Source: Nitrospirota bacterium
GTDB lineage: Bacteria; Nitrospirota; 9FT-COMBO-42-15; HDB-SIOI813
Direction of reading: 5' to 3'
NCBI GenBank assembly: GCA_020851375.1
Contig: JADZCV010000045.1
Location: 192,046 to 256,045 of the forward strand
Length of the DNA stretch: 64,000 nt
Position 1 is the first letter of the stretch. Every line of letters begins with the position of its first letter. This document shows, in pieces, positions 1 to 64,000 of this stretch. A program made the position numbers and the translations under genes. The notes under the pieces are model-generated. The model did not search any database. It saw only the letters and a program-made list of their open reading frames with translations, and was not told where the DNA came from.

Positions 1-45
1 TTTTTCCTCAATTGACATCTTTTCCAATTGTATAGTATTTGACAT
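1..45 (-). CDS. 5' end of an unidentified gene, cut by the window edge
   Basis: An ATG at 45 on the minus strand follows a strong AGGAGG ribosome binding site (about 50-55) and opens a frame of 15 codons that runs off the window. The visible peptide is MSNTIQLEKMSIEEK. It lies 85 bases downstream of the methylase stop and may belong to the same operon. The string resembles the N-terminus of small addiction-module antitoxins, but 15 residues are too few for a reliable call. In BREX-like operons a helicase could also be expected nearby, and this peptide gives no support for one. Confidence 0.45.
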   Translation of the reverse strand, partial: MSNTIQLEKMSIEEK

Positions 46-129
46 GGTTCCTCCTGACTATTGCCTTTATATTAATATTTTTATCAATAGCAACATTATA
101 TTGGACTGTTGCAGCGAGGTCAATAATTC

Positions 130-3100
130 TCAGACTTCCATTAAACTCAAGACCCTGCTTACCGGGTCATTGAATGTCGGGTTCTTTACCCTTAAATATT
201 CAAGAGCCGCCCTTATCTGCGGCATTGCAGGATTAAATTCCCTGAGCCATTGTATGATGTCCCCTGATTCATGGGCAAGCCCCATGAGAAAATGGAGGAT
301 GTCCACAAGGGCAACATTATCAAATTTCCCCTCTTCCATCTCAGGGAAGAGGGCAATCTGCAGAAGGGATGAGGTCTTTTTTGAAAAGAATGTCTGAAGG
401 TCTTTATAACGTTCAACCGGGTGTTTCACCTCATAAGTCCGGCCTCTCTTGGCACGGCCCTTATGCATGATACCGGCCTTAATCAGATCTGCGGGTTCAA
501 GTATCCCCCTTGTGGCCTTATGCACCTCATCGCTCTGGACCTCCATCCTGTCGCATAGGCAGGTGAGATAGATGTAACTGACAGGGTCAACGTATTCAAG
601 CTCTGAAGGCAATGGCTGTGCTGATGAGACGAGCTGTTCCACCATCATCCGGATAGCGGTTAGCGCATCCCTTAATGGCACTACTTCATCCTTATAATCT
701 ACGATCATGCCGTAGTGCCTGCTGTATAGTTCAAGGCACTTGCCAATAAGGATGATGTTTATATCAGCAGGAGGAAGATTCTCACTCCACCCGCTTCCAT
801 ATCTCCCAGCTTCAATCAGCCTGATCTCCTCCCTCGCCCTTTTCCTTATCTCCTGCCTGATCGTCGCCCACGAGCGCTTCCGCCCGCTGTCCTTATCTCC
901 CTCTTTTACCTGTCTCTTTTTGCAGACATGGATGAGGTCGTAAGAGATAGACTGTTTGTCCTGCAAATGTAGCGAGCTTTCTGATTCGCCATGTATCGGA
1001 TATATGGCTTCAATCACAAACCCTGCATTACATATAGATTCAAGCAACGCCTCCCATGCACTGCCCTCTGCATGGTGGAATGTAAAGACCATCAAACCAT
1101 CATCTTCAAGATTCTCACAGCATCTTCTCCAGACCTCGGTAAGCCCCTTTTCATAGTCCGATGATGTCTTACCACGGGTGGGGTTTTCAACTATCTCTTC
1201 TGACTTTGGAGTAATCTCCGGGGCAAAATGCGGATATGTCTTTGCAAGGATTAATCTAAGCCAGACATAGAAGAAATCGGCCAGTTCGGAATAGTTGACA
1301 TTGTCTGCATAAGGAGGGTCGGTGATGATGAGATTGGAACTTAACGTCGTGTCTGTCTGTTCGTCATTCCCGCGAAAGCGGGAATCCATTTTCCCGGAAT
1401 CGCCACAGGTGATACTTGTGCCGGTGTTTCTTTCTATGACTTCATTTCTAAAAACAGTTACTGTTTCTCCTTTTGAATATGCTCTGTCAAAAGGCTTGTA
1501 ACAAAACACTTTGCCATCCATTGCCTTATCCAAACATTTAATGAAGCTGCATTTGCCGAATTTCACACCCCATACGTTGCCTTCTGCAAAAGTTGCTTTC
1601 GGTTGAAAATCATGTCTCGCAAAGACACCCTCTGTTTTATTAGCATCTGCCCTGTGTCGCGTAAACACATTATTACTTTCTAATGTGGTGAACAACCCGC
1701 TCAACAGCATCTCCTTCAACACCTGATCCCCTTCCTCATCAATCGCCTTAAGGAGTGTGCTCAGGCAGAGCAACTGGCGGGGATTGAACATCTGGCGCCA
1801 ATAGATATAGTGATGTTCAAGCAAACGATGTGTCTCCTGTCCGTCAGGGATTTCACCTTTGGGATACGGCAGGCTATCCTTTTCATTCTCCCATCTATTC
1901 TCCGCATCCTGATACCGCTTCAGATCAGACGGGGTTATCCGTTTAAAGAACTTGCCGTTGTTGTTTCTGATATTGCAGGCATGAGAGGCCGGCCCATTCG
2001 TTTTTACCTTTTCCCCGAACAGGTTCTCAGCAGTCACACCTGCACAGGAAGGACAGTAACCCTCAAGGCTATAGGGTTTTACAGGTAGCAGTCTCTCCTT
2101 GGGGAGCCTCCTGATAGAGACGATAATCTTATCCCTGGTACCACAGGAATGGCAGATAAAATCCCCCTTTGAAGGGATGTTCCCTTTAACCGGGGCATAG
2201 TCCTTTTTACATGCAGGGCATGACACATCCTCAGGCAGCGTGCCGCGGTGTTGCCAGACAGACCAGCAATGAGGACAAAGTAGGACAGTAAGCGGTACCT
2301 TCTTTTTTCCCTTTTTATATGAGAATGTGTCACTGACATCATCTTCTTTGAAACACCAGGGACAGGTTGCCCGATTGAAGCCCCCCCTCACCCTATCCCT
2401 CTCCCGCAAGGGGAGAGGGGAATTTAGCAATGCCCAGCGCTTGTTTGACCGCAGCTCACCTGAAGAATCCTTAAAGTTGTAGACCGTTAGACTGCCTTCA
2501 GCAATCAGTGAAGCAGGCTCAAGGTCAAGGTCATACTCTTTCTTACAATGAAGACAGACATAATCAGGGATATATCTTGTTGATGGGGACTTCTGCGAGA
2601 TGATGTAGTCGGAGAATAGCGGGACTTCCAACCCGCAAATGGAGTTTGTGCAAATTGCGGACTTCACCCAGAAGGTATAGATGATGTCAGCGTCCTCAAC
2701 TCCGGCGCCGCAGCATGGACACTCAGTTCTGTAATGACTCAGCAGCTCTTCCCTGACAGGGATACCGCTTGCAGTCTTTCTCTCCTCAAGGCGTTTGAAC
2801 GCCGCCTTCAGGTCATCAATGACAACAGGCTCAGACTCTGTCTTAACTATAAACCATGCCACTGGGTTCAGGTCTATGCCGGTCACATGGCATCCAAGCC
2901 TGAGGGCCTCGATAATGGTCGTGCCGCCCCCCATGAACGGGTCCAGTATCTTTACGCCGTTGGTGTCCAGATCATTGGTGTGGTCTTTATAGAACTCCTC
3001 CATGATGTCTGTCCCGGCAGGCTTCATGGAGGCAAGCAGAATGGCCCTGAAAACGCTGGAGGCCCTGCGGGCAAACCACTTGTGCATCTGGTAGATGGGT

Positions 3101-3177
3101 TTAAATGCATTCCGTTCAGGCACGGCAAGCCTGTTTATCTCAACGATAGGAAAGGATTCTTCAATAGCCCTTTTCAT
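130..3177 (-). CDS. DUF1156-type adenine-specific DNA methyltransferase (PglX-like, BREX-like operon)
   Basis: Predicted to methylate adenine in DNA as the modification and self-recognition part of a BREX-like defence operon. The N-terminus (about residues 10-50, including MHKWFARRASS) matches DUF1156. The SAM-binding motif I follows (LDPFMGGGTTIIEA, about 80-95) with GIDLNPVAW, and the catalytic motif IV TDPPYADN lies near residue 620. Between them are several CxxC pairs (CPCC, CLHC, CPWC, CPHC, CPAC, CHSC, CPSC), consistent with zinc ribbons of COG1743 methylases. I use the ATG at 3177; a TTG at 3186 is possible. The start overlaps the end of the PglZ-like gene, so translation is probably coupled. 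The protein carries two in-frame palindromic-element insertions (1362-1392 and 2381-2425). Family assignment is solid; the recognition site is unknown. Confidence 0.85.
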   Translation of the reverse strand: MKRAIEESFPIVEINRLAVPERNAFKPIYQMHKWFARRASSVFRAILLASMKPAGTDIMEEFYKDHTNDLDTNGVKILDPFMGGGTTIIEALRLGCHVTGIDLNPVAWFIVKTESEPVVIDDLKAAFKRLEERKTASGIPVREELLSHYRTECPCCGAGVEDADIIYTFWVKSAICTNSICGLEVPLFSDYIISQKSPSTRYIPDYVCLHCKKEYDLDLEPASLIAEGSLTVYNFKDSSGELRSNKRWALLNSPLPLRERDRVRGGFNRATCPWCFKEDDVSDTFSYKKGKKKVPLTVLLCPHCWSVWQHRGTLPEDVSCPACKKDYAPVKGNIPSKGDFICHSCGTRDKIIVSIRRLPKERLLPVKPYSLEGYCPSCAGVTAENLFGEKVKTNGPASHACNIRNNNGKFFKRITPSDLKRYQDAENRWENEKDSLPYPKGEIPDGQETHRLLEHHYIYWRQMFNPRQLLCLSTLLKAIDEEGDQVLKEMLLSGLFTTLESNNVFTRHRADANKTEGVFARHDFQPKATFAEGNVWGVKFGKCSFIKCLDKAMDGKVFCYKPFDRAYSKGETVTVFRNEVIERNTGTSITCGDSGKMDSRFRGNDEQTDTTLSSNLIITDPPYADNVNYSELADFFYVWLRLILAKTYPHFAPEITPKSEEIVENPTRGKTSSDYEKGLTEVWRRCCENLEDDGLMVFTFHHAEGSAWEALLESICNAGFVIEAIYPIHGESESSLHLQDKQSISYDLIHVCKKRQVKEGDKDSGRKRSWATIRQEIRKRAREEIRLIEAGRYGSGWSENLPPADINIILIGKCLELYSRHYGMIVDYKDEVVPLRDALTAIRMMVEQLVSSAQPLPSELEYVDPVSYIYLTCLCDRMEVQSDEVHKATRGILEPADLIKAGIMHKGRAKRGRTYEVKHPVERYKDLQTFFSKKTSSLLQIALFPEMEEGKFDNVALVDILHFLMGLAHESGDIIQWLREFNPAMPQIRAALEYLRVKNPTFNDPVSRVLSLMEV
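1362..1392. repeat. Palindromic element inside the methylase gene (family A)
   Basis: A hairpin with arms ATTCCCGC and GCGGGAAT lies in frame in the methylase and is translated as KMDSRFRGNDE. The same hairpin core occurs in an intergenic pair at 54243-54308. The peptide sits just before motif IV, between less conserved residues, so it probably forms a surface loop. Confidence 0.7.
2381..2425. repeat. Palindromic element inside the methylase gene (family B)
   Basis: A C-rich/G-rich hairpin (CCCTCTCCCGC pairing with GGGGAGAGGGG) is translated in frame as NSPLPLRERDRVRGGF, between two zinc-ribbon segments of the methylase. A diverged relative is translated near the end of plsC (36767-36810). 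Confidence 0.65.
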
Positions 3178-4159
3178 TTCCACCAATTTCCAGCTCTACC
3201 CATGGGGTCAGCATCTCCATCAGCGAGAGCCCGCCATGCTTATAGAGCTTTGCGGCTGCATCACCAGTAGAACGGGTCCTTATACGGCCTTTAAGCATCG
3301 CCACACCCCTTGTTTCATCAATAATGATGTCATCAGATTTGGGAGGGTGCGGGTTATCTGAAAGTGATATATTTCTGTTATTGCCGAAGTAGCTGTTTAG
3401 CTCCCTTATTTCCCTCTCAGAGGATGTCTTGTCCATGCCAGTGCCGAAAAAGATATACCCGTGGTCGCTTGTAATAATTACCTTCCGTCTCCCCTTTATC
3501 TGCTGGACAGTATGCATCCATGCGGTCTCAAACTGGATATGAATATTTTCAAAATGGCGCTCAAACCTGGATCCGCTGTCTGTATAGGTATTGTCCGGAA
3601 AAGCAGACCAAACAAGGAGCGGGGAGTTGCCGTCAGGGGCATTAATGCCCTGTGTTATATTGTCTGTATAGATTGTTGTTATACCTTTGTCCTTTAGCTC
3701 TGCCCTTGTCTGGAGGCTTTTAGGGCTTATTTTCCCGCATTTAAACTCACGCTCAACAAAATCCATTGTCTCGCTCGGTATTGCCGCAATAGAGCAGTCA
3801 ACCTCTTTGACACTGAATCCTGACCTCTCTGACAACTTCAGGATTATAGGTATCTCCCTTAAGGAAAGTCCGTCAAAAACAACTACAGCGGTATCTTCTT
3901 TCAGGACATTCAACATGCCTTTGCCGGTCTCTGGAGGCGATAATAACTCCCTGTATATCCTGTCTGCAGTAGAAGATATCAGCTCTTCAAACCTGTTAAC
4001 CTTATCCTCTCCTGCCTTAAGATATTCAATATGGGACATGGAATCATAGAAGGACGCTGTCCACACCTCTTCAATAAACCACTTCTTAAGCCAGGCCAGT
4101 CTTGGTCCGGGCATTATCAGGTCATCAAGCAATTTATTGGAAAGGGAAAGCCCCTGCAA
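3161..4159 (-). CDS. PglZ-type alkaline-phosphatase-superfamily protein
   Basis: A 332-residue protein with the hallmarks of the PglZ family. VVVFDGLSLRE (about 92-102) fits the metal/nucleophile strand, IITSDHGYIF (about 230) the second metal site, and KHGGLSLMEMLTPWVELE the conserved C-terminus. PglZ proteins are phosphatase- or nuclease-like partners in BREX defence. The start is a TTG at 4159, chosen because AAGGAGG lies just upstream; an ATG further in would lose conserved sequence. The gene begins 3 bases after the ATPase stop and overlaps the methylase start. It is shorter than typical BREX PglZ proteins (700-900 residues), so it may be a compact variant with the phosphatase-like core only. 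Confidence 0.75.
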   Translation of the reverse strand: MQGLSLSNKLLDDLIMPGPRLAWLKKWFIEEVWTASFYDSMSHIEYLKAGEDKVNRFEELISSTADRIYRELLSPPETGKGMLNVLKEDTAVVVFDGLSLREIPIILKLSERSGFSVKEVDCSIAAIPSETMDFVEREFKCGKISPKSLQTRAELKDKGITTIYTDNITQGINAPDGNSPLLVWSAFPDNTYTDSGSRFERHFENIHIQFETAWMHTVQQIKGRRKVIITSDHGYIFFGTGMDKTSSEREIRELNSYFGNNRNISLSDNPHPPKSDDIIIDETRGVAMLKGRIRTRSTGDAAAKLYKHGGLSLMEMLTPWVELEIGGNEKGY

Positions 4160-4162
4160 ATT

Positions 4163-6868
4163 CTACCCCTCCTTATTTTCTGTAATAACGATCAAATCCG
4201 CTGAATAGTCTGCGCCGGAAATGGAAGGAAGTGACTCAACCTGCTGCTCGATCTGATTTTTCACAAACCGTCCGTTCTTTGTAATGCTGATCTCAGCAGT
4301 GACATCACCCTGCCCGCTTAAATTGCCCCTCAGTAATGCCGGGAGTGTCCCCATGTCCCCTATGCCGTCTTTCTGAAAAAATATCTTGTATGTTGCCTTA
4401 GTAATCTCAGCGCCGTCATATTCCTGAAGCCTGAAGGCTATCTGGTTTCTAAGGCTCAGGGCATCTGTCTGCGGGGTTATTCTTAAAGGGATTGTCTTCT
4501 TTTTTGGACATGTACATGGTCGCTGACCGCATCGCGGACAAGTACCGGCGGGAGGGACGTCACATATACAGGGAAACTGGCCGCAACGGTGACAAGACAC
4601 AGACTCACGCGCACAGGCACACGGCATCTGACCGCATATCTGACATACAACAGGCTTCGGCACTGCATCAGACGGAAATGGGGCAGTTATCTTTGCATTG
4701 AAGAATTCAGTTTCAGTCAGGTCAATGTACCTGCCGCAGAAGTTTCCCCTGCTGTGCTGAATACCGATAACACCATCCCTGCATAGTTCTCTTACAGCGC
4801 CTGAAACCGCACGGGCCATGGCAGGGACAGGAAAACTGAGTGTCTTTTTGTACTCTTCATCCGTTTCCTTTACTAACTTGCCTTTAATCTCCTCAAGACG
4901 GTCTTCAAGGTGTTCCCTGAAGGTAAGGAGCGGGAAGAACTGCTGACTCAGCGCCTCGATTACCTTATCCTTTGAACAGTCTCCAGCTATCTGCTCCAGT
5001 TCTACACGGTCTTCATTGACTGAAGAACCATAATTTTCCCAACTGATAAATACGATACCCGCCTTCCTGATCCTGTCTAAAATATTTCCCTGATCCCCTC
5101 TTGCAATCCTTTCATAATCTGCCTTTTGAGATGATTTTTTGGCGCCATCAGCAAGGGACTTTGCAGACAAGACCCTTTTTGCCCATTTCAACAAGTCTTT
5201 GTCATTCAACAACTGGAATTTATCATCCTTTGGTTCGAGCAGTATTATGAGGTTTCTGTACTCCATGCCAAAATAGATATTATGACGTTCCTCCTGAGTC
5301 AACCGCCTGCCTGCAAGTACATATCTTAGACGGGATTTATCCATCTGCCTGAGTATTTCCTGTGTCTGCCCGACGGAGTTAAATACTAAGGCGCCTGATG
5401 TCTCCCTGAAGACCTCTGTCTTAATCAAATCTGTCAGCAACTCACGGGCATGGTCATCTGAGTACTTCAGTGACTTTAGCTCTACCTTTGCCTCCGGCTG
5501 TTCTTCAATATCAAAGAAATACCTGTCTCCTTCGGAATGAAAAAATGATGCGTATTTCTGGAATGTCAACAATGTATGATTAAAACTGTTTATATCAAAC
5601 GATGGTGATAACATATCCGGCATCAGGCCGTCTTTCGTAACCCCTTTGTTTGCTTCAAGGCCCGTGATGGTGTAAAGAAGCACGGCAGATGCGAGCCTGC
5701 CGGAAGCAGGGACAGCCGCTTTAAGCTCTTCGACATTTTCCTTAGCCCGGTTGATGATGTCTCCGCTTATATCAATATCCCTGAGCATGACCATGTTTGC
5801 CTTGTCTTCTATAGAGGCATCGGCAGGCGTAATGATATCATTGGTCTCGTGTGTCAAACGAACTATATTACCAAGGAATGCAAGAGAGCCTCTCACATTC
5901 TGGAATGAACCCCTTGAGGGGATCCTCTTCAGGAGTATGTCCATGATAGACGGGGTAAATGGATATGTCTCACGGAATCTCCTCTTAAATGACTCTTCAT
6001 CATCAATAACCGCGTGTCTCTTCCATAGCTGCACATAACTCTCTATCACAGGGCTGACTGTCTCAGGGTTAAAGCTGAGATAGTTTTCAAATAATCTGTG
6101 AAGTATTACCTTACACCTGTCCTGCGTATTATCAAATTGGACCGTGCACCTTGGAACACGCTTCAATGTGCTGCCGGGCTCCTCCCTGTCGCTGTAAATA
6201 CTTGCGAATAGGGTCACCTTGTCAGAACGGTTGCTGTATTCGGAAAGCATCTGGAGAAAGGCAATGTTCTGGGCCTGAAGCGCAGGATTTGCTATTACCT
6301 TTATGCCCTGCTCAAGCTCGTCAAATATGAGGACCAGTCTCCTGCCCCCAAGCGCCTTCTCAAATTCGGCTAATCCGGGATGGGTCTTTCCCTTCCATGC
6401 CTCAGTGCCAAGGGCATTGAAGATCATACCCCAGACAGAATCATACGGGTTGTCGGTAAATTTATTAATGACGACAATAACATCGTCAGGCACATTGCAT
6501 GTAATATCGTTTGAACTCAGCCATCTGCGGGATATATCAGGATGTTTGAAGAGATTATAAACCAGAAGCAGGAGATGCGATTTACCGCTGCCTTTCAGCC
6601 CTTCAAAAAGAAAGAGGCCGGAGGTATCCTTATTCGATTGAAAACGCAGATGAATCTGCTCCAATACCCGCAGCGTATCTGAGGTTGGATAGGTCAGGCT
6701 GTAGAATATCTCAGGATTAGGCTCTATTTTCTCAGGATCACCGGAGGCAAGATTGGCTAAATCAATAATCCCCTCAATACCTGCGTCAGATATGGTCTCT
6801 TTCCTCGGTTTTAGATATGCCGAATAGCTCATAGCCTGTTCTGATGCACACTCCTTAGTATTGACCAC
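4163..6868 (-). CDS. DUF499/BrxC-like AAA+ ATPase with C-terminal triple cysteine motif
   Basis: A 901-residue ATPase of the DUF499 (COG1483) type, the large NTPase found with DUF1156 methylases and PglZ in BREX-like systems. Walker A is GLKGSGKSHLL (about residue 90-100) and Walker B is LVLIFDELEQG (about 178-188). Near residues 742-790 are three tandem copies of CxxCGQxPCxC (CQICGQMPCAC, CHRCGQFPCIC, CPRCGQRPCTC), which look like a zinc-binding array. It is the first gene of the operon as seen here. The predicted start is a GTG at 6868; an ATG at 6832 is an alternative, with AAGGAG 18 bases upstream, so the start is uncertain. The role (complex assembly or DNA translocation) is inferred from the family. 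Confidence 0.8.
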   Translation of the reverse strand: MVNTKECASEQAMSYSAYLKPRKETISDAGIEGIIDLANLASGDPEKIEPNPEIFYSLTYPTSDTLRVLEQIHLRFQSNKDTSGLFLFEGLKGSGKSHLLLLVYNLFKHPDISRRWLSSNDITCNVPDDVIVVINKFTDNPYDSVWGMIFNALGTEAWKGKTHPGLAEFEKALGGRRLVLIFDELEQGIKVIANPALQAQNIAFLQMLSEYSNRSDKVTLFASIYSDREEPGSTLKRVPRCTVQFDNTQDRCKVILHRLFENYLSFNPETVSPVIESYVQLWKRHAVIDDEESFKRRFRETYPFTPSIMDILLKRIPSRGSFQNVRGSLAFLGNIVRLTHETNDIITPADASIEDKANMVMLRDIDISGDIINRAKENVEELKAAVPASGRLASAVLLYTITGLEANKGVTKDGLMPDMLSPSFDINSFNHTLLTFQKYASFFHSEGDRYFFDIEEQPEAKVELKSLKYSDDHARELLTDLIKTEVFRETSGALVFNSVGQTQEILRQMDKSRLRYVLAGRRLTQEERHNIYFGMEYRNLIILLEPKDDKFQLLNDKDLLKWAKRVLSAKSLADGAKKSSQKADYERIARGDQGNILDRIRKAGIVFISWENYGSSVNEDRVELEQIAGDCSKDKVIEALSQQFFPLLTFREHLEDRLEEIKGKLVKETDEEYKKTLSFPVPAMARAVSGAVRELCRDGVIGIQHSRGNFCGRYIDLTETEFFNAKITAPFPSDAVPKPVVCQICGQMPCACARESVSCHRCGQFPCICDVPPAGTCPRCGQRPCTCPKKKTIPLRITPQTDALSLRNQIAFRLQEYDGAEITKATYKIFFQKDGIGDMGTLPALLRGNLSGQGDVTAEISITKNGRFVKNQIEQQVESLPSISGADYSADLIVITENKEG

Positions 6869-7005
6869 ATATAATATATCAATCAGGCTGTTTTTGGAAG
6901 ATGGCTTTTAAATGACTGTTCTGATTGACGGTCATAACTACGTTTTATATAATGTTTCTAACGGCAGTTGCCACACAAAACCGCCATTATGCGTTTGTAA
7001 ACTTA

Positions 7006-7550
7006 ATGCAAGAACTTACTTCAATACTTTCAGAAGCCACAAAGTCCATTCCAGGAGAGTACTTCCAATTACCTGTCGCTGGCAAAGAAGATCCAATCTA
7101 CAGAGAGAGAGAGTATATTGCTACGAACTCTATCATCACATTCGGTCACTTTGGCCTGACGGTACGCGTTATTCTTTGGGTGGAGAAGTGGACAAGTCTG
7201 GTCATCCTTGGATTCGCGAGAACAATTTGGATAGGATAAAGCCTGATTTTATAGTCCATGTTCCAGGACAGATGGATTACAATGAACTCGTATTGGAGGT
7301 TAAACCTATAAACGCGAGGAAGCCAGGTATTGCTAAGGATTTACAGACCCTTACTGCGTTTCGTCAGAAAGCAGGATATAAGAGAGCCATCTTACTTGTT
7401 TATGGTGGTACAAAAAATGATGTTGATCGTTTCAAGAAGAAAGGGCAATCAATTGCAGAGCAAAATAGGGATGGGTCTATTGATCGTCAGCTTATCGAAC
7501 TATGGCACCACAGCACTTGTGGGAAAATGGCAGAGAGTGTTGGATGGTGA
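7006..7550 (+). pseudogene. PD-(D/E)XK nuclease-like gene, frameshifted at an (AG)6 tract
   Basis: The reading frame from ATG 7006 encodes MQELTSILSEATKSIPGEYF and runs to a tract of six AG units (7102-7113). After the tract the sensible continuation (VYCYELYHHIRSLWPDG) lies in another frame and runs to the stop at 7550. Removing exactly one AG unit restores a continuous protein of about 180 residues. The C-terminal half has PDFIVHVPG, then LVLEVKP, which fits the PD-(D/E)XK nuclease core. The gene is divergent from the BREX-like operon and starts about 140 bases away. It may be a dead gene, a phase-variable gene in the OFF state, or an assembly error; the sequence alone cannot decide. No clear ribosome binding site precedes ATG 7006. 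Confidence 0.65.
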
Positions 7551-7708
7551 TCGGAAATCAGAATAATGAAGAACAATCTTAATAAAAAGATATGGAATTC
7601 GAGATATATTTTGACAACTCGTTCTTTATATTTTACTCCAAATTAGGTGTCCACTTTATCCACTTTACAATCTTTGCTACAAGGTCATTGATGAGGTAAA
7701 GAAGTTTC

Positions 7709-8452
7709 TTGAAGAATCATCCCACAGCCCCCATTGTTGAAGCCGTGAACCTCACAAAGGTTTTTGACGGATTCACAGCAGTTGACCATATATCTTTTTC
7801 CCTGTATCCAGGCGAGATTGTCGGACTCCTTGGTCCTAATGGTGCAGGCAAGACTACTACCCTTCAGATGCTTCTGGGAACGCTGACACCTACAGAGGGA
7901 AGCGTGAAGATCTTAGGCCTTGATCTCCGGAAGAACAGGCAGTCCATATTGGGCAGAATAAATTTTTCCTCAACTTACACATCAATGCCGTCTGCCCTTA
8001 GCATATATGAGAATCTGAGGGTATTTGCCACTCTTTACGGCGTAAGAAATTGCCGGAAGAAGATTGATGAGATAATGCATTTGTTCGATTTATCCGCTCT
8101 TAAAAACAAACTTGCAGAGACATTATCATCCGGCCAGTTGACCAGACTTTCGCTGGCAAAGGCTTTGCTAAATGACCCTGAGGTGCTGTTTCTTGATGAA
8201 CCTACTTCCAGCCTTGATCCCGATATTGCAGACAGGACCAGGAGTATCCTGAAAATGAGACGGGACAGTACCGGCCTGTGCATTTTCTACACCTCCCATA
8301 ACATGAAAGAGATGGAGGAGATGTGCGACCGTATTATTTTCCTCCACCGAGGGAAGATTATTGCAGAGGGGACGCCGAAAACGATACTGAAGCGCTACGA
8401 GGAGGAACACCTCGAGGCATTGTTCCTGAAGATTGCCAGGGAGGGAGGGTGA
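7709..8452 (+). CDS. ABC transporter ATP-binding protein (ABC-2 type)
   Basis: A 247-residue ABC ATPase. Walker A is GPNGAGKTTT (about residue 43-52), the signature region is LSSGQLTRLSLAKAL (about 138), and Walker B is VLFLDEPTSSLDP (about 158). The switch histidine is in FYTSHNMKEME. The subfamily is the DrrA/CcmA-like group that pairs with ABC-2 permeases. The start is a TTG at 7709 and is uncertain. The stop overlaps the GTG of the permease gene (GTGA), so the two are translationally coupled. The signature LSSGQ is close to the canonical LSGGQ. Substrate unknown; polysaccharide, lipid or drug export are all possible. Confidence 0.85.
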   Translation: MKNHPTAPIVEAVNLTKVFDGFTAVDHISFSLYPGEIVGLLGPNGAGKTTTLQMLLGTLTPTEGSVKILGLDLRKNRQSILGRINFSSTYTSMPSALSIYENLRVFATLYGVRNCRKKIDEIMHLFDLSALKNKLAETLSSGQLTRLSLAKALLNDPEVLFLDEPTSSLDPDIADRTRSILKMRRDSTGLCIFYTSHNMKEMEEMCDRIIFLHRGKIIAEGTPKTILKRYEEEHLEALFLKIAREGG

Positions 8453-9240
8453 GTTTTTACCGTATATACTCAGTGGTCCTCCGGCATCTGTATCTGTATA
8501 AAAGGAGTATTGCGCGTCTCATGGAGACCTTCTACTGGCCCCTGCTTGACCTGCTGGTATGGGGATTTATCTCTGTTTATCTGGAACAGTATAAAGGAGG
8601 ACTACCGGGTTTTGTCACATTCTTCATAGGCGCACTTATACTGTGGGACATGCTCTTTCGTTCCCAGCAGGGGATATCCATATCATTTCTCGAAGAGATG
8701 TGGTCAAGGAACCTGATGAACCTCTTTGTATCCCCGCTGCGTCCCGGTGAATTCATAATTGCGACTATGGTCATCAGCATTCTGAAACTCCTTTCAGCCT
8801 CTGCAGTTACCATCACCCTTGCCTGGCTTATCTATTCATTCAATCTCTTTACCATCGGGATATCACTGCTGCCCTTTATACTGTGCCTTACCGTGATGGG
8901 GTGGTCAGTCGGCATCCTGACTATCTCGTTTATCCTGAGATACGGTCAGAAGGCAGAGGTTCTGGCCTGGGGAATCGCCTTTCTATTCCAGCCCATTTCC
9001 GCTGTCTTCTATCCTGTCTCAGTCCTCCCGAAGTTCCTCCAGACCATTGCCAGATTTGTCCCAGCCGCCCATATCTTTGAGGGGATGCGGGCAGTCATCA
9101 GGCAGGGAGAGTTCCCTTTAAATGAACTGATATGGGCCGCAGGCCTCGACGCCGTCTACCTCATCGGCTCCATCCTCTTTTTCTATGCCATGTTCCATAG
9201 CGTAAAGGTCAGGGGGTTGTTGTTGCACATAGGAGAGTAG
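8449..9240 (+). CDS. ABC-2 type transporter permease
   Basis: A 263-residue membrane protein from the GTG at 8449, which overlaps the stop of the ATPase gene. Longer upstream frames exist but would run inside the ATPase. About six hydrophobic segments are visible, including LLDLLVWGFISVYL, FVTFFIGALILWDML and LIGSILFFYAMF. FLFQPISAVFYPVSVLP and ARFVPAAHIFEGMR match the conserved C-terminal region of ABC-2 permeases. With the preceding ATPase it should form an inner-membrane exporter of unknown substrate. Confidence 0.85.
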   Translation: MSFYRIYSVVLRHLYLYKRSIARLMETFYWPLLDLLVWGFISVYLEQYKGGLPGFVTFFIGALILWDMLFRSQQGISISFLEEMWSRNLMNLFVSPLRPGEFIIATMVISILKLLSASAVTITLAWLIYSFNLFTIGISLLPFILCLTVMGWSVGILTISFILRYGQKAEVLAWGIAFLFQPISAVFYPVSVLPKFLQTIARFVPAAHIFEGMRAVIRQGEFPLNELIWAAGLDAVYLIGSILFFYAMFHSVKVRGLLLHIGE

Positions 9241-9336
9241 CAGATCCAGCCGAAACCTCAGACCCCGGACCGCTCAAATGCCCTCCGTTGCATCATTAAC
9301 TTGCTTAATTACATGGTAGTAATGTAAACTAATATC

Positions 9337-10107
9337 ATGAAGTATGCATTCAGATGGAATACGATAATATCTATTATTTGCTTTGGCTTTCTTTTATTCA
9401 TTCTTGATATATTACCTGTTTGTGCTGAGAGTCTGAACATTCGTCCTGTCCCTTCACGGGATATCAAGGGTTTCCTGGAGGTCAGCCTCTATACCGAGTT
9501 GGCATCACGGACAGTAGTCGAAGAAACACCGCAGGGAATCAATTTTGAGGGAGATGCTGAATCCACCAGGCTTATGGCGAGACTCGCCACAAGGCCATGG
9601 CACCCGGTTGAGTTCTACATACATGCCGGGATGGCAAATCTTTTTATAGACCAGTTCAATGACTACAGGGGTGACTATGGATTTGCCTATGGCGGCGGTA
9701 TATCTCTGACACTGTACGAAAACCAGGGGCCAAACCGGCTTAAGGTCCTTGCAAGGGGTGATGTATTGAACTTTGAGACAACTGATCACGTCTGGACTGT
9801 CATTAATTCTCAGGATGAATTTGTCAAGGAAACCATAATGTGGAGGGAGTATACCCTTGACGGGATAGGCATTTGGAGGTCCCCGAATTGGGAACCCTTT
9901 ATCGGTGCACGATTTTCCTGGCTTGATTCAGAGGATAATATAAAACATCCCAGTGTTGGAAGGCTTTCCCTAAAGGAAGACCGAAATCTTGGCATGATCA
10001 TGGGAACAAACATCTATCTTGACAAGAGGGAAAACTTTGCCGTCAACATTGAGGCTACACTGATAGACCAGGCATCCCTCAGAATAGGTGTCAAGCTATG
10101 GTATTAA
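9337..10107 (+). CDS. Secreted outer-membrane beta-barrel-like protein
   Basis: A 256-residue protein with an N-terminal signal sequence (hydrophobic stretch IISIICFGFLLFILDILPV, cleavage plausibly after VCAES). The rest shows alternating hydrophobic/polar strands and ends in an aromatic residue (LRIGVKLWY), the usual C-terminal signature of outer-membrane barrels. I do not recognise the family. It precedes a lipoprotein gene with a 10-base overlap, and the two products probably act together in the outer membrane. No RBS is obvious before ATG 9337. Confidence 0.6.
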   Translation: MKYAFRWNTIISIICFGFLLFILDILPVCAESLNIRPVPSRDIKGFLEVSLYTELASRTVVEETPQGINFEGDAESTRLMARLATRPWHPVEFYIHAGMANLFIDQFNDYRGDYGFAYGGGISLTLYENQGPNRLKVLARGDVLNFETTDHVWTVINSQDEFVKETIMWREYTLDGIGIWRSPNWEPFIGARFSWLDSEDNIKHPSVGRLSLKEDRNLGMIMGTNIYLDKRENFAVNIEATLIDQASLRIGVKLWY

Positions 10108-10856
10108 CTATTATTTCATTTGTTTTACTGGCATTCCTCAGCGGATGCGCAACTACGGGCGGCTATGAACGCTACGGCGGGTATAGTGGGGGTAATGACA
10201 GGATTTCGGAACACAGGGCAGCTTTTCCTGAAGATGGAAGGATAAGCATGGCATACTCCATCGCATACTGGGATGTGTTACAGGCTGATGAGAAGGGGGA
10301 GCAGGTACCTGAGGTTTACTACATCTGGCTTCGCAACAACTCTGCCGCAGATATCCGCATAGACCCTTCCAATCTTTCCCTGATCACAGAGAAGGGAGAG
10401 GTGATCCCGTTGAGCAGGCTTACAGCCTCGACACCTGAACCTCTTCAGGCTACAGAGGCTGGTACTCATGAGATTGCAGCCGGATATGCTGTCTTTGAGA
10501 TTCCGATGTCAACCATGGAATCAGACAGGCCTGGCCGTCTGATTTATGATGACCATGAAGGTTTCAGGGCGGTCCGCTATCTTCAGGTTGAAGATATGAT
10601 AAAATATGAAGGCCTGACATTAGAAACAACTGTATATTATTATGCCCCGGTCTACCCGAGGCGTTACTGGTTTCCATATTATTATCCTTATAATTACTAT
10701 CCATATGATATCTATTTTTACTACTTGTATCCCTACTCGCCTCACCGCCATTACTATTATTCCCGGCCTTATGAACCCGGGAGACGGGAGTTCGGCACAC
10801 CGTCCACAAAAGAACCTGTCGTGAAGCCTAAGGAGAAGAAAAGGCGTGAGTTTTGA
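10098..10856 (+). CDS. Lipoprotein with tyrosine-rich tail
   Basis: A 252-residue protein with a lipoprotein signal peptide ending in the lipobox LSGC (cysteine 17). The middle part (about 45-180) is an ordinary beta-rich domain. From about 178 to 232 the sequence is dominated by Tyr and Pro (for example PYYYPYNYYPYDIYFYY), followed by a basic tail ending KEKKRREF. No family recognised. The gene overlaps the barrel gene before it and the dehydrogenase gene after it, so it lies in the middle of a coupled operon. The tyrosine-rich stretch could mediate surface interaction or cross-linking, but that is speculation. Confidence 0.65.
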   Translation: MVLTIISFVLLAFLSGCATTGGYERYGGYSGGNDRISEHRAAFPEDGRISMAYSIAYWDVLQADEKGEQVPEVYYIWLRNNSAADIRIDPSNLSLITEKGEVIPLSRLTASTPEPLQATEAGTHEIAAGYAVFEIPMSTMESDRPGRLIYDDHEGFRAVRYLQVEDMIKYEGLTLETTVYYYAPVYPRRYWFPYYYPYNYYPYDIYFYYLYPYSPHRHYYYSRPYEPGRREFGTPSTKEPVVKPKEKKRREF

Positions 10857-11581
10857 TAAGGGGGGGGCTGAACAGTAAACACCAAAATAAGGTCGCACTA
10901 ATTACAGGCGGAGGGAGCGGGATCGGTTTTGCAATCACCAGGGCGCTGCTCGGGGAAGGCATGCGAGCAGCCATCTGCGGCAGGGATGAAGGAAAACTGA
11001 GAAAGGCAGAAGAAGAATTAAAGACGCATCCTGACAATCTCCTTGTAATGGCAGCAGATGTCTCCAAAAGGTCTGAGGTTGACCGCTGGGTTAAGAAAGT
11101 CATAAGTCAGTTTGGCAGGATTGATGTCCTTGTCAACAACGCGGGAGTAGCCCGCTGGTCTGACATAGAAAATATCACTGATGAACACCTTGACTGCCAG
11201 CTCGACGTTAATCTCAAGGGTCCACTTTATTGTTCCCAGGCCGTCCTTCCATTCATGAAGAAACAGCAGAATGGCTATATCATTAACATCTCCTCGGTTT
11301 GTGGTAAATCCGGTTTTGCAGGCACAGCCGCCTACAGCGCCAGCAAGTTCGGCCTCATGGCCCTTTCAGACAGTTTGAGGGAGGAAGGTGCACCATCCAA
11401 TATCAAGGTTACGGCTATATGTCCAGGATTTGTAGCAACACCAATGGTCACGGACGCACCTGTCCCGCTTGATGAGATGATCAGACCGGATGATATTGCA
11501 GAGGCGGTATTGTTCCTGTTAAACCTCTCCGCACATGCCGCAGTCCGGGAGATTGTTATCACACGGAAAGAGGAAGGGTAG
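10853..11581 (+). CDS. Short-chain dehydrogenase/reductase
   Basis: A 242-residue classical SDR. The cofactor motif is TGGGSGIG (about 18-25), followed by NNAG (about 95), the catalytic Ser in NISSVCG (about 146) and YSASK (about 159), then CPGFVATPM. CGRDE after the second strand suggests NADP(H) preference. The start is a TTG at 10853 overlapping the lipoprotein stop. It is followed at once by a run of eight G (10860-10867), so a change in tract length would break this start. No ATG in frame precedes the Rossmann motif. Substrate unknown. Confidence 0.8.
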   Translation: MIRGGLNSKHQNKVALITGGGSGIGFAITRALLGEGMRAAICGRDEGKLRKAEEELKTHPDNLLVMAADVSKRSEVDRWVKKVISQFGRIDVLVNNAGVARWSDIENITDEHLDCQLDVNLKGPLYCSQAVLPFMKKQQNGYIINISSVCGKSGFAGTAAYSASKFGLMALSDSLREEGAPSNIKVTAICPGFVATPMVTDAPVPLDEMIRPDDIAEAVLFLLNLSAHAAVREIVITRKEEG

Positions 11582-11584
11582 AAG

Positions 11585-11632
11585 AAGCAATGAGTTGAAA
11601 GAAATGAGCAATGAGGAGAATCATGCAATGAG
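11585..11632. repeat. GCAATGAG-type intergenic repeats
   Basis: The gap between two convergent genes contains repeated GCAATGAG-like words. Similar stretches occur at 20993-21062 and 42440-42480. No terminator hairpin is visible here. Confidence 0.5.
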
Positions 11633-11640
11633 ATCTAATG

Positions 11641-12564
11641 CTAAAGGGGAATGCCAGTAAGGTGAAGCGATGCAACCGTGTCCATTACAGTCCTGCCATC
11701 GGCCTCCCACCCGCCTATCAGGTAAATAAAATCAGACACTGATTCAACACCCATTGCAGCACGTGGTTTATCAATATCCTGAGGTCTCTTCCAGACTTTA
11801 TTATCCTGGTCATAATACGCAGCCCTTGTATGTATGCCGTCTGTGCTGTAACCGCCGAAGATGTGAATGCGTCCTTTGTGCATGCATATTCCATGAGCAG
11901 CAGCAGGCCACGGGAGTAATAAACCCTCTTCTTTAGCCCACTTGTTGCTGACAGGGTCGTAAATGTCTATCAAATCATATTCTGTCAGACCCTTTCCTGT
12001 AAAGGAAACGCCTCCGGTTGCGAGTATCCTGCCGTCAACCACGGCCCCTTTCAGGGCAAATCTCGGGACAGGCAGCGGTGCAATCTCGACCCAGCGCCCT
12101 TCAACAACGTTCAGTCTCTCACAGAATGTAAAACCCGGGTCTTTCGAAGGCCCCCCTTCTGTTGCATCAGGGTGATGGCCGCCCATTATGTAAATATCAT
12201 TTCCAGATACTGCCACTCCAGGATAGTCATGAGGCATTAGCATGTCAGGCCCTGCCTCCCATGTGTCTTTCCTGAAGTCATATATCTCGACAGTTGTGAG
12301 AAACCTGAACTTGCCATCCGGCTTCTTATACCCGCCTCCAATCACATAAACTTTATCACCAATCAACGCCGCTACAGCACCTGAGCGTTGTGTGGGCATC
12401 GTCCTGCCCCATGACCATGTATTACTATCCGGGTTATATATCTCTACAGTATCAAGGCTGAGGAAGTTTGGACCTCCGCCGCCAAAGACATATATCTTCC
12501 CGTTATATGATACAGTTGCAGGATGCGAACGTGCTGTCTGTAAGGATTTCCTGATGTTCCACAT
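11641..12564 (-). CDS. Kelch-repeat beta-propeller protein
   Basis: A 307-residue protein built of about six Kelch repeats. Each has a GG pair after a hydrophobic strand (IYVFGGGG, VYVIGGGY, IYIMGGHH, ILATGGVS, IHIFGGYS, IYLIGGWE) and a downstream W. It should fold as a six-bladed propeller. No signal peptide is evident, so it is probably cytoplasmic. It stands alone on the minus strand, about 50 bases downstream of the sigma-factor gene. Function not predictable beyond protein or ligand binding. Confidence 0.8.
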   Translation of the reverse strand: MWNIRKSLQTARSHPATVSYNGKIYVFGGGGPNFLSLDTVEIYNPDSNTWSWGRTMPTQRSGAVAALIGDKVYVIGGGYKKPDGKFRFLTTVEIYDFRKDTWEAGPDMLMPHDYPGVAVSGNDIYIMGGHHPDATEGGPSKDPGFTFCERLNVVEGRWVEIAPLPVPRFALKGAVVDGRILATGGVSFTGKGLTEYDLIDIYDPVSNKWAKEEGLLLPWPAAAHGICMHKGRIHIFGGYSTDGIHTRAAYYDQDNKVWKRPQDIDKPRAAMGVESVSDFIYLIGGWEADGRTVMDTVASLHLTGIPL

Positions 12565-12618
12565 ATGCCGCTATTTTACTTAAAGACAGGGCAAATGGTC
12601 AACTGTTAAATAAAAGGA

Positions 12619-13806
12619 TTATTTATCAAGGAATATTTTAAGCCCCTTAAATGCCCTGGGATGCCGCAGCTTTCTCATGGCCTTGACCTCAATCTGACTA
12701 ACCCTCTCGCGGCTTATACCCAACTGTTTTCCAATCTCTTCCATGCTATAGCGTTTTGATTCACCTATTCCAAACTTCATCCGGATCACTTTCTCTTCTC
12801 TGGGACTCAGGATCGAGAGGGCCTCATTCAGCTCCTTCATCAGTTCATCACCTATAATGTCATCAGCAGGTGATGGCTGTTCATCATCCGCAACAAAATC
12901 AGACAGAGAGGCATCCCCATCCTCCCCGGCCGGCGCTTCCAGTGATACCTCTTTGTGCATCATATCCATTAAGCCTTTAGTCTTTTCTACAGGTATATTC
13001 AACCTTTCTGACAGTTCTTCTATGGTTGGTTCCCTTCCGGTTTCCTGAATAAATCTGAAAGATGTACGAATCACCTTCCTGATCTTTAACAATATGTGAG
13101 CAGGGACATTTAACGACGTGACAGACAAAAGGGCTGACCTCATTATATATTGCCGTATCCACCAGACAGCATAAGTTGAAAATCTGTAACCCTTTCTGTA
13201 ATCAAATTTATCAACTGCACGCATCAGGCCTATATTACCCTCCTGGATCAGGTCCATTAGTTGTGTATCATTTCTTGAATATTTCCTTGCAATATCAGCA
13301 GAAAGCCTGAGATTTGCCCTGATAAAACTGTCTTTTGCCTCCTGCATCCTGTTCTCAATCTCTTCAATAGAAGATAATATACCGCTCGAATCACCCTTGC
13401 CTGTCTCAGAGTCAATTCTAATCTTTTCGACTGTCTTTTCAATTATCCCTGTAAGCATGTCTGCTTCAAGCACACGGGATGCAAGCAACTCCCTGTCCAC
13501 GTCGCTTTTACCAAGTTCTATAATATCATCAAGAATATTTAATACATCCTGGCTATCGACATCATCATCAGGCAGGACTTCTGCACTTCCCTCAGTTGTC
13601 CCTGCTTTGTCCATTTCTGCCTCCGCGAGAACACGTCTCAGCTCCCTGATCTCGTCTCCAAGCATTCCTGCATCCAGCAACTTATGGACTATGGCTGAAC
13701 GGCATTCCTCCAGATATTTGGCAAGCGAAATCTCCTCTTCCTTTGTCAGCAGGGGAACGGAACGTATTTCATTTAAATATGTCTTTACAGAATCTGATGA
13801 TTTCAT
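12619..13806 (-). CDS. RNA polymerase sigma factor, sigma-70 group 1/2 (RpoD/RpoS-like)
   Basis: A 395-residue sigma factor. The N-terminus (YLNEIRSVPLLTKEEE) is region 1.2. Region 2 contains DLIQEGNIGLMRAVDKFDY and FSTYAVWWIRQYI (about 205-240). Region 3 follows, and region 4 is SPREEKVIRMKFG plus the helix-turn-helix GKQLGISRERVSQIE (about 355-370). An acidic insert separates regions 1.2 and 2. It is shorter than most housekeeping RpoD proteins and lacks a long region 1.1, so it is more likely a group 2 or stress-type factor, but this is not certain. On the minus strand a TATAAT-like hexamer lies at 13821-13826, close to the ATG. The neighbouring divergent gene is a small heat-shock protein. 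Confidence 0.85.
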   Translation of the reverse strand: MKSSDSVKTYLNEIRSVPLLTKEEEISLAKYLEECRSAIVHKLLDAGMLGDEIRELRRVLAEAEMDKAGTTEGSAEVLPDDDVDSQDVLNILDDIIELGKSDVDRELLASRVLEADMLTGIIEKTVEKIRIDSETGKGDSSGILSSIEEIENRMQEAKDSFIRANLRLSADIARKYSRNDTQLMDLIQEGNIGLMRAVDKFDYRKGYRFSTYAVWWIRQYIMRSALLSVTSLNVPAHILLKIRKVIRTSFRFIQETGREPTIEELSERLNIPVEKTKGLMDMMHKEVSLEAPAGEDGDASLSDFVADDEQPSPADDIIGDELMKELNEALSILSPREEKVIRMKFGIGESKRYSMEEIGKQLGISRERVSQIEVKAMRKLRHPRAFKGLKIFLDK

Positions 13807-13908
13807 ATTACTGGTTTATTATTATACCAGAATAGTGATATTATAAGGTTGCAGGAGAAATTACAATAAGTTAGAGTGAGTTTTACACAAGAAAGGAGGT
13901 TTATCACT

Positions 13909-14397
13909 ATGAACAAGAAACCAGTATCCTGGAGGGGACCGTCTGAACTTGCCCGCATGGCAAAGGAGATGGAACATATGGTCGAGGACTCCTTTGGCCG
14001 CGGATGGGGTTTCCGTAGTATGCCATTTATGCGTCGCTGGCAGGCATTAAAAAGGGCTGAAGAGTGGGCTTCGGCTCCAAAACTTGATGTCTATGAGGAA
14101 GGAAATGACATTATAGTCAAGGCGGAAATAGTCGGAATGGATAAGAATGAGATTGAAATATCGCTCGAAGGAAATATACTCAGTCTTAAAGGTGAGAAAA
14201 AGAAAGAGGAAAAGGTCGAGGACAAGGATTATACATACAGTGAGCGTTACTTCGGCAGCTTTACAAGGACAATAGAACTGCCTGTAGAAGTACAGGGGGA
14301 CAAGGTCTCAGCAAACCTCAGGAATGGTGTCCTTGAGATACGTCTGCCAAAGTCAGAGGCAGCGAAGAAGAAGGAAGTTAAGATTAAGGTTGACTAA
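13909..14397 (+). CDS. Small heat-shock protein, Hsp20/alpha-crystallin family
   Basis: A 162-residue chaperone that binds unfolding proteins. The alpha-crystallin domain runs from about KLDVYEEGNDIIVKAEI (around residue 60) to the C-terminal motif GVLEIRLPKSE, with GNILSLKGEKKKE in between. The start at 13909 is chosen because AAGGAGG (13893-13899) precedes it by 9 bases; an earlier in-frame ATG-like start at 13876 would place the RBS inside the gene. The gene is divergent from the sigma-factor gene and is followed at once by a double-hairpin repeat element that may act as its terminator. Confidence 0.9.
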   Translation: MNKKPVSWRGPSELARMAKEMEHMVEDSFGRGWGFRSMPFMRRWQALKRAEEWASAPKLDVYEEGNDIIVKAEIVGMDKNEIEISLEGNILSLKGEKKKEEKVEDKDYTYSERYFGSFTRTIELPVEVQGDKVSANLRNGVLEIRLPKSEAAKKKEVKIKVD

Positions 14398-14398
14398 T

Positions 14399-14478
14399 GA
14401 AAATCCCCCTTAGTCCCCCTTTTTCAAAGGGGGAAATCAGTTCCCCCCCTTTAGTAAAGGGGGGATAGGGGGGATTTG
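14399..14478 (+). repeat. Double-hairpin palindromic element, family C, copy 1
   Basis: Two adjacent hairpins (CCCCCTTT with AAAGGGGG; CCCCCCCTTT with AAAGGGGGG) bounded by AAAATCCCCC and GGGGGGATTT. It fills the gap between hsp20 and ygfZ and ends at the likely ygfZ start region. Copies lie at 15142-15221, and in reverse orientation at 39349-39441 and 44663-44757. Confidence 0.85.
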
Positions 14479-14493
14479 AAGAGGGACTATCCA

Positions 14494-15702
14494 TTGTATC
14501 GTTCTCCTCTCTACGAAACGCATAATTCATTCGGCGCTGCGTTTGCCGAGTTTCATGGCTGGGAAATTCCTTCAAATTACGGTAACCCTGCGGCAGAGCA
14601 CCTTGCTGTCAGAAGCAATGCCGGTATTATGGACATGACGCACAGGGGGAAGATCCTGATATCCGGCGAAGACAGGACGAAGTTCCTCCAGAATATCCTC
14701 TCTCAGGATATCAGCAAGTTAACCCCTGGTTCAGGCGGACACAGTACACTCCTTAACACAAAGGGGCATATGCTTGCTTACATGCGCATCTATAGTGATG
14801 GGGAATCATTCCTTATAGATACCGAATCTGGTGAGACAGACAAGATATTGCAAACATTGAACCGTTATCTCTTCAGGGAGGATGTTAAAGTCGAAGATGT
14901 CACACTGAGATACGGACTTATAACTGTTAATGGTCCCAATTCACGAAAAATCATATCCGCCGCAAGCGGGACTGAAATCAATGATATGCCGGATTGTTCG
15001 CACGTTAACATAACAATTAATGGCATAAACTGCAGGGCAGTAAGGACTGCATATACAGGAGAAGAAGGATACGACATTTATACACCGTGGGACGATCTGT
15101 GCACTATCTGGGAAACAATCCTGTCGGCTGGCATTGCCTCAAAAATCCCCCTTAATCCCCCTTTTTCAAAGGGGGAAATCAGTTCCCCCCCTTTGGTAAA
15201 GGGGGGAGAGGGGGGATTTTGTGAGACAATAACCACATTCGGCCTGGATGCATTTGAAACATTGAGGATAGAAGCAGGCACCCCTGTTTACATGATTGAC
15301 ATGGACGAGAACACCATCCCGATCGAAGCCAATCTCGATCATGCCATCAGTTACACAAAGGGTTGTTATGTAGGCCAGGAAACGATAGCCCGCATAAAAT
15401 TCAAGGGGCATGTGAACAGGATACTCACAGGATTATCAATCACATCGGGGACAGAAATAAATTCTGTCCCCGATATCAGCATTATCCCCCGTAAAGGCGA
15501 CAGGATATTCAGGTTTATTGATAATACGGAACAGGACATTGGATTCATCACCAGCGCCTGTATTTCCCCTTCGCTAAAAAAGATAATCGCCCTCGGATAT
15601 ATAAAGACAGGATACAATGAACCTGGTTTAGAGGTCAGCATAACATGTGGCTCTGAAAAACTGACAGCCGGGGTTTCAAGATTGCCATTTCTTTCGGGAT
15701 AA
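14494..15702 (+). CDS. ygfZ: YgfZ/GcvT-type folate-binding protein
   Basis: A roughly 400-residue member of the GcvT/YgfZ family, which uses a folate-binding fold to aid repair or assembly of some Fe-S enzymes. KGCYVGQET (about residue 290) is the YgfZ signature; the N-terminus (SPLYETHNSFGAAFAEFHGW) is GcvT-like. I place the start at TTG 14494, because AGAGGGA lies 7 bases upstream; a TTG at 14476 lies inside the preceding repeat element. The middle of the protein carries an in-frame insertion of that element (15142-15221), translated as NPPFSKGEISSPPLVKGG, between two conserved segments. The reading frame stays open, so the protein is probably functional with an added loop. Confidence 0.8.
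   Translation: MYRSPLYETHNSFGAAFAEFHGWEIPSNYGNPAAEHLAVRSNAGIMDMTHRGKILISGEDRTKFLQNILSQDISKLTPGSGGHSTLLNTKGHMLAYMRIYSDGESFLIDTESGETDKILQTLNRYLFREDVKVEDVTLRYGLITVNGPNSRKIISAASGTEINDMPDCSHVNITINGINCRAVRTAYTGEEGYDIYTPWDDLCTIWETILSAGIASKIPLNPPFSKGEISSPPLVKGGEGGFCETITTFGLDAFETLRIEAGTPVYMIDMDENTIPIEANLDHAISYTKGCYVGQETIARIKFKGHVNRILTGLSITSGTEINSVPDISIIPRKGDRIFRFIDNTEQDIGFITSACISPSLKKIIALGYIKTGYNEPGLEVSITCGSEKLTAGVSRLPFLSG
15142..15221 (+). repeat. Family C element, copy 2, in frame inside ygfZ
   Basis: Nearly identical to copy 1 about 740 bases upstream and in the same orientation. Its length keeps the ygfZ frame open. The two direct copies flank the 5' half of ygfZ. Confidence 0.85.
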
Positions 15703-15733
15703 TCCCGTCCATATTGTAGTTTCAAAAAAACGA

Positions 15734-15762
15734 TTGACAAAGCTTCTATAAGATGTTAAAAA
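15734..15762 (+). promoter_or_regulatory. Candidate sigma-70 promoter of the atp operon
   Basis: TTGACA at 15734-15739, a 17-base spacer, and TAAAAA at 15757-15762, about 30 bases upstream of the first atp gene (ATG 15794). The -35 is perfect, the -10 is moderate. Confidence 0.6.
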
Positions 15763-15793
15763 TTTGGGTTATTTCAAGTGAGGGAGTTACCGT

Positions 15794-16030
15794 ATGGTGA
15801 AGGACGGCGATAATGACAGGTACCGTTTTGTTCACCAGGTAGGGTTGTTTACCGCTATCCCTGTACTCCTTGTCGCAGGACCGGCCATAGGTTTCTTTAT
15901 AGGAGATTATATAGACAGAAAGTTTGGTACAGCCCCGTGGTTTATGTTCATCTTCATAGTCATCGGATTTGTTGCCAGCATAAGACAGACCATAGAGTTT
16001 ATAAACAAGGCAAGCAGTAACAAAAAATAA
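15794..16030 (+). CDS. ATP synthase-associated AtpZ/AtpI-family protein
   Basis: A 78-residue membrane protein with two hydrophobic segments (FTAIPVLLVAGPAIGFFIG and PWFMFIFIVIGFVASI) separated by DYIDRKFG, the layout of AtpZ/AtpI. These proteins help assemble the c-ring. It is the first gene of the ATP synthase operon and sits 1 base before the next gene. Confidence 0.8.
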   Translation: MVKDGDNDRYRFVHQVGLFTAIPVLLVAGPAIGFFIGDYIDRKFGTAPWFMFIFIVIGFVASIRQTIEFINKASSNKK

Positions 16031-16031
16031 T

Positions 16032-16430
16032 ATGGACAGGGACTTTATAAAGAGATCAATCAGGGCATCAGTTGTTGTTACTGTAATACTTGCCCCTTTT
16101 ACATTCCTCTACCTGGGTGTTCAAACCGGATGGGGGTTTACTGCAGGAGCGGCATGGAACATAGTTAATGTATATCTGCTGTCACAGGTAATAACTAATC
16201 TAATTACTCCTCACCCCTCGAACAGAAAGCTTGGTGCTGTGGCCGGTGTAATTAAATTTCCTGTACTCTACACGATCGGTTATCTGATCTTAAGATATAC
16301 TAATCCATCTGTATATGGTATCATGGCCGGGTTTTCACTTATACTGGCAATTTTTTTCTTAAAGGCAATAGGCATCTATTACCTGAACGTTTCTTATCAG
16401 GGGAAGAAGAGTTATGGAAGCAACACATAG
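16032..16430 (+). CDS. ATP synthase subunit I-like membrane protein
   Basis: A 132-residue protein with about four hydrophobic segments. The size, the position directly before atpB and the GAAWNIVNVYLL segment fit the AtpI/AtpR-like 'ATP synthase subunit I' group. It overlaps atpB by 17 bases. Function in c-ring assembly or Mg transport is inferred from position only. Confidence 0.6.
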   Translation: MDRDFIKRSIRASVVVTVILAPFTFLYLGVQTGWGFTAGAAWNIVNVYLLSQVITNLITPHPSNRKLGAVAGVIKFPVLYTIGYLILRYTNPSVYGIMAGFSLILAIFFLKAIGIYYLNVSYQGKKSYGSNT

Positions 16431-17202
16431 CGCGGCACACGGCGGCGAAGCGCCTGAAGTCGCCAATATAATAACACTGCTTAATAGTTGGTTTCATGAT
16501 TCGTCTGTAATATCTTTTCTGCATCACTGGGAAAATCCCTTTTTCTCCGGGCTGATTATTATCGGACTGCTTATAGTCGCCAGAATGGCGTCAAGACAGA
16601 GGGCTATGGTGCCGGGGAAACTGCAGAATTTTGTGGAATTTGCGCTTGAAAGTCTCGATAACCTTGCTACAGGAGTCATCGGCCATCACGGAAGACATTA
16701 TGCCCCATTCATCGGAACACTTTTTATCTATATCCTGGTCATGAATCTGAGCGGCCTTGTCCCGTTTTTTAAGTCCCCATCCTCAAGCCTTAACACGACT
16801 ATAGGCCTTGCAGTCATCGTATTCATCTATGTGCAATATACCGGTTTGAGAAGGCTTGGCATCGGCGGATATATCTTTCATCTGCTGGGGCAGCCGCGGG
16901 ATGTCATGGGATGGATCTTTGTTCCACTGATGTTCCCCCTTCATGTAATTGAGGAATTCATCAAACCTATGAGCTTATCTCTCCGTCTTTTTGGAAATGT
17001 CTTCGGTGAAGATGTCCTGATAGGCGCATTTGTTACAATGGGCATTATGGCATTGAGTTTTATGGGCAGCCCGATTGGGATACCGCTTCAGATTCCTTTC
17101 ATGCTCCTTGCAATAATAACAGGAACAATTCAGGCACTGGTCTTTACGCTTTTGAGTACAGTTTATATCGCATTGATGTTGCCGCATGAGGAACATCATT
17201 AA
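16414..17202 (+). CDS. atpB: ATP synthase F0 subunit a
   Basis: A 262-residue integral membrane protein that forms the proton half-channels of F0. The essential arginine lies in SLSLRLFGNVFGED (about residue 190), the strongest family signature. Several transmembrane helices are visible. The N-terminus is rich in His. It overlaps the end of the upstream gene by 17 bases. Confidence 0.95.
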   Translation: MEATHSAAHGGEAPEVANIITLLNSWFHDSSVISFLHHWENPFFSGLIIIGLLIVARMASRQRAMVPGKLQNFVEFALESLDNLATGVIGHHGRHYAPFIGTLFIYILVMNLSGLVPFFKSPSSSLNTTIGLAVIVFIYVQYTGLRRLGIGGYIFHLLGQPRDVMGWIFVPLMFPLHVIEEFIKPMSLSLRLFGNVFGEDVLIGAFVTMGIMALSFMGSPIGIPLQIPFMLLAIITGTIQALVFTLLSTVYIALMLPHEEHH

Positions 17203-17229
17203 ACCATCATTAGAAAGGAGGAGTAAACA

Positions 17230-17466
17230 ATGGACTTTCAAACATCTTTAGGTTTTGCACTCCCAATAGGAGTGGGACTTGCAGCAATCGGTTCAGGTCT
17301 TGGTCTCGGAAAGGCTGTAGGATCTGCAATGGAGGCAATGGGAAGACAGCCTGAGGCAGCCGGCAAGATCCAGACGGCAATGGTTATCGGTGCGGCATTT
17401 ATTGAGGCATTGACCATCTATGCACTTCTGACAGTCTTTATCTTCCAGGGTAAAATCGGCGGATAG
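17230..17466 (+). CDS. atpE: ATP synthase F0 subunit c
   Basis: A 78-residue hairpin of two membrane helices, with the glycine-rich first helix ([13 protein letters not shown]) and the polar loop GRQPEA. The ion-binding carboxylate is Glu59 in [13 protein letters not shown]. The residue after it is Ala rather than Ser or Thr, and no helix-1 Gln is present, so proton rather than sodium coupling is expected. A strong AGGAGG RBS precedes the ATG. Confidence 0.95.
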
Positions 17467-17490
17467 ATAAGATTATAAAGGGGAGACACA

Positions 17491-17976
17491 TTGAATCTTG
17501 AAATACAACAGATACTGACTCAGGCAATCGGTTTTCTCGTACTCCTGTTCATCCTGAAGAAGATAGCCTGGAAGCCTCTGCTCTCCCTCCTCGATGAAAG
17601 GAGGGAGAAGATATCATCTGAGTTCAGCACCATCGAGCGTACAAAGTCAGAACTCTCGAGGCTTGAACAGGATTATAAGGCGAGACTCTCAGAGATTGAC
17701 GCGCAGGCCAGACAGAAGATTCAGGAGGCAATATCCGAAGGCCAGAGGATATCTATGGAACTTCAGGAAAAGGCAAGGGAAGAGTCCAAGGACATCCTTA
17801 ACAAGGCAAAGGAAAATATAGATCTGGAGATTGCAAAGGCCCGTGTGGAGCTCAGAAATCAGGTCGCTACGCTGGCAATAAAGGCTGCTGAAAAGGTTAT
17901 CAAAGAGGAAATGACGGAAGAACGTCAAAAGAGGCTCGTAACAGAGTTCATAGATGAGGCAGGTCAGTTAAGGTGA
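17491..17976 (+). CDS. atpF: ATP synthase F0 subunit b
   Basis: A 161-residue stator protein with one N-terminal membrane helix (QAIGFLVLLFILKKIAW) followed by a long charged coiled coil to the end. The start is a TTG with GGGGAG upstream. It overlaps the atpH GTG by 4 bases. Confidence 0.9.
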   Translation: MNLEIQQILTQAIGFLVLLFILKKIAWKPLLSLLDERREKISSEFSTIERTKSELSRLEQDYKARLSEIDAQARQKIQEAISEGQRISMELQEKAREESKDILNKAKENIDLEIAKARVELRNQVATLAIKAAEKVIKEEMTEERQKRLVTEFIDEAGQLR

Positions 17977-18518
17977 AAAAAGGGATCATCTCCGAGAGAT
18001 ATGCCAGCGCACTCCTCAATATTGCAAAAAAAAGGGGAGCAATTGAGCAGGTCTTCGACAATCTGGTATTTGTAAAACAGATGCTTTCTCAGAATGCCCC
18101 TTTAAAAATCTTCCTCGAAAGTCCTCACATTACACAGGAAGACAAGATGGCCTTCATTAAGAAGGCCTTTGGTGAGTCTCTCTCTGATACAGCCATGACA
18201 TTTCTCATGTTGCTTGTAAAAAAGTACCGTCTGAAATTCCTCAGAGAGATTATAGATGAGTATGAGAGATTGTATGATATAGAGAAATCTGTGCAGAAGA
18301 CAGATGTCATTACTGCATATCCTATAGATGATGTTGCTGCAGGAAAGCTGCGCACTGCAATTGAACGTGCAATGAACAAATCCGTCAAGATGTGTTTCAT
18401 TGTGGACCCCAGGATACTTGGGGGGGTAATTATCAGGACACCGAATCTCATTATAGACGGCAGCATACGGCGGAAACTTACGGATATTAGTTATTCGCTG
18501 GCCTCACTGAAGGTTTAG
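17973..18518 (+). CDS. atpH: ATP synthase F1 subunit delta
   Basis: A 181-residue stator subunit joining b to F1. The N-terminal helical domain (ISERYASALLNIAKKRG) and the C-terminal motif DPRILGGVIIRTPNLIIDGSI are typical. GTG start overlapping the atpF stop. A short hairpin element follows directly. Confidence 0.9.
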   Translation: MKKGIISERYASALLNIAKKRGAIEQVFDNLVFVKQMLSQNAPLKIFLESPHITQEDKMAFIKKAFGESLSDTAMTFLMLLVKKYRLKFLREIIDEYERLYDIEKSVQKTDVITAYPIDDVAAGKLRTAIERAMNKSVKMCFIVDPRILGGVIIRTPNLIIDGSIRRKLTDISYSLASLKV

Positions 18519-18544
18519 TCATTCTGGATGAAGTTCAGAATGAC
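18518..18544. repeat. Short hairpin between atpH and atpA
   Basis: Arms GTCATTCTG and CAGAATGAC (9 bases, perfect) around a 9-base loop, starting on the last base of atpH. It is the only hairpin in the 105-base atpH-atpA gap. It resembles widespread REP-like elements and could stabilise or separate transcript segments. Confidence 0.65.
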
Positions 18545-18623
18545 AGAGTGGAACGGCAGGCAGGTGGCAGGATAATCAGTCCTGTTACGTGCTTACTGTT
18601 TACTGTATAAAGGAGAAATAGAT

Positions 18624-20132
18624 ATGGCATTAAGACCTGAAGAAGTAAGTTCAATAATTCAGATGGAGCTGGAAAAATTTCAGACGGAGCTCCATATGGA
18701 GAGCGTCGGGACAGTACTCCAGGTTGGTGACGGCATCGCAAGGATTTACGGGCTTGAGGATGCAATGGCCGGGGAACTCGTGGAATTCCCGGGCGGTGTA
18801 ATGGGTATGCTCTTCAACCTTGAAGAAGACAACGTTGGTGCAATCCTGTTCGGCGAAGACGAGATGATTAAAGAGGGCGATACTGTTAAGAGAACAGGGA
18901 ACATAGCCCGTGTGCCTGTTGGAGATGCAATGATAGGCCGTGTTGTTGATGCCCTCGGCAAACCAATAGATGACAAGGGCCCCATTGTTACCTCAAAATT
19001 CCGCTCGATTGAAGGAAAGGCGCCTAATGTCGTACAGAGGCAGCCTGTTAAAGAACCTGTCCAGACAGGGCTCAAGGCTATAGATGGCATGATACCAATT
19101 GGCAGGGGACAGAGAGAGCTTATCATCGGCGACAGACAGACAGGTAAGACCGCTGTTCTTCTTGACACCATAATCAATCAGAAAGGTACAGGGGTAATCT
19201 GCATCTATGTAGCTGTAGGACAGAAGGCATCAAATGTGGCAGGGGTGGTTGAAACCCTCTCCAAACACGGCGCTATGGATTATACCATAGTTGTTTCTGC
19301 AACTGCAGACAATGCGGCGTCCCTGCAGTATATAGCCCCTTATACAGGCTGCGCCATCGGCGAGGAGTTCATGTATACAGGCAGGCACGTGGTTGTCATG
19401 TACGATGATCTCTCAAAGCATGCCCAGGCATACCGCCAGTTGTCGCTCCTTCTAAGACGCCCTCCTGGAAGAGAGGCTTATCCCGGAGACGTATTTTATC
19501 TGCACTCAAGACTCCTCGAAAGGGCGGCAAAACTGAGGGACGACTTGGGCGGGGGATCACTGACAGCCCTTCCGGTCATTGAAACACAGGCAGGCGACGT
19601 GTCTGCATATATACCGACTAATGTTATCTCCATTACTGACGGCCAGATATACCTTGAACCAGACCTCTTCTATGCAGGCGTCAAACCTGCTATTAACGTA
19701 GGTCTCTCTGTCTCAAGGGTTGGTGGTAATGCCCAGACAAAGGCCATGAAGAAGGTCGCAGGAAGCCTGAGACTTAATCTTGCACAATACAGGGCGCTTG
19801 CAGCATTCGCCCAGTTCAGCTCTGACCTCGACAAGGCAACCCAGGACCAGTTGACCAGGGGTGAGAGGATGGTTGAAATACTCAAGCAGGATCAGTATGT
19901 CCCACTACCCCTTTCAAAACAGGTTATGATCATTTATGTAGGGACCAAAGGTTTCCTCGATGACATCCCGGCACAGGACGTACGTGCATTTGAAGCAGAA
20001 TTTCATTCATTTATGGAAAAGGAATATCCTGACGTAGCCCATGAGATTGAAAAGACGAAGGTACTGTCAGATGATATTTGCAAGAAGATAGATTCCGCAG
20101 TGGAGAAGTTGAAGGCACGGTGGAAGAAGTAA
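18624..20132 (+). CDS. atpA: ATP synthase F1 subunit alpha
   Basis: A 502-residue regulatory nucleotide-binding subunit. The P-loop is [10 protein letters not shown] (about 169-178), with the alpha-type Gln rather than the beta-type GGAGVGKT. Length is normal. AAAGGAGAAAT lies just before the ATG. Conserved [14 protein letters not shown] is present. Confidence 0.96.
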
Positions 20133-20141
20133 TATACGATT

Positions 20142-20993
20142 ATGCTCACTATACGACAAATAAGAAGAAAGATAGTAGCTGCCCAGAAGACCAAGCAGAT
20201 AACCCGCACCATGCAGATGGTTGCAGCATCAAGGGTCAAGAGGGCTGAAGCGCGGCTTCAGCAGGCAAAACCGTATGCAAACAAGCTTGAAGAGCTTCTT
20301 CTGAGGCTGTCGTCAACAGGTCAGTTCAGCCATCCCTTCTTTGAAACCAGGGATGTAAAGAATATTGCTCTGGTAATCATTACAGGAGACAGGGGCCTCT
20401 GCGGCTCATACAACGCAAATATAATCATGAAGGCAGAGTCCTTCCTTCGAAGTCAGGACAAGAATGTCAAGCTTTTCCTTATCGGTAAAAAAGGTTATGA
20501 CTACTTCAGGAAGAGGAATTGGGAAATACTTGACAAGGTTACAAACATCAGCGGCAAACTGGATTTTAAGAGGGTTGAAGATATTACCAATCAGCTAATC
20601 GGTTATTATCTCTCAGGCACAGTTGATGAAATTCATCTGCTATATACCTCTTTCCGTTCATTAATGTCATACAAAGCGACTATTGATAAATTTCTTAAGA
20701 TTGAAAACCCCGGCATTAAAGACAGCAACAAGTCAGTTCAGTATATATTTGAGCCTGATGTCAACGGGATATTTGAAAAGCTGCTGCCCAAATATGTTAC
20801 CACCAAGATTTATATATCACTGGCGCAGTCATTTACATCTGAAAACGCTTCAAGGATGATGGCAATGAAACTTGCCACTGATAATGCCAATGAGATGATT
20901 GACAAGCTGACGTTGATGCGTAACAAGGCGCGTCAGGCGGCGATCACTAAAGAGATAACAGAGATAGTAACAAGCGCAGAAGCTCTGAAATAA
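20142..20993 (+). CDS. atpG: ATP synthase F1 subunit gamma
   Basis: A 283-residue central-stalk subunit. N-terminal IRQIRRKIVAAQKTKQIT and C-terminal ASRMMAMKLATDNANEMI are typical, and GDRGLCGSYN is the conserved mid-region motif. Starts 9 bases after atpA. Confidence 0.95.
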   Translation: MLTIRQIRRKIVAAQKTKQITRTMQMVAASRVKRAEARLQQAKPYANKLEELLLRLSSTGQFSHPFFETRDVKNIALVIITGDRGLCGSYNANIIMKAESFLRSQDKNVKLFLIGKKGYDYFRKRNWEILDKVTNISGKLDFKRVEDITNQLIGYYLSGTVDEIHLLYTSFRSLMSYKATIDKFLKIENPGIKDSNKSVQYIFEPDVNGIFEKLLPKYVTTKIYISLAQSFTSENASRMMAMKLATDNANEMIDKLTLMRNKARQAAITKEITEIVTSAEALK

Positions 20994-21062
20994 GCAATGA
21001 GTGGATAACAATGAGCAATGAGTAGTAATAATGAAGCATAAGCAATGGCTTATGAGTAATTA
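20993..21062. repeat. GCAATGAG-type repeats between atpG and atpD
   Basis: Several AGCAATGAGT-like words between the atpG stop and the atpD RBS, of the same kind as at 11585-11632 and 42440-42480. Confidence 0.5.
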
Positions 21063-21063
21063 G

Positions 21064-22488
<1,425 letters not shown>

Positions 22489-22492
22489 CCTA

Positions 22493-22765
22493 ATGGCAAA
22501 GAATTTCAAATTAACGATCGTTACCCCTGAGAAAATCATCTACGATGGCGAGGTGTCCTCCATCATAGCCCCTGGAGATGTGGGATACCTCGGAATCCTT
22601 GCCGATCATGCACCTATAATTACAAGCCTTACAACAGGTAAACTTGAGGTAACCGATCCAAATGGCATAAAAAACATCACGATGATCAGCGGAGGGTTCA
22701 TGGAAGTGGTTAATAATACCGCCACAATCCTTGTAGATTCAACACCTCAGGCTGGACCGGCATAA
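22493..22765 (+). CDS. atpC: ATP synthase F1 subunit epsilon, short form
   Basis: A 90-residue subunit containing the N-terminal beta-sandwich (KLTIVTPEKIIYDGEV, GYLGILADHAPIITSL, ISGGFMEVVNNTATIL). The C-terminal helical hairpin found in most bacterial epsilon subunits (about 130-140 residues) is missing. The stop is followed by 33 bases of noncoding sequence and another gene, with no visible remnant of the hairpin. Short epsilon forms are known in a few lineages, so this may be natural; loss of inhibitory control is an inference. Confidence 0.9.
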   Translation: MAKNFKLTIVTPEKIIYDGEVSSIIAPGDVGYLGILADHAPIITSLTTGKLEVTDPNGIKNITMISGGFMEVVNNTATILVDSTPQAGPA

Positions 22766-22798
22766 GCGTACTCTGCTGACCTTTTCCATTCAGGAATT

Positions 22799-23755
22799 AT
22801 GGCAACTATCGGGGAAATAACAGTAATAAAAACAGAGGCACTTTCATTTAACATACCCACTGAAAATCCTGTCCGTAATACAACGCTCATAGACTCTCCG
22901 GAGAAGATAAACAAAGATGTCTTGCATGAATTCAACGCCAGAATAAGGCAGGTTAACCTGATTACCCTGAATCGGAAGAAATGGCCTACCACAATCAGCA
23001 ACTTTGACAACGAATTTATACATGTTATTGCACCTCAGGGATTTAAGATCTTTATAGGAGAACTTGTAATCGTGGAATTTCCGACTGACAATAACAACTT
23101 TATTATCCAGACCATTCAGCATAAGTATGCCATCCAGAGGACAGACAATAGGACAATGTCAACAGTACTTAGCCTTAAATTCCTCGATCCGAGAATGGAT
23201 AAGCGGTATACAGCGCCGGAAAATATAAATGCTGGTTACGTAATAATAGACAACAATGCCTGCTGGCTTACAGATAACAGGTATTTTATGGCCAGGAAAA
23301 CGGGTTACAGAACAGGGGGGGAAAAGTGTGTTGCTGTTCATGAAACATTTGGGTTTAAAAATGGATCAAATACAGCCGGAGCTGAGGATATTTCATTCCT
23401 CGATAAAGAGATACATGAGTTAAAGAACGATATGCAGCAGGCTGACATGGATAACATATCCACGGGAGGATGTTCAATCAGTGTGGCTGATAAAGATTTA
23501 AAACCCGGGTCTTTGCTGTTTTTATCTGTGACCCTGACACTTAAAGGTATAATGTATAAATTCAACAGTCTTGAACTTTTAATGTTTGCAACTGTTAAAA
23601 ATATAAGACCCGCTGATGAATACTGCAAATATGGACTTAAATTCGTTAAACACCTGGATAATAATACCCTGCATGATTTTTTTGAGATCTGGTCCAGCCA
23701 GGAACATCCTATTTCGAACTCTTCACATCCCATATCTCCTCAGCATACTCCCTGA
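22799..23755 (+). CDS. Possible PilZ-domain protein
   Basis: A 318-residue soluble protein. The C-terminal half (about 215-300) resembles a PilZ domain: NISTGGCSI matches the [DN]xSxxGG motif, and VKNIRPADEYCKYGLKFV fits the later strands. The N-terminal part could be a YcgR-like beta domain. The RxxxR motif normally needed for cyclic-di-GMP binding is not seen before NISTGG, so ligand binding is doubtful. The last 47 bases overlap the convergent glgP gene. It starts 33 bases after atpC and may be co-transcribed. Confidence 0.5.
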   Translation: MATIGEITVIKTEALSFNIPTENPVRNTTLIDSPEKINKDVLHEFNARIRQVNLITLNRKKWPTTISNFDNEFIHVIAPQGFKIFIGELVIVEFPTDNNNFIIQTIQHKYAIQRTDNRTMSTVLSLKFLDPRMDKRYTAPENINAGYVIIDNNACWLTDNRYFMARKTGYRTGGEKCVAVHETFGFKNGSNTAGAEDISFLDKEIHELKNDMQQADMDNISTGGCSISVADKDLKPGSLLFLSVTLTLKGIMYKFNSLELLMFATVKNIRPADEYCKYGLKFVKHLDNNTLHDFFEIWSSQEHPISNSSHPISPQHTP

Positions 23756-26138
23756 TTGTTCGGTCGCTGGAGAATTTACCCATCCCGGCCACATTAATGA
23801 TTGACTTCCTTGTCCACTCATCCGGGTCAATATACAGAGAAGATACCCTTTCCTGACAACTCACGTAGCCTGCATAGTCGGCAAGGATCATATATTTATC
23901 AACCTCAAGCAGATTCCGTACTAACCCATGGAATCTGTCGCCGCACCATGGGGTAAAAAACCCAGTGGCTATCATATCAATAATCCTGGCAAGCTCCTGG
24001 TTTGACTGATAATATGAACGGGGGCTGTACCCGTTTCGCCTTAACTCTTCAACCTCTCCGGCCTGAAGGCCAAAGACGAATATATTTTCATCTCCAATCT
24101 CTTCCTTCATCTCTATATTTGCCCCATCAAGGGTGCATATTGTAAGCGCGCCATTGAGCGCCAGCTTCATGCACCCTGTGCCGGAAGCCTCCGTCCCTGC
24201 TGTGGATATCTGCTCAGAGACATCGGCTGCAGGCATAATCCTCTCTGCAAGGGAAACATTGTAATTTGGCAGGAAGACCACTTTGATACGGTCATCTATG
24301 GACGGATCATTATTAATGATATCTGCAACTGAATTAATTAGCGCTATAATATCCTTTGCGGTCTTATAGCCTGGGGCGGCCTTGCCGCTGTAAATGAATG
24401 TCCGGGGCACAAAATCATCTGCATACGATGTCTTAAGTCTGTTATATAAGGTTATGACATGAAGGATATTTAATAACTGTCTCTTGTATTCATGAATCCT
24501 CTTGACATGGACATCAAATACTGAAGCAGGATTGACGCTCACTCCCGTCATACCGTGTATAACAGATGTCAGCGCTTCTTTATTGTTCCGCTTGATTCGC
24601 CACCACTCCTCCCTGAAACCGGCATCATTCACGAATAATCCAAGTTTCCTGAGCGCATACAGGTCTGTAATCCACTTGTCACCAATCCCGGAGCTTATGA
24701 GTCCGGAAAGCTCTTTGTTAATCTTCCTGAGCCAGACCCGCTGGCTTATGCCATTGGTCTTATTTGTAAATTTGCCAGGATAGAATTCATGAAAATCACG
24801 GAATATATCATTCTTTAGAATCTCAGTATGTATCCCTGCAACACCATTTACCTTGTTGCTCCCTATGATAGCAAGATTGGCCATCCTGACCCTCTTCTCT
24901 CCGGCCTCGTCTATTACAGACATCCTTTTTAAACGATCCGTATCACCAGGATAGCGGTGGTAGACATTCTTTAGAAAATTATGATTTATCCCATAGATTA
25001 TATCCATATGCCGGGGAAGGACTTTTTCCATGAAGGTGACCGGCCATGTCTCAAGCGCCTCGGGAAGCACAGTATGATTCGTGTAATTTATAGTTCTCCC
25101 TGTAATATCCCATGCCTTGTCCCAGTCAAGTCCTTCAATGTCAATCAGTATCCTCATGAGTTCGGCAACAGCAAGCGACGGATGTGTATCATTTAACTGT
25201 ATGGCAATCTTATCCGGAAACTCATCAAATGAACTGTGGTGATTCCTGTACCTCCTGAAAATGTCCTGAAGCGTTGCTGATACAAGGAAGTATTCCTGCC
25301 TTAGCCTTAGTTCCTTACCCTCAGGAGATGTGTCATCGGGATAGAGTATCTTTGATATATTCTCTGCATTATTTTTCTTTTCAACCGCCTTAATATAATT
25401 GCCATTATTAAAATACTCAAGGTCGAAATCCCTGCTTGATTTGGCAGTCCAGAGCCTGAGATTATTAACAGACCTGCAGCCGAAGCCAGGCACAGGGATG
25501 TCATAAGCCATGGCCATTACCTCATCGCAATCAACCCATTCCTGTCTGGTTTTACCATTACCGGCAGCAAACTCACGTACACTGCCATAAAATTTTACCG
25601 TATAAAGAAATTCAGGCCTGGGAAATTCCCACGGATTACCGTACCTGAGCCAGTTGTCCGGATGCTCTATCTGTTGAAAATCCTTTATCTTTTGATGAAA
25701 CATTCCGTACTCGAACCGTATCCCGTAGCCGTATCCGGGTATGCCCATGGTTGCCATGGAATCAAGGAAACATGCTGCCAGTCTGCCAAGACCGCCGTTG
25801 CCAAGGCCGGCCTCATTCTCAACATCAAATATCTCATTGAGATCAAGGCCAAGCTCCTTTAAAACATTCCTTAACTCATCCTCCATCCCTGTATTTAAGA
25901 GACTGTTTGCCAGTGTCTTCCCAATCAGGAATTCCATTGAAAGATAATATACCCTCTTGGCATCTTCAAAGTGGTATGACCTGTGAGTCGCAAGCCATTT
26001 CTCCATCAGATAATCCCTTACAGTATAGACCACCGCTGAAAACCAGTCCCTCTTTGTAGCTGAATATACGTCCTTTCCGAGGGTATAGTGGAGATGCCTC
26101 AGAACTGATTCCTTAACACTATACGTTCTTTTTTTCAA
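23709..26138 (-). CDS. glgP: Glycogen/starch alpha-glucan phosphorylase
   Basis: An 809-residue phosphorylase that releases glucose-1-phosphate from glycogen. The pyridoxal-phosphate region EASGTGCMKLALNGALTI (about 655) is intact apart from Cys in place of the usual Asn before MK. NGGLGRLAACFLDS and other motifs agree. Length is normal. Its ATG overlaps the stop of the response-regulator gene (ATGA), so it is translated as part of a signal-transduction operon. The 3' end overlaps the convergent possible PilZ gene by 47 bases. Confidence 0.93.
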   Translation of the reverse strand: MKKRTYSVKESVLRHLHYTLGKDVYSATKRDWFSAVVYTVRDYLMEKWLATHRSYHFEDAKRVYYLSMEFLIGKTLANSLLNTGMEDELRNVLKELGLDLNEIFDVENEAGLGNGGLGRLAACFLDSMATMGIPGYGYGIRFEYGMFHQKIKDFQQIEHPDNWLRYGNPWEFPRPEFLYTVKFYGSVREFAAGNGKTRQEWVDCDEVMAMAYDIPVPGFGCRSVNNLRLWTAKSSRDFDLEYFNNGNYIKAVEKKNNAENISKILYPDDTSPEGKELRLRQEYFLVSATLQDIFRRYRNHHSSFDEFPDKIAIQLNDTHPSLAVAELMRILIDIEGLDWDKAWDITGRTINYTNHTVLPEALETWPVTFMEKVLPRHMDIIYGINHNFLKNVYHRYPGDTDRLKRMSVIDEAGEKRVRMANLAIIGSNKVNGVAGIHTEILKNDIFRDFHEFYPGKFTNKTNGISQRVWLRKINKELSGLISSGIGDKWITDLYALRKLGLFVNDAGFREEWWRIKRNNKEALTSVIHGMTGVSVNPASVFDVHVKRIHEYKRQLLNILHVITLYNRLKTSYADDFVPRTFIYSGKAAPGYKTAKDIIALINSVADIINNDPSIDDRIKVVFLPNYNVSLAERIMPAADVSEQISTAGTEASGTGCMKLALNGALTICTLDGANIEMKEEIGDENIFVFGLQAGEVEELRRNGYSPRSYYQSNQELARIIDMIATGFFTPWCGDRFHGLVRNLLEVDKYMILADYAGYVSCQERVSSLYIDPDEWTRKSIINVAGMGKFSSDRTIREYAEEIWDVKSSK

Positions 26139-26935
26139 ACCTTTTTCTCCAGGGCATCCCGTTCCAGAGATGACAGAACAGATTGCTCCTTTTGCGGCTG
26201 ATCTGAATTATCTACTGTATGCGGGACGTTAGATGAAATTGAACCTTTAACCACCTCACATAATATATTGTATTCTCTCTGTAAGGCAATCAAAATATCA
26301 CCGGTCTCGGCAAAATCGCTCCTCTGCATGTCATTCGAAATTTTGGCAAGGACACGGGAAAAATGCTCGGCCCCCAGGCTGCCGGCCCCACCCTGCAGTC
26401 TCTGCAGGAGGAATAGCAGGTCGTCATTCTTTTTGTCTTTTATAAGCACCGGAGCTTCCTGAATGACCGCTGAAGTATTCTGAATCAGTGTATCCAGCAT
26501 CTCTTCATATGCATCCAATTCGATCTTTAACCGCACCATTATCCTGTCCCTGTCAGCGAGTGGAGGACCGGCAAAGCGCAGGGCATTTCCGATCTTCTCC
26601 AGCAAAACAACGCCGTCTATTGGTTTTAGCAAATAATCACTTATTCCCATTTTGCCTGAACGAACTACGGATTCCCGTAATCTGTCTCCGGAGCATATTA
26701 TGACAGGTATGCAGTTAAGGCCCGGCCTCTTGTGAATAAGTTCGAGTAGGTCCAGGCCATTCATATCAGGCAACATTACATCCAGTATCATCAGCATGAC
26801 GGCCTCACCTGCTTCCATAAACTCAAGAGCCTTTTTTGCTGAAGGCGCAACGAGAGTCTGATACCCTCCTTTCCGGAGAATCCTGGATATCAGCGTTGAG
26901 GAAATCATATCATCATCTACAATCAATATTCTCAT
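26135..26935 (-). CDS. Response regulator with receiver and helical C-terminal part
   Basis: A 266-residue protein starting at ATG 26935 with TAGGAGA upstream; a longer frame upstream is not supported by an RBS. MRILIVDDD and MILDVMLPDMNG give the acidic pocket and phospho-acceptor Asp (about 54), and KP in DYLLKPID the conserved Lys. After the receiver there is a helical region (about 130-235) without a recognisable DNA-binding fold; it may be a histidine-phosphotransfer-like or protein-binding domain. It lies between the hybrid kinase and glgP. Confidence 0.8.
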   Translation of the reverse strand: MRILIVDDDMISSTLISRILRKGGYQTLVAPSAKKALEFMEAGEAVMLMILDVMLPDMNGLDLLELIHKRPGLNCIPVIICSGDRLRESVVRSGKMGISDYLLKPIDGVVLLEKIGNALRFAGPPLADRDRIMVRLKIELDAYEEMLDTLIQNTSAVIQEAPVLIKDKKNDDLLFLLQRLQGGAGSLGAEHFSRVLAKISNDMQRSDFAETGDILIALQREYNILCEVVKGSISSNVPHTVDNSDQPQKEQSVLSSLERDALEKKV

Positions 26936-26957
26936 GTCCGCATCTCCTAACAGGATT

Positions 26958-29900
26958 TTATTCTGCCTCCTGATCCAATTGTAACAATGAGCGCACCTTC
27001 TCAACTTCAACTTTGATGTTTTCATAATGATACTGCACCTTCTCAAGTTCTCCTTCTCTTGCAGCAGACTCCGCCTGCAGGGCTCCGTGCTGAACATTAA
27101 CAGCCCCGACATTAGCAGCCGCCCCTTTAACCGAGTGGGCTATCTGCCTTGCCAGCTCCATGTCAGCGGACTCAATGGCCTCTCCCAGTTTAACCATCTG
27201 GCCGGCAACATTCTCAGAAAACAGTTGAACCAGTTCCTTTAACAGCTCCTCATCACCGCCCAGGCGATTCAACGCACCGGTCTTGTCAAATACTTCATTT
27301 GACAACGTTGCCTGCCGGTTTTCTTCCCTGTAATCCTGATTTTGCTCCTGTCTCTCTCCCTGTTTTACATACCACACGTCAAGAATCCTGACCAGGTCCC
27401 CCATCTTTATCGGTTTGATGATACAATCATTCATGCCTGCCTCAAGACAACGCTCCCGTTCTCCCTCCATTGCATTGGCTGTCACAGCTATGATAGGAAT
27501 ACGGTTAAACGATTCATTGCTTCGCCTGATCTCTGTGGATGCCTCGTATCCATCAATCTCAGGCATGTGACAATCCATCAAAACCATATCGTATTGATCA
27601 CGACGAATCTTGTCTAAAGTCTCCTTTCCATTGCATGCGATATCCACCCTGCACCCGAGCTTATTCAGCATATGATAAATTACCTTCTGGTTTACGGCAT
27701 TATCTTCTGCAACAAGGATGACGGGCTGACCCGGGACCTGCATCCATACAGCCGGACCTTTCCTGTTGTTTTCATCAGGCATCTGAGATTCGACAGGCAG
27801 CCTGACGTTAAACCAGAATATAGAACCTTTTCCAGGGTCGCTATCCACACCAATCTCCCCGCCCATCAGGGTGAGCAGTTGTTTACATATCGCCAGGCCA
27901 AGTCCGCTCCCGCCATAGCGTCGTGACATGGATGTATCCGCCTGAGTAAATTTGTCAAAAATGTAATCCAATTTATCCGCCGCTATACCTATACCCGTAT
28001 CTTCCACGCTAATCCTGAAACCCTTCACATTTTCATTCCCATCACTACATTCCACCTTCACAAGGACGTACCCCTTCTGGGTAAATTTTATGGCATTTCC
28101 TGCCATATTGGTAATTAACTGCTGAAGCCGCACCGGGTCTCCGCTGACATACCTTGGGACATCAGGAGGGTATTGAACAACAAATCTTAATCCTTTATCA
28201 GCGGCATTCACCGACAGCAAGGAATAGACATCATCAACAATCTGCTTGAGATCCAGTGGTACTGATTCTAAATCCAGTCTCCCTGCCTCAATCTTCGAAA
28301 AATCAAGTATGTCATTGATAATTGTCAACAGGGCATCAACAGAACGGCATATAGTCATCGCATAGTTCCGCTGCTCATTAGTAAGTTCTGTATTCAGCAG
28401 AAGTTCCGACATCCCTGCCACGCCATTCATGGGTGTTCGTATCTCATGACTCATGTTCGCCAGGAAATCGCTCTTTGCCTGAGCCGCCTGTTGTGCTGTG
28501 GTTCTTGCTATATCAAGTTCGTTGACAAGATGGGAAAGGTTTGAGCCGTTATCCTCAAGTGCGTCTCTCGCAATTATCAGATCCTGCGCGTACCGGTCGC
28601 GCTCTTCCATAAGCACCTGATGATTGATAATGCTGGCCATGGTCTTTCTTACCATATCCAGAAAGATATCTTTATGAATGCCAGGTTCATGACCCTGCGT
28701 CATGTAAAGGATCATATCTGCAATAACCCTCCCGTCAGATAAAACAGGGACATGATAATGCCCGTATGCGGCCGCTCCATTATTCTCATTTCGCTGGCAG
28801 CTGCATATACTATCTGAAAACTCTATATTGCCTGTGATTGCCGCTCGGCCGCAAGGACACTCGCCGCATGAAGTCCTCGTGCAAATGACTGATATTGAAT
28901 CCTGGAGATACCTCTTTGCCTTCAAGGCACGGGTTCCGTCCTCACTCAGCAGAAAAATTCCGCCCATGGGCACTGTCTTCATCCATGGAACGGATAGAAT
29001 CACATTCAGGGCCTGATCCAGTTGCTCATCCTGTGCTCCACCTTCAAGAGGTATACGAAGAAGTTCGTTCAATATGCCCTGAGTCTGGTATGCCCTCTCG
29101 ATCTGCTCCTCACGGCTCTTGATATCAATGGTCATCTGATTAAAGCCACAGGCAAGGCTGTTCAGCTCTTTATACGGAGGTGGATTTACATGACTCGAAT
29201 AATCCCCATCTCTGACCCTCTGGATCGCCGTAGTCAATGCCGTAATTGGAGTGAGAAATCTCTCAACCAGCAACATCCCGACAACCATGGCGAATCCTGC
29301 CACGGCAATAACAATAATAATAATTGATGACATTATGTGTGTAATTGGTCCAGTAATAATTTCTGCCGGTATCTCTGAAATGACACCCCATCCGACAGGC
29401 TCGACAATGGTTACGACGCCAAAAACCTCCTTACCCTGAAGCCCCACATACTTCTCTGTTCCAGACCATTGCCGGCGGGCTAACATTGACTGAATAGGTT
29501 TTATATCAGAAAACAGTATGCCCGGGGAATAACTGATTCCGTCCGGGGCCTTAAGCAACCTGCCTGATGAGTCTACAAGATATGAGAACACACCGGAACG
29601 GGTAAATGATAATTTTATATCCTCCCAGAACATATCAGAATCAATTGTTGTAAGCAGTATCCTTTCAGGATGATCTGACGGCCCCATAGGGATAGCAATG
29701 TAGTTATGCATCTCCTGAAAACTGCCTGACGGGGCCGGTCCCACATATGTTCTACCGGCAAGCGGCACTGAGACCTCAGGACAGGATGGGCATGGAATAT
29801 AATGGGTAGCGTCAGCATGGCTGGTACTATCATTAGTTAACAGTACTCTTCCGTCCCTGTTTAAGATACTGATTGAATCAATAAAAGGCTCTTTACTTAA

Positions 29901-30194
29901 AACAGCCTTAAGATCTTGCCTCATCTGCACAGGGTCGTTCGTCAGAATAATTGAACCGCTGGTAGTCTCAAGAACAGATATGAGACGGGCGATTTTATTC
30001 TCAATATCATTACCTGTCGCCAAAACAGCCTGTTTTTCACTGAGAAGTCTGTTTTCCAGCATCAGCGACTTCAGCCTTATCCCTAAAAGCAGAGAAATTA
30101 TAGCTACGGGCATGATGATAATGAAAAGAATCAATCCGTACCAGAACCTCCTGAGAGAGGGGTGTGTCTTATTATCTTTGGCAATATCAGACAT
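26958..30194 (-). CDS. Membrane hybrid sensor histidine kinase
   Basis: A 1078-residue protein (ATG 30194; a TTG five codons upstream is possible). Order: membrane helix ([18 protein letters not shown]), a periplasmic Cache-like region, a second helix near 280 ([18 protein letters not shown]), HAMP, a GAF-like domain with a cysteine cluster ([13 protein letters not shown] and CSC), HisKA with the H-box [11 protein letters not shown] (about 580), HATPase ([16 protein letters not shown]), a receiver ([10 protein letters not shown], about 875) and an Hpt domain ([13 protein letters not shown], about 1020). It heads the kinase-regulator-glgP operon. The signal is unknown; the cysteine-rich GAF part could sense redox or a metal, which is inference. 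Confidence 0.9.
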
Positions 30195-30285
30195 TCTAAT
30201 GCGTATCAAGCTTATAGATTTGCAAAGCTTTTATCGGCCAACATTCTAATTTAGTTAGGAATGCGTTAAAAATACCAGATTGGCG

Positions 30286-31101
30286 TTATTCTTCGTGTGC
30301 AAAACTTTTAATTATATACCCGCCGGACTTTTCGTCGAACTCAAGTTCAAGGAGCTTGAGGCTCTGAGCTGCTTCGAGCATTTTACCGAAAGTTTGAAAT
30401 CCGTGATATGCCTCGCTGAAACCAGGGTTGCGGCGCTTGATGGCCTGTTTTACCATAGAGCCCCACACCTTCTCTTCCTCTCCCCGTTCCTCAAACAGGG
30501 CTTCCACGGTCTCCATAACCAGATCCAGGCCTTCCTGTCTCCGCTCTTCCTTGGACTTGGCAACTGTTCTGGGTGCAGTCTTTTGCTTTGAACGCAGGAG
30601 CCTGGCCTGACGCCGTTTATCAGTCCCCCGCACCAGGTCGTCATAGAAAATAAACTCATCACAGTTGGATATAAGCAGGTCAGACGTTGCCTTTTTTACA
30701 CCAACGCCGATGACGATCTTATTATTCTCACGAAGTTTGCTGACCAGCGCCGAGAAATCGGAATCTCCGCTGATTATGACGAACGTGTCAACGTGAGCCT
30801 TCGTATAGCACAGATCAAGGGCATCCACAACCATCCGGATATCTGCGGAATTCTTCCCTGACTGGCGTACATGAGGGATTTCTATCAACTCAAACGCCGC
30901 CTCATGCATTGTCTTTTTGAAATCCTTATAGCGTTCCCAGTCACAATAGGATTTCTTGACTACTATACTCCCCTTGAGAAGGAGGCGCTCAAGCACCTTC
31001 TGGATATCAAACGCCTCATATTTGGCATCGCGCACCCCGATTGCGATATTTTCAAGGTCACAAAACAATGCCATATTTTCTGTTTTTGATTTAACGGTCA
31101 T
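30286..31101 (-). CDS. NYN-domain ribonuclease-like protein with OST-HTH/LOTUS-like tail
   Basis: A 271-residue protein. The N-terminal NYN (PIN-like) domain has the acidic residues FCDLENIAI (about 14), SADIRMVVDALDL and ISGDSDFSALV (about 112), expected for metal-dependent RNA cleavage. A linker rich in Lys and Arg follows, then an OST-HTH/LOTUS-like region (GSMVKQAIKRRNPGFSEAYHG) near 215-265. This matches the LabA-like group. It is a single gene with its own promoter, and no phage or toxin partner adjoins it. RNA binding or processing is the expected role. Confidence 0.8.
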   Translation of the reverse strand: MTVKSKTENMALFCDLENIAIGVRDAKYEAFDIQKVLERLLLKGSIVVKKSYCDWERYKDFKKTMHEAAFELIEIPHVRQSGKNSADIRMVVDALDLCYTKAHVDTFVIISGDSDFSALVSKLRENNKIVIGVGVKKATSDLLISNCDEFIFYDDLVRGTDKRRQARLLRSKQKTAPRTVAKSKEERRQEGLDLVMETVEALFEERGEEEKVWGSMVKQAIKRRNPGFSEAYHGFQTFGKMLEAAQSLKLLELEFDEKSGGYIIKSFAHEE

Positions 31102-31127
31102 TATAACCTGCTTTAATGTTTGATTGT

Positions 31128-31156
31128 TTTATACCACATGACAATCAGATATTCAA
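31128..31156 (-). promoter_or_regulatory. Candidate promoter of the NYN gene
   Basis: On the minus strand TTGAAT (31151-31156), a 17-base spacer and TATAAA (31128-31133), about 27 bases upstream of the ATG at 31101. Confidence 0.6.
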
Positions 31157-31281
31157 ACATTATCATACTTTCATGTCAGTAACGCTTTATATCGGAATAG
31201 CATTGATATTTCCTTTACTTTTTCCACATATTCAATAATAATGAGTGATAATTTTATCTATTATAATTTAATGGAGATTAC

Positions 31282-32028
31282 ATGAAATATCTTATTAAAT
31301 TTGTGAATACATTTTTTGCCGGGCTGGTTGTTACGGCTCTTCTGCTGCCGGCATACTCGTTTGCAGAATGTCCGCCTCAGGTCAAAATAATTTCCTCAAC
31401 ACCTGCTGACAGGGCAAAGGGGGCAGATCCATCTGCTCCAATTATAATAGTATGGGATAAGACGACTTACACACTTCCTGCAGGCATCCTCGACTACAAA
31501 CCCATGCTCGAATCCATAAACATTGCAGGAGGAAGGTACAAACTGGGCGCACTGCTTACTACAGAATGGGGGGCAGGAGGAAAAGTCGCCTGGGATGGCG
31601 ACAGGGAGACCATAGCACCGGAAGCGCCGCTTGAAACAGGGACCCAATACAAGCTCTGGACCTATTCCTACACATCAGGAACTGAGAAATGCCCGCCTTA
31701 CGGTGGTGAAATTGTATTTGTCACAGCAGGAGAACCTCCCCAGGATAATAATCCTGTGAGGAAGATTGATATATCAGCAATATATCATGGCAACGACGAG
31801 GGTACAGGCAAAATAGAGGGTGAGATTACCGCTATCCATGATGAGTTAAAGCTGATGACTGTAAAAGAGAGTTTTATGAAAAGCATAAATATCATTCTAT
31901 ATGACGGTCTGATGGTAATGAGAAACGGCGGTTTTGCCATGCAGGCAAACCTCAGGGTTGGGGATAAAATAACCGGTGACTTCATGGGCGGCCGGTTATA
32001 CATGATTACTGCAACTGGCGGTCAATAG
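31282..32028 (+). CDS. Exported protein of unknown function
   Basis: A 248-residue protein with a clear signal peptide (FFAGLVVTALLLPAYSFA, cleavage before ECPPQ). The next 120 residues look like an Ig-like fold of the Big_5 kind (STPADRAKGADPSAPIIIVWDK, PLETGTQYKLWTYSY). The C-terminal part (about 165-245) is a small beta-rich domain. It ends two bases before hisS. No specific function can be given. Confidence 0.6.
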   Translation: MKYLIKFVNTFFAGLVVTALLLPAYSFAECPPQVKIISSTPADRAKGADPSAPIIIVWDKTTYTLPAGILDYKPMLESINIAGGRYKLGALLTTEWGAGGKVAWDGDRETIAPEAPLETGTQYKLWTYSYTSGTEKCPPYGGEIVFVTAGEPPQDNNPVRKIDISAIYHGNDEGTGKIEGEITAIHDELKLMTVKESFMKSINIILYDGLMVMRNGGFAMQANLRVGDKITGDFMGGRLYMITATGGQ

Positions 32029-32030
32029 CG

Positions 32031-33278
32031 ATGTCTCAAATCAGGGGAATCAAAGGTGTCAAAGACGTACTGCCTGATGAATCCGCGGCGTGGCAGTACC
32101 TGCAACAAAAGGCCCGTGACATATTTCACACTTTTGGCTATTCAGAAATCATTATTCCCATTATAGAATTTACAGAACTGTTCGCAAGAAGCATCGGCGA
32201 AACCACTGACATTGTGGAAAAGGAGATGTATACCTTTGACGACAGGGATGGCAGAAAGATTACCCTGAGACCTGAGGGTACTGCTTCTGTGGTTCGATCA
32301 TATATAGAACATAATCTTCGTGATTCGGCTCCATTTTCAAAACTATACTACATAGGACCAATGTTCCGGCGGGAAAGGCCTCAGGCCGGCCGCTTCAGGC
32401 AGTTCTACCAGATAGGCGCAGAGGTCTTCGGCATAGGACATTACAGGATAGAGGCGGAAGTCCTTCATATGCAGACCCTGTTGTTCGGCTCACTTAATAT
32501 AACGGGTGTCGAGCTGCAGGTTAATAGCATTGGCTGCCCGCAATGCAGGCCGGCATTCAGGGAAGCGCTTCGCACATTTTTTCTTGATAAAAAATCTGAA
32601 TTGTGTGAAAACTGTCAGCGGAGGTTTGATGTAAATCCCCTGAGGATTCTCGACTGTAAGTCCTCGCACTGTCATGCACTAGCTGAGAAAGCCCCTAAAA
32701 CAGTTGATCACCTTTGCAGTGATTGTCTGTCTCATTTCAACGGTGTTCAGGAGTCGCTCAAAGCCGCCGGTGTCGCTTTCATCAACAATCCGAGGCTTGT
32801 CCGCGGACTTGATTACTATACCAGAACAGCCTTTGAGTTCGTGGGAGGGGCGCTTGGAGCTCAGAACGCAGTTGCCGCCGGAGGCAGATATGACAACCTC
32901 GTGGAAGAACTCGGCGGACCGCCCACACCGGCCGTAGGTTTTTCTATTGGCGTAGAGAGATTGTTCTCTCTGTTTGACAACAGTTCTGTCACCAAGAATT
33001 TCCCTATAGTCTTTATTGCGGCACTGGGTGATGCTGCACAGAAGGAGGCATTCTCGATAATAAACCTCCTTCACAAAGAGGGGATATCCGCTGTCATGGA
33101 CTACAACGGCGGGAGTCTCAAGAGTCAGATGCGAAGGGCTGACAAACTAAAATCAGCGAGGGTCATTATTATTGGAGAAGATGAACTGTCCAAGGGTTCA
33201 GTCATCCTCAGGGACATGCAGGACAATAAACAGGAGGAAGTGCCGGTCACAGAAATTATCAGCAGATTAAAAACTTAA
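32031..33278 (+). CDS. hisS: Histidyl-tRNA synthetase
   Basis: A 415-residue class II synthetase charging tRNA-His. Motif 2 TLRPEGTASVVR is near 80-90, the histidine-specific LVRGLDYYTRTAFEF near 260, and motif 3 PAVGFSIGVERL near 305. The C-terminal anticodon-binding domain is present. Length is normal. It starts right after the exported-protein gene and ends 7 bases from the convergent HU gene, with no room for a conventional terminator. Confidence 0.96.
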   Translation: MSQIRGIKGVKDVLPDESAAWQYLQQKARDIFHTFGYSEIIIPIIEFTELFARSIGETTDIVEKEMYTFDDRDGRKITLRPEGTASVVRSYIEHNLRDSAPFSKLYYIGPMFRRERPQAGRFRQFYQIGAEVFGIGHYRIEAEVLHMQTLLFGSLNITGVELQVNSIGCPQCRPAFREALRTFFLDKKSELCENCQRRFDVNPLRILDCKSSHCHALAEKAPKTVDHLCSDCLSHFNGVQESLKAAGVAFINNPRLVRGLDYYTRTAFEFVGGALGAQNAVAAGGRYDNLVEELGGPPTPAVGFSIGVERLFSLFDNSSVTKNFPIVFIAALGDAAQKEAFSIINLLHKEGISAVMDYNGGSLKSQMRRADKLKSARVIIIGEDELSKGSVILRDMQDNKQEEVPVTEIISRLKT

Positions 33279-33285
33279 ACTGGCA

Positions 33286-33576
33286 TCAGGCCTCTGCCCT
33301 GCCGTCTACAAGCTCCTTCAATTCCTTGCCGGCTTTAAAGAACGGGACCCTCTTCTCAGGGACAAAGACGTTCTGTCCTGTTTTAGGATTGCGCCCTTCA
33401 CGCGTACGCCGCTGCCTTATCCTGAAGCTGCCAAATCCCCTGATCTCTATCTTATCGCCGCCTGCCAAAGCCTCCTTGATGCTGTCAAAGAGCATATTAA
33501 CTATAATCTCTGTCTGCTTCTTTGTTAGTCCATCTGTATGCAGCGATACTTTCTCGATAAGGTCTGTCTTGGTCAT
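33286..33576 (-). CDS. HU/IHF-family DNA-binding protein
   Basis: A 96-residue histone-like protein. The start at 33576 follows AGGAGGGGAACC; a longer frame begins at 33597. The DNA-bending arm GRNPKTGQNVFVPEKRVP and GFGSFRIRQRRTREG are typical. HU and IHF-beta cannot be told apart with confidence; position after rpsA-sppA favours an IHF-beta type. Confidence 0.9.
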   Translation of the reverse strand: MTKTDLIEKVSLHTDGLTKKQTEIIVNMLFDSIKEALAGGDKIEIRGFGSFRIRQRRTREGRNPKTGQNVFVPEKRVPFFKAGKELKELVDGRAEA

Positions 33577-33586
33577 GGTTCCCCTC

Positions 33587-34489
33587 CTAATATGCAAGCA
33601 TGTATTTCATGCTGAATGTCCCGTCGCCTGCTGCAATCTTCTTTCCATTGTCAATAAATCCTGCAAGAGTACTGTTTTTGAGAAAGCGTTCAAACAAACT
33701 AATTTTCTTCTTCTTTTCAATTATGTGAGGCTCTCCCTTAATTCCTGCCAAATCAGCCGTTATCTTTATAGCATCCTGCATGCTTCCGAGTTCATCAACG
33801 AGGCCCAGTTTTTTAGCCTGCCTGCCTGTGAATACCCTCCCATCTGCAATAGGTATCAGGTCTTCCTTACTGATCCCGCGACCGGCTGACACAGCCTCTA
33901 TAAACTGGTCATATGTGTCGTCAATAACACCCTGGAGCAGGTCCCGCTCATCCGGTGTCATTGTACGGAATAATGAACCTACATCTTTAAACTTTCCGCT
34001 CTTTATGACTACGCTCTCAACGCCCACCTTTTTCATGAGTCCGCTGACATTTGCAAGTTCAAGTATGACACCAATACTCCCTGTTACAGAACCAGGATTT
34101 GCCACTATCTTATCCGATGCGCTTGCTATGTAATAACCGCCTGATGCCGCCACGCTCCCCATAGACGTTACAATCTTCTTCTTCCCTTCATCCCTTATCT
34201 TGAGAACCTCTGCATATATCTCCTGCGATGGCGCTACAGCCCCTCCAGGGCTGTCTATCCTCAATAAAATAGCCTTCACTGAGCTGTTTTCCCTGTGCTC
34301 CCGGAGCTCTTCAATAATATCTTTGGAATCAAGAAGCACGCCCTCTATCTTTACAACAGCAATCTTCTCCCCTACGGCAATAGGAAAATCTCCTAATCCT
34401 ACAGTAATGGTGTATGCTGCTACAAATATAAAAAGGGATACGGCGGATAATGACAGGAAAATTAACAGTATAGGGTGTTTTTTCCTCAT
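33587..34489 (-). CDS. sppA: Signal peptide peptidase SppA
   Basis: A 300-residue membrane serine peptidase that degrades signal peptides. The N-terminal anchor is ILLIFLSLSAVSLFIFVAAY. The catalytic Ser lies in GSVAASGGYYIA (about 130) and the Lys in FTGRQAKKLGLVDELG (about 180-195). I use ATG 34489; an upstream ATG at 34537 would overlap rpsA more. Single-domain form. Confidence 0.9.
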   Translation of the reverse strand: MRKKHPILLIFLSLSAVSLFIFVAAYTITVGLGDFPIAVGEKIAVVKIEGVLLDSKDIIEELREHRENSSVKAILLRIDSPGGAVAPSQEIYAEVLKIRDEGKKKIVTSMGSVAASGGYYIASASDKIVANPGSVTGSIGVILELANVSGLMKKVGVESVVIKSGKFKDVGSLFRTMTPDERDLLQGVIDDTYDQFIEAVSAGRGISKEDLIPIADGRVFTGRQAKKLGLVDELGSMQDAIKITADLAGIKGEPHIIEKKKKISLFERFLKNSTLAGFIDNGKKIAAGDGTFSMKYMLAY

Positions 34490-34505
34490 TGGATGACTTC
34501 TCTGG

Positions 34506-36179
34506 TTAATCAGAGTTAATCTTCCGGGCAGCTTCACCTAATGTAATTCCACCTTTGTCCTGATTCTCCATATACTCAGCTATCTCTGCCCTCTCAAGGT
34601 CTTTCTTGTATTCCTTAATGGAAAGTGCAATCTTTTTTTCGGCAGTATCAATCTTCGTAACCCTGGCCCGGACCTCATCTCCTGTCTTCATCACGTCCTC
34701 GGCCCTTACAGGAGGCTCAACACCTGATTCACTTACATGGATAAGCCCCTCTACCCCCTCTGCCAGCTCAACAAAAATGCCGAAGTCAGCAATTTTTACT
34801 ATCCTGCAGTCAACAGTACTTCCAACAGCATATTTTTCAGGAATCTCTTTTATCCACGGGTCCTCGGTCATCTGTTTGAGGCTCAGAGATATACGTTGTT
34901 TCTCCTTATCAACCTTGACAACTACAGCCTGAATCTTTTGACCTTTTTTAACTACCTCAGAGGGGTGCTTTATATGTTTCAACCATGACATGTCTGATAT
35001 GTGGATAAGTCCGTCTATGCCGTCTTCCAGTCCTACAAAGGCCCCGAATTCAGTAAGGTTCCTGACCTTGCCTTCTATTACAGTCCCCGGGGTATACCTG
35101 TTCTCAACAAGGCTCCACGGGTTTGCCTCCAATTGTTTAAGCCCCAGGGAGATCTTCCTGTTCTGTTTATCTATACTGAGGACTGCTGCATTGACAGTAT
35201 CTCCGGGAGAAACGACCTTTGACGGATGCTTGATGTCTCCTGCCCATGACAGGTCTGATACATGTATCAGACCCTCAACCCCATCTTCAACCAATACAAA
35301 GGCGCCATAGTCTGCAAGACTTACGACCCTGCCCTGCACCTTACTCCCAACAGGATACCTCTCTTCAACAGTAAGCCATGGATCAAGTGTCTTCTGCTTG
35401 TAGCCAAGCGAAATCCTGCCTGTATCCGGATCATATTTTAATACCTTTACAGAGACCTTGTCCCCGACTTTAAATACCTCTGAAGGATGTCCGATCCGGC
35501 CCCATGAAATGTCTGTAATATGGAGCAATCCGTCTACACCGCCCAGATCAACAAAAACTCCATAATCGGTGATGTTCTTTACAAATCCATCAATAAGCTT
35601 ACCCTCTTCCATGGCCTCGAGGGTGCGCTCGCGGATCTTCTCAACCTGCTCTTCAATAAGGGCGCGCCTTGATACAACAATATTCCCTCTCTTCTGATCT
35701 ACTTTAATGATCTTAACCGGACCCGTCTGGCCCACAAGCCTGTCCAGGTCTTTTATGGGGCGGACATCTATCTGAGAACCAGGCAGAAAGGCCTTTATGC
35801 CGATGTCAACGCTTAACCCACCCTTTACCTTGCCGACAATCTTGCCATCTATAGACTTGCCCTCTTTGAACAGCAGATCTATCTTTTCCCAAATCTTCCG
35901 TCTGTCTGCCTTCTCCTTGGAAAGGCTGATGTTCCCCTCGGCGTCCTCCCGTTCCTGGATATAAACAGCTATACTGTCTCCGATCTTTAAATTTTGCAGC
36001 TCCCTTGGTGTAAACTCTGAGACAGGCAGTGTCCCTTCCGATTTATAGCCTACATCTACCAGTACACATTCCTGCCTGATGGCAATAACCTCGCCGGTTA
36101 TGATGCTCCCCTCCTCTATCCCCTGAAATGTCTGGTCATACAGCTTCTGCATATCGTTTACAGACGTAATATTATTCAT
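34506..36179 (-). CDS. rpsA: 30S ribosomal protein S1
   Basis: A 557-residue protein with six S1 RNA-binding repeats, seen as recurring DGLIHISDMSW- and DYGVFVDLGG-like motifs. It brings mRNA to the ribosome. Length is normal. It is placed between a small membrane protein gene and sppA in the long minus-strand cluster. Confidence 0.95.
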   Translation of the reverse strand: MNNITSVNDMQKLYDQTFQGIEEGSIITGEVIAIRQECVLVDVGYKSEGTLPVSEFTPRELQNLKIGDSIAVYIQEREDAEGNISLSKEKADRRKIWEKIDLLFKEGKSIDGKIVGKVKGGLSVDIGIKAFLPGSQIDVRPIKDLDRLVGQTGPVKIIKVDQKRGNIVVSRRALIEEQVEKIRERTLEAMEEGKLIDGFVKNITDYGVFVDLGGVDGLLHITDISWGRIGHPSEVFKVGDKVSVKVLKYDPDTGRISLGYKQKTLDPWLTVEERYPVGSKVQGRVVSLADYGAFVLVEDGVEGLIHVSDLSWAGDIKHPSKVVSPGDTVNAAVLSIDKQNRKISLGLKQLEANPWSLVENRYTPGTVIEGKVRNLTEFGAFVGLEDGIDGLIHISDMSWLKHIKHPSEVVKKGQKIQAVVVKVDKEKQRISLSLKQMTEDPWIKEIPEKYAVGSTVDCRIVKIADFGIFVELAEGVEGLIHVSESGVEPPVRAEDVMKTGDEVRARVTKIDTAEKKIALSIKEYKKDLERAEIAEYMENQDKGGITLGEAARKINSD

Positions 36180-36291
36180 TATTCGATGAAACCCCTTTCA
36201 TTTTTTCTGATACATTAGCATATTTGGAATAAATAGTAAACCTTGAATTTTTACCCTGTCAAACATTCCCCGGCCTCCTCCCTGAAACCAT

Positions 36292-36603
36292 TCATACCAC
36301 GAACTCGAGGGCTACTACCACTGCAATAACGGTCAAAAAACCCAAACCGGACAGAAATAAATAGTCTGCAATGCGCTCATACTTTTCCGCCTTGCGTACC
36401 GAGCGAATAGATATATATGAACAAATACTGGCTGCCATAAACATCAAAATGGGAAATACAAGCATATCATCTATCAGCGTTGTTGCCCTGAGTTGCAACG
36501 TTTTAATAAAACCTAACAAAATAAAACAGAGCCCCAGAAGGTTTGATGATGTCGGCAGAATATGATGCGACACATTCCGAAAGTCATTCTCACGCTTTTC
36601 CAT
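36292..36603 (-). CDS. Small membrane protein, about three helices
   Basis: A 103-residue protein from ATG 36603 with AAGGGGAGAAAT upstream; a longer frame starts at 36660. Hydrophobic segments are NLLGLCFILLGFIKTL, MLVFPILMFMAASICSYISI and FLSGLGFLTVIAVVVALEF. Family not recognised. It lies between plsC and rpsA in the same direction. Confidence 0.6.
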   Translation of the reverse strand: MEKRENDFRNVSHHILPTSSNLLGLCFILLGFIKTLQLRATTLIDDMLVFPILMFMAASICSYISIRSVRKAEKYERIADYLFLSGLGFLTVIAVVVALEFVV

Positions 36604-36680
36604 ATTTCTCCCCTTATATAAATCAGCCGATCTCAGACTCACCGGCTCCTGCCATCTCACGAGTGGGCCGGGCTCTCCCT

Positions 36681-37343
36681 CTATTTCTGTTCAAGCAGGG
36701 CGGCGATATCGTGCATGATCGTATTGGTTATAATGGCATCTGTACCCTGCTTTTGATCCGTCAGTAACCCCGCCCTCACCCGATCCCTATCGCTTCGGGA
36801 GAGCAGCTTTTTGCTGAAGTCAAGGGGGTTGCCGAAACGGATCGTCACAGGATGCGGTCTGATGAACCAGCTTCCGGAATGCATGGCCTTGTCAGTGCCT
36901 GTTATTGCAGCAGGAATAACCTGCTTACCGCTCATCCTGACAATGAAACCTACACCCGGTTTTCCTGCCTGCAATCTGCCGTCAGGACTTCTTGTACCTT
37001 CGGGGTATATCACCACTATAGCACCGGAATTCAGCCTCTTCATGATATTCCGGATAGCAGTCCTGCCAGGCCTTTCTCTGTCTATAGGTATGCCTCCTAA
37101 AGCCCGAAGAAAGGCACCGACAAAAGGAAGGGTAAACAGCTCCTTCTTGCCAATAAAATATGCAGGACGCTTAAGGCTGTATCCCATAAGCGGTATATCG
37201 AGGTAGCTCAGGTGATTTGAGGCAACGATGACTCCACCTGATACCGGGATATTCTCAGCGCCTGATATCCGAAGCCTGAAGATAAATCGCGCAAAGAAAG
37301 AAATAATGAATCTGGTAATAAAATTAAGTATGTGGGCGGCCAT
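36681..37343 (-). CDS. plsC: 1-acyl-sn-glycerol-3-phosphate acyltransferase
   Basis: A 220-residue membrane-associated acyltransferase of phospholipid synthesis. SNHLSYLDIPLM contains the HX4D motif (about 42-47), and YPEGTRSPDG (about 117) is the second conserved block. The C-terminal part includes an in-frame insertion of a palindromic element (SRSDRDRVRAGLL, 36767-36810). The gene keeps its frame and ends normally. Confidence 0.88.
   Translation of the reverse strand: MAAHILNFITRFIISFFARFIFRLRISGAENIPVSGGVIVASNHLSYLDIPLMGYSLKRPAYFIGKKELFTLPFVGAFLRALGGIPIDRERPGRTAIRNIMKRLNSGAIVVIYPEGTRSPDGRLQAGKPGVGFIVRMSGKQVIPAAITGTDKAMHSGSWFIRPHPVTIRFGNPLDFSKKLLSRSDRDRVRAGLLTDQKQGTDAIITNTIMHDIAALLEQK
36767..36810. 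repeat. Palindromic element (family B relative) inside plsC
   Basis: CCCTCACCCGATCCCTATC-type sequence translated as SRSDRDRVRAGLL, resembling the insertion at 2381-2425 in the methylase gene, which is translated as RERDRVRGGF. Confidence 0.55.
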
Positions 37344-37356
37344 AACCTCTTGAATA

Positions 37357-38034
37357 TTATTTTGCTACCCCTGTAATCTGAGCCGATATTTTTTCTACAA
37401 CCTTTTCCAGGTCAAGGGATGTGGTATCTATAAATATGGCATCATCGGCCTTCTTCAGCGGGTCTATGCTCCTGCCCCTGTCATGGGAATCCCTCTCTTC
37501 GATCCCCCTGATGGTCACATCAAGGTCTGCTTCCATACCCTTATCCTTCAGTTCCTTCCATCTCCGCCTTCCCCGTTCTGATATATCTGCGTCAAGGTAG
37601 AATTTGAAAACGGCATCCGGGAATACGACTGTCCCCATGTCCCTTCCCTCAACAACTACCCCGCCATATTGCCCGGCCCATATTAATCCTGTGTCTCTCT
37701 GTATTTTCACAAGATACCTGCGGACAGGTCCATAAGCCGACACTACGGATGCCATTCTGCTCATCTCAGGTGTCCTTAGCTCTTCACTGATGTCCTCACC
37801 ATCAACAATGATTCTCTGGATATTTGATACAAGCTTTACTTCGAGTCTCGTATGGGTACAGAGCGTCTCAAGGTTTGCATCATTCGGCTCTATACCATTA
37901 ACGTATGCCTTCCAGCCTATCGCCCTGTACATGGCACCTGTGTCAAGGAAGGCATAGCCAAGCTTTTTGGCAAGCATCTTTGCAACAGTACTCTTGCCTG
38001 CACCAACCGGGCCGTCTATTGTGATTATATTCAT
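37357..38034 (-). CDS. cmk: Cytidylate kinase
   Basis: A 225-residue kinase phosphorylating CMP and dCMP. P-loop ITIDGPVGAGKSTVAKML at the start and the substrate region DTGAMYRAIGW follow. I use ATG 38034, directly before the conserved strand; a GTG at 38061 would overlap aroA. The overlap with aroA (stop at 38051) at either start indicates one transcript. Confidence 0.93.
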   Translation of the reverse strand: MNIITIDGPVGAGKSTVAKMLAKKLGYAFLDTGAMYRAIGWKAYVNGIEPNDANLETLCTHTRLEVKLVSNIQRIIVDGEDISEELRTPEMSRMASVVSAYGPVRRYLVKIQRDTGLIWAGQYGGVVVEGRDMGTVVFPDAVFKFYLDADISERGRRRWKELKDKGMEADLDVTIRGIEERDSHDRGRSIDPLKKADDAIFIDTTSLDLEKVVEKISAQITGVAK

Positions 38035-38050
38035 ATTGGCATGTGCGTCC

Positions 38051-39343
38051 TTACCTGACACTTAACAGATGAAGCATTTCTTCAAACCTGGGGAATGATG
38101 TCTTAATGCAATCAGTGTCCTGTATGACCACTTCGCCTTCTGCCACAAGTCCGGCTATTGCCATAGACATAGCTATGCGATGGTCGCCATGGCTGTTGCA
38201 CACCGCACCTTTCAGCTTTCTCTTCCCATTAATCCTCATGCCGTCAGCAAATGTTTCCACCTCAACACCCATTGAGGCAAGGCATTCAGCCATCACTGAA
38301 ATCCTGTCACTCTCCTTAACCCGAAGCTCTGCTGCATCTCTTATTATGGTTCCACCATCGGCAACGGCCGCCGCTATACATATAACAGGAAGCTCGTCAA
38401 CAAGCCTCGGTATAATCTCACCGCTTATCTCAATACCCTTCAATGGCGCTGATGTGACACGCACATCACCTACCGGTTCTCCGCCGGAATCCCTGATGTC
38501 TGTTATCTCAATTAATGCACCCATATTCCTCAGCACGTCAATTATCCCCGTCCTTGTAGGATTCAGTCCGACCTCCCTGATTACTACTCCGGAGTTATTT
38601 ACAATGGATGCACCAACCATAAAAAAGGCTGCAGATGAAATGTCACCCGGCACATGTATATCACAACCCGTAAGTTTCTGCCCCCCGTCTATTGCAAGCA
38701 CATTGCCCTGTGTCTCAAGATTTACCCCGAAGCATCCAAGCATCCGTTCAGTGTGATCCCTTGACCCTCGAATCTCCTCCACTGATGTCTTTCCCCGTGC
38801 ATACAATCCTGCAAGGAGTAATGCAGACTTCACCTGGGCGCTTGCAACAGGCAGTTTATGACGGATACCCTGCAGCTCACCCCCCTTAATGGCAAGGGGC
38901 ATAAGGTCTCCGTCCCGTCTTCCAAGGATGTTTGCGCCCATACTCCTCAATGGGACTGCTACCCTCTTCATGGGGCGACTCCTGAGAGAGCTGTCACCTG
39001 TCATGACTGAAAAGAAATTCTGGCCGGACAGGAGACCGCAGAGAAGCCTTGCGCTTGTACCTGAGTTTCCCATGTCCATGACATCAGCAGGTTCAGTCAG
39101 TCCATAAAGGTTTTTACCCTCTATGCGCAACGAACTTTCATGAATGTCCTCAATGGAAATCCCCATAGCCCTGAAGGCATTCATCGTTGCCCTGCAGTCA
39201 TCAGAGGGAAGGTAATTTGTAACGGTTGTAACACCCTTTGCTATTGAACCAAGTATGATGGACCTGTGTGAAACAGACTTATCACCCTGGATCTGAATAT
39301 CGCCGCTGAGCCCCTTAACCGGCCTGACTATCATTTTGTGCAC
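38051..39343 (-). CDS. aroA: 3-phosphoshikimate 1-carboxyvinyltransferase (EPSP synthase)
   Basis: A 430-residue shikimate-pathway enzyme. KSVSHRSIILGSIA (N-terminus), MGNSGTSARLLCGLL (about 88) and LRVKESDRI (about 345) are family signatures. GSRDHTERML is also present. A family C hairpin element lies just upstream of the ATG. Confidence 0.95.
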   Translation of the reverse strand: MHKMIVRPVKGLSGDIQIQGDKSVSHRSIILGSIAKGVTTVTNYLPSDDCRATMNAFRAMGISIEDIHESSLRIEGKNLYGLTEPADVMDMGNSGTSARLLCGLLSGQNFFSVMTGDSSLRSRPMKRVAVPLRSMGANILGRRDGDLMPLAIKGGELQGIRHKLPVASAQVKSALLLAGLYARGKTSVEEIRGSRDHTERMLGCFGVNLETQGNVLAIDGGQKLTGCDIHVPGDISSAAFFMVGASIVNNSGVVIREVGLNPTRTGIIDVLRNMGALIEITDIRDSGGEPVGDVRVTSAPLKGIEISGEIIPRLVDELPVICIAAAVADGGTIIRDAAELRVKESDRISVMAECLASMGVEVETFADGMRINGKRKLKGAVCNSHGDHRIAMSMAIAGLVAEGEVVIQDTDCIKTSFPRFEEMLHLLSVR

Positions 39344-39348
39344 TGGAA

Positions 39349-39441
39349 AAATCCCCGTTCAAATCCCCTCTCTCCCCCCTTTTCTAAAGGGGGGGAACTG
39401 CTTTCCCCCTTTGGAAAAGGGGGACTGAGGGGAATTTTCAT
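39349..39441 (-). repeat. Family C element, copy 3, between tyrA and aroA
   Basis: Same double-hairpin sequence as at 14399, on the minus strand, i.e. in the transcription sense of its neighbours. It occupies most of the tyrA-aroA gap. Confidence 0.8.
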
Positions 39442-39470
39442 CATCCTCTGTGAGACAAAGCTCCTTTTGC

Positions 39471-40334
39471 CTAAAGCTTTTCCCTCACCTGCCTCGCCCT
39501 TTCGAACTCGCTGTGCAATCCATCCGCATCATCATTTCGAATCATAGATTTTAACCTGGCTATACTCTTTTCATACCTGTCGAGCATTTCAAGGACATTT
39601 TCCCTGTTCATGAGGCATATATCACGCCACATCTCGGGATGGCTTGCAGCAATGCGGGTAAAATCCCTGAAACCGCCGGCAGAATATGAGATTATCCCGG
39701 CCGACTCCTTCTCAAGATCAAGGAGCGTATTGACAAGGGCAAATGCAACAACATGGGGGAGATGGCTGACAGCAGCAAAAATCCGGTCATGCTGCCATGG
39801 GTCCATCCTCTGTACCCTGGCCCCGGCTGCCTCCCACATAGCCTGGACTGTATTTACGGCATCAGGATCGGTCTTTGCCGTGGGCGTCAGTATACACTTT
39901 GCATCCTGAAATAGCTGTGGAAATGCGGCCTTAACACCCGATTTTTCCTTGCCGGCAATCGGGTGTCCTGCAACAAAATGTGTGCCCAGCGGCAGAATAT
40001 TTTCTATTTCTGTAAGAGGACCTTTAACACTGCCAGCATCTGTTACGATAGCGCCGGGGGAAAGGTGCGGGGCAATCTCACGTGATAATCTGATCAGACT
40101 CCTGACAGGCGTGGCAAGTATAACAATGTCTGCTCCCTTTACTGCATCCTCAACCCTGAAGGTATAACTGTCAATAGCCTTCAGTGCTACGGCATCCTTC
40201 AGGTTCTGCTCACTCCTGCCAACCCCGATCACCTCTGATACTATCCCCTTTTCCCTGCAGGCAAGGGCGAGGGAACCGCCTATCAGGCCCACTCCAATAA
40301 TGACCATCCGCCGGAAATGGGGAAGGGGAATCAT
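39471..40334 (-). CDS. tyrA: Prephenate dehydrogenase
   Basis: A 287-residue NAD-dependent enzyme of tyrosine synthesis. Rossmann motif [19 protein letters not shown] at the start, and [11 protein letters not shown] (about 140) is the prephenate-binding signature. No chorismate mutase or ACT domain is fused. GGGAG precedes the ATG, and the gene overlaps the aroF stop. Confidence 0.93.
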
Positions 40335-41344
40335 ATCTCCCTGCCAACCGCCTGGGCTATCAACCTGACTTGCCTCATCATCTCTTTAAAGACCGACATC
40401 TTAAGGGACTGCTCACCATCAGAAAGGGCATTCTCAGGATTAGGATGTATCTCGACCAGAATACCGTCAGCTCCTGCTGCTACGGCAGCACGCGCCATAG
40501 GGGTTACCAGGTCCCATTTCCCGACGCCATGGCTCGGGTCAACGATTACCGGCAGGTGTGTCAATTGTTTAAGAACAGGGACTGCGCTCAGGTCAAGGGT
40601 GTTTCTGGTAGCAGTCTCAAAGGTACGAATCCCGCGCTCACATAGTATAACCTTGTGATTACCCCTCGACATAATATACTCTGCGGACATCAGAAACTCT
40701 TTTATTGTTGCAGACAGGCCTCGCTTCAGTATCACGGGCTTGTCATAGTTGCCGACCTCCTGCAGCAGCCTGAAGTTCTGCATGTTTCTGGCGCCTATCT
40801 GAATAACATCTGTATATTCATTCACCATCTCCAAATCACGCGGATCCATAAGCTCTGTCACCACCCGGAGTCCGGTTTTCTCACGAGCCTCAGCAAGGTA
40901 TTTAAGGCCTTCGAGCCCAAGTCCCTGGAAAGTGTAAGGGGATGTACGCGGCTTGAATGCGCCGCCTCTTATAAACATTCCACCCTGGTCTTTGATCTCT
41001 TTGGCAATCCCGATCAGCATCTCCCTGTTTTCTACAGCACAGGGACCGGCAATAAGCTGTATCTTCTTATCTCCAATCACAGCTCCGTTGATGTCAATAA
41101 CCGTGTCCTCAGCATGGAACTCCCTGCTCGCAAGTTTGTATGGCTTTAATATCGGGACAACCTTTTCCACACCAGGGATGGCTCCGATAGGCTGATCCAT
41201 GAGCAAACGCTCGTCTCCTATAGCTCCGAGAACTGTGCGCTCCTTGCCCTTTGAGGCATGAACCGCAAGGCCAAGGGCCTCAAGTCTTTCCTTAACATGA
41301 GCAATCTGCTCGTCAGTTGCATCAGGACGCAATACTATAATCAT
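40331..41344 (-). CDS. aroF: 3-deoxy-7-phosphoheptulonate synthase, class I-beta
   Basis: A 337-residue DAHP synthase. An N-terminal regulatory domain (about 1-70) precedes the barrel with [27 protein letters not shown] and [12 protein letters not shown]. The N-terminal domain resembles the ferredoxin-like regulatory domain of Thermotoga-type enzymes, so aromatic feedback is likely (inference). It precedes tyrA with a 4-base overlap. Confidence 0.94.
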
Positions 41345-41357
41345 AATATTCCTCCGT

Positions 41358-42452
41358 TCAAATGATCCCCAGCACCTTCCTCAGCGCTGCTGTAAATTTT
41401 CTGTTCTCTTCCGGCAGTCCTATGGTAACCCTTAAATCGCGCCCGCCCATATGTCTGATAATAATCCCTTCTTTCAGCATAGCATCAAATATCGCCCTGC
41501 CATCATCGGCCCGGAAATAGATGAAGTTTGCCTCAGTGGGTATATACCTGATTCCCATTGATTCAAACTCTTTGTACAGATATTCCTTTCCTTCCCCGTT
41601 TATCCGGCGGCTCTCCTCCACATGCCTCTCATCTTCAAGGGCAGCAAGCGCCGCAACCTGTGCAAGGGCATTGGTATTGAAGGGCTGTCTGACCCTGTTC
41701 ATCATGTCCGCCATTTCAACAGTAGTCAGGCCATATCCTATGCGCAGTCCGGCCAGTCCGTAGATCTTTGAAAAGGTGCGCAGAATAGTTACATTACGCC
41801 CGTCTCTCAGGTAGCCGAGTGAATCAGGATATTGATCTGATGTCACATATTCCGCATAGGCCTCATCAAAGACGACCATAACGTCCTGCGGAACTTCCTT
41901 CATGAAGTCCCTGACCTCCTGAGCCGTTGACATAGTTCCGGTAGGATTGTTCGGATTGGCTATAAAGACAAGGCGTGTCCGTGAGTTTATTTTTCCGGCC
42001 ATTGACTTCAGGTCAAACCTTTCATCCTTCATCGGCACTGTAATTATCGCTCCGTTTGCCGCTGTCATAATAAGCCTGTAAACAGAAAAGGTATTCTCCG
42101 ATGTAACGGCATTGTCACCCGGAGATACAAGGGTCCTGATCAGGAGTTCTATGATCTCGTTAGATCCATTGCCGAGGATTACAGACTCCTGAGAGATACC
42201 CCATTTTTCTGCAAGCGCCCGCCTGAGGTAGAAACCTCCACCGTCCGGGTAGCGGTTAACCTTTTTATCAATATATACCTTTATAGCCTCGATTGCTTTT
42301 CGGGACGCACCAAGCGGATTCTCGTTTGATGCAAGCTTGATGACCCCCTTTATCCCGAGTTCTCTCTCAAGCTCCTCAATTGGCTTGCCCGGCTGGTACG
42401 GCACAAGATTCTTTATATTGTCACTTACGTATTTAAGCATTGCCCAACTCAT
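41358..42452 (-). CDS. hisC: Histidinol-phosphate aminotransferase
   Basis: A 364-residue PLP enzyme. The PLP lysine lies in [18 protein letters not shown] (about 228), with NPNNPTG (about 166) and SNENPLGAS (about 40). Start at 42452 or four codons further in (ATG 42440). Set between pheA and aroF, it may also act on aromatic amino acids. Confidence 0.92.
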
Positions 42453-42480
42453 TGCTCATTGCTTCTTCTAACTCATTGCT
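42440..42480. repeat. GCAATGAG-type repeats at the hisC start
   Basis: AGCAATGAGT-like words between the pheA stop and the hisC start, some of them overlapping the first hisC codons. Same kind as at 11585 and 20993. Confidence 0.5.
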
Positions 42481-42485
42481 TATTA

Positions 42486-43553
42486 TCATTCCCCTGCCGG
42501 ATATGACCCTAGAACTTTAAGAAATGTGCACTGCTGTTCCAGTGCGTCCAGGGCCTTCCTTATCTTCTCATCCTCTATATGACCCTCTATATCAACAAAG
42601 AATATGTATTCCCACATCTTCTTCCGTGATGGCCTCGACTCAATCTTTGTAAGATTTATCCCGCTATCAGTGAATGTCTTAAGACAACTGTAGAGTGCCC
42701 CTACCTTATCCTTGATCGAAAACATCACTGAGGTCTTATCCTTTCCGCTTTTTTGTACATGATTTTTTGCTATAACAAGAAAGCGGGTAAAGTTGCTCGA
42801 ATAATCCTCGATGTGGCTCCTGATTATCCTGAGACCGTAAAGCTGCGCTGCAAGCTCACTTGCAATGGCTGCTGCGGATGGATCCTCTGCACACATCTCA
42901 GCAGCCCGTGCAGTACTCGACACCTCAACAACAGGGATGTTTACAAGATTCTTCTCTATCCACCCCGAACACTGGGCGATCGGCTGCGGATGGGAATAGA
43001 CACACCTGATATCCGCCAGATTCCCTGTCAGGGACAGCAGGTGGTGACTTACCTCCTGTAATATCTCTGAGGTTATCTTAAGGTTGGAATCTATAAACAT
43101 ATCGAGCGTGTGATTCACAACACCTTCCGTTGAATTCTCTATAGGAACAACGCCATAATCGGCTAACCCCTTTTCAACCTCTGTAAAGACCTCCTTAATG
43201 CTGTTCACAGCTATATAGTTGGCAAAGACACCGAACTGCTTCATGCAGGCAAGATATGTAAATGTGGCTTTAGGTCCGAGATAGGCAATTCGCAACGGCT
43301 GTTCCAGAGAGAGTGAGGCAGACATGATCTCCCTGAAAACAACCCTGATAGCCTCATTGGGAAAGGGGCCCTGATTCTCCTTCTCAATCCGCTCAAATAT
43401 CTCCCTCTCCCTCTGCGGGACATGGGCCACCATCTTCTCTTCCTTCTTGATCTTACCGATCCCAATGGCCGCCTTAGCCCGTTCATTCAGTAATCTTACG
43501 ATCTCGGAATCAATCCTGTCTATCTCTTTGCGCAATTTCTCCAGCTCTTTCAT
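42486..43553 (-). CDS. pheA: Bifunctional chorismate mutase/prephenate dehydratase
   Basis: A 355-residue enzyme making phenylpyruvate. An AroQ mutase domain (LRKEIDRIDSEIVRLLNERA) is followed by the dehydratase (LGPKATFTYLA, PIENSTEGVVNHTLD) and a C-terminal ACT domain (ESRPSRKKMWEYIFFVD) for phenylalanine feedback. Confidence 0.94.
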   Translation of the reverse strand: MKELEKLRKEIDRIDSEIVRLLNERAKAAIGIGKIKKEEKMVAHVPQREREIFERIEKENQGPFPNEAIRVVFREIMSASLSLEQPLRIAYLGPKATFTYLACMKQFGVFANYIAVNSIKEVFTEVEKGLADYGVVPIENSTEGVVNHTLDMFIDSNLKITSEILQEVSHHLLSLTGNLADIRCVYSHPQPIAQCSGWIEKNLVNIPVVEVSSTARAAEMCAEDPSAAAIASELAAQLYGLRIIRSHIEDYSSNFTRFLVIAKNHVQKSGKDKTSVMFSIKDKVGALYSCLKTFTDSGINLTKIESRPSRKKMWEYIFFVDIEGHIEDEKIRKALDALEQQCTFLKVLGSYPAGE

Positions 43554-43630
43554 AGAGGGATATGATACCGTATTCTATTGGGGTTTGCAACAGAAGTGAG
43601 GCAATGATGCCTTCAAAAAGAAACCAGTTA

Positions 43631-44653
43631 TTACAGCAAACTTCCCTGCTCTGTCCCATCAGATTTGACGATCCCAAAGTGCCTGTATGCATTGGGAGTT
43701 GCAAGACGTCCCCTTGGCGTCCTGTGGAGGAACCCTTCCTGGATCAGGAATGGTTCGTAGACGTCTTCAATTGTATCCTTGTCTTCACTGATTGCAGCGG
43801 CTATCGTCTCAAGTCCTACAGGTCCGCCGCCAAATTTATCTATAATGGTCAGAAGGAGTTTTCGGTCCATGATGTCAAAACCCCTCTGGTCAATCTCAAA
43901 CATGGCAAGGGCATCCCTGGCAACCTCTCTTGTAATGATACTATCTGCCTTAACCTCAGCATAGTCCCTTACCCTTCTTAAAAGACGGTTTGCTATTCTC
44001 GGGGTTCCTCTGGAGCGGCAGGCAATCTCGTCTGCACCGTTGTCGTCAAGCTGCACATTAAGTATCTTTGCTGATCGCAGCAGTATCATCCTGAGCTCTG
44101 ACGGCTTGTAGAAATCAAGCCTTGTAATAATCCCAAACCTGTCTCGTAACGGCGAGGTAAGAAGGCCGCTTCTCGTTGTAGCTCCTATCAATGTAAATCT
44201 CGGGATATCGAGTTTTATAGTCCTGGCTGCAGGTCCCTGACCTATTATGATGTCTATCTGATAATCCTCCATTGCCGGATAGAGTATCTCTTCAATGGCA
44301 GTATTGAGCCTGTGGATCTCATCAATAAACAGGACCTCATGTTTCTGCAGATTTGTAAGTATGGCCGCAAGATCTCCCTGCCGTTCAATTGCCGGACCTG
44401 ATGTGGCCTTTATACCTACGCCAAGCTCCCTTGAGATGATGTAGGCAAGGGTTGTCTTGCCAAGACCTGGCGGGCCGTAGAAGAGGACATGATCCAGTGC
44501 ATCTCCACGCCTTTTCGCTGCCTCGATGAAGATGTGAAGGTTCTCCTTGACCTTATCCTGGCCAATATACTCATCCAGTGTCGGAGGTCGAAGTGTAGCC
44601 TCATATCTTTTTTCCTCTTCATCCAATTGCGCTGTAATTATGCGGTCCTGCAT
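43631..44653 (-). CDS. ruvB: Holliday junction branch migration ATPase RuvB
   Basis: A 340-residue AAA+ motor. [14 protein letters not shown] (P-loop, about 58), [10 protein letters not shown] (Walker B) and the C-terminal winged-helix [15 protein letters not shown] family C hairpin element lies just upstream of the ATG. Confidence 0.96.
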
Positions 44654-44662
44654 ATAATCACT

Positions 44663-44757
44663 CGAAAATCTCCGTTCAAATCCCCCCTCCCCCCCTTTAC
44701 TAAAGTGGGGAACTGATTTTTCCCCTTTGGAAAAGGGGGACTAAGGGGGATTTTCAT
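44663..44757 (-). repeat. Family C element, copy 4, between ruvA and ruvB
   Basis: Double hairpin of family C on the minus strand, filling most of the ruvA-ruvB gap. Confidence 0.8.
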
Positions 44758-44763
44758 GCCCCT

Positions 44764-45354
44764 TTATCCCCTGGACAGCATCTTTAATGACTCCCGTATA
44801 ATAGCTTCAATCGACATCTCACTATTGCCTTCACGAACCCTTTTGATAGCCTCATAGGCCTGTGTCCTCTGGTAACCAAGGTTCATAAGCGCTGAAAGCG
44901 CATCAACCGCTGCAGAATGATCTATATGGATTTCACCTTCAGGAGTGCTCAGGGCAGGCAATTTCTCCTTCAATTCCAGTATAATCCTGGCCGCTGTCTT
45001 CTTTCCTACTCCAGGTATCATGCTAAGCCTCTTTGCATCCTCGCTTTCAACTATTTTCATCAGGTCAGATAATGATGAGCCTGACAATAAATTTAATCCC
45101 ATCTTTGGCCCCACTCCTGAAATTGAAAGTAGGGTAGTAAAGAAATCCCTCTCATCAGCGCTCAGGAAACCATACAGGCTCAGGGTATCTTCACGGACAT
45201 GCGTATATGTATGCAACATTACATCTCCGTTATCGTGCGGCAATCTCGTAAATGTGGAAAGGGGGATAAAGACCTTATAACCAAGGCCATTTACATCAAC
45301 AACAACAAACTGAGGCGTTTTAACAACAAGATGTCCGCGGACATGAGCAATCAT
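44764..45354 (-). CDS. ruvA: Holliday junction DNA helicase subunit RuvA
   Basis: A 196-residue junction-binding protein. N-terminal OB domain, then two HhH motifs (ISGVGPKMGLNLL, IPGVGKKTAARII) and a C-terminal domain binding RuvB. Its start overlaps the ruvC stop. Confidence 0.95.
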   Translation of the reverse strand: MIAHVRGHLVVKTPQFVVVDVNGLGYKVFIPLSTFTRLPHDNGDVMLHTYTHVREDTLSLYGFLSADERDFFTTLLSISGVGPKMGLNLLSGSSLSDLMKIVESEDAKRLSMIPGVGKKTAARIILELKEKLPALSTPEGEIHIDHSAAVDALSALMNLGYQRTQAYEAIKRVREGNSEMSIEAIIRESLKMLSRG

Positions 45355-45836
45355 CGAAGCTCTCTGAACTTATATGAATTGAGATGGCAAATTGCAATCG
45401 CGAGCGCGTCCGAGGCATGGTGCGAACCGGGCGGTGCCTCCATCCTGAGTATTTTCCCGACCATGTGCTGAACCTGCTCTTTCTTCGCCGCGCCATAACC
45501 GACTACCGACTGTTTGACCTCAAGCGGCGTATATTCAAAAAGGGATATACCGGAATTGACAGATGTCAGCATTATTACCCCGCTTACCTGAGACAATCTG
45601 ACCAGTGTCTGCACATTTTTTGAATAGAAGCCCTTTTCAATGACTACTGCATCAGGCCTGCATGCCTGAATGATCTTGTCAATCTCAATATGTATCTGCT
45701 GGAGGCGTCTTGAGATGTCAGACTTCTGCGGAAACTGTATCGTACCGGAAGATACGTGGAAGAGTTGATTGTCTTCTTCGTCTACAAGGCCGTAGCCAGT
45801 AACAACTGTACCAGGATCAACCCCCAGTGCACGCAT
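45351..45836 (-). CDS. ruvC: Crossover junction endodeoxyribonuclease RuvC
   Basis: A 161-residue resolvase. Start at ATG 45836, preceded by TAGGAGA; an upstream ATG at 45893 is not supported. MRALGVDPGTVVTGYG holds the first catalytic Asp, VVIEKGF the catalytic Glu and HHASDALAIAI the last Asp. Own promoter at 45864-45893. Confidence 0.95.
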   Translation of the reverse strand: MRALGVDPGTVVTGYGLVDEEDNQLFHVSSGTIQFPQKSDISRRLQQIHIEIDKIIQACRPDAVVIEKGFYSKNVQTLVRLSQVSGVIMLTSVNSGISLFEYTPLEVKQSVVGYGAAKKEQVQHMVGKILRMEAPPGSHHASDALAIAICHLNSYKFRELR

Positions 45837-45863
45837 AGAATCTCCTACCCACTTTCCATTTGA

Positions 45864-45893
45864 ATAATAGACGTTACAGCTGGCGAATGTCAA
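45864..45893 (-). promoter_or_regulatory. Candidate promoter of ruvCAB
   Basis: On the minus strand, a perfect TTGACA (45888-45893), 18-base spacer, and TATTAT (45864-45869). It lies in the gap between the trailer repeat of the CRISPR array and ruvC, so ruvC need not depend on the array transcript. Confidence 0.7.
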
Positions 45894-45936
45894 GGGGAAC
45901 TACCCCGACACTTTAAATGATTTAGGCACAGGCATA

Positions 45937-48900
45937 GATTCAATTCCTTATAGGCGCAATGAAATAAATGCGTACGGCTACAAATACATTATTAAATTTA
46001 GGTTTCAATTCCTTATAGGCGCAATGAAATGTTGAGTGTTTTTCGGACTACTCTGTAATACCCTGGTTTCAATTCCTTATAGGCGCAATGAAATTTGTGC
46101 GCACCCGTGATGGACATACCTGTAGAAAATGGTTTCAATTCCTTATAGGCGCAATGAAATTTGACAGGGTTTAACTGTATATAACTGATCTAACTTGTTT
46201 CAATTCCTTATAGGCGCAATGAAATGGCCTCACGCACAAACTCTGAGATTTTCTTATCCTCGTTTCAATTCCTTATAGGCGCAATGAAATTGACACGGTC
46301 ACGAGGAGCCATCTGTTTTATTTCGGCGTTTCAATTCCTTATAGGCGCAATGAAATCCCCATACTTATTGAATATTTTACCACTTGATACCGGTTTCAAT
46401 TCCTTATAGGCGCAATGAAATCCGAAAGTTACAGTAGACCTTGAACTTATTAAGATGTTTCAATTCCTTATAGGCGCAATGAAATCGGGATACCGTAGCG
46501 GTCTTTTTCGACAATAATCCGTTTCAATTCCTTATAGGCGCAATGAAATATTGTTTCCATATCGGCACCCCCTTAATACTCTTCTGTTTCAATTCCTTAT
46601 AGGCGCAATGAAATGGTGCTGGTGCTGCGGGAACAGGGTATATGTTGCACGTTTCAATTCCTTATAGGCGCAATGAAATAAGCGCAGTAACAGTAAATAA
46701 GGACTCCCTTATTACGTTTCAATTCCTTATAGGCGCAATGAAATTGCTGACGTCAACCTTGACCATCTTGTCGGGACATCGGCGTTTCAATTACTTATAG
46801 GCGCAATGAAATCAGTGCGACGTTATTTATGAATCCGATCTATGCTGGTTTCAATTCCTTATAGGCGCAATGAAATAATATATCAGATAGTAGACGAGAC
46901 GATGAAAGCAGTTTCAATTCCTTATAGGCGCAATGAAATTGACTAAAATTCGATTCGCTTTGTATGCTCTGAGGCAGTTTCAATTCCTTATAGGCGCAAT
47001 GAAATTATATACAAATCAGACTCTCATAGTCTATGAGAGGTTTCAATTCCTTATAGGCGCAATGAAATGTTTCGATGTGGGCAAACTGATATGGATGTAA
47101 TAGCGTTTCAATTCCTTATAGGCGCAATGAAATTGAGCTACTCCGTAACAAGCCTTTAGTATCTCAGCTGTTTCAATTCCTTATAGGCGCAATGAAATTA
47201 TTCCTGGTGAAGTACTATCAGCCGTTAATTTGTCCGTTTCAATTCCTTATAGGCGCAATGAAATGAGTGATGCCACCAATGTTACCTGTACGGATTGCGG
47301 TTTCAATTCCTTATAGGCGCAATGAAATGGAGCCACTAAAGTCTCAGCGCAGGCATTGTTCTTAGTTTCAATTCCTTATAGGCGCAATGAAATTAAACAC
47401 GGAAAAAGATGTTGTCTCATATAAGCTGTTTCAATTCCTTATAGGCGCAATGAAATTTTATCTTGTAAAAGGCACAGGCTATAAAACATATTAGTTTCAA
47501 TTCCTTATAGGCGCAATGAAATTTTATTGCAGTAACGGATTCCGATAATGCAAGTTTGTGTTTCAATTCCTTATAGGCGCAATGAAATGAGGAACCAATA
47601 TCAGATGGCATTGACTGGCCGTAGTTTCAATTCCTTATAGGCGCAATGAAATTATGCCAGGAGTTTATGTCCTGACAGTGGATGAAAGGTTTCAATTCCT
47701 TATAGGCGCAATGAAATCAGAAATGCCCACCATAGCACATTCCGGTAGAACGTTTCAATTCCTTATAGGCGCAATGAAATCAAGTTTTGCCTAAGAGAAA
47801 AGTCCTTGCCTTTCCCGTTTCAATTCCTTATAGGCGCAATGAAATGGGAATTGACGGCAATCCTATTGCAAAGTTATATCGTTTCAATTCCTTATAGGCG
47901 CAATGAAATCAGACAAAAAGGTACTGGAGGCTTAAGATAACCCTGTTTCAATTCCTTATAGGCGCAATGAAATCGTATCAGTCCACGCAGGACCGTGTAG
48001 TATCATCCGTTTCAATTCCTTATAGGCGCAATGAAATCAGCAGAAAGAGAAATCACAGATGGGAACATTACCGTTTCAATTCCTTATAGGCGCAATGAAA
48101 TGTTATACTTCTTGGCATGAAGCCGCCCTTGACGACCGTTTCAATTCCTTATAGGCGCAATGAAATCATCCGTGCTGCCCCGCATCCAGACTTCTATTAC
48201 GAGTTTCAATTCCTTATAGGCGCAATGAAATCATATTCATACGCAAATGGATTGACTGCCATATTCGTTTCAATTCCTTATAGGCGCAATGAAATATTGC
48301 GCCATATCGGACACAAGCGGCAAAATGTCCGAGTTTCAATTCCTTATAGGCGCAATGAAATGGTTTACGAGGGGTCACTCAAGGTCAAGATTAACTGTTT
48401 CAATTCCTTATAGGCGCAATGAAATCGCAAACGCAAGCCAGGTATCCTTTTCGCTCGTAAAATGTTTCAATTCCTTATAGGCGCAATGAAATACCATAGA
48501 CGCTGCTGGTCTTGCTAATGATGCTATGTTTCAATTCCTTATAGGCGCAATGAAATTTAGAAATAATGATGGAGCGGATATTGTATATAGTAGTTTCAAT
48601 TCCTTATAGGCGCAATGAAATTCATAGCAAAAAGGACAAAGAGGGCAATTATATGAGTTTCAATTCCTTATAGGCGCAATGAAATGATTTCTTGCAACAA
48701 TGCGTCTCGTCCCTGCGAAAGTTTCAATTCCTTATAGGCGCAATGAAATCCCCGTATATGGGATACGATAGATATATATTGCTCCGTTTCAATTCCTTAT
48801 AGGCGCAATGAAATGATAAAATGAAAATGATTACGACTGAAGGTAATGCGTTTCAATTCCTTATAGGCGCAATGAAATGCAGGACCGTGTAGTATCGTCC

Positions 48901-51357
48901 CGGCTGTATGGTGCGTTTCAATTCCTTATAGGCGCAATGAAATTGAATCTATGCTATCTGTTATACGAGGCTAATAACGTTTCAATTCCTTATAGGCGCA
49001 ATGAAATTTTGATCCTGTAATATCTTGGTATTTACAGAATAGACGTTTCAATTCCTTATAGGCGCAATGAAATGAGAAGGTTCAGAAGATATTTGAGCAT
49101 GAATTACAGGTTTCAATTCCTTATAGGCGCAATGAAATCATAGACATAGGGTAAACACAACCCCTTTTGTAATCAGTTTCAATTCCTTATAGGCGCAATG
49201 AAATTATCAATAAGGCAGATGCTTTCCCCTGCTGGAAGATGTTTCAATTCCTTATAGGCGCAATGAAATGGCGGCGGCGGTTAACAAAAATTTATGTTTT
49301 TCATTGTTTCAATTCCTTATAGGCGCAATGAAATTCCGTTGACCCAACCCTTACTGATAATCCTGCGGCCCTGTTTCAATTCCTTATAGGCGCAATGAAA
49401 TCTTGCAAAAGAGGATAAAGTACCGAAGCCAACAGAGTTTCAATTCCTTATAGGCGCAATGAAATGGATTATCACGCATCCCTTCTTATTCCATTCTTTT
49501 GTTTCAATTCCTTATAGGCGCAATGAAATTTCTATACTGAAAGGGCTGAATTTCAGCGGGAAATCAGTTTCAATTCCTTATAGGCGCAATGAAATGAGTA
49601 TATATCCAAGGCTAACCCAGATTATTTAGTGAGGTTTCAATTCCTTATAGGCGCAATGAAATTCAGATACGGCGAATGCACCGTCTTCTGGACAAGTAAG
49701 TTTCAATTCCTTATAGGCGCAATGAAATTCCTGCTTAAAATTAATGTTGTAACCCCAGTCCCATGTTTCAATTCCTTATAGGCGCAATGAAATAACTACG
49801 CACTCGCTCCAGTCACCGAACAGCATGTGTTTCAATTCCTTATAGGCGCAATGAAATGATAAGCTCATGCCTCTCCTATGATGTATACTTCGTTTCAATT
49901 CCTTATAGGCGCAATGAAATGCGGACCATTAATGCCAAGGCCACGCTTGGATATATCGTTTCAATTCCTTATAGGCGCAATGAAATCCGATGCCCCCTTT
50001 GACCCTATGCCTCAGAAGATACGTTTCAATTCCTTATAGGCGCAATGAAATATTGATATATCGTTCAGAGCTGCGGCTGCTACAATCGTTTCAATTCCTT
50101 ATAGGCGCAATGAAATCAAATTGAGCAGCCGCAGTAAAGTGTGCCTTTGCCGCGTTTCAATTCCTTATAGGCGCAATGAAATACAGCACCTTTAATTTAA
50201 AGATCGTCTGATCTTCTGCGTTTCAATTCCTTATAGGCGCAATGAAATGTTGCTTAAACGGAACATTTCTGAGTTCGATTACAAGTTTCAATTCCTTATA
50301 GGCGCAATGAAATTCTGCCGAAATCCTCACCAAAATATGTGCGTCCTTTGTTTCAATTCCTTATAGGCGCAATGAAATGAGGACCTCCTGAACACGGCTA
50401 CGACTTATAAGATACGTTTCAATTCCTTATAGGCGCAATGAAATCTGTAAAGGCGTACTGCATCAGGTTCCCCATATCTACGTTTCAATTCCTTATAGGC
50501 GCAATGAAATATACGCATGCCGGATGAGAACTTTATCCTATATGAGGTTTCAATTCCTTATAGGCGCAATGAAATAGCAATCTGTACGGATGCCTCTTCC
50601 ATCTCTAACGAGGTTTCAATTCCTTATAGGCGCAATGAAATAAGAATCCTGCCTCTTATCTCCCTGTCATCCAAAGTTTCAATTCCTTATAGGCGCAATG
50701 AAATTAGTGTCCGTGATTTTAACCTCAAAATTCATCACACGTTTCAATTCCTTATAGGCGCAATGAAATGATCCTAAGACATATTACAAAATGGCGCTGG
50801 CTTTAGTTTCAATTCCTTATAGGCGCAATGAAATAACTCTCCGCAAGCGACGTAAGGTCTGTGACACCAATGTTTCAATTCCTTATAGGCGCAATGAAAT
50901 TCGTATGCGGTATAGTATTGATGAGAACTTTTCTGTGTTTCAATTCCTTATAGGCGCAATGAAATTATGAGTGAGAAGATGATTGAGCAGGTGAGATCTG
51001 GGTTTCAATTCCTTATAGGCGCAATGAAATATCATCAGCAGAGAATGTACTTCCGCCTGCATCCACGTTTCAATTCCTTATAGGCGCAATGAAATACGGC
51101 ACAACAAGTACCTCTGCCGTGTTATACCAGTTTCAATTCCTTATAGGCGCAATGAAATGATCTCTTCCTCAATATCTGATTGTGTGCAATAAGACAGTTT
51201 CAATTCCTTATAGGCGCAATGAAATCGCATCACTGCAAACCTGATTTCCCGTTCGATGATCCGTTTCAATTCCTTATAGGCGCAATGAAATGCCTCCCCA
51301 CATGGTAAGTGCCATTGCCGCCTTAATCGTTTCAATTCCTTATAGGCGCAATGAAAT
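45937..51357 (-). CRISPR. Type I-B CRISPR array, 84 repeats of 29 bases, 83 spacers
   Basis: The repeat as read on the plus strand begins GTTTCAATTCC and ends GCGCAATGAAAT (29 bases). Its complement ends in ATTGAAAC, the usual 5' handle of type I-B crRNAs, so I read the array on the minus strand with the leader at the right, next to cas2. I counted 84 repeat starts from 45937 to 51329. Spacers are 34-39 bases. The repeat farthest from the leader (45937) has T to A at position 2, and the repeat at 46784 has C to A at its 11th base; both lie at the old end. Long open frames inside the array are repeat translations, not genes. Confidence 0.98.
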
Positions 51358-51586
51358 CGTTTTGCCACCCCAATAAAATAAGGGGGTTATGCAATGTTTT
51401 AATAACAAAAAAGCCACTGCTATTCGTCTACCTCCAATTATGTAAAAAGGCCACCCCTTCGACATGACAGATCTATTCCTTTGTATCTCATATTCCACAA
51501 GAGGTTACATATAATTTTCATACAGGCTCTCAAAATATGGGGTTTTCTTCCTGAGCTGCGCGATCTTATTCCAAATGGTTGACAGA
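51358..51586 (-). promoter_or_regulatory. CRISPR leader, between cas2 and the array
   Basis: A 229-base gene-free stretch directly before the first repeat in the minus-strand reading. It is AT-rich near the repeat. A candidate promoter reads TTGAGA (51528-51533), 16 bases, TATGTA (51506-51511) on the minus strand, which would place the start about 140 bases before the array. Confidence 0.7.
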
Positions 51587-51853
51587 CTACAGAATATTAT
51601 CCACCGGTTTCTTGTCCGCTCCAACTATTTCCTTTTCCAGCCATTTCTCATTACGCGACTTGAATATTATGAGTGAATCCTCCTCATCTTCTTTCATCAC
51701 TTTCTTCGCTCTGACTTTCAGTTCCTCCAGTTTAGCTTCCGTTATTTCCCCCTCGAATACTGAGTTCTGTATGTGATGCAAATAAGTCCTGCATAATTTC
51801 AACATCCTGCCGCACCTTTTCTGGTCTACATCATACACAACAATTACATACAT
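51587..51853 (-). CDS. cas2: CRISPR-associated endonuclease Cas2
   Basis: An 88-residue Cas2, partner of Cas1 in spacer integration. The first strand YVIVVYDVDQKR carries the conserved Asp, followed by NSVFEGEIT. It is the last gene of the cas operon, 86 bases downstream of cas1. Confidence 0.93.
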   Translation of the reverse strand: MYVIVVYDVDQKRCGRMLKLCRTYLHHIQNSVFEGEITEAKLEELKVRAKKVMKEDEEDSLIIFKSRNEKWLEKEIVGADKKPVDNIL

Positions 51854-51939
51854 ATCAATATCCGTTTATACCCTTAATATCAGTCAGTTCAGTTCTGCAG
51901 GTACTAAGTTCAACTACCAAGACTATTCGGGCTGCAGCA

Positions 51940-52932
51940 TTACCACCAGATTTTAAAACCTTCATACTCCTGTTCTCCAATAAGGTGTTTTACTAATTTA
52001 TAGCACTCCAGTCTTATTAAATGCCTGTAAGATACCTGTCTATCAAGCTTTTTATGAGTTATAATAGTCTTGAGTTTTTCATCATATTCTTTGATAACTG
52101 TCTTCCTCCCCTTTTCATTGAGATAACAGAAATTCACCTCAGTCATAAAATCCTTCTCTGATATCTGCTGTCTGTTAAGGATTGTAAATATTATCCTGTC
52201 ACTAAAGATTGGTTTGAATACTTCAGCCAGGTCGAGGCTTAAAGAGAACCTCCTTTCTCCTGGTTCGTGAAGAAACGATATAAGCGGATTTAATTGTGTA
52301 TGGTATATCTCACCAAGACATGTCGTATAGACCAGTGAATTCAGATAAGATATCAAAGCATTTACCATGTTGTCCGGAGGCTGCTTGACCCTCCTCTCAA
52401 ATTCGATCTCCTGATCAATAATAGTTGGCCATGCCTTGTAGTATGCGTTGCGAATATTTCCTTCTATTCCCATCAGCCCGTCAACTGAATCAGAACTGGC
52501 TATCTGAGAACTGTATCCTTCAATCGTATTTATTACTCCGCCTAAATCCTTACCCCTGTTGTTATAGTACCTGAGGTTCTTTAGTATATTGAAAGAGGCT
52601 GACTCTATGAATGCACGTGCGAGAGTTATCCTTTTGTTACGATTCGTATAATGATTAACCTGTTTTACGAGGAGCTGGCCTGAGTTCAGCGTCTCACGCG
52701 GATAGTAACTGCCGGAATAGAATCCATAATAGTTGAATATATGTACTGCTATCCCCTTTTGAGCGAGATAATTAAACAGCTTGGTATTAAAGTCAATCTC
52801 ACCAAACGCATAGATAGACTCAGTGTTCTCAATAGGTATGACAGACCTCGACCCATCTTCTTTTTCAAAAAAGATGGTATTCTCCTGCCTTTTAAGGCGT
52901 CCGCTATTGAAGATGTAAAAGTTTTGCTTCAT
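51940..52932 (-). CDS. cas1: CRISPR-associated integrase Cas1 (type I-B)
   Basis: A 330-residue integrase that inserts spacers. Start at ATG 52932, which overlaps the cas4 stop as ATGA; a GTG at 52941 is also open. GLMGIEGNIRNAYYKAW contains the conserved catalytic Glu, and HEPGERRFSLSLDLAEVFKP the His and Asp. Type I-B-like in sequence. Confidence 0.95.
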   Translation of the reverse strand: MKQNFYIFNSGRLKRQENTIFFEKEDGSRSVIPIENTESIYAFGEIDFNTKLFNYLAQKGIAVHIFNYYGFYSGSYYPRETLNSGQLLVKQVNHYTNRNKRITLARAFIESASFNILKNLRYYNNRGKDLGGVINTIEGYSSQIASSDSVDGLMGIEGNIRNAYYKAWPTIIDQEIEFERRVKQPPDNMVNALISYLNSLVYTTCLGEIYHTQLNPLISFLHEPGERRFSLSLDLAEVFKPIFSDRIIFTILNRQQISEKDFMTEVNFCYLNEKGRKTVIKEYDEKLKTIITHKKLDRQVSYRHLIRLECYKLVKHLIGEQEYEGFKIWW

Positions 52933-53438
52933 ATCCAGCACAACTCCCCATAACCGCAGTTCTTGCAGATCTTTCTCTTATCTGCTGATGGAGGTGTTGA
53001 AGCCCCGGTAATATCCCTGATCTCTTTCAGGATAGCCTCTATCTTCTCATCATCTCCTGTTTCCAGATATACATCCTGTGTCTTCCTGAGTTTGGGATAA
53101 TTTATCTTTCCGGTTATACCCTCGACACCCTTTTGTTTAAGATACCAGATATAATATTTCAACTGCCATATATGGGGTTCCTCAACCTTGTCAGACTTTT
53201 TAACCTCATGTATTACCCTGTCCTTGCTGATAAAATCTATCCTTATGGTGTCATCAATATCAATCTCCTTTTTCTCGCGCTCATATGAGTTTTCATGAAT
53301 CAGCTTGCCCAGATATACTGCATCACTATTCTGCTCCATTTGAATATAATGGCTGAAATACCACAGCTTCTTCCTGCAGAGAAAGTAATAATTTATTTCC
53401 GTGCCGGTGAAACGGATATGGGTAATAGCATCGTCCAT
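52929..53438 (-). CDS. cas4: CRISPR-associated exonuclease Cas4
   Basis: A 169-residue Cas4 that trims prespacers. One Cys near the N-terminus (NYYFLCRKKLWYF) and three at the C-terminus (KICKNCGYGELCWI) fit the 4Fe-4S cluster. RIDFISKDRVIHEVKKSD holds the nuclease Asp and Lys-like residues. It starts 16 bases after the Doc toxin gene. Confidence 0.9.
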   Translation of the reverse strand: MDDAITHIRFTGTEINYYFLCRKKLWYFSHYIQMEQNSDAVYLGKLIHENSYEREKKEIDIDDTIRIDFISKDRVIHEVKKSDKVEEPHIWQLKYYIWYLKQKGVEGITGKINYPKLRKTQDVYLETGDDEKIEAILKEIRDITGASTPPSADKRKICKNCGYGELCWI

Positions 53439-53454
53439 TATTTTTTAAAGAACG

Positions 53455-53847
53455 CTAAGGTTTGTTATGCAGCTTCTTCAATATTTCTGCAAAGTCCTCC
53501 TTTTTGACTTTGCCTTCTACAAGGGCAAGCATATCTTCATAAAGCCTTCCCTTTGGATCAGAAATGCCTATGCCGTTCATATCAAGAAAAACCAGTGCAG
53601 ATGCCAAAGCAGTTCTTTTATTACCATCAATGAATGGGTGGTTCTGGCAAATATGGAATGCATAAGCAGCGGCCATCTTGTAAATATCATTATGAAGGAA
53701 TTCGCCATGAAAAGAAGCCTGAGGCATTGCTAAAGCAGAAGAAAGGAGATTTACATCCCTGATACCCTGTGAACCGCCATACCGATTGATCTGGTCAGTG
53801 TGGATCTCTATCACCTCCGCAAGTGTGAGAAATAAAATCTCTTTCAT
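53455..53847 (-). CDS. Doc-type toxin (Fic family) of a toxin-antitoxin pair
   Basis: A 130-residue death-on-curing protein. HPFIDGNKRTA (about 67-77) is the Fic/Doc active site, which in Doc phosphorylates EF-Tu. The motif is intact. It starts directly after the antitoxin stop and ends 16 bases before cas4, so it is embedded in the cas operon. Translation coupling with the antitoxin is likely. Confidence 0.9.
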   Translation of the reverse strand: MKEILFLTLAEVIEIHTDQINRYGGSQGIRDVNLLSSALAMPQASFHGEFLHNDIYKMAAAYAFHICQNHPFIDGNKRTALASALVFLDMNGIGISDPKGRLYEDMLALVEGKVKKEDFAEILKKLHNKP

Positions 53848-54075
53848 CTATTCCGCCAGCTTTTTCAAAGTCTTACCATGCCGATTATTTACATTTATCA
53901 ATGACTCACGAAACCGCTTTTCCCTGCTTTTTTCCTTGACCGGTGATATAATAAGGTTTACACCATCCGTAGTAATTTCAAGAGGCGTATCCATATCAAC
54001 TTTGAGAATGTCCAATATCGGCTTGTCAATTATTAATGCTGCGCTGTTGCCATGTGTAATAAGCTTTTTTATCAT
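53848..54075 (-). CDS. AbrB/MazE-type antitoxin
   Basis: A 75-residue protein with an N-terminal swapped-hairpin domain (LITHGNSAALIIDKPILDIL, then PLEITTDGVNLIISPV) and a charged C-terminal tail that probably blocks Doc. GGGGGTGAATA precedes the ATG. AbrB-Doc pairings are known. The tandem operator-like repeat upstream suggests autoregulation. Confidence 0.85.
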   Translation of the reverse strand: MIKKLITHGNSAALIIDKPILDILKVDMDTPLEITTDGVNLIISPVKEKSREKRFRESLINVNNRHGKTLKKLAE

Positions 54076-54087
54076 TATTCACCCCCG

Positions 54088-54117
54088 AATATAATCTACA
54101 TTGTATCTACATTGTAT
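54088..54117 (-). promoter_or_regulatory. Tandem 11-base repeat upstream of the antitoxin gene
   Basis: CTACATTGTAT occurs twice head to tail at 54096-54106 and 54107-54117, just upstream of a TATATT-like -10 (minus strand, 54088-54093) and about 20 bases from the antitoxin ATG. This is the layout of an operator for antitoxin autorepression. Confidence 0.65.
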
Positions 54118-54242
54118 CATCTATTTAATATAAAATCATTTCTTGCTCCCTGCAATGCTTCTTAACTTCTTCCTGTAGCCAAATGCAACATTAATATCCA
54201 CAAATTCAGTATGTCCTGCCGGCAATAGTACGTAAGTAAAAT

Positions 54243-54308
54243 GTCATGCCTGCGAAAGCAGGCATCCAGAAGGCTGGCATTACTGGATTCCCGCTTTCGC
54301 GGGAATGA
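54243..54308. repeat. Two family A hairpins in inverted order
   Basis: GTCATGCCTGCGAAAGCAGG... and its approximate reverse complement ending GCGGGAATGAC, separated by about 12 bases. Each half is a hairpin, and the halves also pair with each other. The core matches the insertion at 1362-1392. Confidence 0.75.
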
Positions 54309-54344
54309 CGGTTTGTCATTATACTTATGACCTTCTTAGTATGA

Positions 54345-54888
54345 TCAAATCCACGTCATCTTATCAATACAGATTTCTTATATTTCTTCCCGCTGCCGCA
54401 CGGGCAAGGATCATTGCGTCCCATCTTTGGATAAATGAAAATGTACAGGCATCTGTATCAGGGTTAGAAATTGTGATAGCGGCAAGCCCCTCAATGCCTA
54501 TTGAACGTATATACCAATCAGAGGTCTTATCACTTGCAATAGACTTAAGACCAGTCATTGCAACCATACCTATCTTCCCCAATATAGAAGGTAACACATC
54601 AGAAATCCAATCACAGTCGTAGACCACTGCCCATCTCATACCTTTTAGAAGCGGTAAAACAACTCCTTTTCCTCCGATACCGCCGAGAATATACATGGCA
54701 TGAACTACTGCCCACCATTCCGGCAGGGGCTTTGTCCATTTGTATTGACCAGATACAATCTCGGAAAGCGGATCTATCATCCTCTCCCACCGCTTTATGA
54801 ACTCATCCACCGCAGCACGAGGCAGACGATCCTCCTCGGTAAAGAGAAGATTTAATAAGTCATCGTCAGAAAGGGTTTGGTATTTCAT
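54345..54888 (-). pseudogene. Decayed SEC-C-motif protein gene
   Basis: The main frame (ATG 54888) encodes about 175 residues of helical, HEAT-like sequence ending in an abnormal tail. In another frame at the 3' end lies [16 protein letters not shown], the SEC-C zinc motif, reached only by a frameshift near 54430. The motif then reads SV in place of the usual CC; adding one G would give CC and a stop at 54345. Two single-base lesions thus separate the gene from an intact SEC-C protein. It lies between cas3 and the toxin-antitoxin pair. Sequencing error cannot be excluded. Confidence 0.65.
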
Positions 54889-54939
54889 AGAAAAGCTCCT
54901 ATAAATGAAGATTAAGATATTAAAAACACTCTTGCTACA

Positions 54940-57162
54940 TCAATCAATTATTCCTAAACCTTTCTCCATCTCATCTATCAATAAACCAACTTTGTCATCA
55001 TATCGAACATCAGCCACCCAATATCCTTCACTTCTTCTGGATAGACGATTTGTTTGCCGAAGCTTGGCCCCTTGGCCAAATGAAATTGATGCAAGGAAAC
55101 GCATGGCCTCAAAGTGTTGATTTCTTGCCTTACAATCAAGATATTCGCCTTCAAATCTAATCGGGATTACTTCCATGGATCGGATCAAGTCGTAAAAGTC
55201 ATCTTTATCATCAGAATCGTAAAATGGAGTTAATGAAGCAATAACTCTCCTGAATGAATATAAGGCGCTCTGAAATTCAGCCTCCTCCTTACTGTTGTAT
55301 CCTTGAGCGTAGACCTGTTCCACCTTCCTACACACAGCATCTTCAGTTAACTCCTCACCGTCACGGAAACATTCGACAGTTTTTAAAACTCTCTCTATGT
55401 CATAAAAGTATCTGTCCTTTTCAGAACCCATCGTACATATATGAACAGGCACAACCCCCTTGCTACCCTTTCTGTTAACCCTTCCAAGACGCTGAAGCAA
55501 GGCATCAATCGGGGCAGGTTCGGTGAGGATTGTGTCAAAATCAATGTCCAGGGACACTTCGATGGCTTGGGTACCAACAAGCAATTGAACTTTATCGATA
55601 TTCTTTTCTTTATTCTCCCTATCCCGTAAAATAAACCTTCCGTGTAAAAGTTCTGCTGAATCCGAATAATCTCTTAACGACGAGTATAGTTCTTGTGCTC
55701 GTTTGACTGTATTAGAGACAACAAGCACCCTACTGCCTTTTTGCAGCTCCGATCTCATTATTTCAACATGAGAGGTTATGTCGCCATCCAACATCCTAAC
55801 TCGATGCCTTGGAGTCCGTATTAACTTCTCTCCATCAATATCCCCAATCTCTGGCCCGACTACATTCATTCGGGGCAAAATCTTTTGAATCTTTTCCTTT
55901 AAGAATTTTGGAAACGTCGCTGAAAGAAACAGAAACCTCGCATCAATCCTTGCAAGTTCCTCTATAACTCCAATGATGAGTGCGGTGACGTGAGGGTCGT
56001 AAGCATGAATCTCATCAAAGATAAAAAGTCCTCCAGCCATTTCCGATATTTGACTTTCCCAGCCTTTTACCCCGAAAAAAGCCTTGACTATCTGAAAAGG
56101 TGTGAGCACCTTAATAGGGCGGTAGAGCTTTTTTGATAAATTCTGCGTTTCCCTTGCAAAGGCTGCTGCATTTTCAGGTGAATAATCTCTGTCCAAAAGA
56201 GTTTTGTATGCAAAATAAGTGGCTTTGCCATGGAGCACTCCAACATTTTCCTCGCCGAAGCGTCCCGACAATCTTGAGAACATGGCGTTTATACTTGCAG
56301 TATATGGAAGAACATAATATATCCGGCGTCCGCTGTCCTGATTATTCCCGGCCCAAAGGAGGCTTGCCTCAGTCTTGCCGGAACCTGTCGGCGCGGATAG
56401 AAAGGCACTGCCGGAGATCATGCCTGTCCTTGACTGGTATGGTCTGAACTGGCTAATCCCAAGTTTTGATGCAGTGTCCTTGATGCCTGCCACTATCTCG
56501 TTTTTCCCGCCGGACGCCAGATGGTCGCAGGCTATAAGAAAGCCCCGGAGAAAAGTCGGATATAATGGGTTCGCAATCGGTCTTTCTCCATCTTCTAACG
56601 CGTTTGCATACCACCTGATAAACCTTTGATAAGGGTCTATCATGGCATCCTGTCGAACAGGCAGTTTAAAACTGACACTGTCTGTGCCAAGATAGCGGAC
56701 TGCTGCATCTTGCAGGTATTCTATAAACTGATTTATCCCGTCAAGGTTTTCAACCAATTCCCTGATCCTGGCTTCATAAACTTCTTTGCCAATCGGTGAT
56801 GTAGTATTGAATCTCTCACGCAGTTCTGAAACTCCCTTGTGGTGTGTTGCGATAGCAAGCGCTATAGCCTTTGTAGTTATATCATCGTATGGCGTCAAGC
56901 CATTTACCAACGCTGCGGAAAGAAGTTCGTGCCTATATCCCCACTGAGTACCGCCGCTTAATTCCCTTTGGAAACCCGAAGCGCTCTTCCCAACGTCATG
57001 CAGAGCAACCGCGGCAAACAGATGGTCAAAGAACCTGGGAGCGCCGCACAAGTCCGGCAGAAACGGATAGTTTTCCCGCACGCTGTTAAATACCATAAGG
57101 CAGTTTCCAGTGTGTTCTACAAGCGTCTCCGGTGGTGAGGACTTTGCGAGAAGTTCAGTCAT
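54940..57162 (-). CDS. cas3: CRISPR-associated nuclease-helicase Cas3
   Basis: A 740-residue Cas3 that degrades targets marked by Cascade. N-terminal HD nuclease (ALHDVGKSASGFQREL, about 50; YRHELLSAAL), then the SF2 helicase: SAPTGSGKTEASLLW (about 258), IFDEIHAYDP (about 382), FLSATFPK and QRLGRVNRKG. All motifs are intact. Its ATG overlaps the cas5 stop. Confidence 0.94.
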   Translation of the reverse strand: MTELLAKSSPPETLVEHTGNCLMVFNSVRENYPFLPDLCGAPRFFDHLFAAVALHDVGKSASGFQRELSGGTQWGYRHELLSAALVNGLTPYDDITTKAIALAIATHHKGVSELRERFNTTSPIGKEVYEARIRELVENLDGINQFIEYLQDAAVRYLGTDSVSFKLPVRQDAMIDPYQRFIRWYANALEDGERPIANPLYPTFLRGFLIACDHLASGGKNEIVAGIKDTASKLGISQFRPYQSRTGMISGSAFLSAPTGSGKTEASLLWAGNNQDSGRRIYYVLPYTASINAMFSRLSGRFGEENVGVLHGKATYFAYKTLLDRDYSPENAAAFARETQNLSKKLYRPIKVLTPFQIVKAFFGVKGWESQISEMAGGLFIFDEIHAYDPHVTALIIGVIEELARIDARFLFLSATFPKFLKEKIQKILPRMNVVGPEIGDIDGEKLIRTPRHRVRMLDGDITSHVEIMRSELQKGSRVLVVSNTVKRAQELYSSLRDYSDSAELLHGRFILRDRENKEKNIDKVQLLVGTQAIEVSLDIDFDTILTEPAPIDALLQRLGRVNRKGSKGVVPVHICTMGSEKDRYFYDIERVLKTVECFRDGEELTEDAVCRKVEQVYAQGYNSKEEAEFQSALYSFRRVIASLTPFYDSDDKDDFYDLIRSMEVIPIRFEGEYLDCKARNQHFEAMRFLASISFGQGAKLRQTNRLSRRSEGYWVADVRYDDKVGLLIDEMEKGLGIID

Positions 57163-57782
57163 TTATGAAACCATACTCCCCAGCCCTTTTCGCCGTCATA
57201 AGGCATCGGCTGCTTATCGTAACCTATGAACGACTCTACCATGTAGTAGGGACGCGTTCCCTCGGCCCTCCTCGGTATCTCATCGGTGAAGTGGGTGGGA
57301 AGCGCCTGAAGAGGACCAAATATGCCGTCTAATGGGAAAGGGATGATTGTCCCGCCCAAGGGTACTCCTGTCCTTTGCTCCAATTCGATCTCCTTTATTT
57401 CCTCGACCATAGCCAACTCTGTTGAGCGCCCAATTAGCAAAGGATAATGTGGCTTGTCGAAGGCTTTCGCAATAGCATGGTTATCGAAGTAGAGATGAAG
57501 GCTCGGCTCAAAAAGCAGCACCCTCCGGCACACATTGGATTTAGCTTTCAACGGCTCAGCAAGCTCGTAAATGGTCTCCAGGTCAACAGCCTTTCCGCTG
57601 CTGCTGAAGACATAACCGACAGCCGCATCTGCAGGAGTGACAAGGTTCCCTTTCGCAGCCGAAATAAGCCCGTAAATAGTTGACAGAGGCGGAACAGAGA
57701 GTGTCGGCTGAAAGCCTGCAATAAAAACCGGATATCGAAAAGACGCGGTCCAGCCTCTTATATGAACTCGATATGCCTTCAT
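57159..57782 (-). CDS. cas5: Cascade subunit Cas5 (type I-B)
   Basis: A 207-residue Cas5 that caps the crRNA 5' handle. Start at ATG 57782 with GTGAGGTGGC upstream. GWTASFRYPVFIAGFQPTL and SVPPLSTIYGLISAA are the conserved N-terminal blocks. It overlaps cas3 and lies 7 bases after cas7. Confidence 0.9.
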   Translation of the reverse strand: MKAYRVHIRGWTASFRYPVFIAGFQPTLSVPPLSTIYGLISAAKGNLVTPADAAVGYVFSSSGKAVDLETIYELAEPLKAKSNVCRRVLLFEPSLHLYFDNHAIAKAFDKPHYPLLIGRSTELAMVEEIKEIELEQRTGVPLGGTIIPFPLDGIFGPLQALPTHFTDEIPRRAEGTRPYYMVESFIGYDKQPMPYDGEKGWGVWFHK

Positions 57783-57789
57783 AGCCACC

Positions 57790-58812
57790 TCACTCGATAT
57801 GATTTTCAATGGTTTTTACAAACTCTTCCACGGCTTGCTTAGGCGACAGGCAGTGAACGGTTTTACCTGCAAAGTTCAGTCCTTTCAGGTCATTATCGAG
57901 TTCATCCATAAAACCTTCCTGCCTCCCGATATAAATGTCTGAAACTATGTTGCCGCTGTAGTCTGACAATACCTGCCGCAACGCTTTTACATTGACCGGT
58001 TTGTCATAGCTTTCGTTGGCAATGTTCATGAATATGTGATTGCCGCCATCTATAACAGCAAGAACGATAAACTTAGGGGTAACATCGGTCAGATGCCCTG
58101 CGGATTTCGTGGTGCTGTAAAGATAAGGGAGAACAGAGATTGTTTCTCTCGCTCTCTTTACACGCTCTGGCTTTGGGAGTTTCCATGAACCATTTTCTTT
58201 CACGGCTTCCGATTCATCTTTTGCAGATTTAATTCTTTCTATCTTCAGATGTTCATCGTCAAGGTTTTTAAAACCTGTTCTTGCACTTTCATAAAATATC
58301 CCCATGCTATTCAAATCTAAAGAAAATATTCCTTTAAGGATTGTAGAGTAAAATTGATGAGTGAAGGGGACGGGATCGCCCTCATGCCTGGACATTGAAC
58401 CGTAATCATCGGTTGGTGCATGGCTAATGACAGAAATAAGAGGAGAGTTCTTTAGTGGAGAAAGTCGTGTAAGTGTTCCCTTTTCATCCTTTTTGGATGC
58501 ACGCATATAACCAAAGATATCATCGTCTTCGCAAGTAAATGGATTAGCCGCAGTAAATGCCTGATTTCCTTTTCCACCAGACTTCTTGATATGTGTTATT
58601 TCTGACATGTTCCAACTATACTTTTCCTTCAAGGCATTTCGCCACCAGTAACGCCATGCCTGTGCAGAAACATAAGGATAAACACTTCTTCCTTTACGAA
58701 TGACTTTTACATCAACTGTATTTTCTGTACGTGCCTCATCATCCTTTCCAGCATTGTTTAAAGCGGAATGAGGGGCATCAATCAAAACAAAGCCAAGGAC
58801 ATTTTTTGACAT
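57790..58812 (-). CDS. cas7: Cascade backbone Cas7, Cst2/DevR family
   Basis: A 340-residue Cas7 that forms the crRNA-binding backbone. GFVLIDAPHSALNNAGKDD and YPYVSAQAWRYWWRN match Cst2/DevR of the Tneap I-B subtype. Start at ATG 58812, after AAGGAGGA. Confidence 0.92.
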   Translation of the reverse strand: MSKNVLGFVLIDAPHSALNNAGKDDEARTENTVDVKVIRKGRSVYPYVSAQAWRYWWRNALKEKYSWNMSEITHIKKSGGKGNQAFTAANPFTCEDDDIFGYMRASKKDEKGTLTRLSPLKNSPLISVISHAPTDDYGSMSRHEGDPVPFTHQFYSTILKGIFSLDLNSMGIFYESARTGFKNLDDEHLKIERIKSAKDESEAVKENGSWKLPKPERVKRARETISVLPYLYSTTKSAGHLTDVTPKFIVLAVIDGGNHIFMNIANESYDKPVNVKALRQVLSDYSGNIVSDIYIGRQEGFMDELDNDLKGLNFAGKTVHCLSPKQAVEEFVKTIENHIE

Positions 58813-58837
58813 AAGCAATCCTCCTTAATAAGTAAAT

Positions 58838-60172
58838 TTAGGAAACAGAAACCTCTTCAGACTCTTCTTCAATCTCGACAACCCCCTCGGAAATAAGCCA
58901 CTGATGGAGCACTTCATAAAGCCTAAAAAGGAGCAAATCCTGAGTCTCCCTCCAGTTCATGACTCCTTCCGGGAAAAAGGATTCGACATAATCCTCATAT
59001 GTAAAGAGCGGAACATCCCCCTTCAGTGCTACACGGTCCCTCATCAGGCGAAGCAACACGTTTCGCAGCGAGGCGTAACTTTCCGCTCTTTCAAGCTGTC
59101 CAAGCCGCTTCTTGCCATTGGATGAAGTCTTGACTATCTCAGCTATCTCGTCACCCAACTTCCGAATGGCCTCAATCCTTTTTTCATCCATCCTTCTCAC
59201 CTCCTTCAAGTAATATTTCAGAAGATTCCAATCCCCTATTGCCTCTTTTGCCTTGTTGTTCAAGAAGTATTTCACAATTGACCTGCCTTCAAGTAACGAC
59301 AGGTACACGGAATTTTTATAATTCCTGTATTCATCCTCCTTCTTTCCAGTCAAGTCCTTGTTATAACCTTTACGGACGACCTTCTGCCAGTCCCTGTACC
59401 TTGGATGAGGGCGAATATAAGCAAGGAACCGGAAAACCTGAGCAGGCAGATCATAAATATCCAAGTCCGCTCCTTGATTATAGTTTGTAAAATGATACAG
59501 ACGAATGGAGGCGTTCTCATCAATCCACCTTTCATCATATGAAAGTATAAGGTCTTGTATTATGTGAAATAGGGCATTGGTCGCATTTGAGTATTGCTCA
59601 TTAAAACAACCTGAATAATTCCTTGTAGCAATCTGCTTTTGGACATCTGCAATACAACGCTTTGCCCAGAATCTCATTATCTTTGGCGAACTGGAATGAA
59701 GGAGCAGAAGTTTTCCGCAAGCGTAGTAAACAAGAGGCGAACATTGAACTGCAAAGGTACAGGCATCGCAGTAGTCCGCTCCTTCAGTTTTAAAGGAGAA
59801 GAAATGCGAGCCTTCATAACCGGTCAAAGGAACATCCATTCTGTTTTTCCCATTAACCACCTTTCTTCTTCCGCAAGCGATGCAATTCCCTTTATCACCC
59901 ATTGGTAAAATGCCTTCCGTAAAATTTTTATAATGCTCGGCTAATCTATGCTTCTTATCCTTAACCGCAGGGTTTGTTATTGGATTATTAGGAAAAACTG
60001 AAAAAAGATTCCTTTTCCAGCCTTCTGAGAGGTAAATATCCTGTATAGTTTTAGACATTTCTGCAATGTCGTCATTGCTTATTTCTTCAGGACTGGTTTT
60101 ATATCGCCACTCTATTATTGCAGCCAGCCCAGCATCCACCCACAGATTCCCTGTCCATGCGAATAACTGCAT
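58838..60172 (-). CDS. cas8: Cascade large subunit Cas8 (Cst1-like)
   Basis: A 444-residue large subunit, expected to read the PAM. The N-terminus FAWTGNLWVDAGLAAI fits Cst1 (Cas8a1), and CIACGRR (about 97) with YCDACTF (about 135) form a probable zinc site. Start at ATG 60172, because GGAGGG is 5 bases upstream; a frame from 60265 would run into the degraded ORF6N tail. It precedes cas7 by 25 bases. Confidence 0.85.
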   Translation of the reverse strand: MQLFAWTGNLWVDAGLAAIIEWRYKTSPEEISNDDIAEMSKTIQDIYLSEGWKRNLFSVFPNNPITNPAVKDKKHRLAEHYKNFTEGILPMGDKGNCIACGRRKVVNGKNRMDVPLTGYEGSHFFSFKTEGADYCDACTFAVQCSPLVYYACGKLLLLHSSSPKIMRFWAKRCIADVQKQIATRNYSGCFNEQYSNATNALFHIIQDLILSYDERWIDENASIRLYHFTNYNQGADLDIYDLPAQVFRFLAYIRPHPRYRDWQKVVRKGYNKDLTGKKEDEYRNYKNSVYLSLLEGRSIVKYFLNNKAKEAIGDWNLLKYYLKEVRRMDEKRIEAIRKLGDEIAEIVKTSSNGKKRLGQLERAESYASLRNVLLRLMRDRVALKGDVPLFTYEDYVESFFPEGVMNWRETQDLLLFRLYEVLHQWLISEGVVEIEEESEEVSVS

Positions 60173-60200
60173 AAGCCCTCCATAAAAAAAGTTATAAAAT

Positions 60201-60677
60201 CTAAAGTGCTTCCTTACGGTTGGCAGTCCTGTATTTTGCACTACGCTCTTTGGCAACGAATCCAATCTTCCTTTTCTTCGGCTCCGTATGGCAAAGAACC
60301 GCCAAAATATTTCCAGTGTGGTATCACATTTTGTGATACCAGTTTTTCAGGTATGGACAACTGCTTCCATACTACTACACATCCTCTCAGAAACCTACTC
60401 TTTCGTCTTCTGGTCTCTACATTCATACATTGTAATCTACGCAACTCCATGCCTTCCCTGTCCAATTAAAGGCGTAGGGAAGATACTTGCTGTGTTGTCC
60501 CCTTTTTAAGGTGACAATCTGGCACCTTAAAAGTTCATGGTATTCTTCTTTAGTTAATTGAAACATGAAGTCATGGGGGAATCGTTCAATATTTCTTTTA
60601 ACAGCACGATTAAACATCTTGTTTTCAACTCCATAAAGCACTGATAGGTCCTTGTCCTGCATTACCTTTCTGCTCAT
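60201..60677 (-). pseudogene. Mosaic of broken ORF6N-domain gene copies
   Basis: Three pieces of ORF6N-type genes in one stretch. 60677-60423 encodes the N-terminal half (MSRKVMQDKDLSVLYGVE, FPHDFMFQL, CQIVTLKRGQ, KYLPYAF) and then goes out of register. About 60370-60285 encodes a middle piece of a different variant (EKLVSQNVIPHW, YFGGSLPYG). 60284-60201 encodes the C-terminal tail (EPKKRKIGFVAKERSAKYRT), matching the end of the intact gene next door. None is complete. This debris plus the fragment at 60727-60840 accounts for the 663 bases between cas8 and the intact ORF6N gene. Confidence 0.75.
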
Positions 60678-60726
60678 GCCTCCTTGCGTCTCGCTGTTTT
60701 ATATCTTGCGCTGCCTTCTCTCACTG

Positions 60727-60840
60727 TTATGTGAGCGCATATGGCAGATAACGGCGACCGCCCCACAAACTTGAAGTCGCAAAATGCGACCTCAAGTTTT
60801 CATATTCATCATGATTCAACTGAAACATAAAATTATCAGG
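60727..60840 (-). pseudogene. ORF6N central fragment
   Basis: Encodes PDNFMFQLNHDEYENLRSHF and ATSSLWGGRRYLPYALT then a stop, which is the central part of an ORF6N domain of a third variant. It begins on the stop codon of the intact gene. Confidence 0.7.
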
Positions 60841-61384
60841 AGCTATGACGGGCAGCCCTGTATTTTGCGCCACGCTCTTTGACAACAAACCCGATCCTTT
60901 TTTTCTTCGGCTCCGGCGGTGATAGCAACTGCTTTATCGCATCAAACACTATTTTGAACTGATGGTCATACTTCTTTTCCATCTCTTCTATTTTCTTCTG
61001 CAAATCCTTATGCGTAGCAATCATCTCTCTGAGCCTTGTAAATGTCCTCATTATCTGGATATTAACAGTTATTGCTCTTTCACTACTAAGAACACTTGAT
61101 AACATTGCAACACCATTTTCAGTAAATGCATACGGCAGGTATTTAACATTCTTTCCTTTCTTCAAGGTCACAAATTGTGACCTTGAAAGTTCTGAGGCTT
61201 CGTCCCAACTCAACTGAAACATAAAATCATCGGGAAAACGGTTAATATTCCTTTTGACCGCCTGATTCAGAACTTTGGTTTCAACTCCATAAAGCGCTGC
61301 CAGGTCCTTGTCCAGCATTACCCTTTTACCCCTGATCATAAAAATCTTTTGCTCAAGGATTTCATCCGCTACCATTGCCTGCAT
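60836..61384 (-). CDS. ORF6N-domain protein
   Basis: A 182-residue protein. The ORF6N domain (about 8-105) has MLDKDLAALYGVETKVLNQAV, FPDDFMFQLSWDEASELSRS, QFVTLKKG and LPYAFTENGVAMLSSVL. A coiled coil (about 110-150) and a basic tail follow. Such domains occur in phage antirepressors and chromosomal relatives, often thought to bind DNA. The ATG lies directly after the cas6 stop, so the gene is embedded in the cas operon. A 27-base DNA palindrome (61161-61187) covers the SRSQFVTLK codons. Confidence 0.85.
   Translation of the reverse strand: MQAMVADEILEQKIFMIRGKRVMLDKDLAALYGVETKVLNQAVKRNINRFPDDFMFQLSWDEASELSRSQFVTLKKGKNVKYLPYAFTENGVAMLSSVLSSERAITVNIQIMRTFTRLREMIATHKDLQKKIEEMEKKYDHQFKIVFDAIKQLLSPPEPKKKRIGFVVKERGAKYRAARHSS
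61161..61187. repeat. Palindrome inside the ORF6N gene
   Basis: Perfect 12-base arms (TTCAAGGTCACA and its complement) around a 3-base centre. Homologous sites in the broken copies also carry palindromes, at 60767-60799, 60504-60532 and 60319-60341, with different arm sequences. Confidence 0.85.
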
Positions 61385-62221
61385 TTATTCCATCCTTTCC
61401 ACATACCCGCACCCCATGCTGTTGTTCTGGCCAAATCCGCATTCAAGACCAATCCTTATCAATTCTTTTGACCCGCTGACAGAGAAGGGCTGGAGTGTCC
61501 CTTTTATTTCACCTGCGATCTTTCCATCTTTATAGACCTTAAATGATTTTATTAATTTCCCTTTTGCCGGATGATGTTCGAATCCAGGCTGGTCTCCCTC
61601 ATAAGGCTTTCCATAGAGGGTTTCATACTTGTGAATCAGGTTTTGATTGAGGAGTTTTTCATAATCTTTATCACCAGGGAATAAATATACATCCCGGATT
61701 CCCTGTGGATCAGGTTTTTTGACAAATATGGGAGATTCCAGGGGTATCAGGTTCAATCGAATAAAACCATTTGGGCTGTTTGAATAATTTATATCAATTC
61801 CCTCTAATGGGTCTGCGAGGGTTTCTACACGATATACAATGACCCTTTGACTGCCGATTGTAATCTCCTGCCCCTCTTTGAAGATTCCATCTATCAAGTG
61901 TTGCAGGAATCTATTCACCGGGGATGCAATCTGGAAGGAAAAGGTGAAGGGGATGGCAGGAGATGCCCTGAAGTGAAAACCTGGCAAGCTGTCTGAATTA
62001 TTTAATTTGGTACTTATCGGCCCGTAAAATGTCAGACCGGAATAGACAAAGAATTTGAATCTCTGTTCACGCTTGTATCTGTATCCCTCTTCATGGAGCC
62101 AGCCTGCATAATCCGGATCTGAGTTTGCAAGAAATTTATAGATAACAGCCTGTATCTGGTGCTGATAGTTAAAATCAATCCTTCCATTATCGTCGGCTGA
62201 TAAGGTTATTTTTACTCTCAC
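61385..62221 (-). CDS. cas6: CRISPR RNA endonuclease Cas6
   Basis: A 278-residue Cas6 that cuts the repeats and leaves the 8-base handle. NYQHQIQAVIYKFL near residue 20 carries the likely catalytic His, and the C-terminal GLECGFGQNNSMGCGYV is the glycine-rich loop. GTG start. It is the first cas gene and lies about 100 bases downstream of yebC. Confidence 0.9.
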   Translation of the reverse strand: MRVKITLSADDNGRIDFNYQHQIQAVIYKFLANSDPDYAGWLHEEGYRYKREQRFKFFVYSGLTFYGPISTKLNNSDSLPGFHFRASPAIPFTFSFQIASPVNRFLQHLIDGIFKEGQEITIGSQRVIVYRVETLADPLEGIDINYSNSPNGFIRLNLIPLESPIFVKKPDPQGIRDVYLFPGDKDYEKLLNQNLIHKYETLYGKPYEGDQPGFEHHPAKGKLIKSFKVYKDGKIAGEIKGTLQPFSVSGSKELIRIGLECGFGQNNSMGCGYVERME

Positions 62222-62319
62222 AAAATAGGCCTTTCTGAACGTTAATGTCTGGTAGTTTTTTGACTAATCCTATCAGAAACTTTTTCTTTTTGGTAGGGTA
62301 TATTTTCTTCTATGTGTCC

Positions 62320-63063
62320 TTAAATCTTCTCCAACACCTCATCCCTTACATTAAAATTGGAATAGACATTCTGCACATCATCATTGTCTTCCAGCGCCTC
62401 TATCAGTTTTAAAGCCTGAACAGCACTCTTGTCATCCAGTTCCATATAGTTTTGCGGGAGCATGGTTACCTCTGCAAGGGCTACTTTTATTCCACCTTCC
62501 TCTATCTTTTTCCTGACAGTTTCCATATCTCCGGGAACTGTAATCACCTCGAAGTTGTCCCCGTCGCGCCTCATATCCTCAGCACCGGCCTCTACTATAA
62601 TAGTCATCAGCTTTTCTTCATCCACCCTGCCGCCTTCAACGACGATATATCCCTTTTTATCAAACATCCATGAGACACAGCCGGCCTCACCCATATTGCC
62701 ATTATGCTTGGTGAATATATGCCTGATCTCAGGAACCGTCCGGTTCCGGTTGTCTGTCATAATGGTTGCAATGACCGCAACGCCGCCTGGGCCGTATCCC
62801 TCAAACACAGCCTCTTCATATGTTACACCAGGCAGTTCTCCTGTCCCCTTCTGGATAGCCTTCTTAATGTTATCCGCAGGCATATTGGCCTCTTTGGCCT
62901 TCTGGATGACTGTCCGAAGTCTTGCGTTACCATCAGGGTCACCGCCGCCAATCTTCGCAGCTACGGTGATTTCTTTAATTATTTTTGTGAAAATCTTTCC
63001 CCTTTTTGAATCTATTGCGGCCTTCTTATGTTTTGTGGTGGCCCATTTTGAATGACCGGACAT
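62320..63063 (-). CDS. yebC: YebC/PmpR-type transcriptional regulator
   Basis: A 247-residue protein of the universal YebC family. [20 protein letters not shown] at the start and [18 protein letters not shown] in the middle are signatures. In many bacteria it lies just upstream of ruvC. Here the CRISPR locus separates them. It starts 1 base after the GTPase stop. Confidence 0.95.
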
Positions 63064-63064
63064 C

Positions 63065-64000
63065 TTACTCTCCTCCTTTTACCCCTATCTCCTTTGGCTC
63101 ATAATCCGAGACCTCTATTTCTCTCACCCGTATCTTATCACCCTCTTTAGACGTAACGACCCTGAGCTTGATATTCAACGCTACATCAAGTATCCCTTCC
63201 ATAACAGCATTCGTGATCCTCGTCACCTCAGGAACCGGCTTGCCAAGTTCTATGCTTTCCATTGTAATATGCGCATCAGATACAGACTGTCCAGCGCCTC
63301 TGTCAGATGATGCCGCTCCGGATGTATCAGACTCCATCCAACTCCTCAGGTCCTCTTTTCTCTCCGGTATTTGCTCCTCTGAAGCAGACAACTGTGTTCC
63401 CGGAGCTTCAGCCTCTGACTCCTTCGGAACAGGCATCCTCTTCCGGGGACGGCCGGTCTCTATCATCTCCCGGAGGTCGCCAAGAACCAGTTTGCTGATG
63501 GCTGTCAGTGTCTCGAGCACACCCTCACCTGTAGATGCAGCTGCTGAGAAATAGGGAACTCCCCGCGTATTCAGCGTCTTGTCAATAACCTCTACCGGGA
63601 GCACATTTGGAAGGTCTCTCTTATTGTACTGAAGGACCAGGGGAAAGTCATTGATATTGATCCCATGGTCTGCAAGATTCTTCTTAAGATTGTAGAGACT
63701 TTCGAGATTGGAATCCATCATTCCATCCTGTGAGTCAGCAACAAACACCACACCGTCAGCGCCCTTCAACACCAGCTTTCTCGTCGCATTGTAGAATACC
63801 TGACCCGGAACAGTATACAGATGAAATCTCATCTTGTATCCCTTGATCTCTCCGGCCTCGAGGGGAAAGAAATCAAAAAAAAGTGTCCTGTCTGAATAAG
63901 TGGGGAGGGTTATAAGCTTACCCTTCTTTTCCGGGATTATCTTCTCATAAATGCACTTGATATTAGTCGTCTTGCCGGACAACCCTGGCCCGTAATAGAC
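63065..64000 (-). CDS. MglA-like small GTPase, 5' end outside the window
   Basis: At the right edge the frame continues upstream as [13 protein letters not shown], the P-loop of MglA-type polarity GTPases. [10 protein letters not shown] is the switch II region and QYNKRDLP the guanine-specificity motif. After about residue 190 the protein has a long tail rich in Glu, Pro, Ser and Asp, then a conserved-looking C-terminal part of about 80 residues. Typical MglA has about 195 residues, so this is an extended form. MglA proteins control cell polarity and gliding; the role here is not established. Confidence 0.85.

Follow-up and report, generated by a model that had tools for sequence, protein, structure and literature searches.

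An AbrB-Doc toxin-antitoxin cassette upstream of cas4 in a type I-B cas operon, and the recurrence of toxin-antitoxin pairs at this position

A complete AbrB-Doc toxin-antitoxin (TA) pair lies upstream of cas4 in a type I-B CRISPR-cas locus of the 64,000-nucleotide stretch of Nitrospirota DNA analysed here (the window). Ten other loci, from both bacteria and archaea, also have complete TA pairs upstream of cas4. On balance we regard the window pair as a mobile cassette that settled at a boundary tolerant of insertions; it would be mainly a selfish passenger, with side effects on regulation and stability, and not a component dedicated to CRISPR.

The locus and the antitoxin-toxin pair

On the minus strand the order is cas6, an ORF6N gene and a broken copy, cas8b1, cas7, cas5, cas3, a HEAT/SEC-C remnant, a palindrome, the antitoxin, Doc, cas4, cas1b, cas2 and a long CRISPR array. 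Profile matches indicate a type I-B gene set (cas6, cas8b, cas7, cas5, cas3, cas4, cas1b and cas2). The genes identified by profile are cas8b1/Cst1, Cst2, cas3, cas4, cas1_HMARI, cas2 and cas6, and cas5 was called by position and homology only. The main features are as follows.

61385-62221, minus strand: cas6
58838-60265, minus strand: cas8b1
54940-57162, minus strand: cas3 (profile matches)
54364-54888, minus strand: decayed HEAT/SEC-C gene (tblastn)
54238-54314, no strand assigned: dispersed palindromic (REP-like) repeat with a strong hairpin (inverted repeat)
54111-54139, minus strand: putative TA promoter, with -10 box TACAAT (54116-54111) within the operator and a weak -35 box ATGATT (54139-54134)
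54096-54117, no strand assigned: tandem 11-base repeat, two copies of CTACATTGTAT, each with a TACA-N-TGTA palindrome
53848-54075, minus strand: AbrB/MazE-like antitoxin, 75 amino acids (open reading frame, paired orthologues, predicted topology)
53455-53847, minus strand: Doc toxin, 130 amino acids (PF02661, 1.2e-20; TIGR01550 (DOC_P1), 4.6e-17; both above cut-off)
53439-53454, minus strand: gap of 16 nt between Doc and cas4, without a promoter-like site
52929-53438, minus strand: cas4 (PF01930, 2.7e-58)
51940-52941, minus strand: cas1b (TIGR03641, 1.6e-141)
51587-51853, minus strand: cas2 (PF09827, 9.3e-23)

Both reading frames of the pair are intact and the toxin ends 16 bases before cas4, as a preliminary description of this DNA had reported. 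Its placement of the pair between cas3 and cas4 also stands, with the amendment that the decayed HEAT/SEC-C gene intervenes after cas3. Compared by tblastn with a 298-residue homologue from Candidatus Jettenia, this remnant has lost about 100 codons and its frame is shifted. A HEAT/SEC-C gene is present at the cas3/cas4 junction of anammox relatives as well (L031:7964-8860; L030:8560-9103), and UPF0149/SEC-C proteins occupy the position in L086, L107 and L108. The palindrome, which separates cas3 and the HEAT remnant from the TA pair, has the core ATTCCCGCTTTCGCGGGAAT, about 75 copies in the genome and a hairpin z-score of -5.8. It was rejected both as a terminator and as part of the cassette, being a dispersed repeat without a T-run; at most it could act as an attenuator.

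Between cas6 and cas8b1 (60241-61384) lie the ORF6N-domain gene, which belongs to the PADLOC candidate defence family PDC-S05 (4e-61), and its broken second copy; the same junction holds ORF6N genes, also in several copies, in L108 and L112. Over the adaptation genes (51587-53438), Cas1 is 85-86% and Cas4 73-79% identical to proteins of anammox Planctomycetota (Brocadia, Jettenia), which suggests that the adaptation module was transferred between Nitrospirota and Planctomycetota.

Doc is a canonical short single-domain Fic/Doc protein with an intact HPFIDGNKR motif, and it matched a solved Doc structure in the PDB at 1.6e-13. Its ATG abuts the antitoxin stop codon, and from this adjacency we infer that antitoxin and doc are co-transcribed. 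The antitoxin itself gave no Pfam match, and one member of its five-sequence family reached MazE_antitoxin weakly (0.012). A structural model of moderate confidence (pLDDT 72, pTM 0.46, five sequences) has the AbrB/MazE topology, beta-beta-alpha-beta-beta followed by a long helix; among known folds it matches E. coli MazE in MazEF best, though weakly (E 0.04). Orthologues that are 70-77% identical to the antitoxin each have a Doc partner. Judged by the toxin motif and by the adjacent upstream antitoxin with its predicted DNA-binding domain, the pair is probably a type II TA system of the Doc family.

Doc of phage P1 phosphorylates EF-Tu, halting translation. The window pair resembles the P1 Phd-Doc system in its Doc with an HPFxDxNKR-type motif, in having the antitoxin gene first and in its upstream operator sites, which are putative here; it differs in having an AbrB/MazE-type antitoxin in place of Phd, and in its site, a chromosomal cas operon.

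Regulatory region and mobility of the cassette

The tandem 11-base repeat noted in the preliminary description is exact at 54096-54117, and is likely to be the antitoxin operator. No further CTACATTGTAT site with one mismatch or fewer was found within 64 kb. As 0.8 such sites are expected in 64 kb, two lone single sites would be unremarkable, and it is the exact tandem copy that is remarkable. Upstream of orthologous cassettes that share about 70% identity with the window pair and lie at non-cas sites in the phylum, an operator-like TACAATGTA is kept and the core ATACAATGTA is conserved. Elsewhere in the phylum the block GTGATACAATGT precedes four orthologues of the antitoxin gene, at a nearly equal distance from the start codon, and in these cassettes the second repeat copy is degenerate.

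The candidate TA promoter scores too low to be called by the promoter scan and was read from the sequence together with the orthologues. In two orthologous cassettes TTGACG stands 18 nt before TACAAT, and the operator therefore overlaps the -10 box; the -35 box of the window is weaker. A separate strong promoter directly upstream of cas4 had been named as an observation that would speak against TA control of the adaptation genes, and a consensus scan called no promoter-like site either in the 3′-terminal part of doc or in the 16 nt between it and cas4.

Four further genomes of the phylum contain this cassette, putative operator included, at unrelated, non-cas sites. Its neighbours there include tyrS, thiG and an integrase-like gene, and the flanking sequence retrieved, 0.4-1.5 kb per side, contained no cas genes. 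Conservation of the operator at these copies indicates that it belongs to the cassette and moves with it as a unit. By comparison of these sequences, the pair is a mobile cassette carrying its own regulatory region.

Conservation of the pair in I-B operons, which the preliminary description had proposed as a check, was not borne out. Of 396 genomes of the phylum, 23 contain a close Cas1b (25 loci), and a Doc gene stands beside cas1b in two of the 25 loci only (G000 and G002); these two Docs are 41% identical, as against 86% for Cas1. No orthologue of the window pair was found beside cas genes in the 396 genomes. The AbrB-Doc pair of G002 is 33-41% identical to that of the window and is directed away from cas4, and Candidatus Brocadia AMX1 (L029) and Scalindua rubra (L053) have pairs of the same inverted family ahead of cas4. 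Because they point away from it, the pairs of G002 and Brocadia AMX1 cannot drive cas4. In Brocadia AMX1 (L029:8684-8926) Doc ends prematurely, ahead of its active site, the antitoxin is intact and cas4-cas1-cas2 stays, so that addiction there appears to have failed or ended, a point that counts against our preferred explanation.

Similarity within the inverted family does not track Cas1: the antitoxins of L029 and L053 are 72% identical and their Cas1 proteins 59%, whereas for G002 and L029 the values are 60% and 88%. These pairs were therefore probably acquired or exchanged separately. In close relatives of the window locus, whose Cas1 is 85-86% identical, there is either no pair or an inverted AbrB-Doc pair that differs from that of the window. 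Among relatives without a TA pair, Jettenia (L031) has the order cas3-HEAT-cas4, and Brocadia pituitae (L028) and L020 have cas3-cas4; an incomplete gene table for three plasmid records that encode a related Cas1b gave no TA pair ahead of cas4. DNA similarity to the relatives stops inside cas4 and the HEAT remnant, and the boundaries of the TA insertion could therefore not be placed.

Toxin-antitoxin pairs upstream of cas4 in other loci

A Cas1b-alignment scan of a genome collection, combined with the loci of the phylum, yielded 97 loci after removal of recognised duplicates. TA families were named from Pfam tallies per position and from direct scans for ten proteins, and tally entries were matched to single open reading frames by reading the sequences. 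The complete pairs upstream of cas4 outside the window were:

G002: AbrB-Doc
L029: MNT-HEPN, and AbrB-Doc with a broken toxin
L053: AbrB-Doc
L055 (archaeon): AbiEi-AbiEii
L065: DUF2281-MazF
L068: MazE-MazF and Phd-RelE
L077: MNT-HEPN
L098 (archaeon): MNT-HepT
L107: AbrB-VapC
L122: VapB-VapC and AbrB-VapC

With the window left out and the inverted family counted once, nine of ten modules lie on the cas4 strand (P 0.011). Eight loci, the window among them, have at most about 50 nt between the module and cas4, to the extent that cas4 starts could be placed. The junction is also entered by inserts other than TA genes (UPF0149/SEC-C, AAA ATPase, ERCC4-like nuclease and IS200-type), and most I-B operons have no TA genes between cas3 and cas4, the median gap being 20 nt. 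The TA class is thus recurrent before cas4 though no single family is conserved, so that, from this survey, position would seem to count more than the particular pair. Orphan TA-like genes were seen in L032 (PaREP1), L074, L075 and L078. A HEPN-MNT pair is known beside a type I-D locus in a cyanobacterium.

The excess was measured against genome-wide toxin counts, with 367 PIN, ParE, HEPN and Doc genes in the 57.5 Mb of the 23 cas1b genomes as background; a Pfam tally of the flanks, which covered 25 of 195 families, was rejected as a background rate. The 1 kb upstream of cas4 contains a toxin gene in 5 of the 25 phylum loci, as against 0.16 expected (P 8e-7), and in 4 of 24 with the window left out (P 2e-5); these P values are indications only, since the window was chosen for its pair, the 1-kb interval was set post hoc and the loci are phylogenetically non-independent. 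Read with the same reserve, the values become 0.001 (5/25) and 0.008 (4/24) under an assumed five-fold local enrichment of toxins, and 0.02 and 0.07 under a ten-fold one.

Complete pairs occupy 7 of 85 observable junctions upstream of cas4 and none of 138 effector-core junctions (Fisher P 0.001). They also occur at 3 of 95 cas4/cas1 junctions, which is not significantly different from 7 of 85, and between cas6 and cas8 in L077, L108 and L109. The feature common to these sites is a module boundary, and a permissive boundary may explain much of the distribution. Recurring GxxExxY/PDDEXK_3 nuclease-like genes were seen in the cas4/cas1 gap of L031, L038, L089 and L104. TA-like genes are found at other CRISPR loci of these genomes too; at L128:6555-7482 an AbiEii-like nucleotidyltransferase and a small partner precede cas2-cas1 in another CRISPR locus of the same genome.

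Possible consequences for the adaptation genes

The explanation that we prefer is that a self-regulated type II AbrB-Doc cassette landed between the interference (cas8-7-5-3) and adaptation (cas4-1-2) modules, inserted along the direction of transcription, and now heads the adaptation operon. The genes cas4-cas1-cas2 would then be transcribed at least partly from the TA promoter, itself presumably repressed by the antitoxin or the antitoxin-toxin complex, and stress that degrades the antitoxin would raise their expression. Loss of the segment would leave free Doc; the cassette would persist for this reason, and its persistence would incidentally stabilise the neighbouring cas genes. TA control of cas4-cas1-cas2 and addiction are both plausible, and the anatomy of the locus makes a response of the adaptation genes to the TA promoter likely. 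It counts against this explanation that cas4 has no clear Shine-Dalgarno sequence and that read-through from cas3 could serve it.

A possible but more doubtful reading is that the pair is a neutral passenger, with no control over the cas genes and no protective effect on them, at an insertion-tolerant boundary where two transcription units of a defence island meet. TA cassettes are common in such islands, and the pairs at cas6/cas8 and cas4/cas1, the other gene classes sharing the cas3/cas4 junction, the TA-like genes at other CRISPR loci of the same genomes and the inverted pairs of G002, L029 and L053 all fit it, as does an excess that is unremarkable if toxins are locally enriched ten-fold. 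It accounts less well for the cas4-strand bias, the short gaps to cas4 and the large excess over the genome background.

We regard it as unlikely that the I-B cas3/cas4 boundary is a recurrent docking site at which interchangeable TA pairs capture the adaptation promoter, giving one autoregulated switch for spacer acquisition and growth arrest. Quite unlikely, too, is a dedicated coupling of dormancy to adaptation, in which TA pairs were taken up at the front of the adaptation operon and infection or stress frees the toxin and raises Cas4-Cas1-Cas2, slowing the cell during spacer acquisition; this would be a version, built on a protein pair, of the idea that immunity is coupled to dormancy. 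Independent recruitment of several TA families to one place, in both bacterial and archaeal loci and usually at the start of a cas4-cas1-cas2 operon, speaks for such a coupling, but it is not favoured because most I-B operons lack a pair there, no TA family is conserved, and decayed and inverted copies exist. That the pair is a non-working module, decayed or repurposed as a regulator, is very improbable: the antitoxin has no significant family match of its own, but the frames, the invariant toxin motif, the identity to paired orthologues and the operator are all retained.

TA genes within cas cassettes are already known. In Sulfolobales, vapBC pairs are interspersed in cas cassettes and were proposed to help to maintain CRISPR-Cas in the population (PMC4390879). 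Those are likewise complete type II pairs, but they are crenarchaeal and of the vapBC family only, the example is type III-D, and the part of that account considered here describes no fixed position before cas4. AbrB/MazE, PIN and HicB genes have been listed as loosely cas-associated (PMC1462988). Makarova et al. (2012) proposed that immunity is coupled with dormancy or suicide and described immunity loci as apparently without typical antitoxins (PMC3506569), whereas the present loci hold complete pairs, antitoxin included. The preliminary description had set the pair beside CreTA of type I-B systems, rightly distinguishing it as a protein pair. The likeness, a toxin activity that would guard an I-B locus against loss, is one of analogy only; CreTA is an RNA toxin with a crRNA-like antitoxin, repressed through Cascade, and here there are two proteins and no apparent antitoxin-Cascade link. 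A 2025 review of CreTA, CreR and CrePA does not mention cas4 (PMC12737573). We found no report of a recurrent TA position before cas4 in the open-access literature, which is weak evidence of novelty.

If TA promoters do drive cas4-cas1-cas2, spacer acquisition would follow the stress signals that degrade antitoxins, and a protein-based addiction would hold the adaptation genes in place. Such an arrangement would constitute a general link between TA systems and CRISPR memory, in bacteria and archaea, independent of any one TA family.
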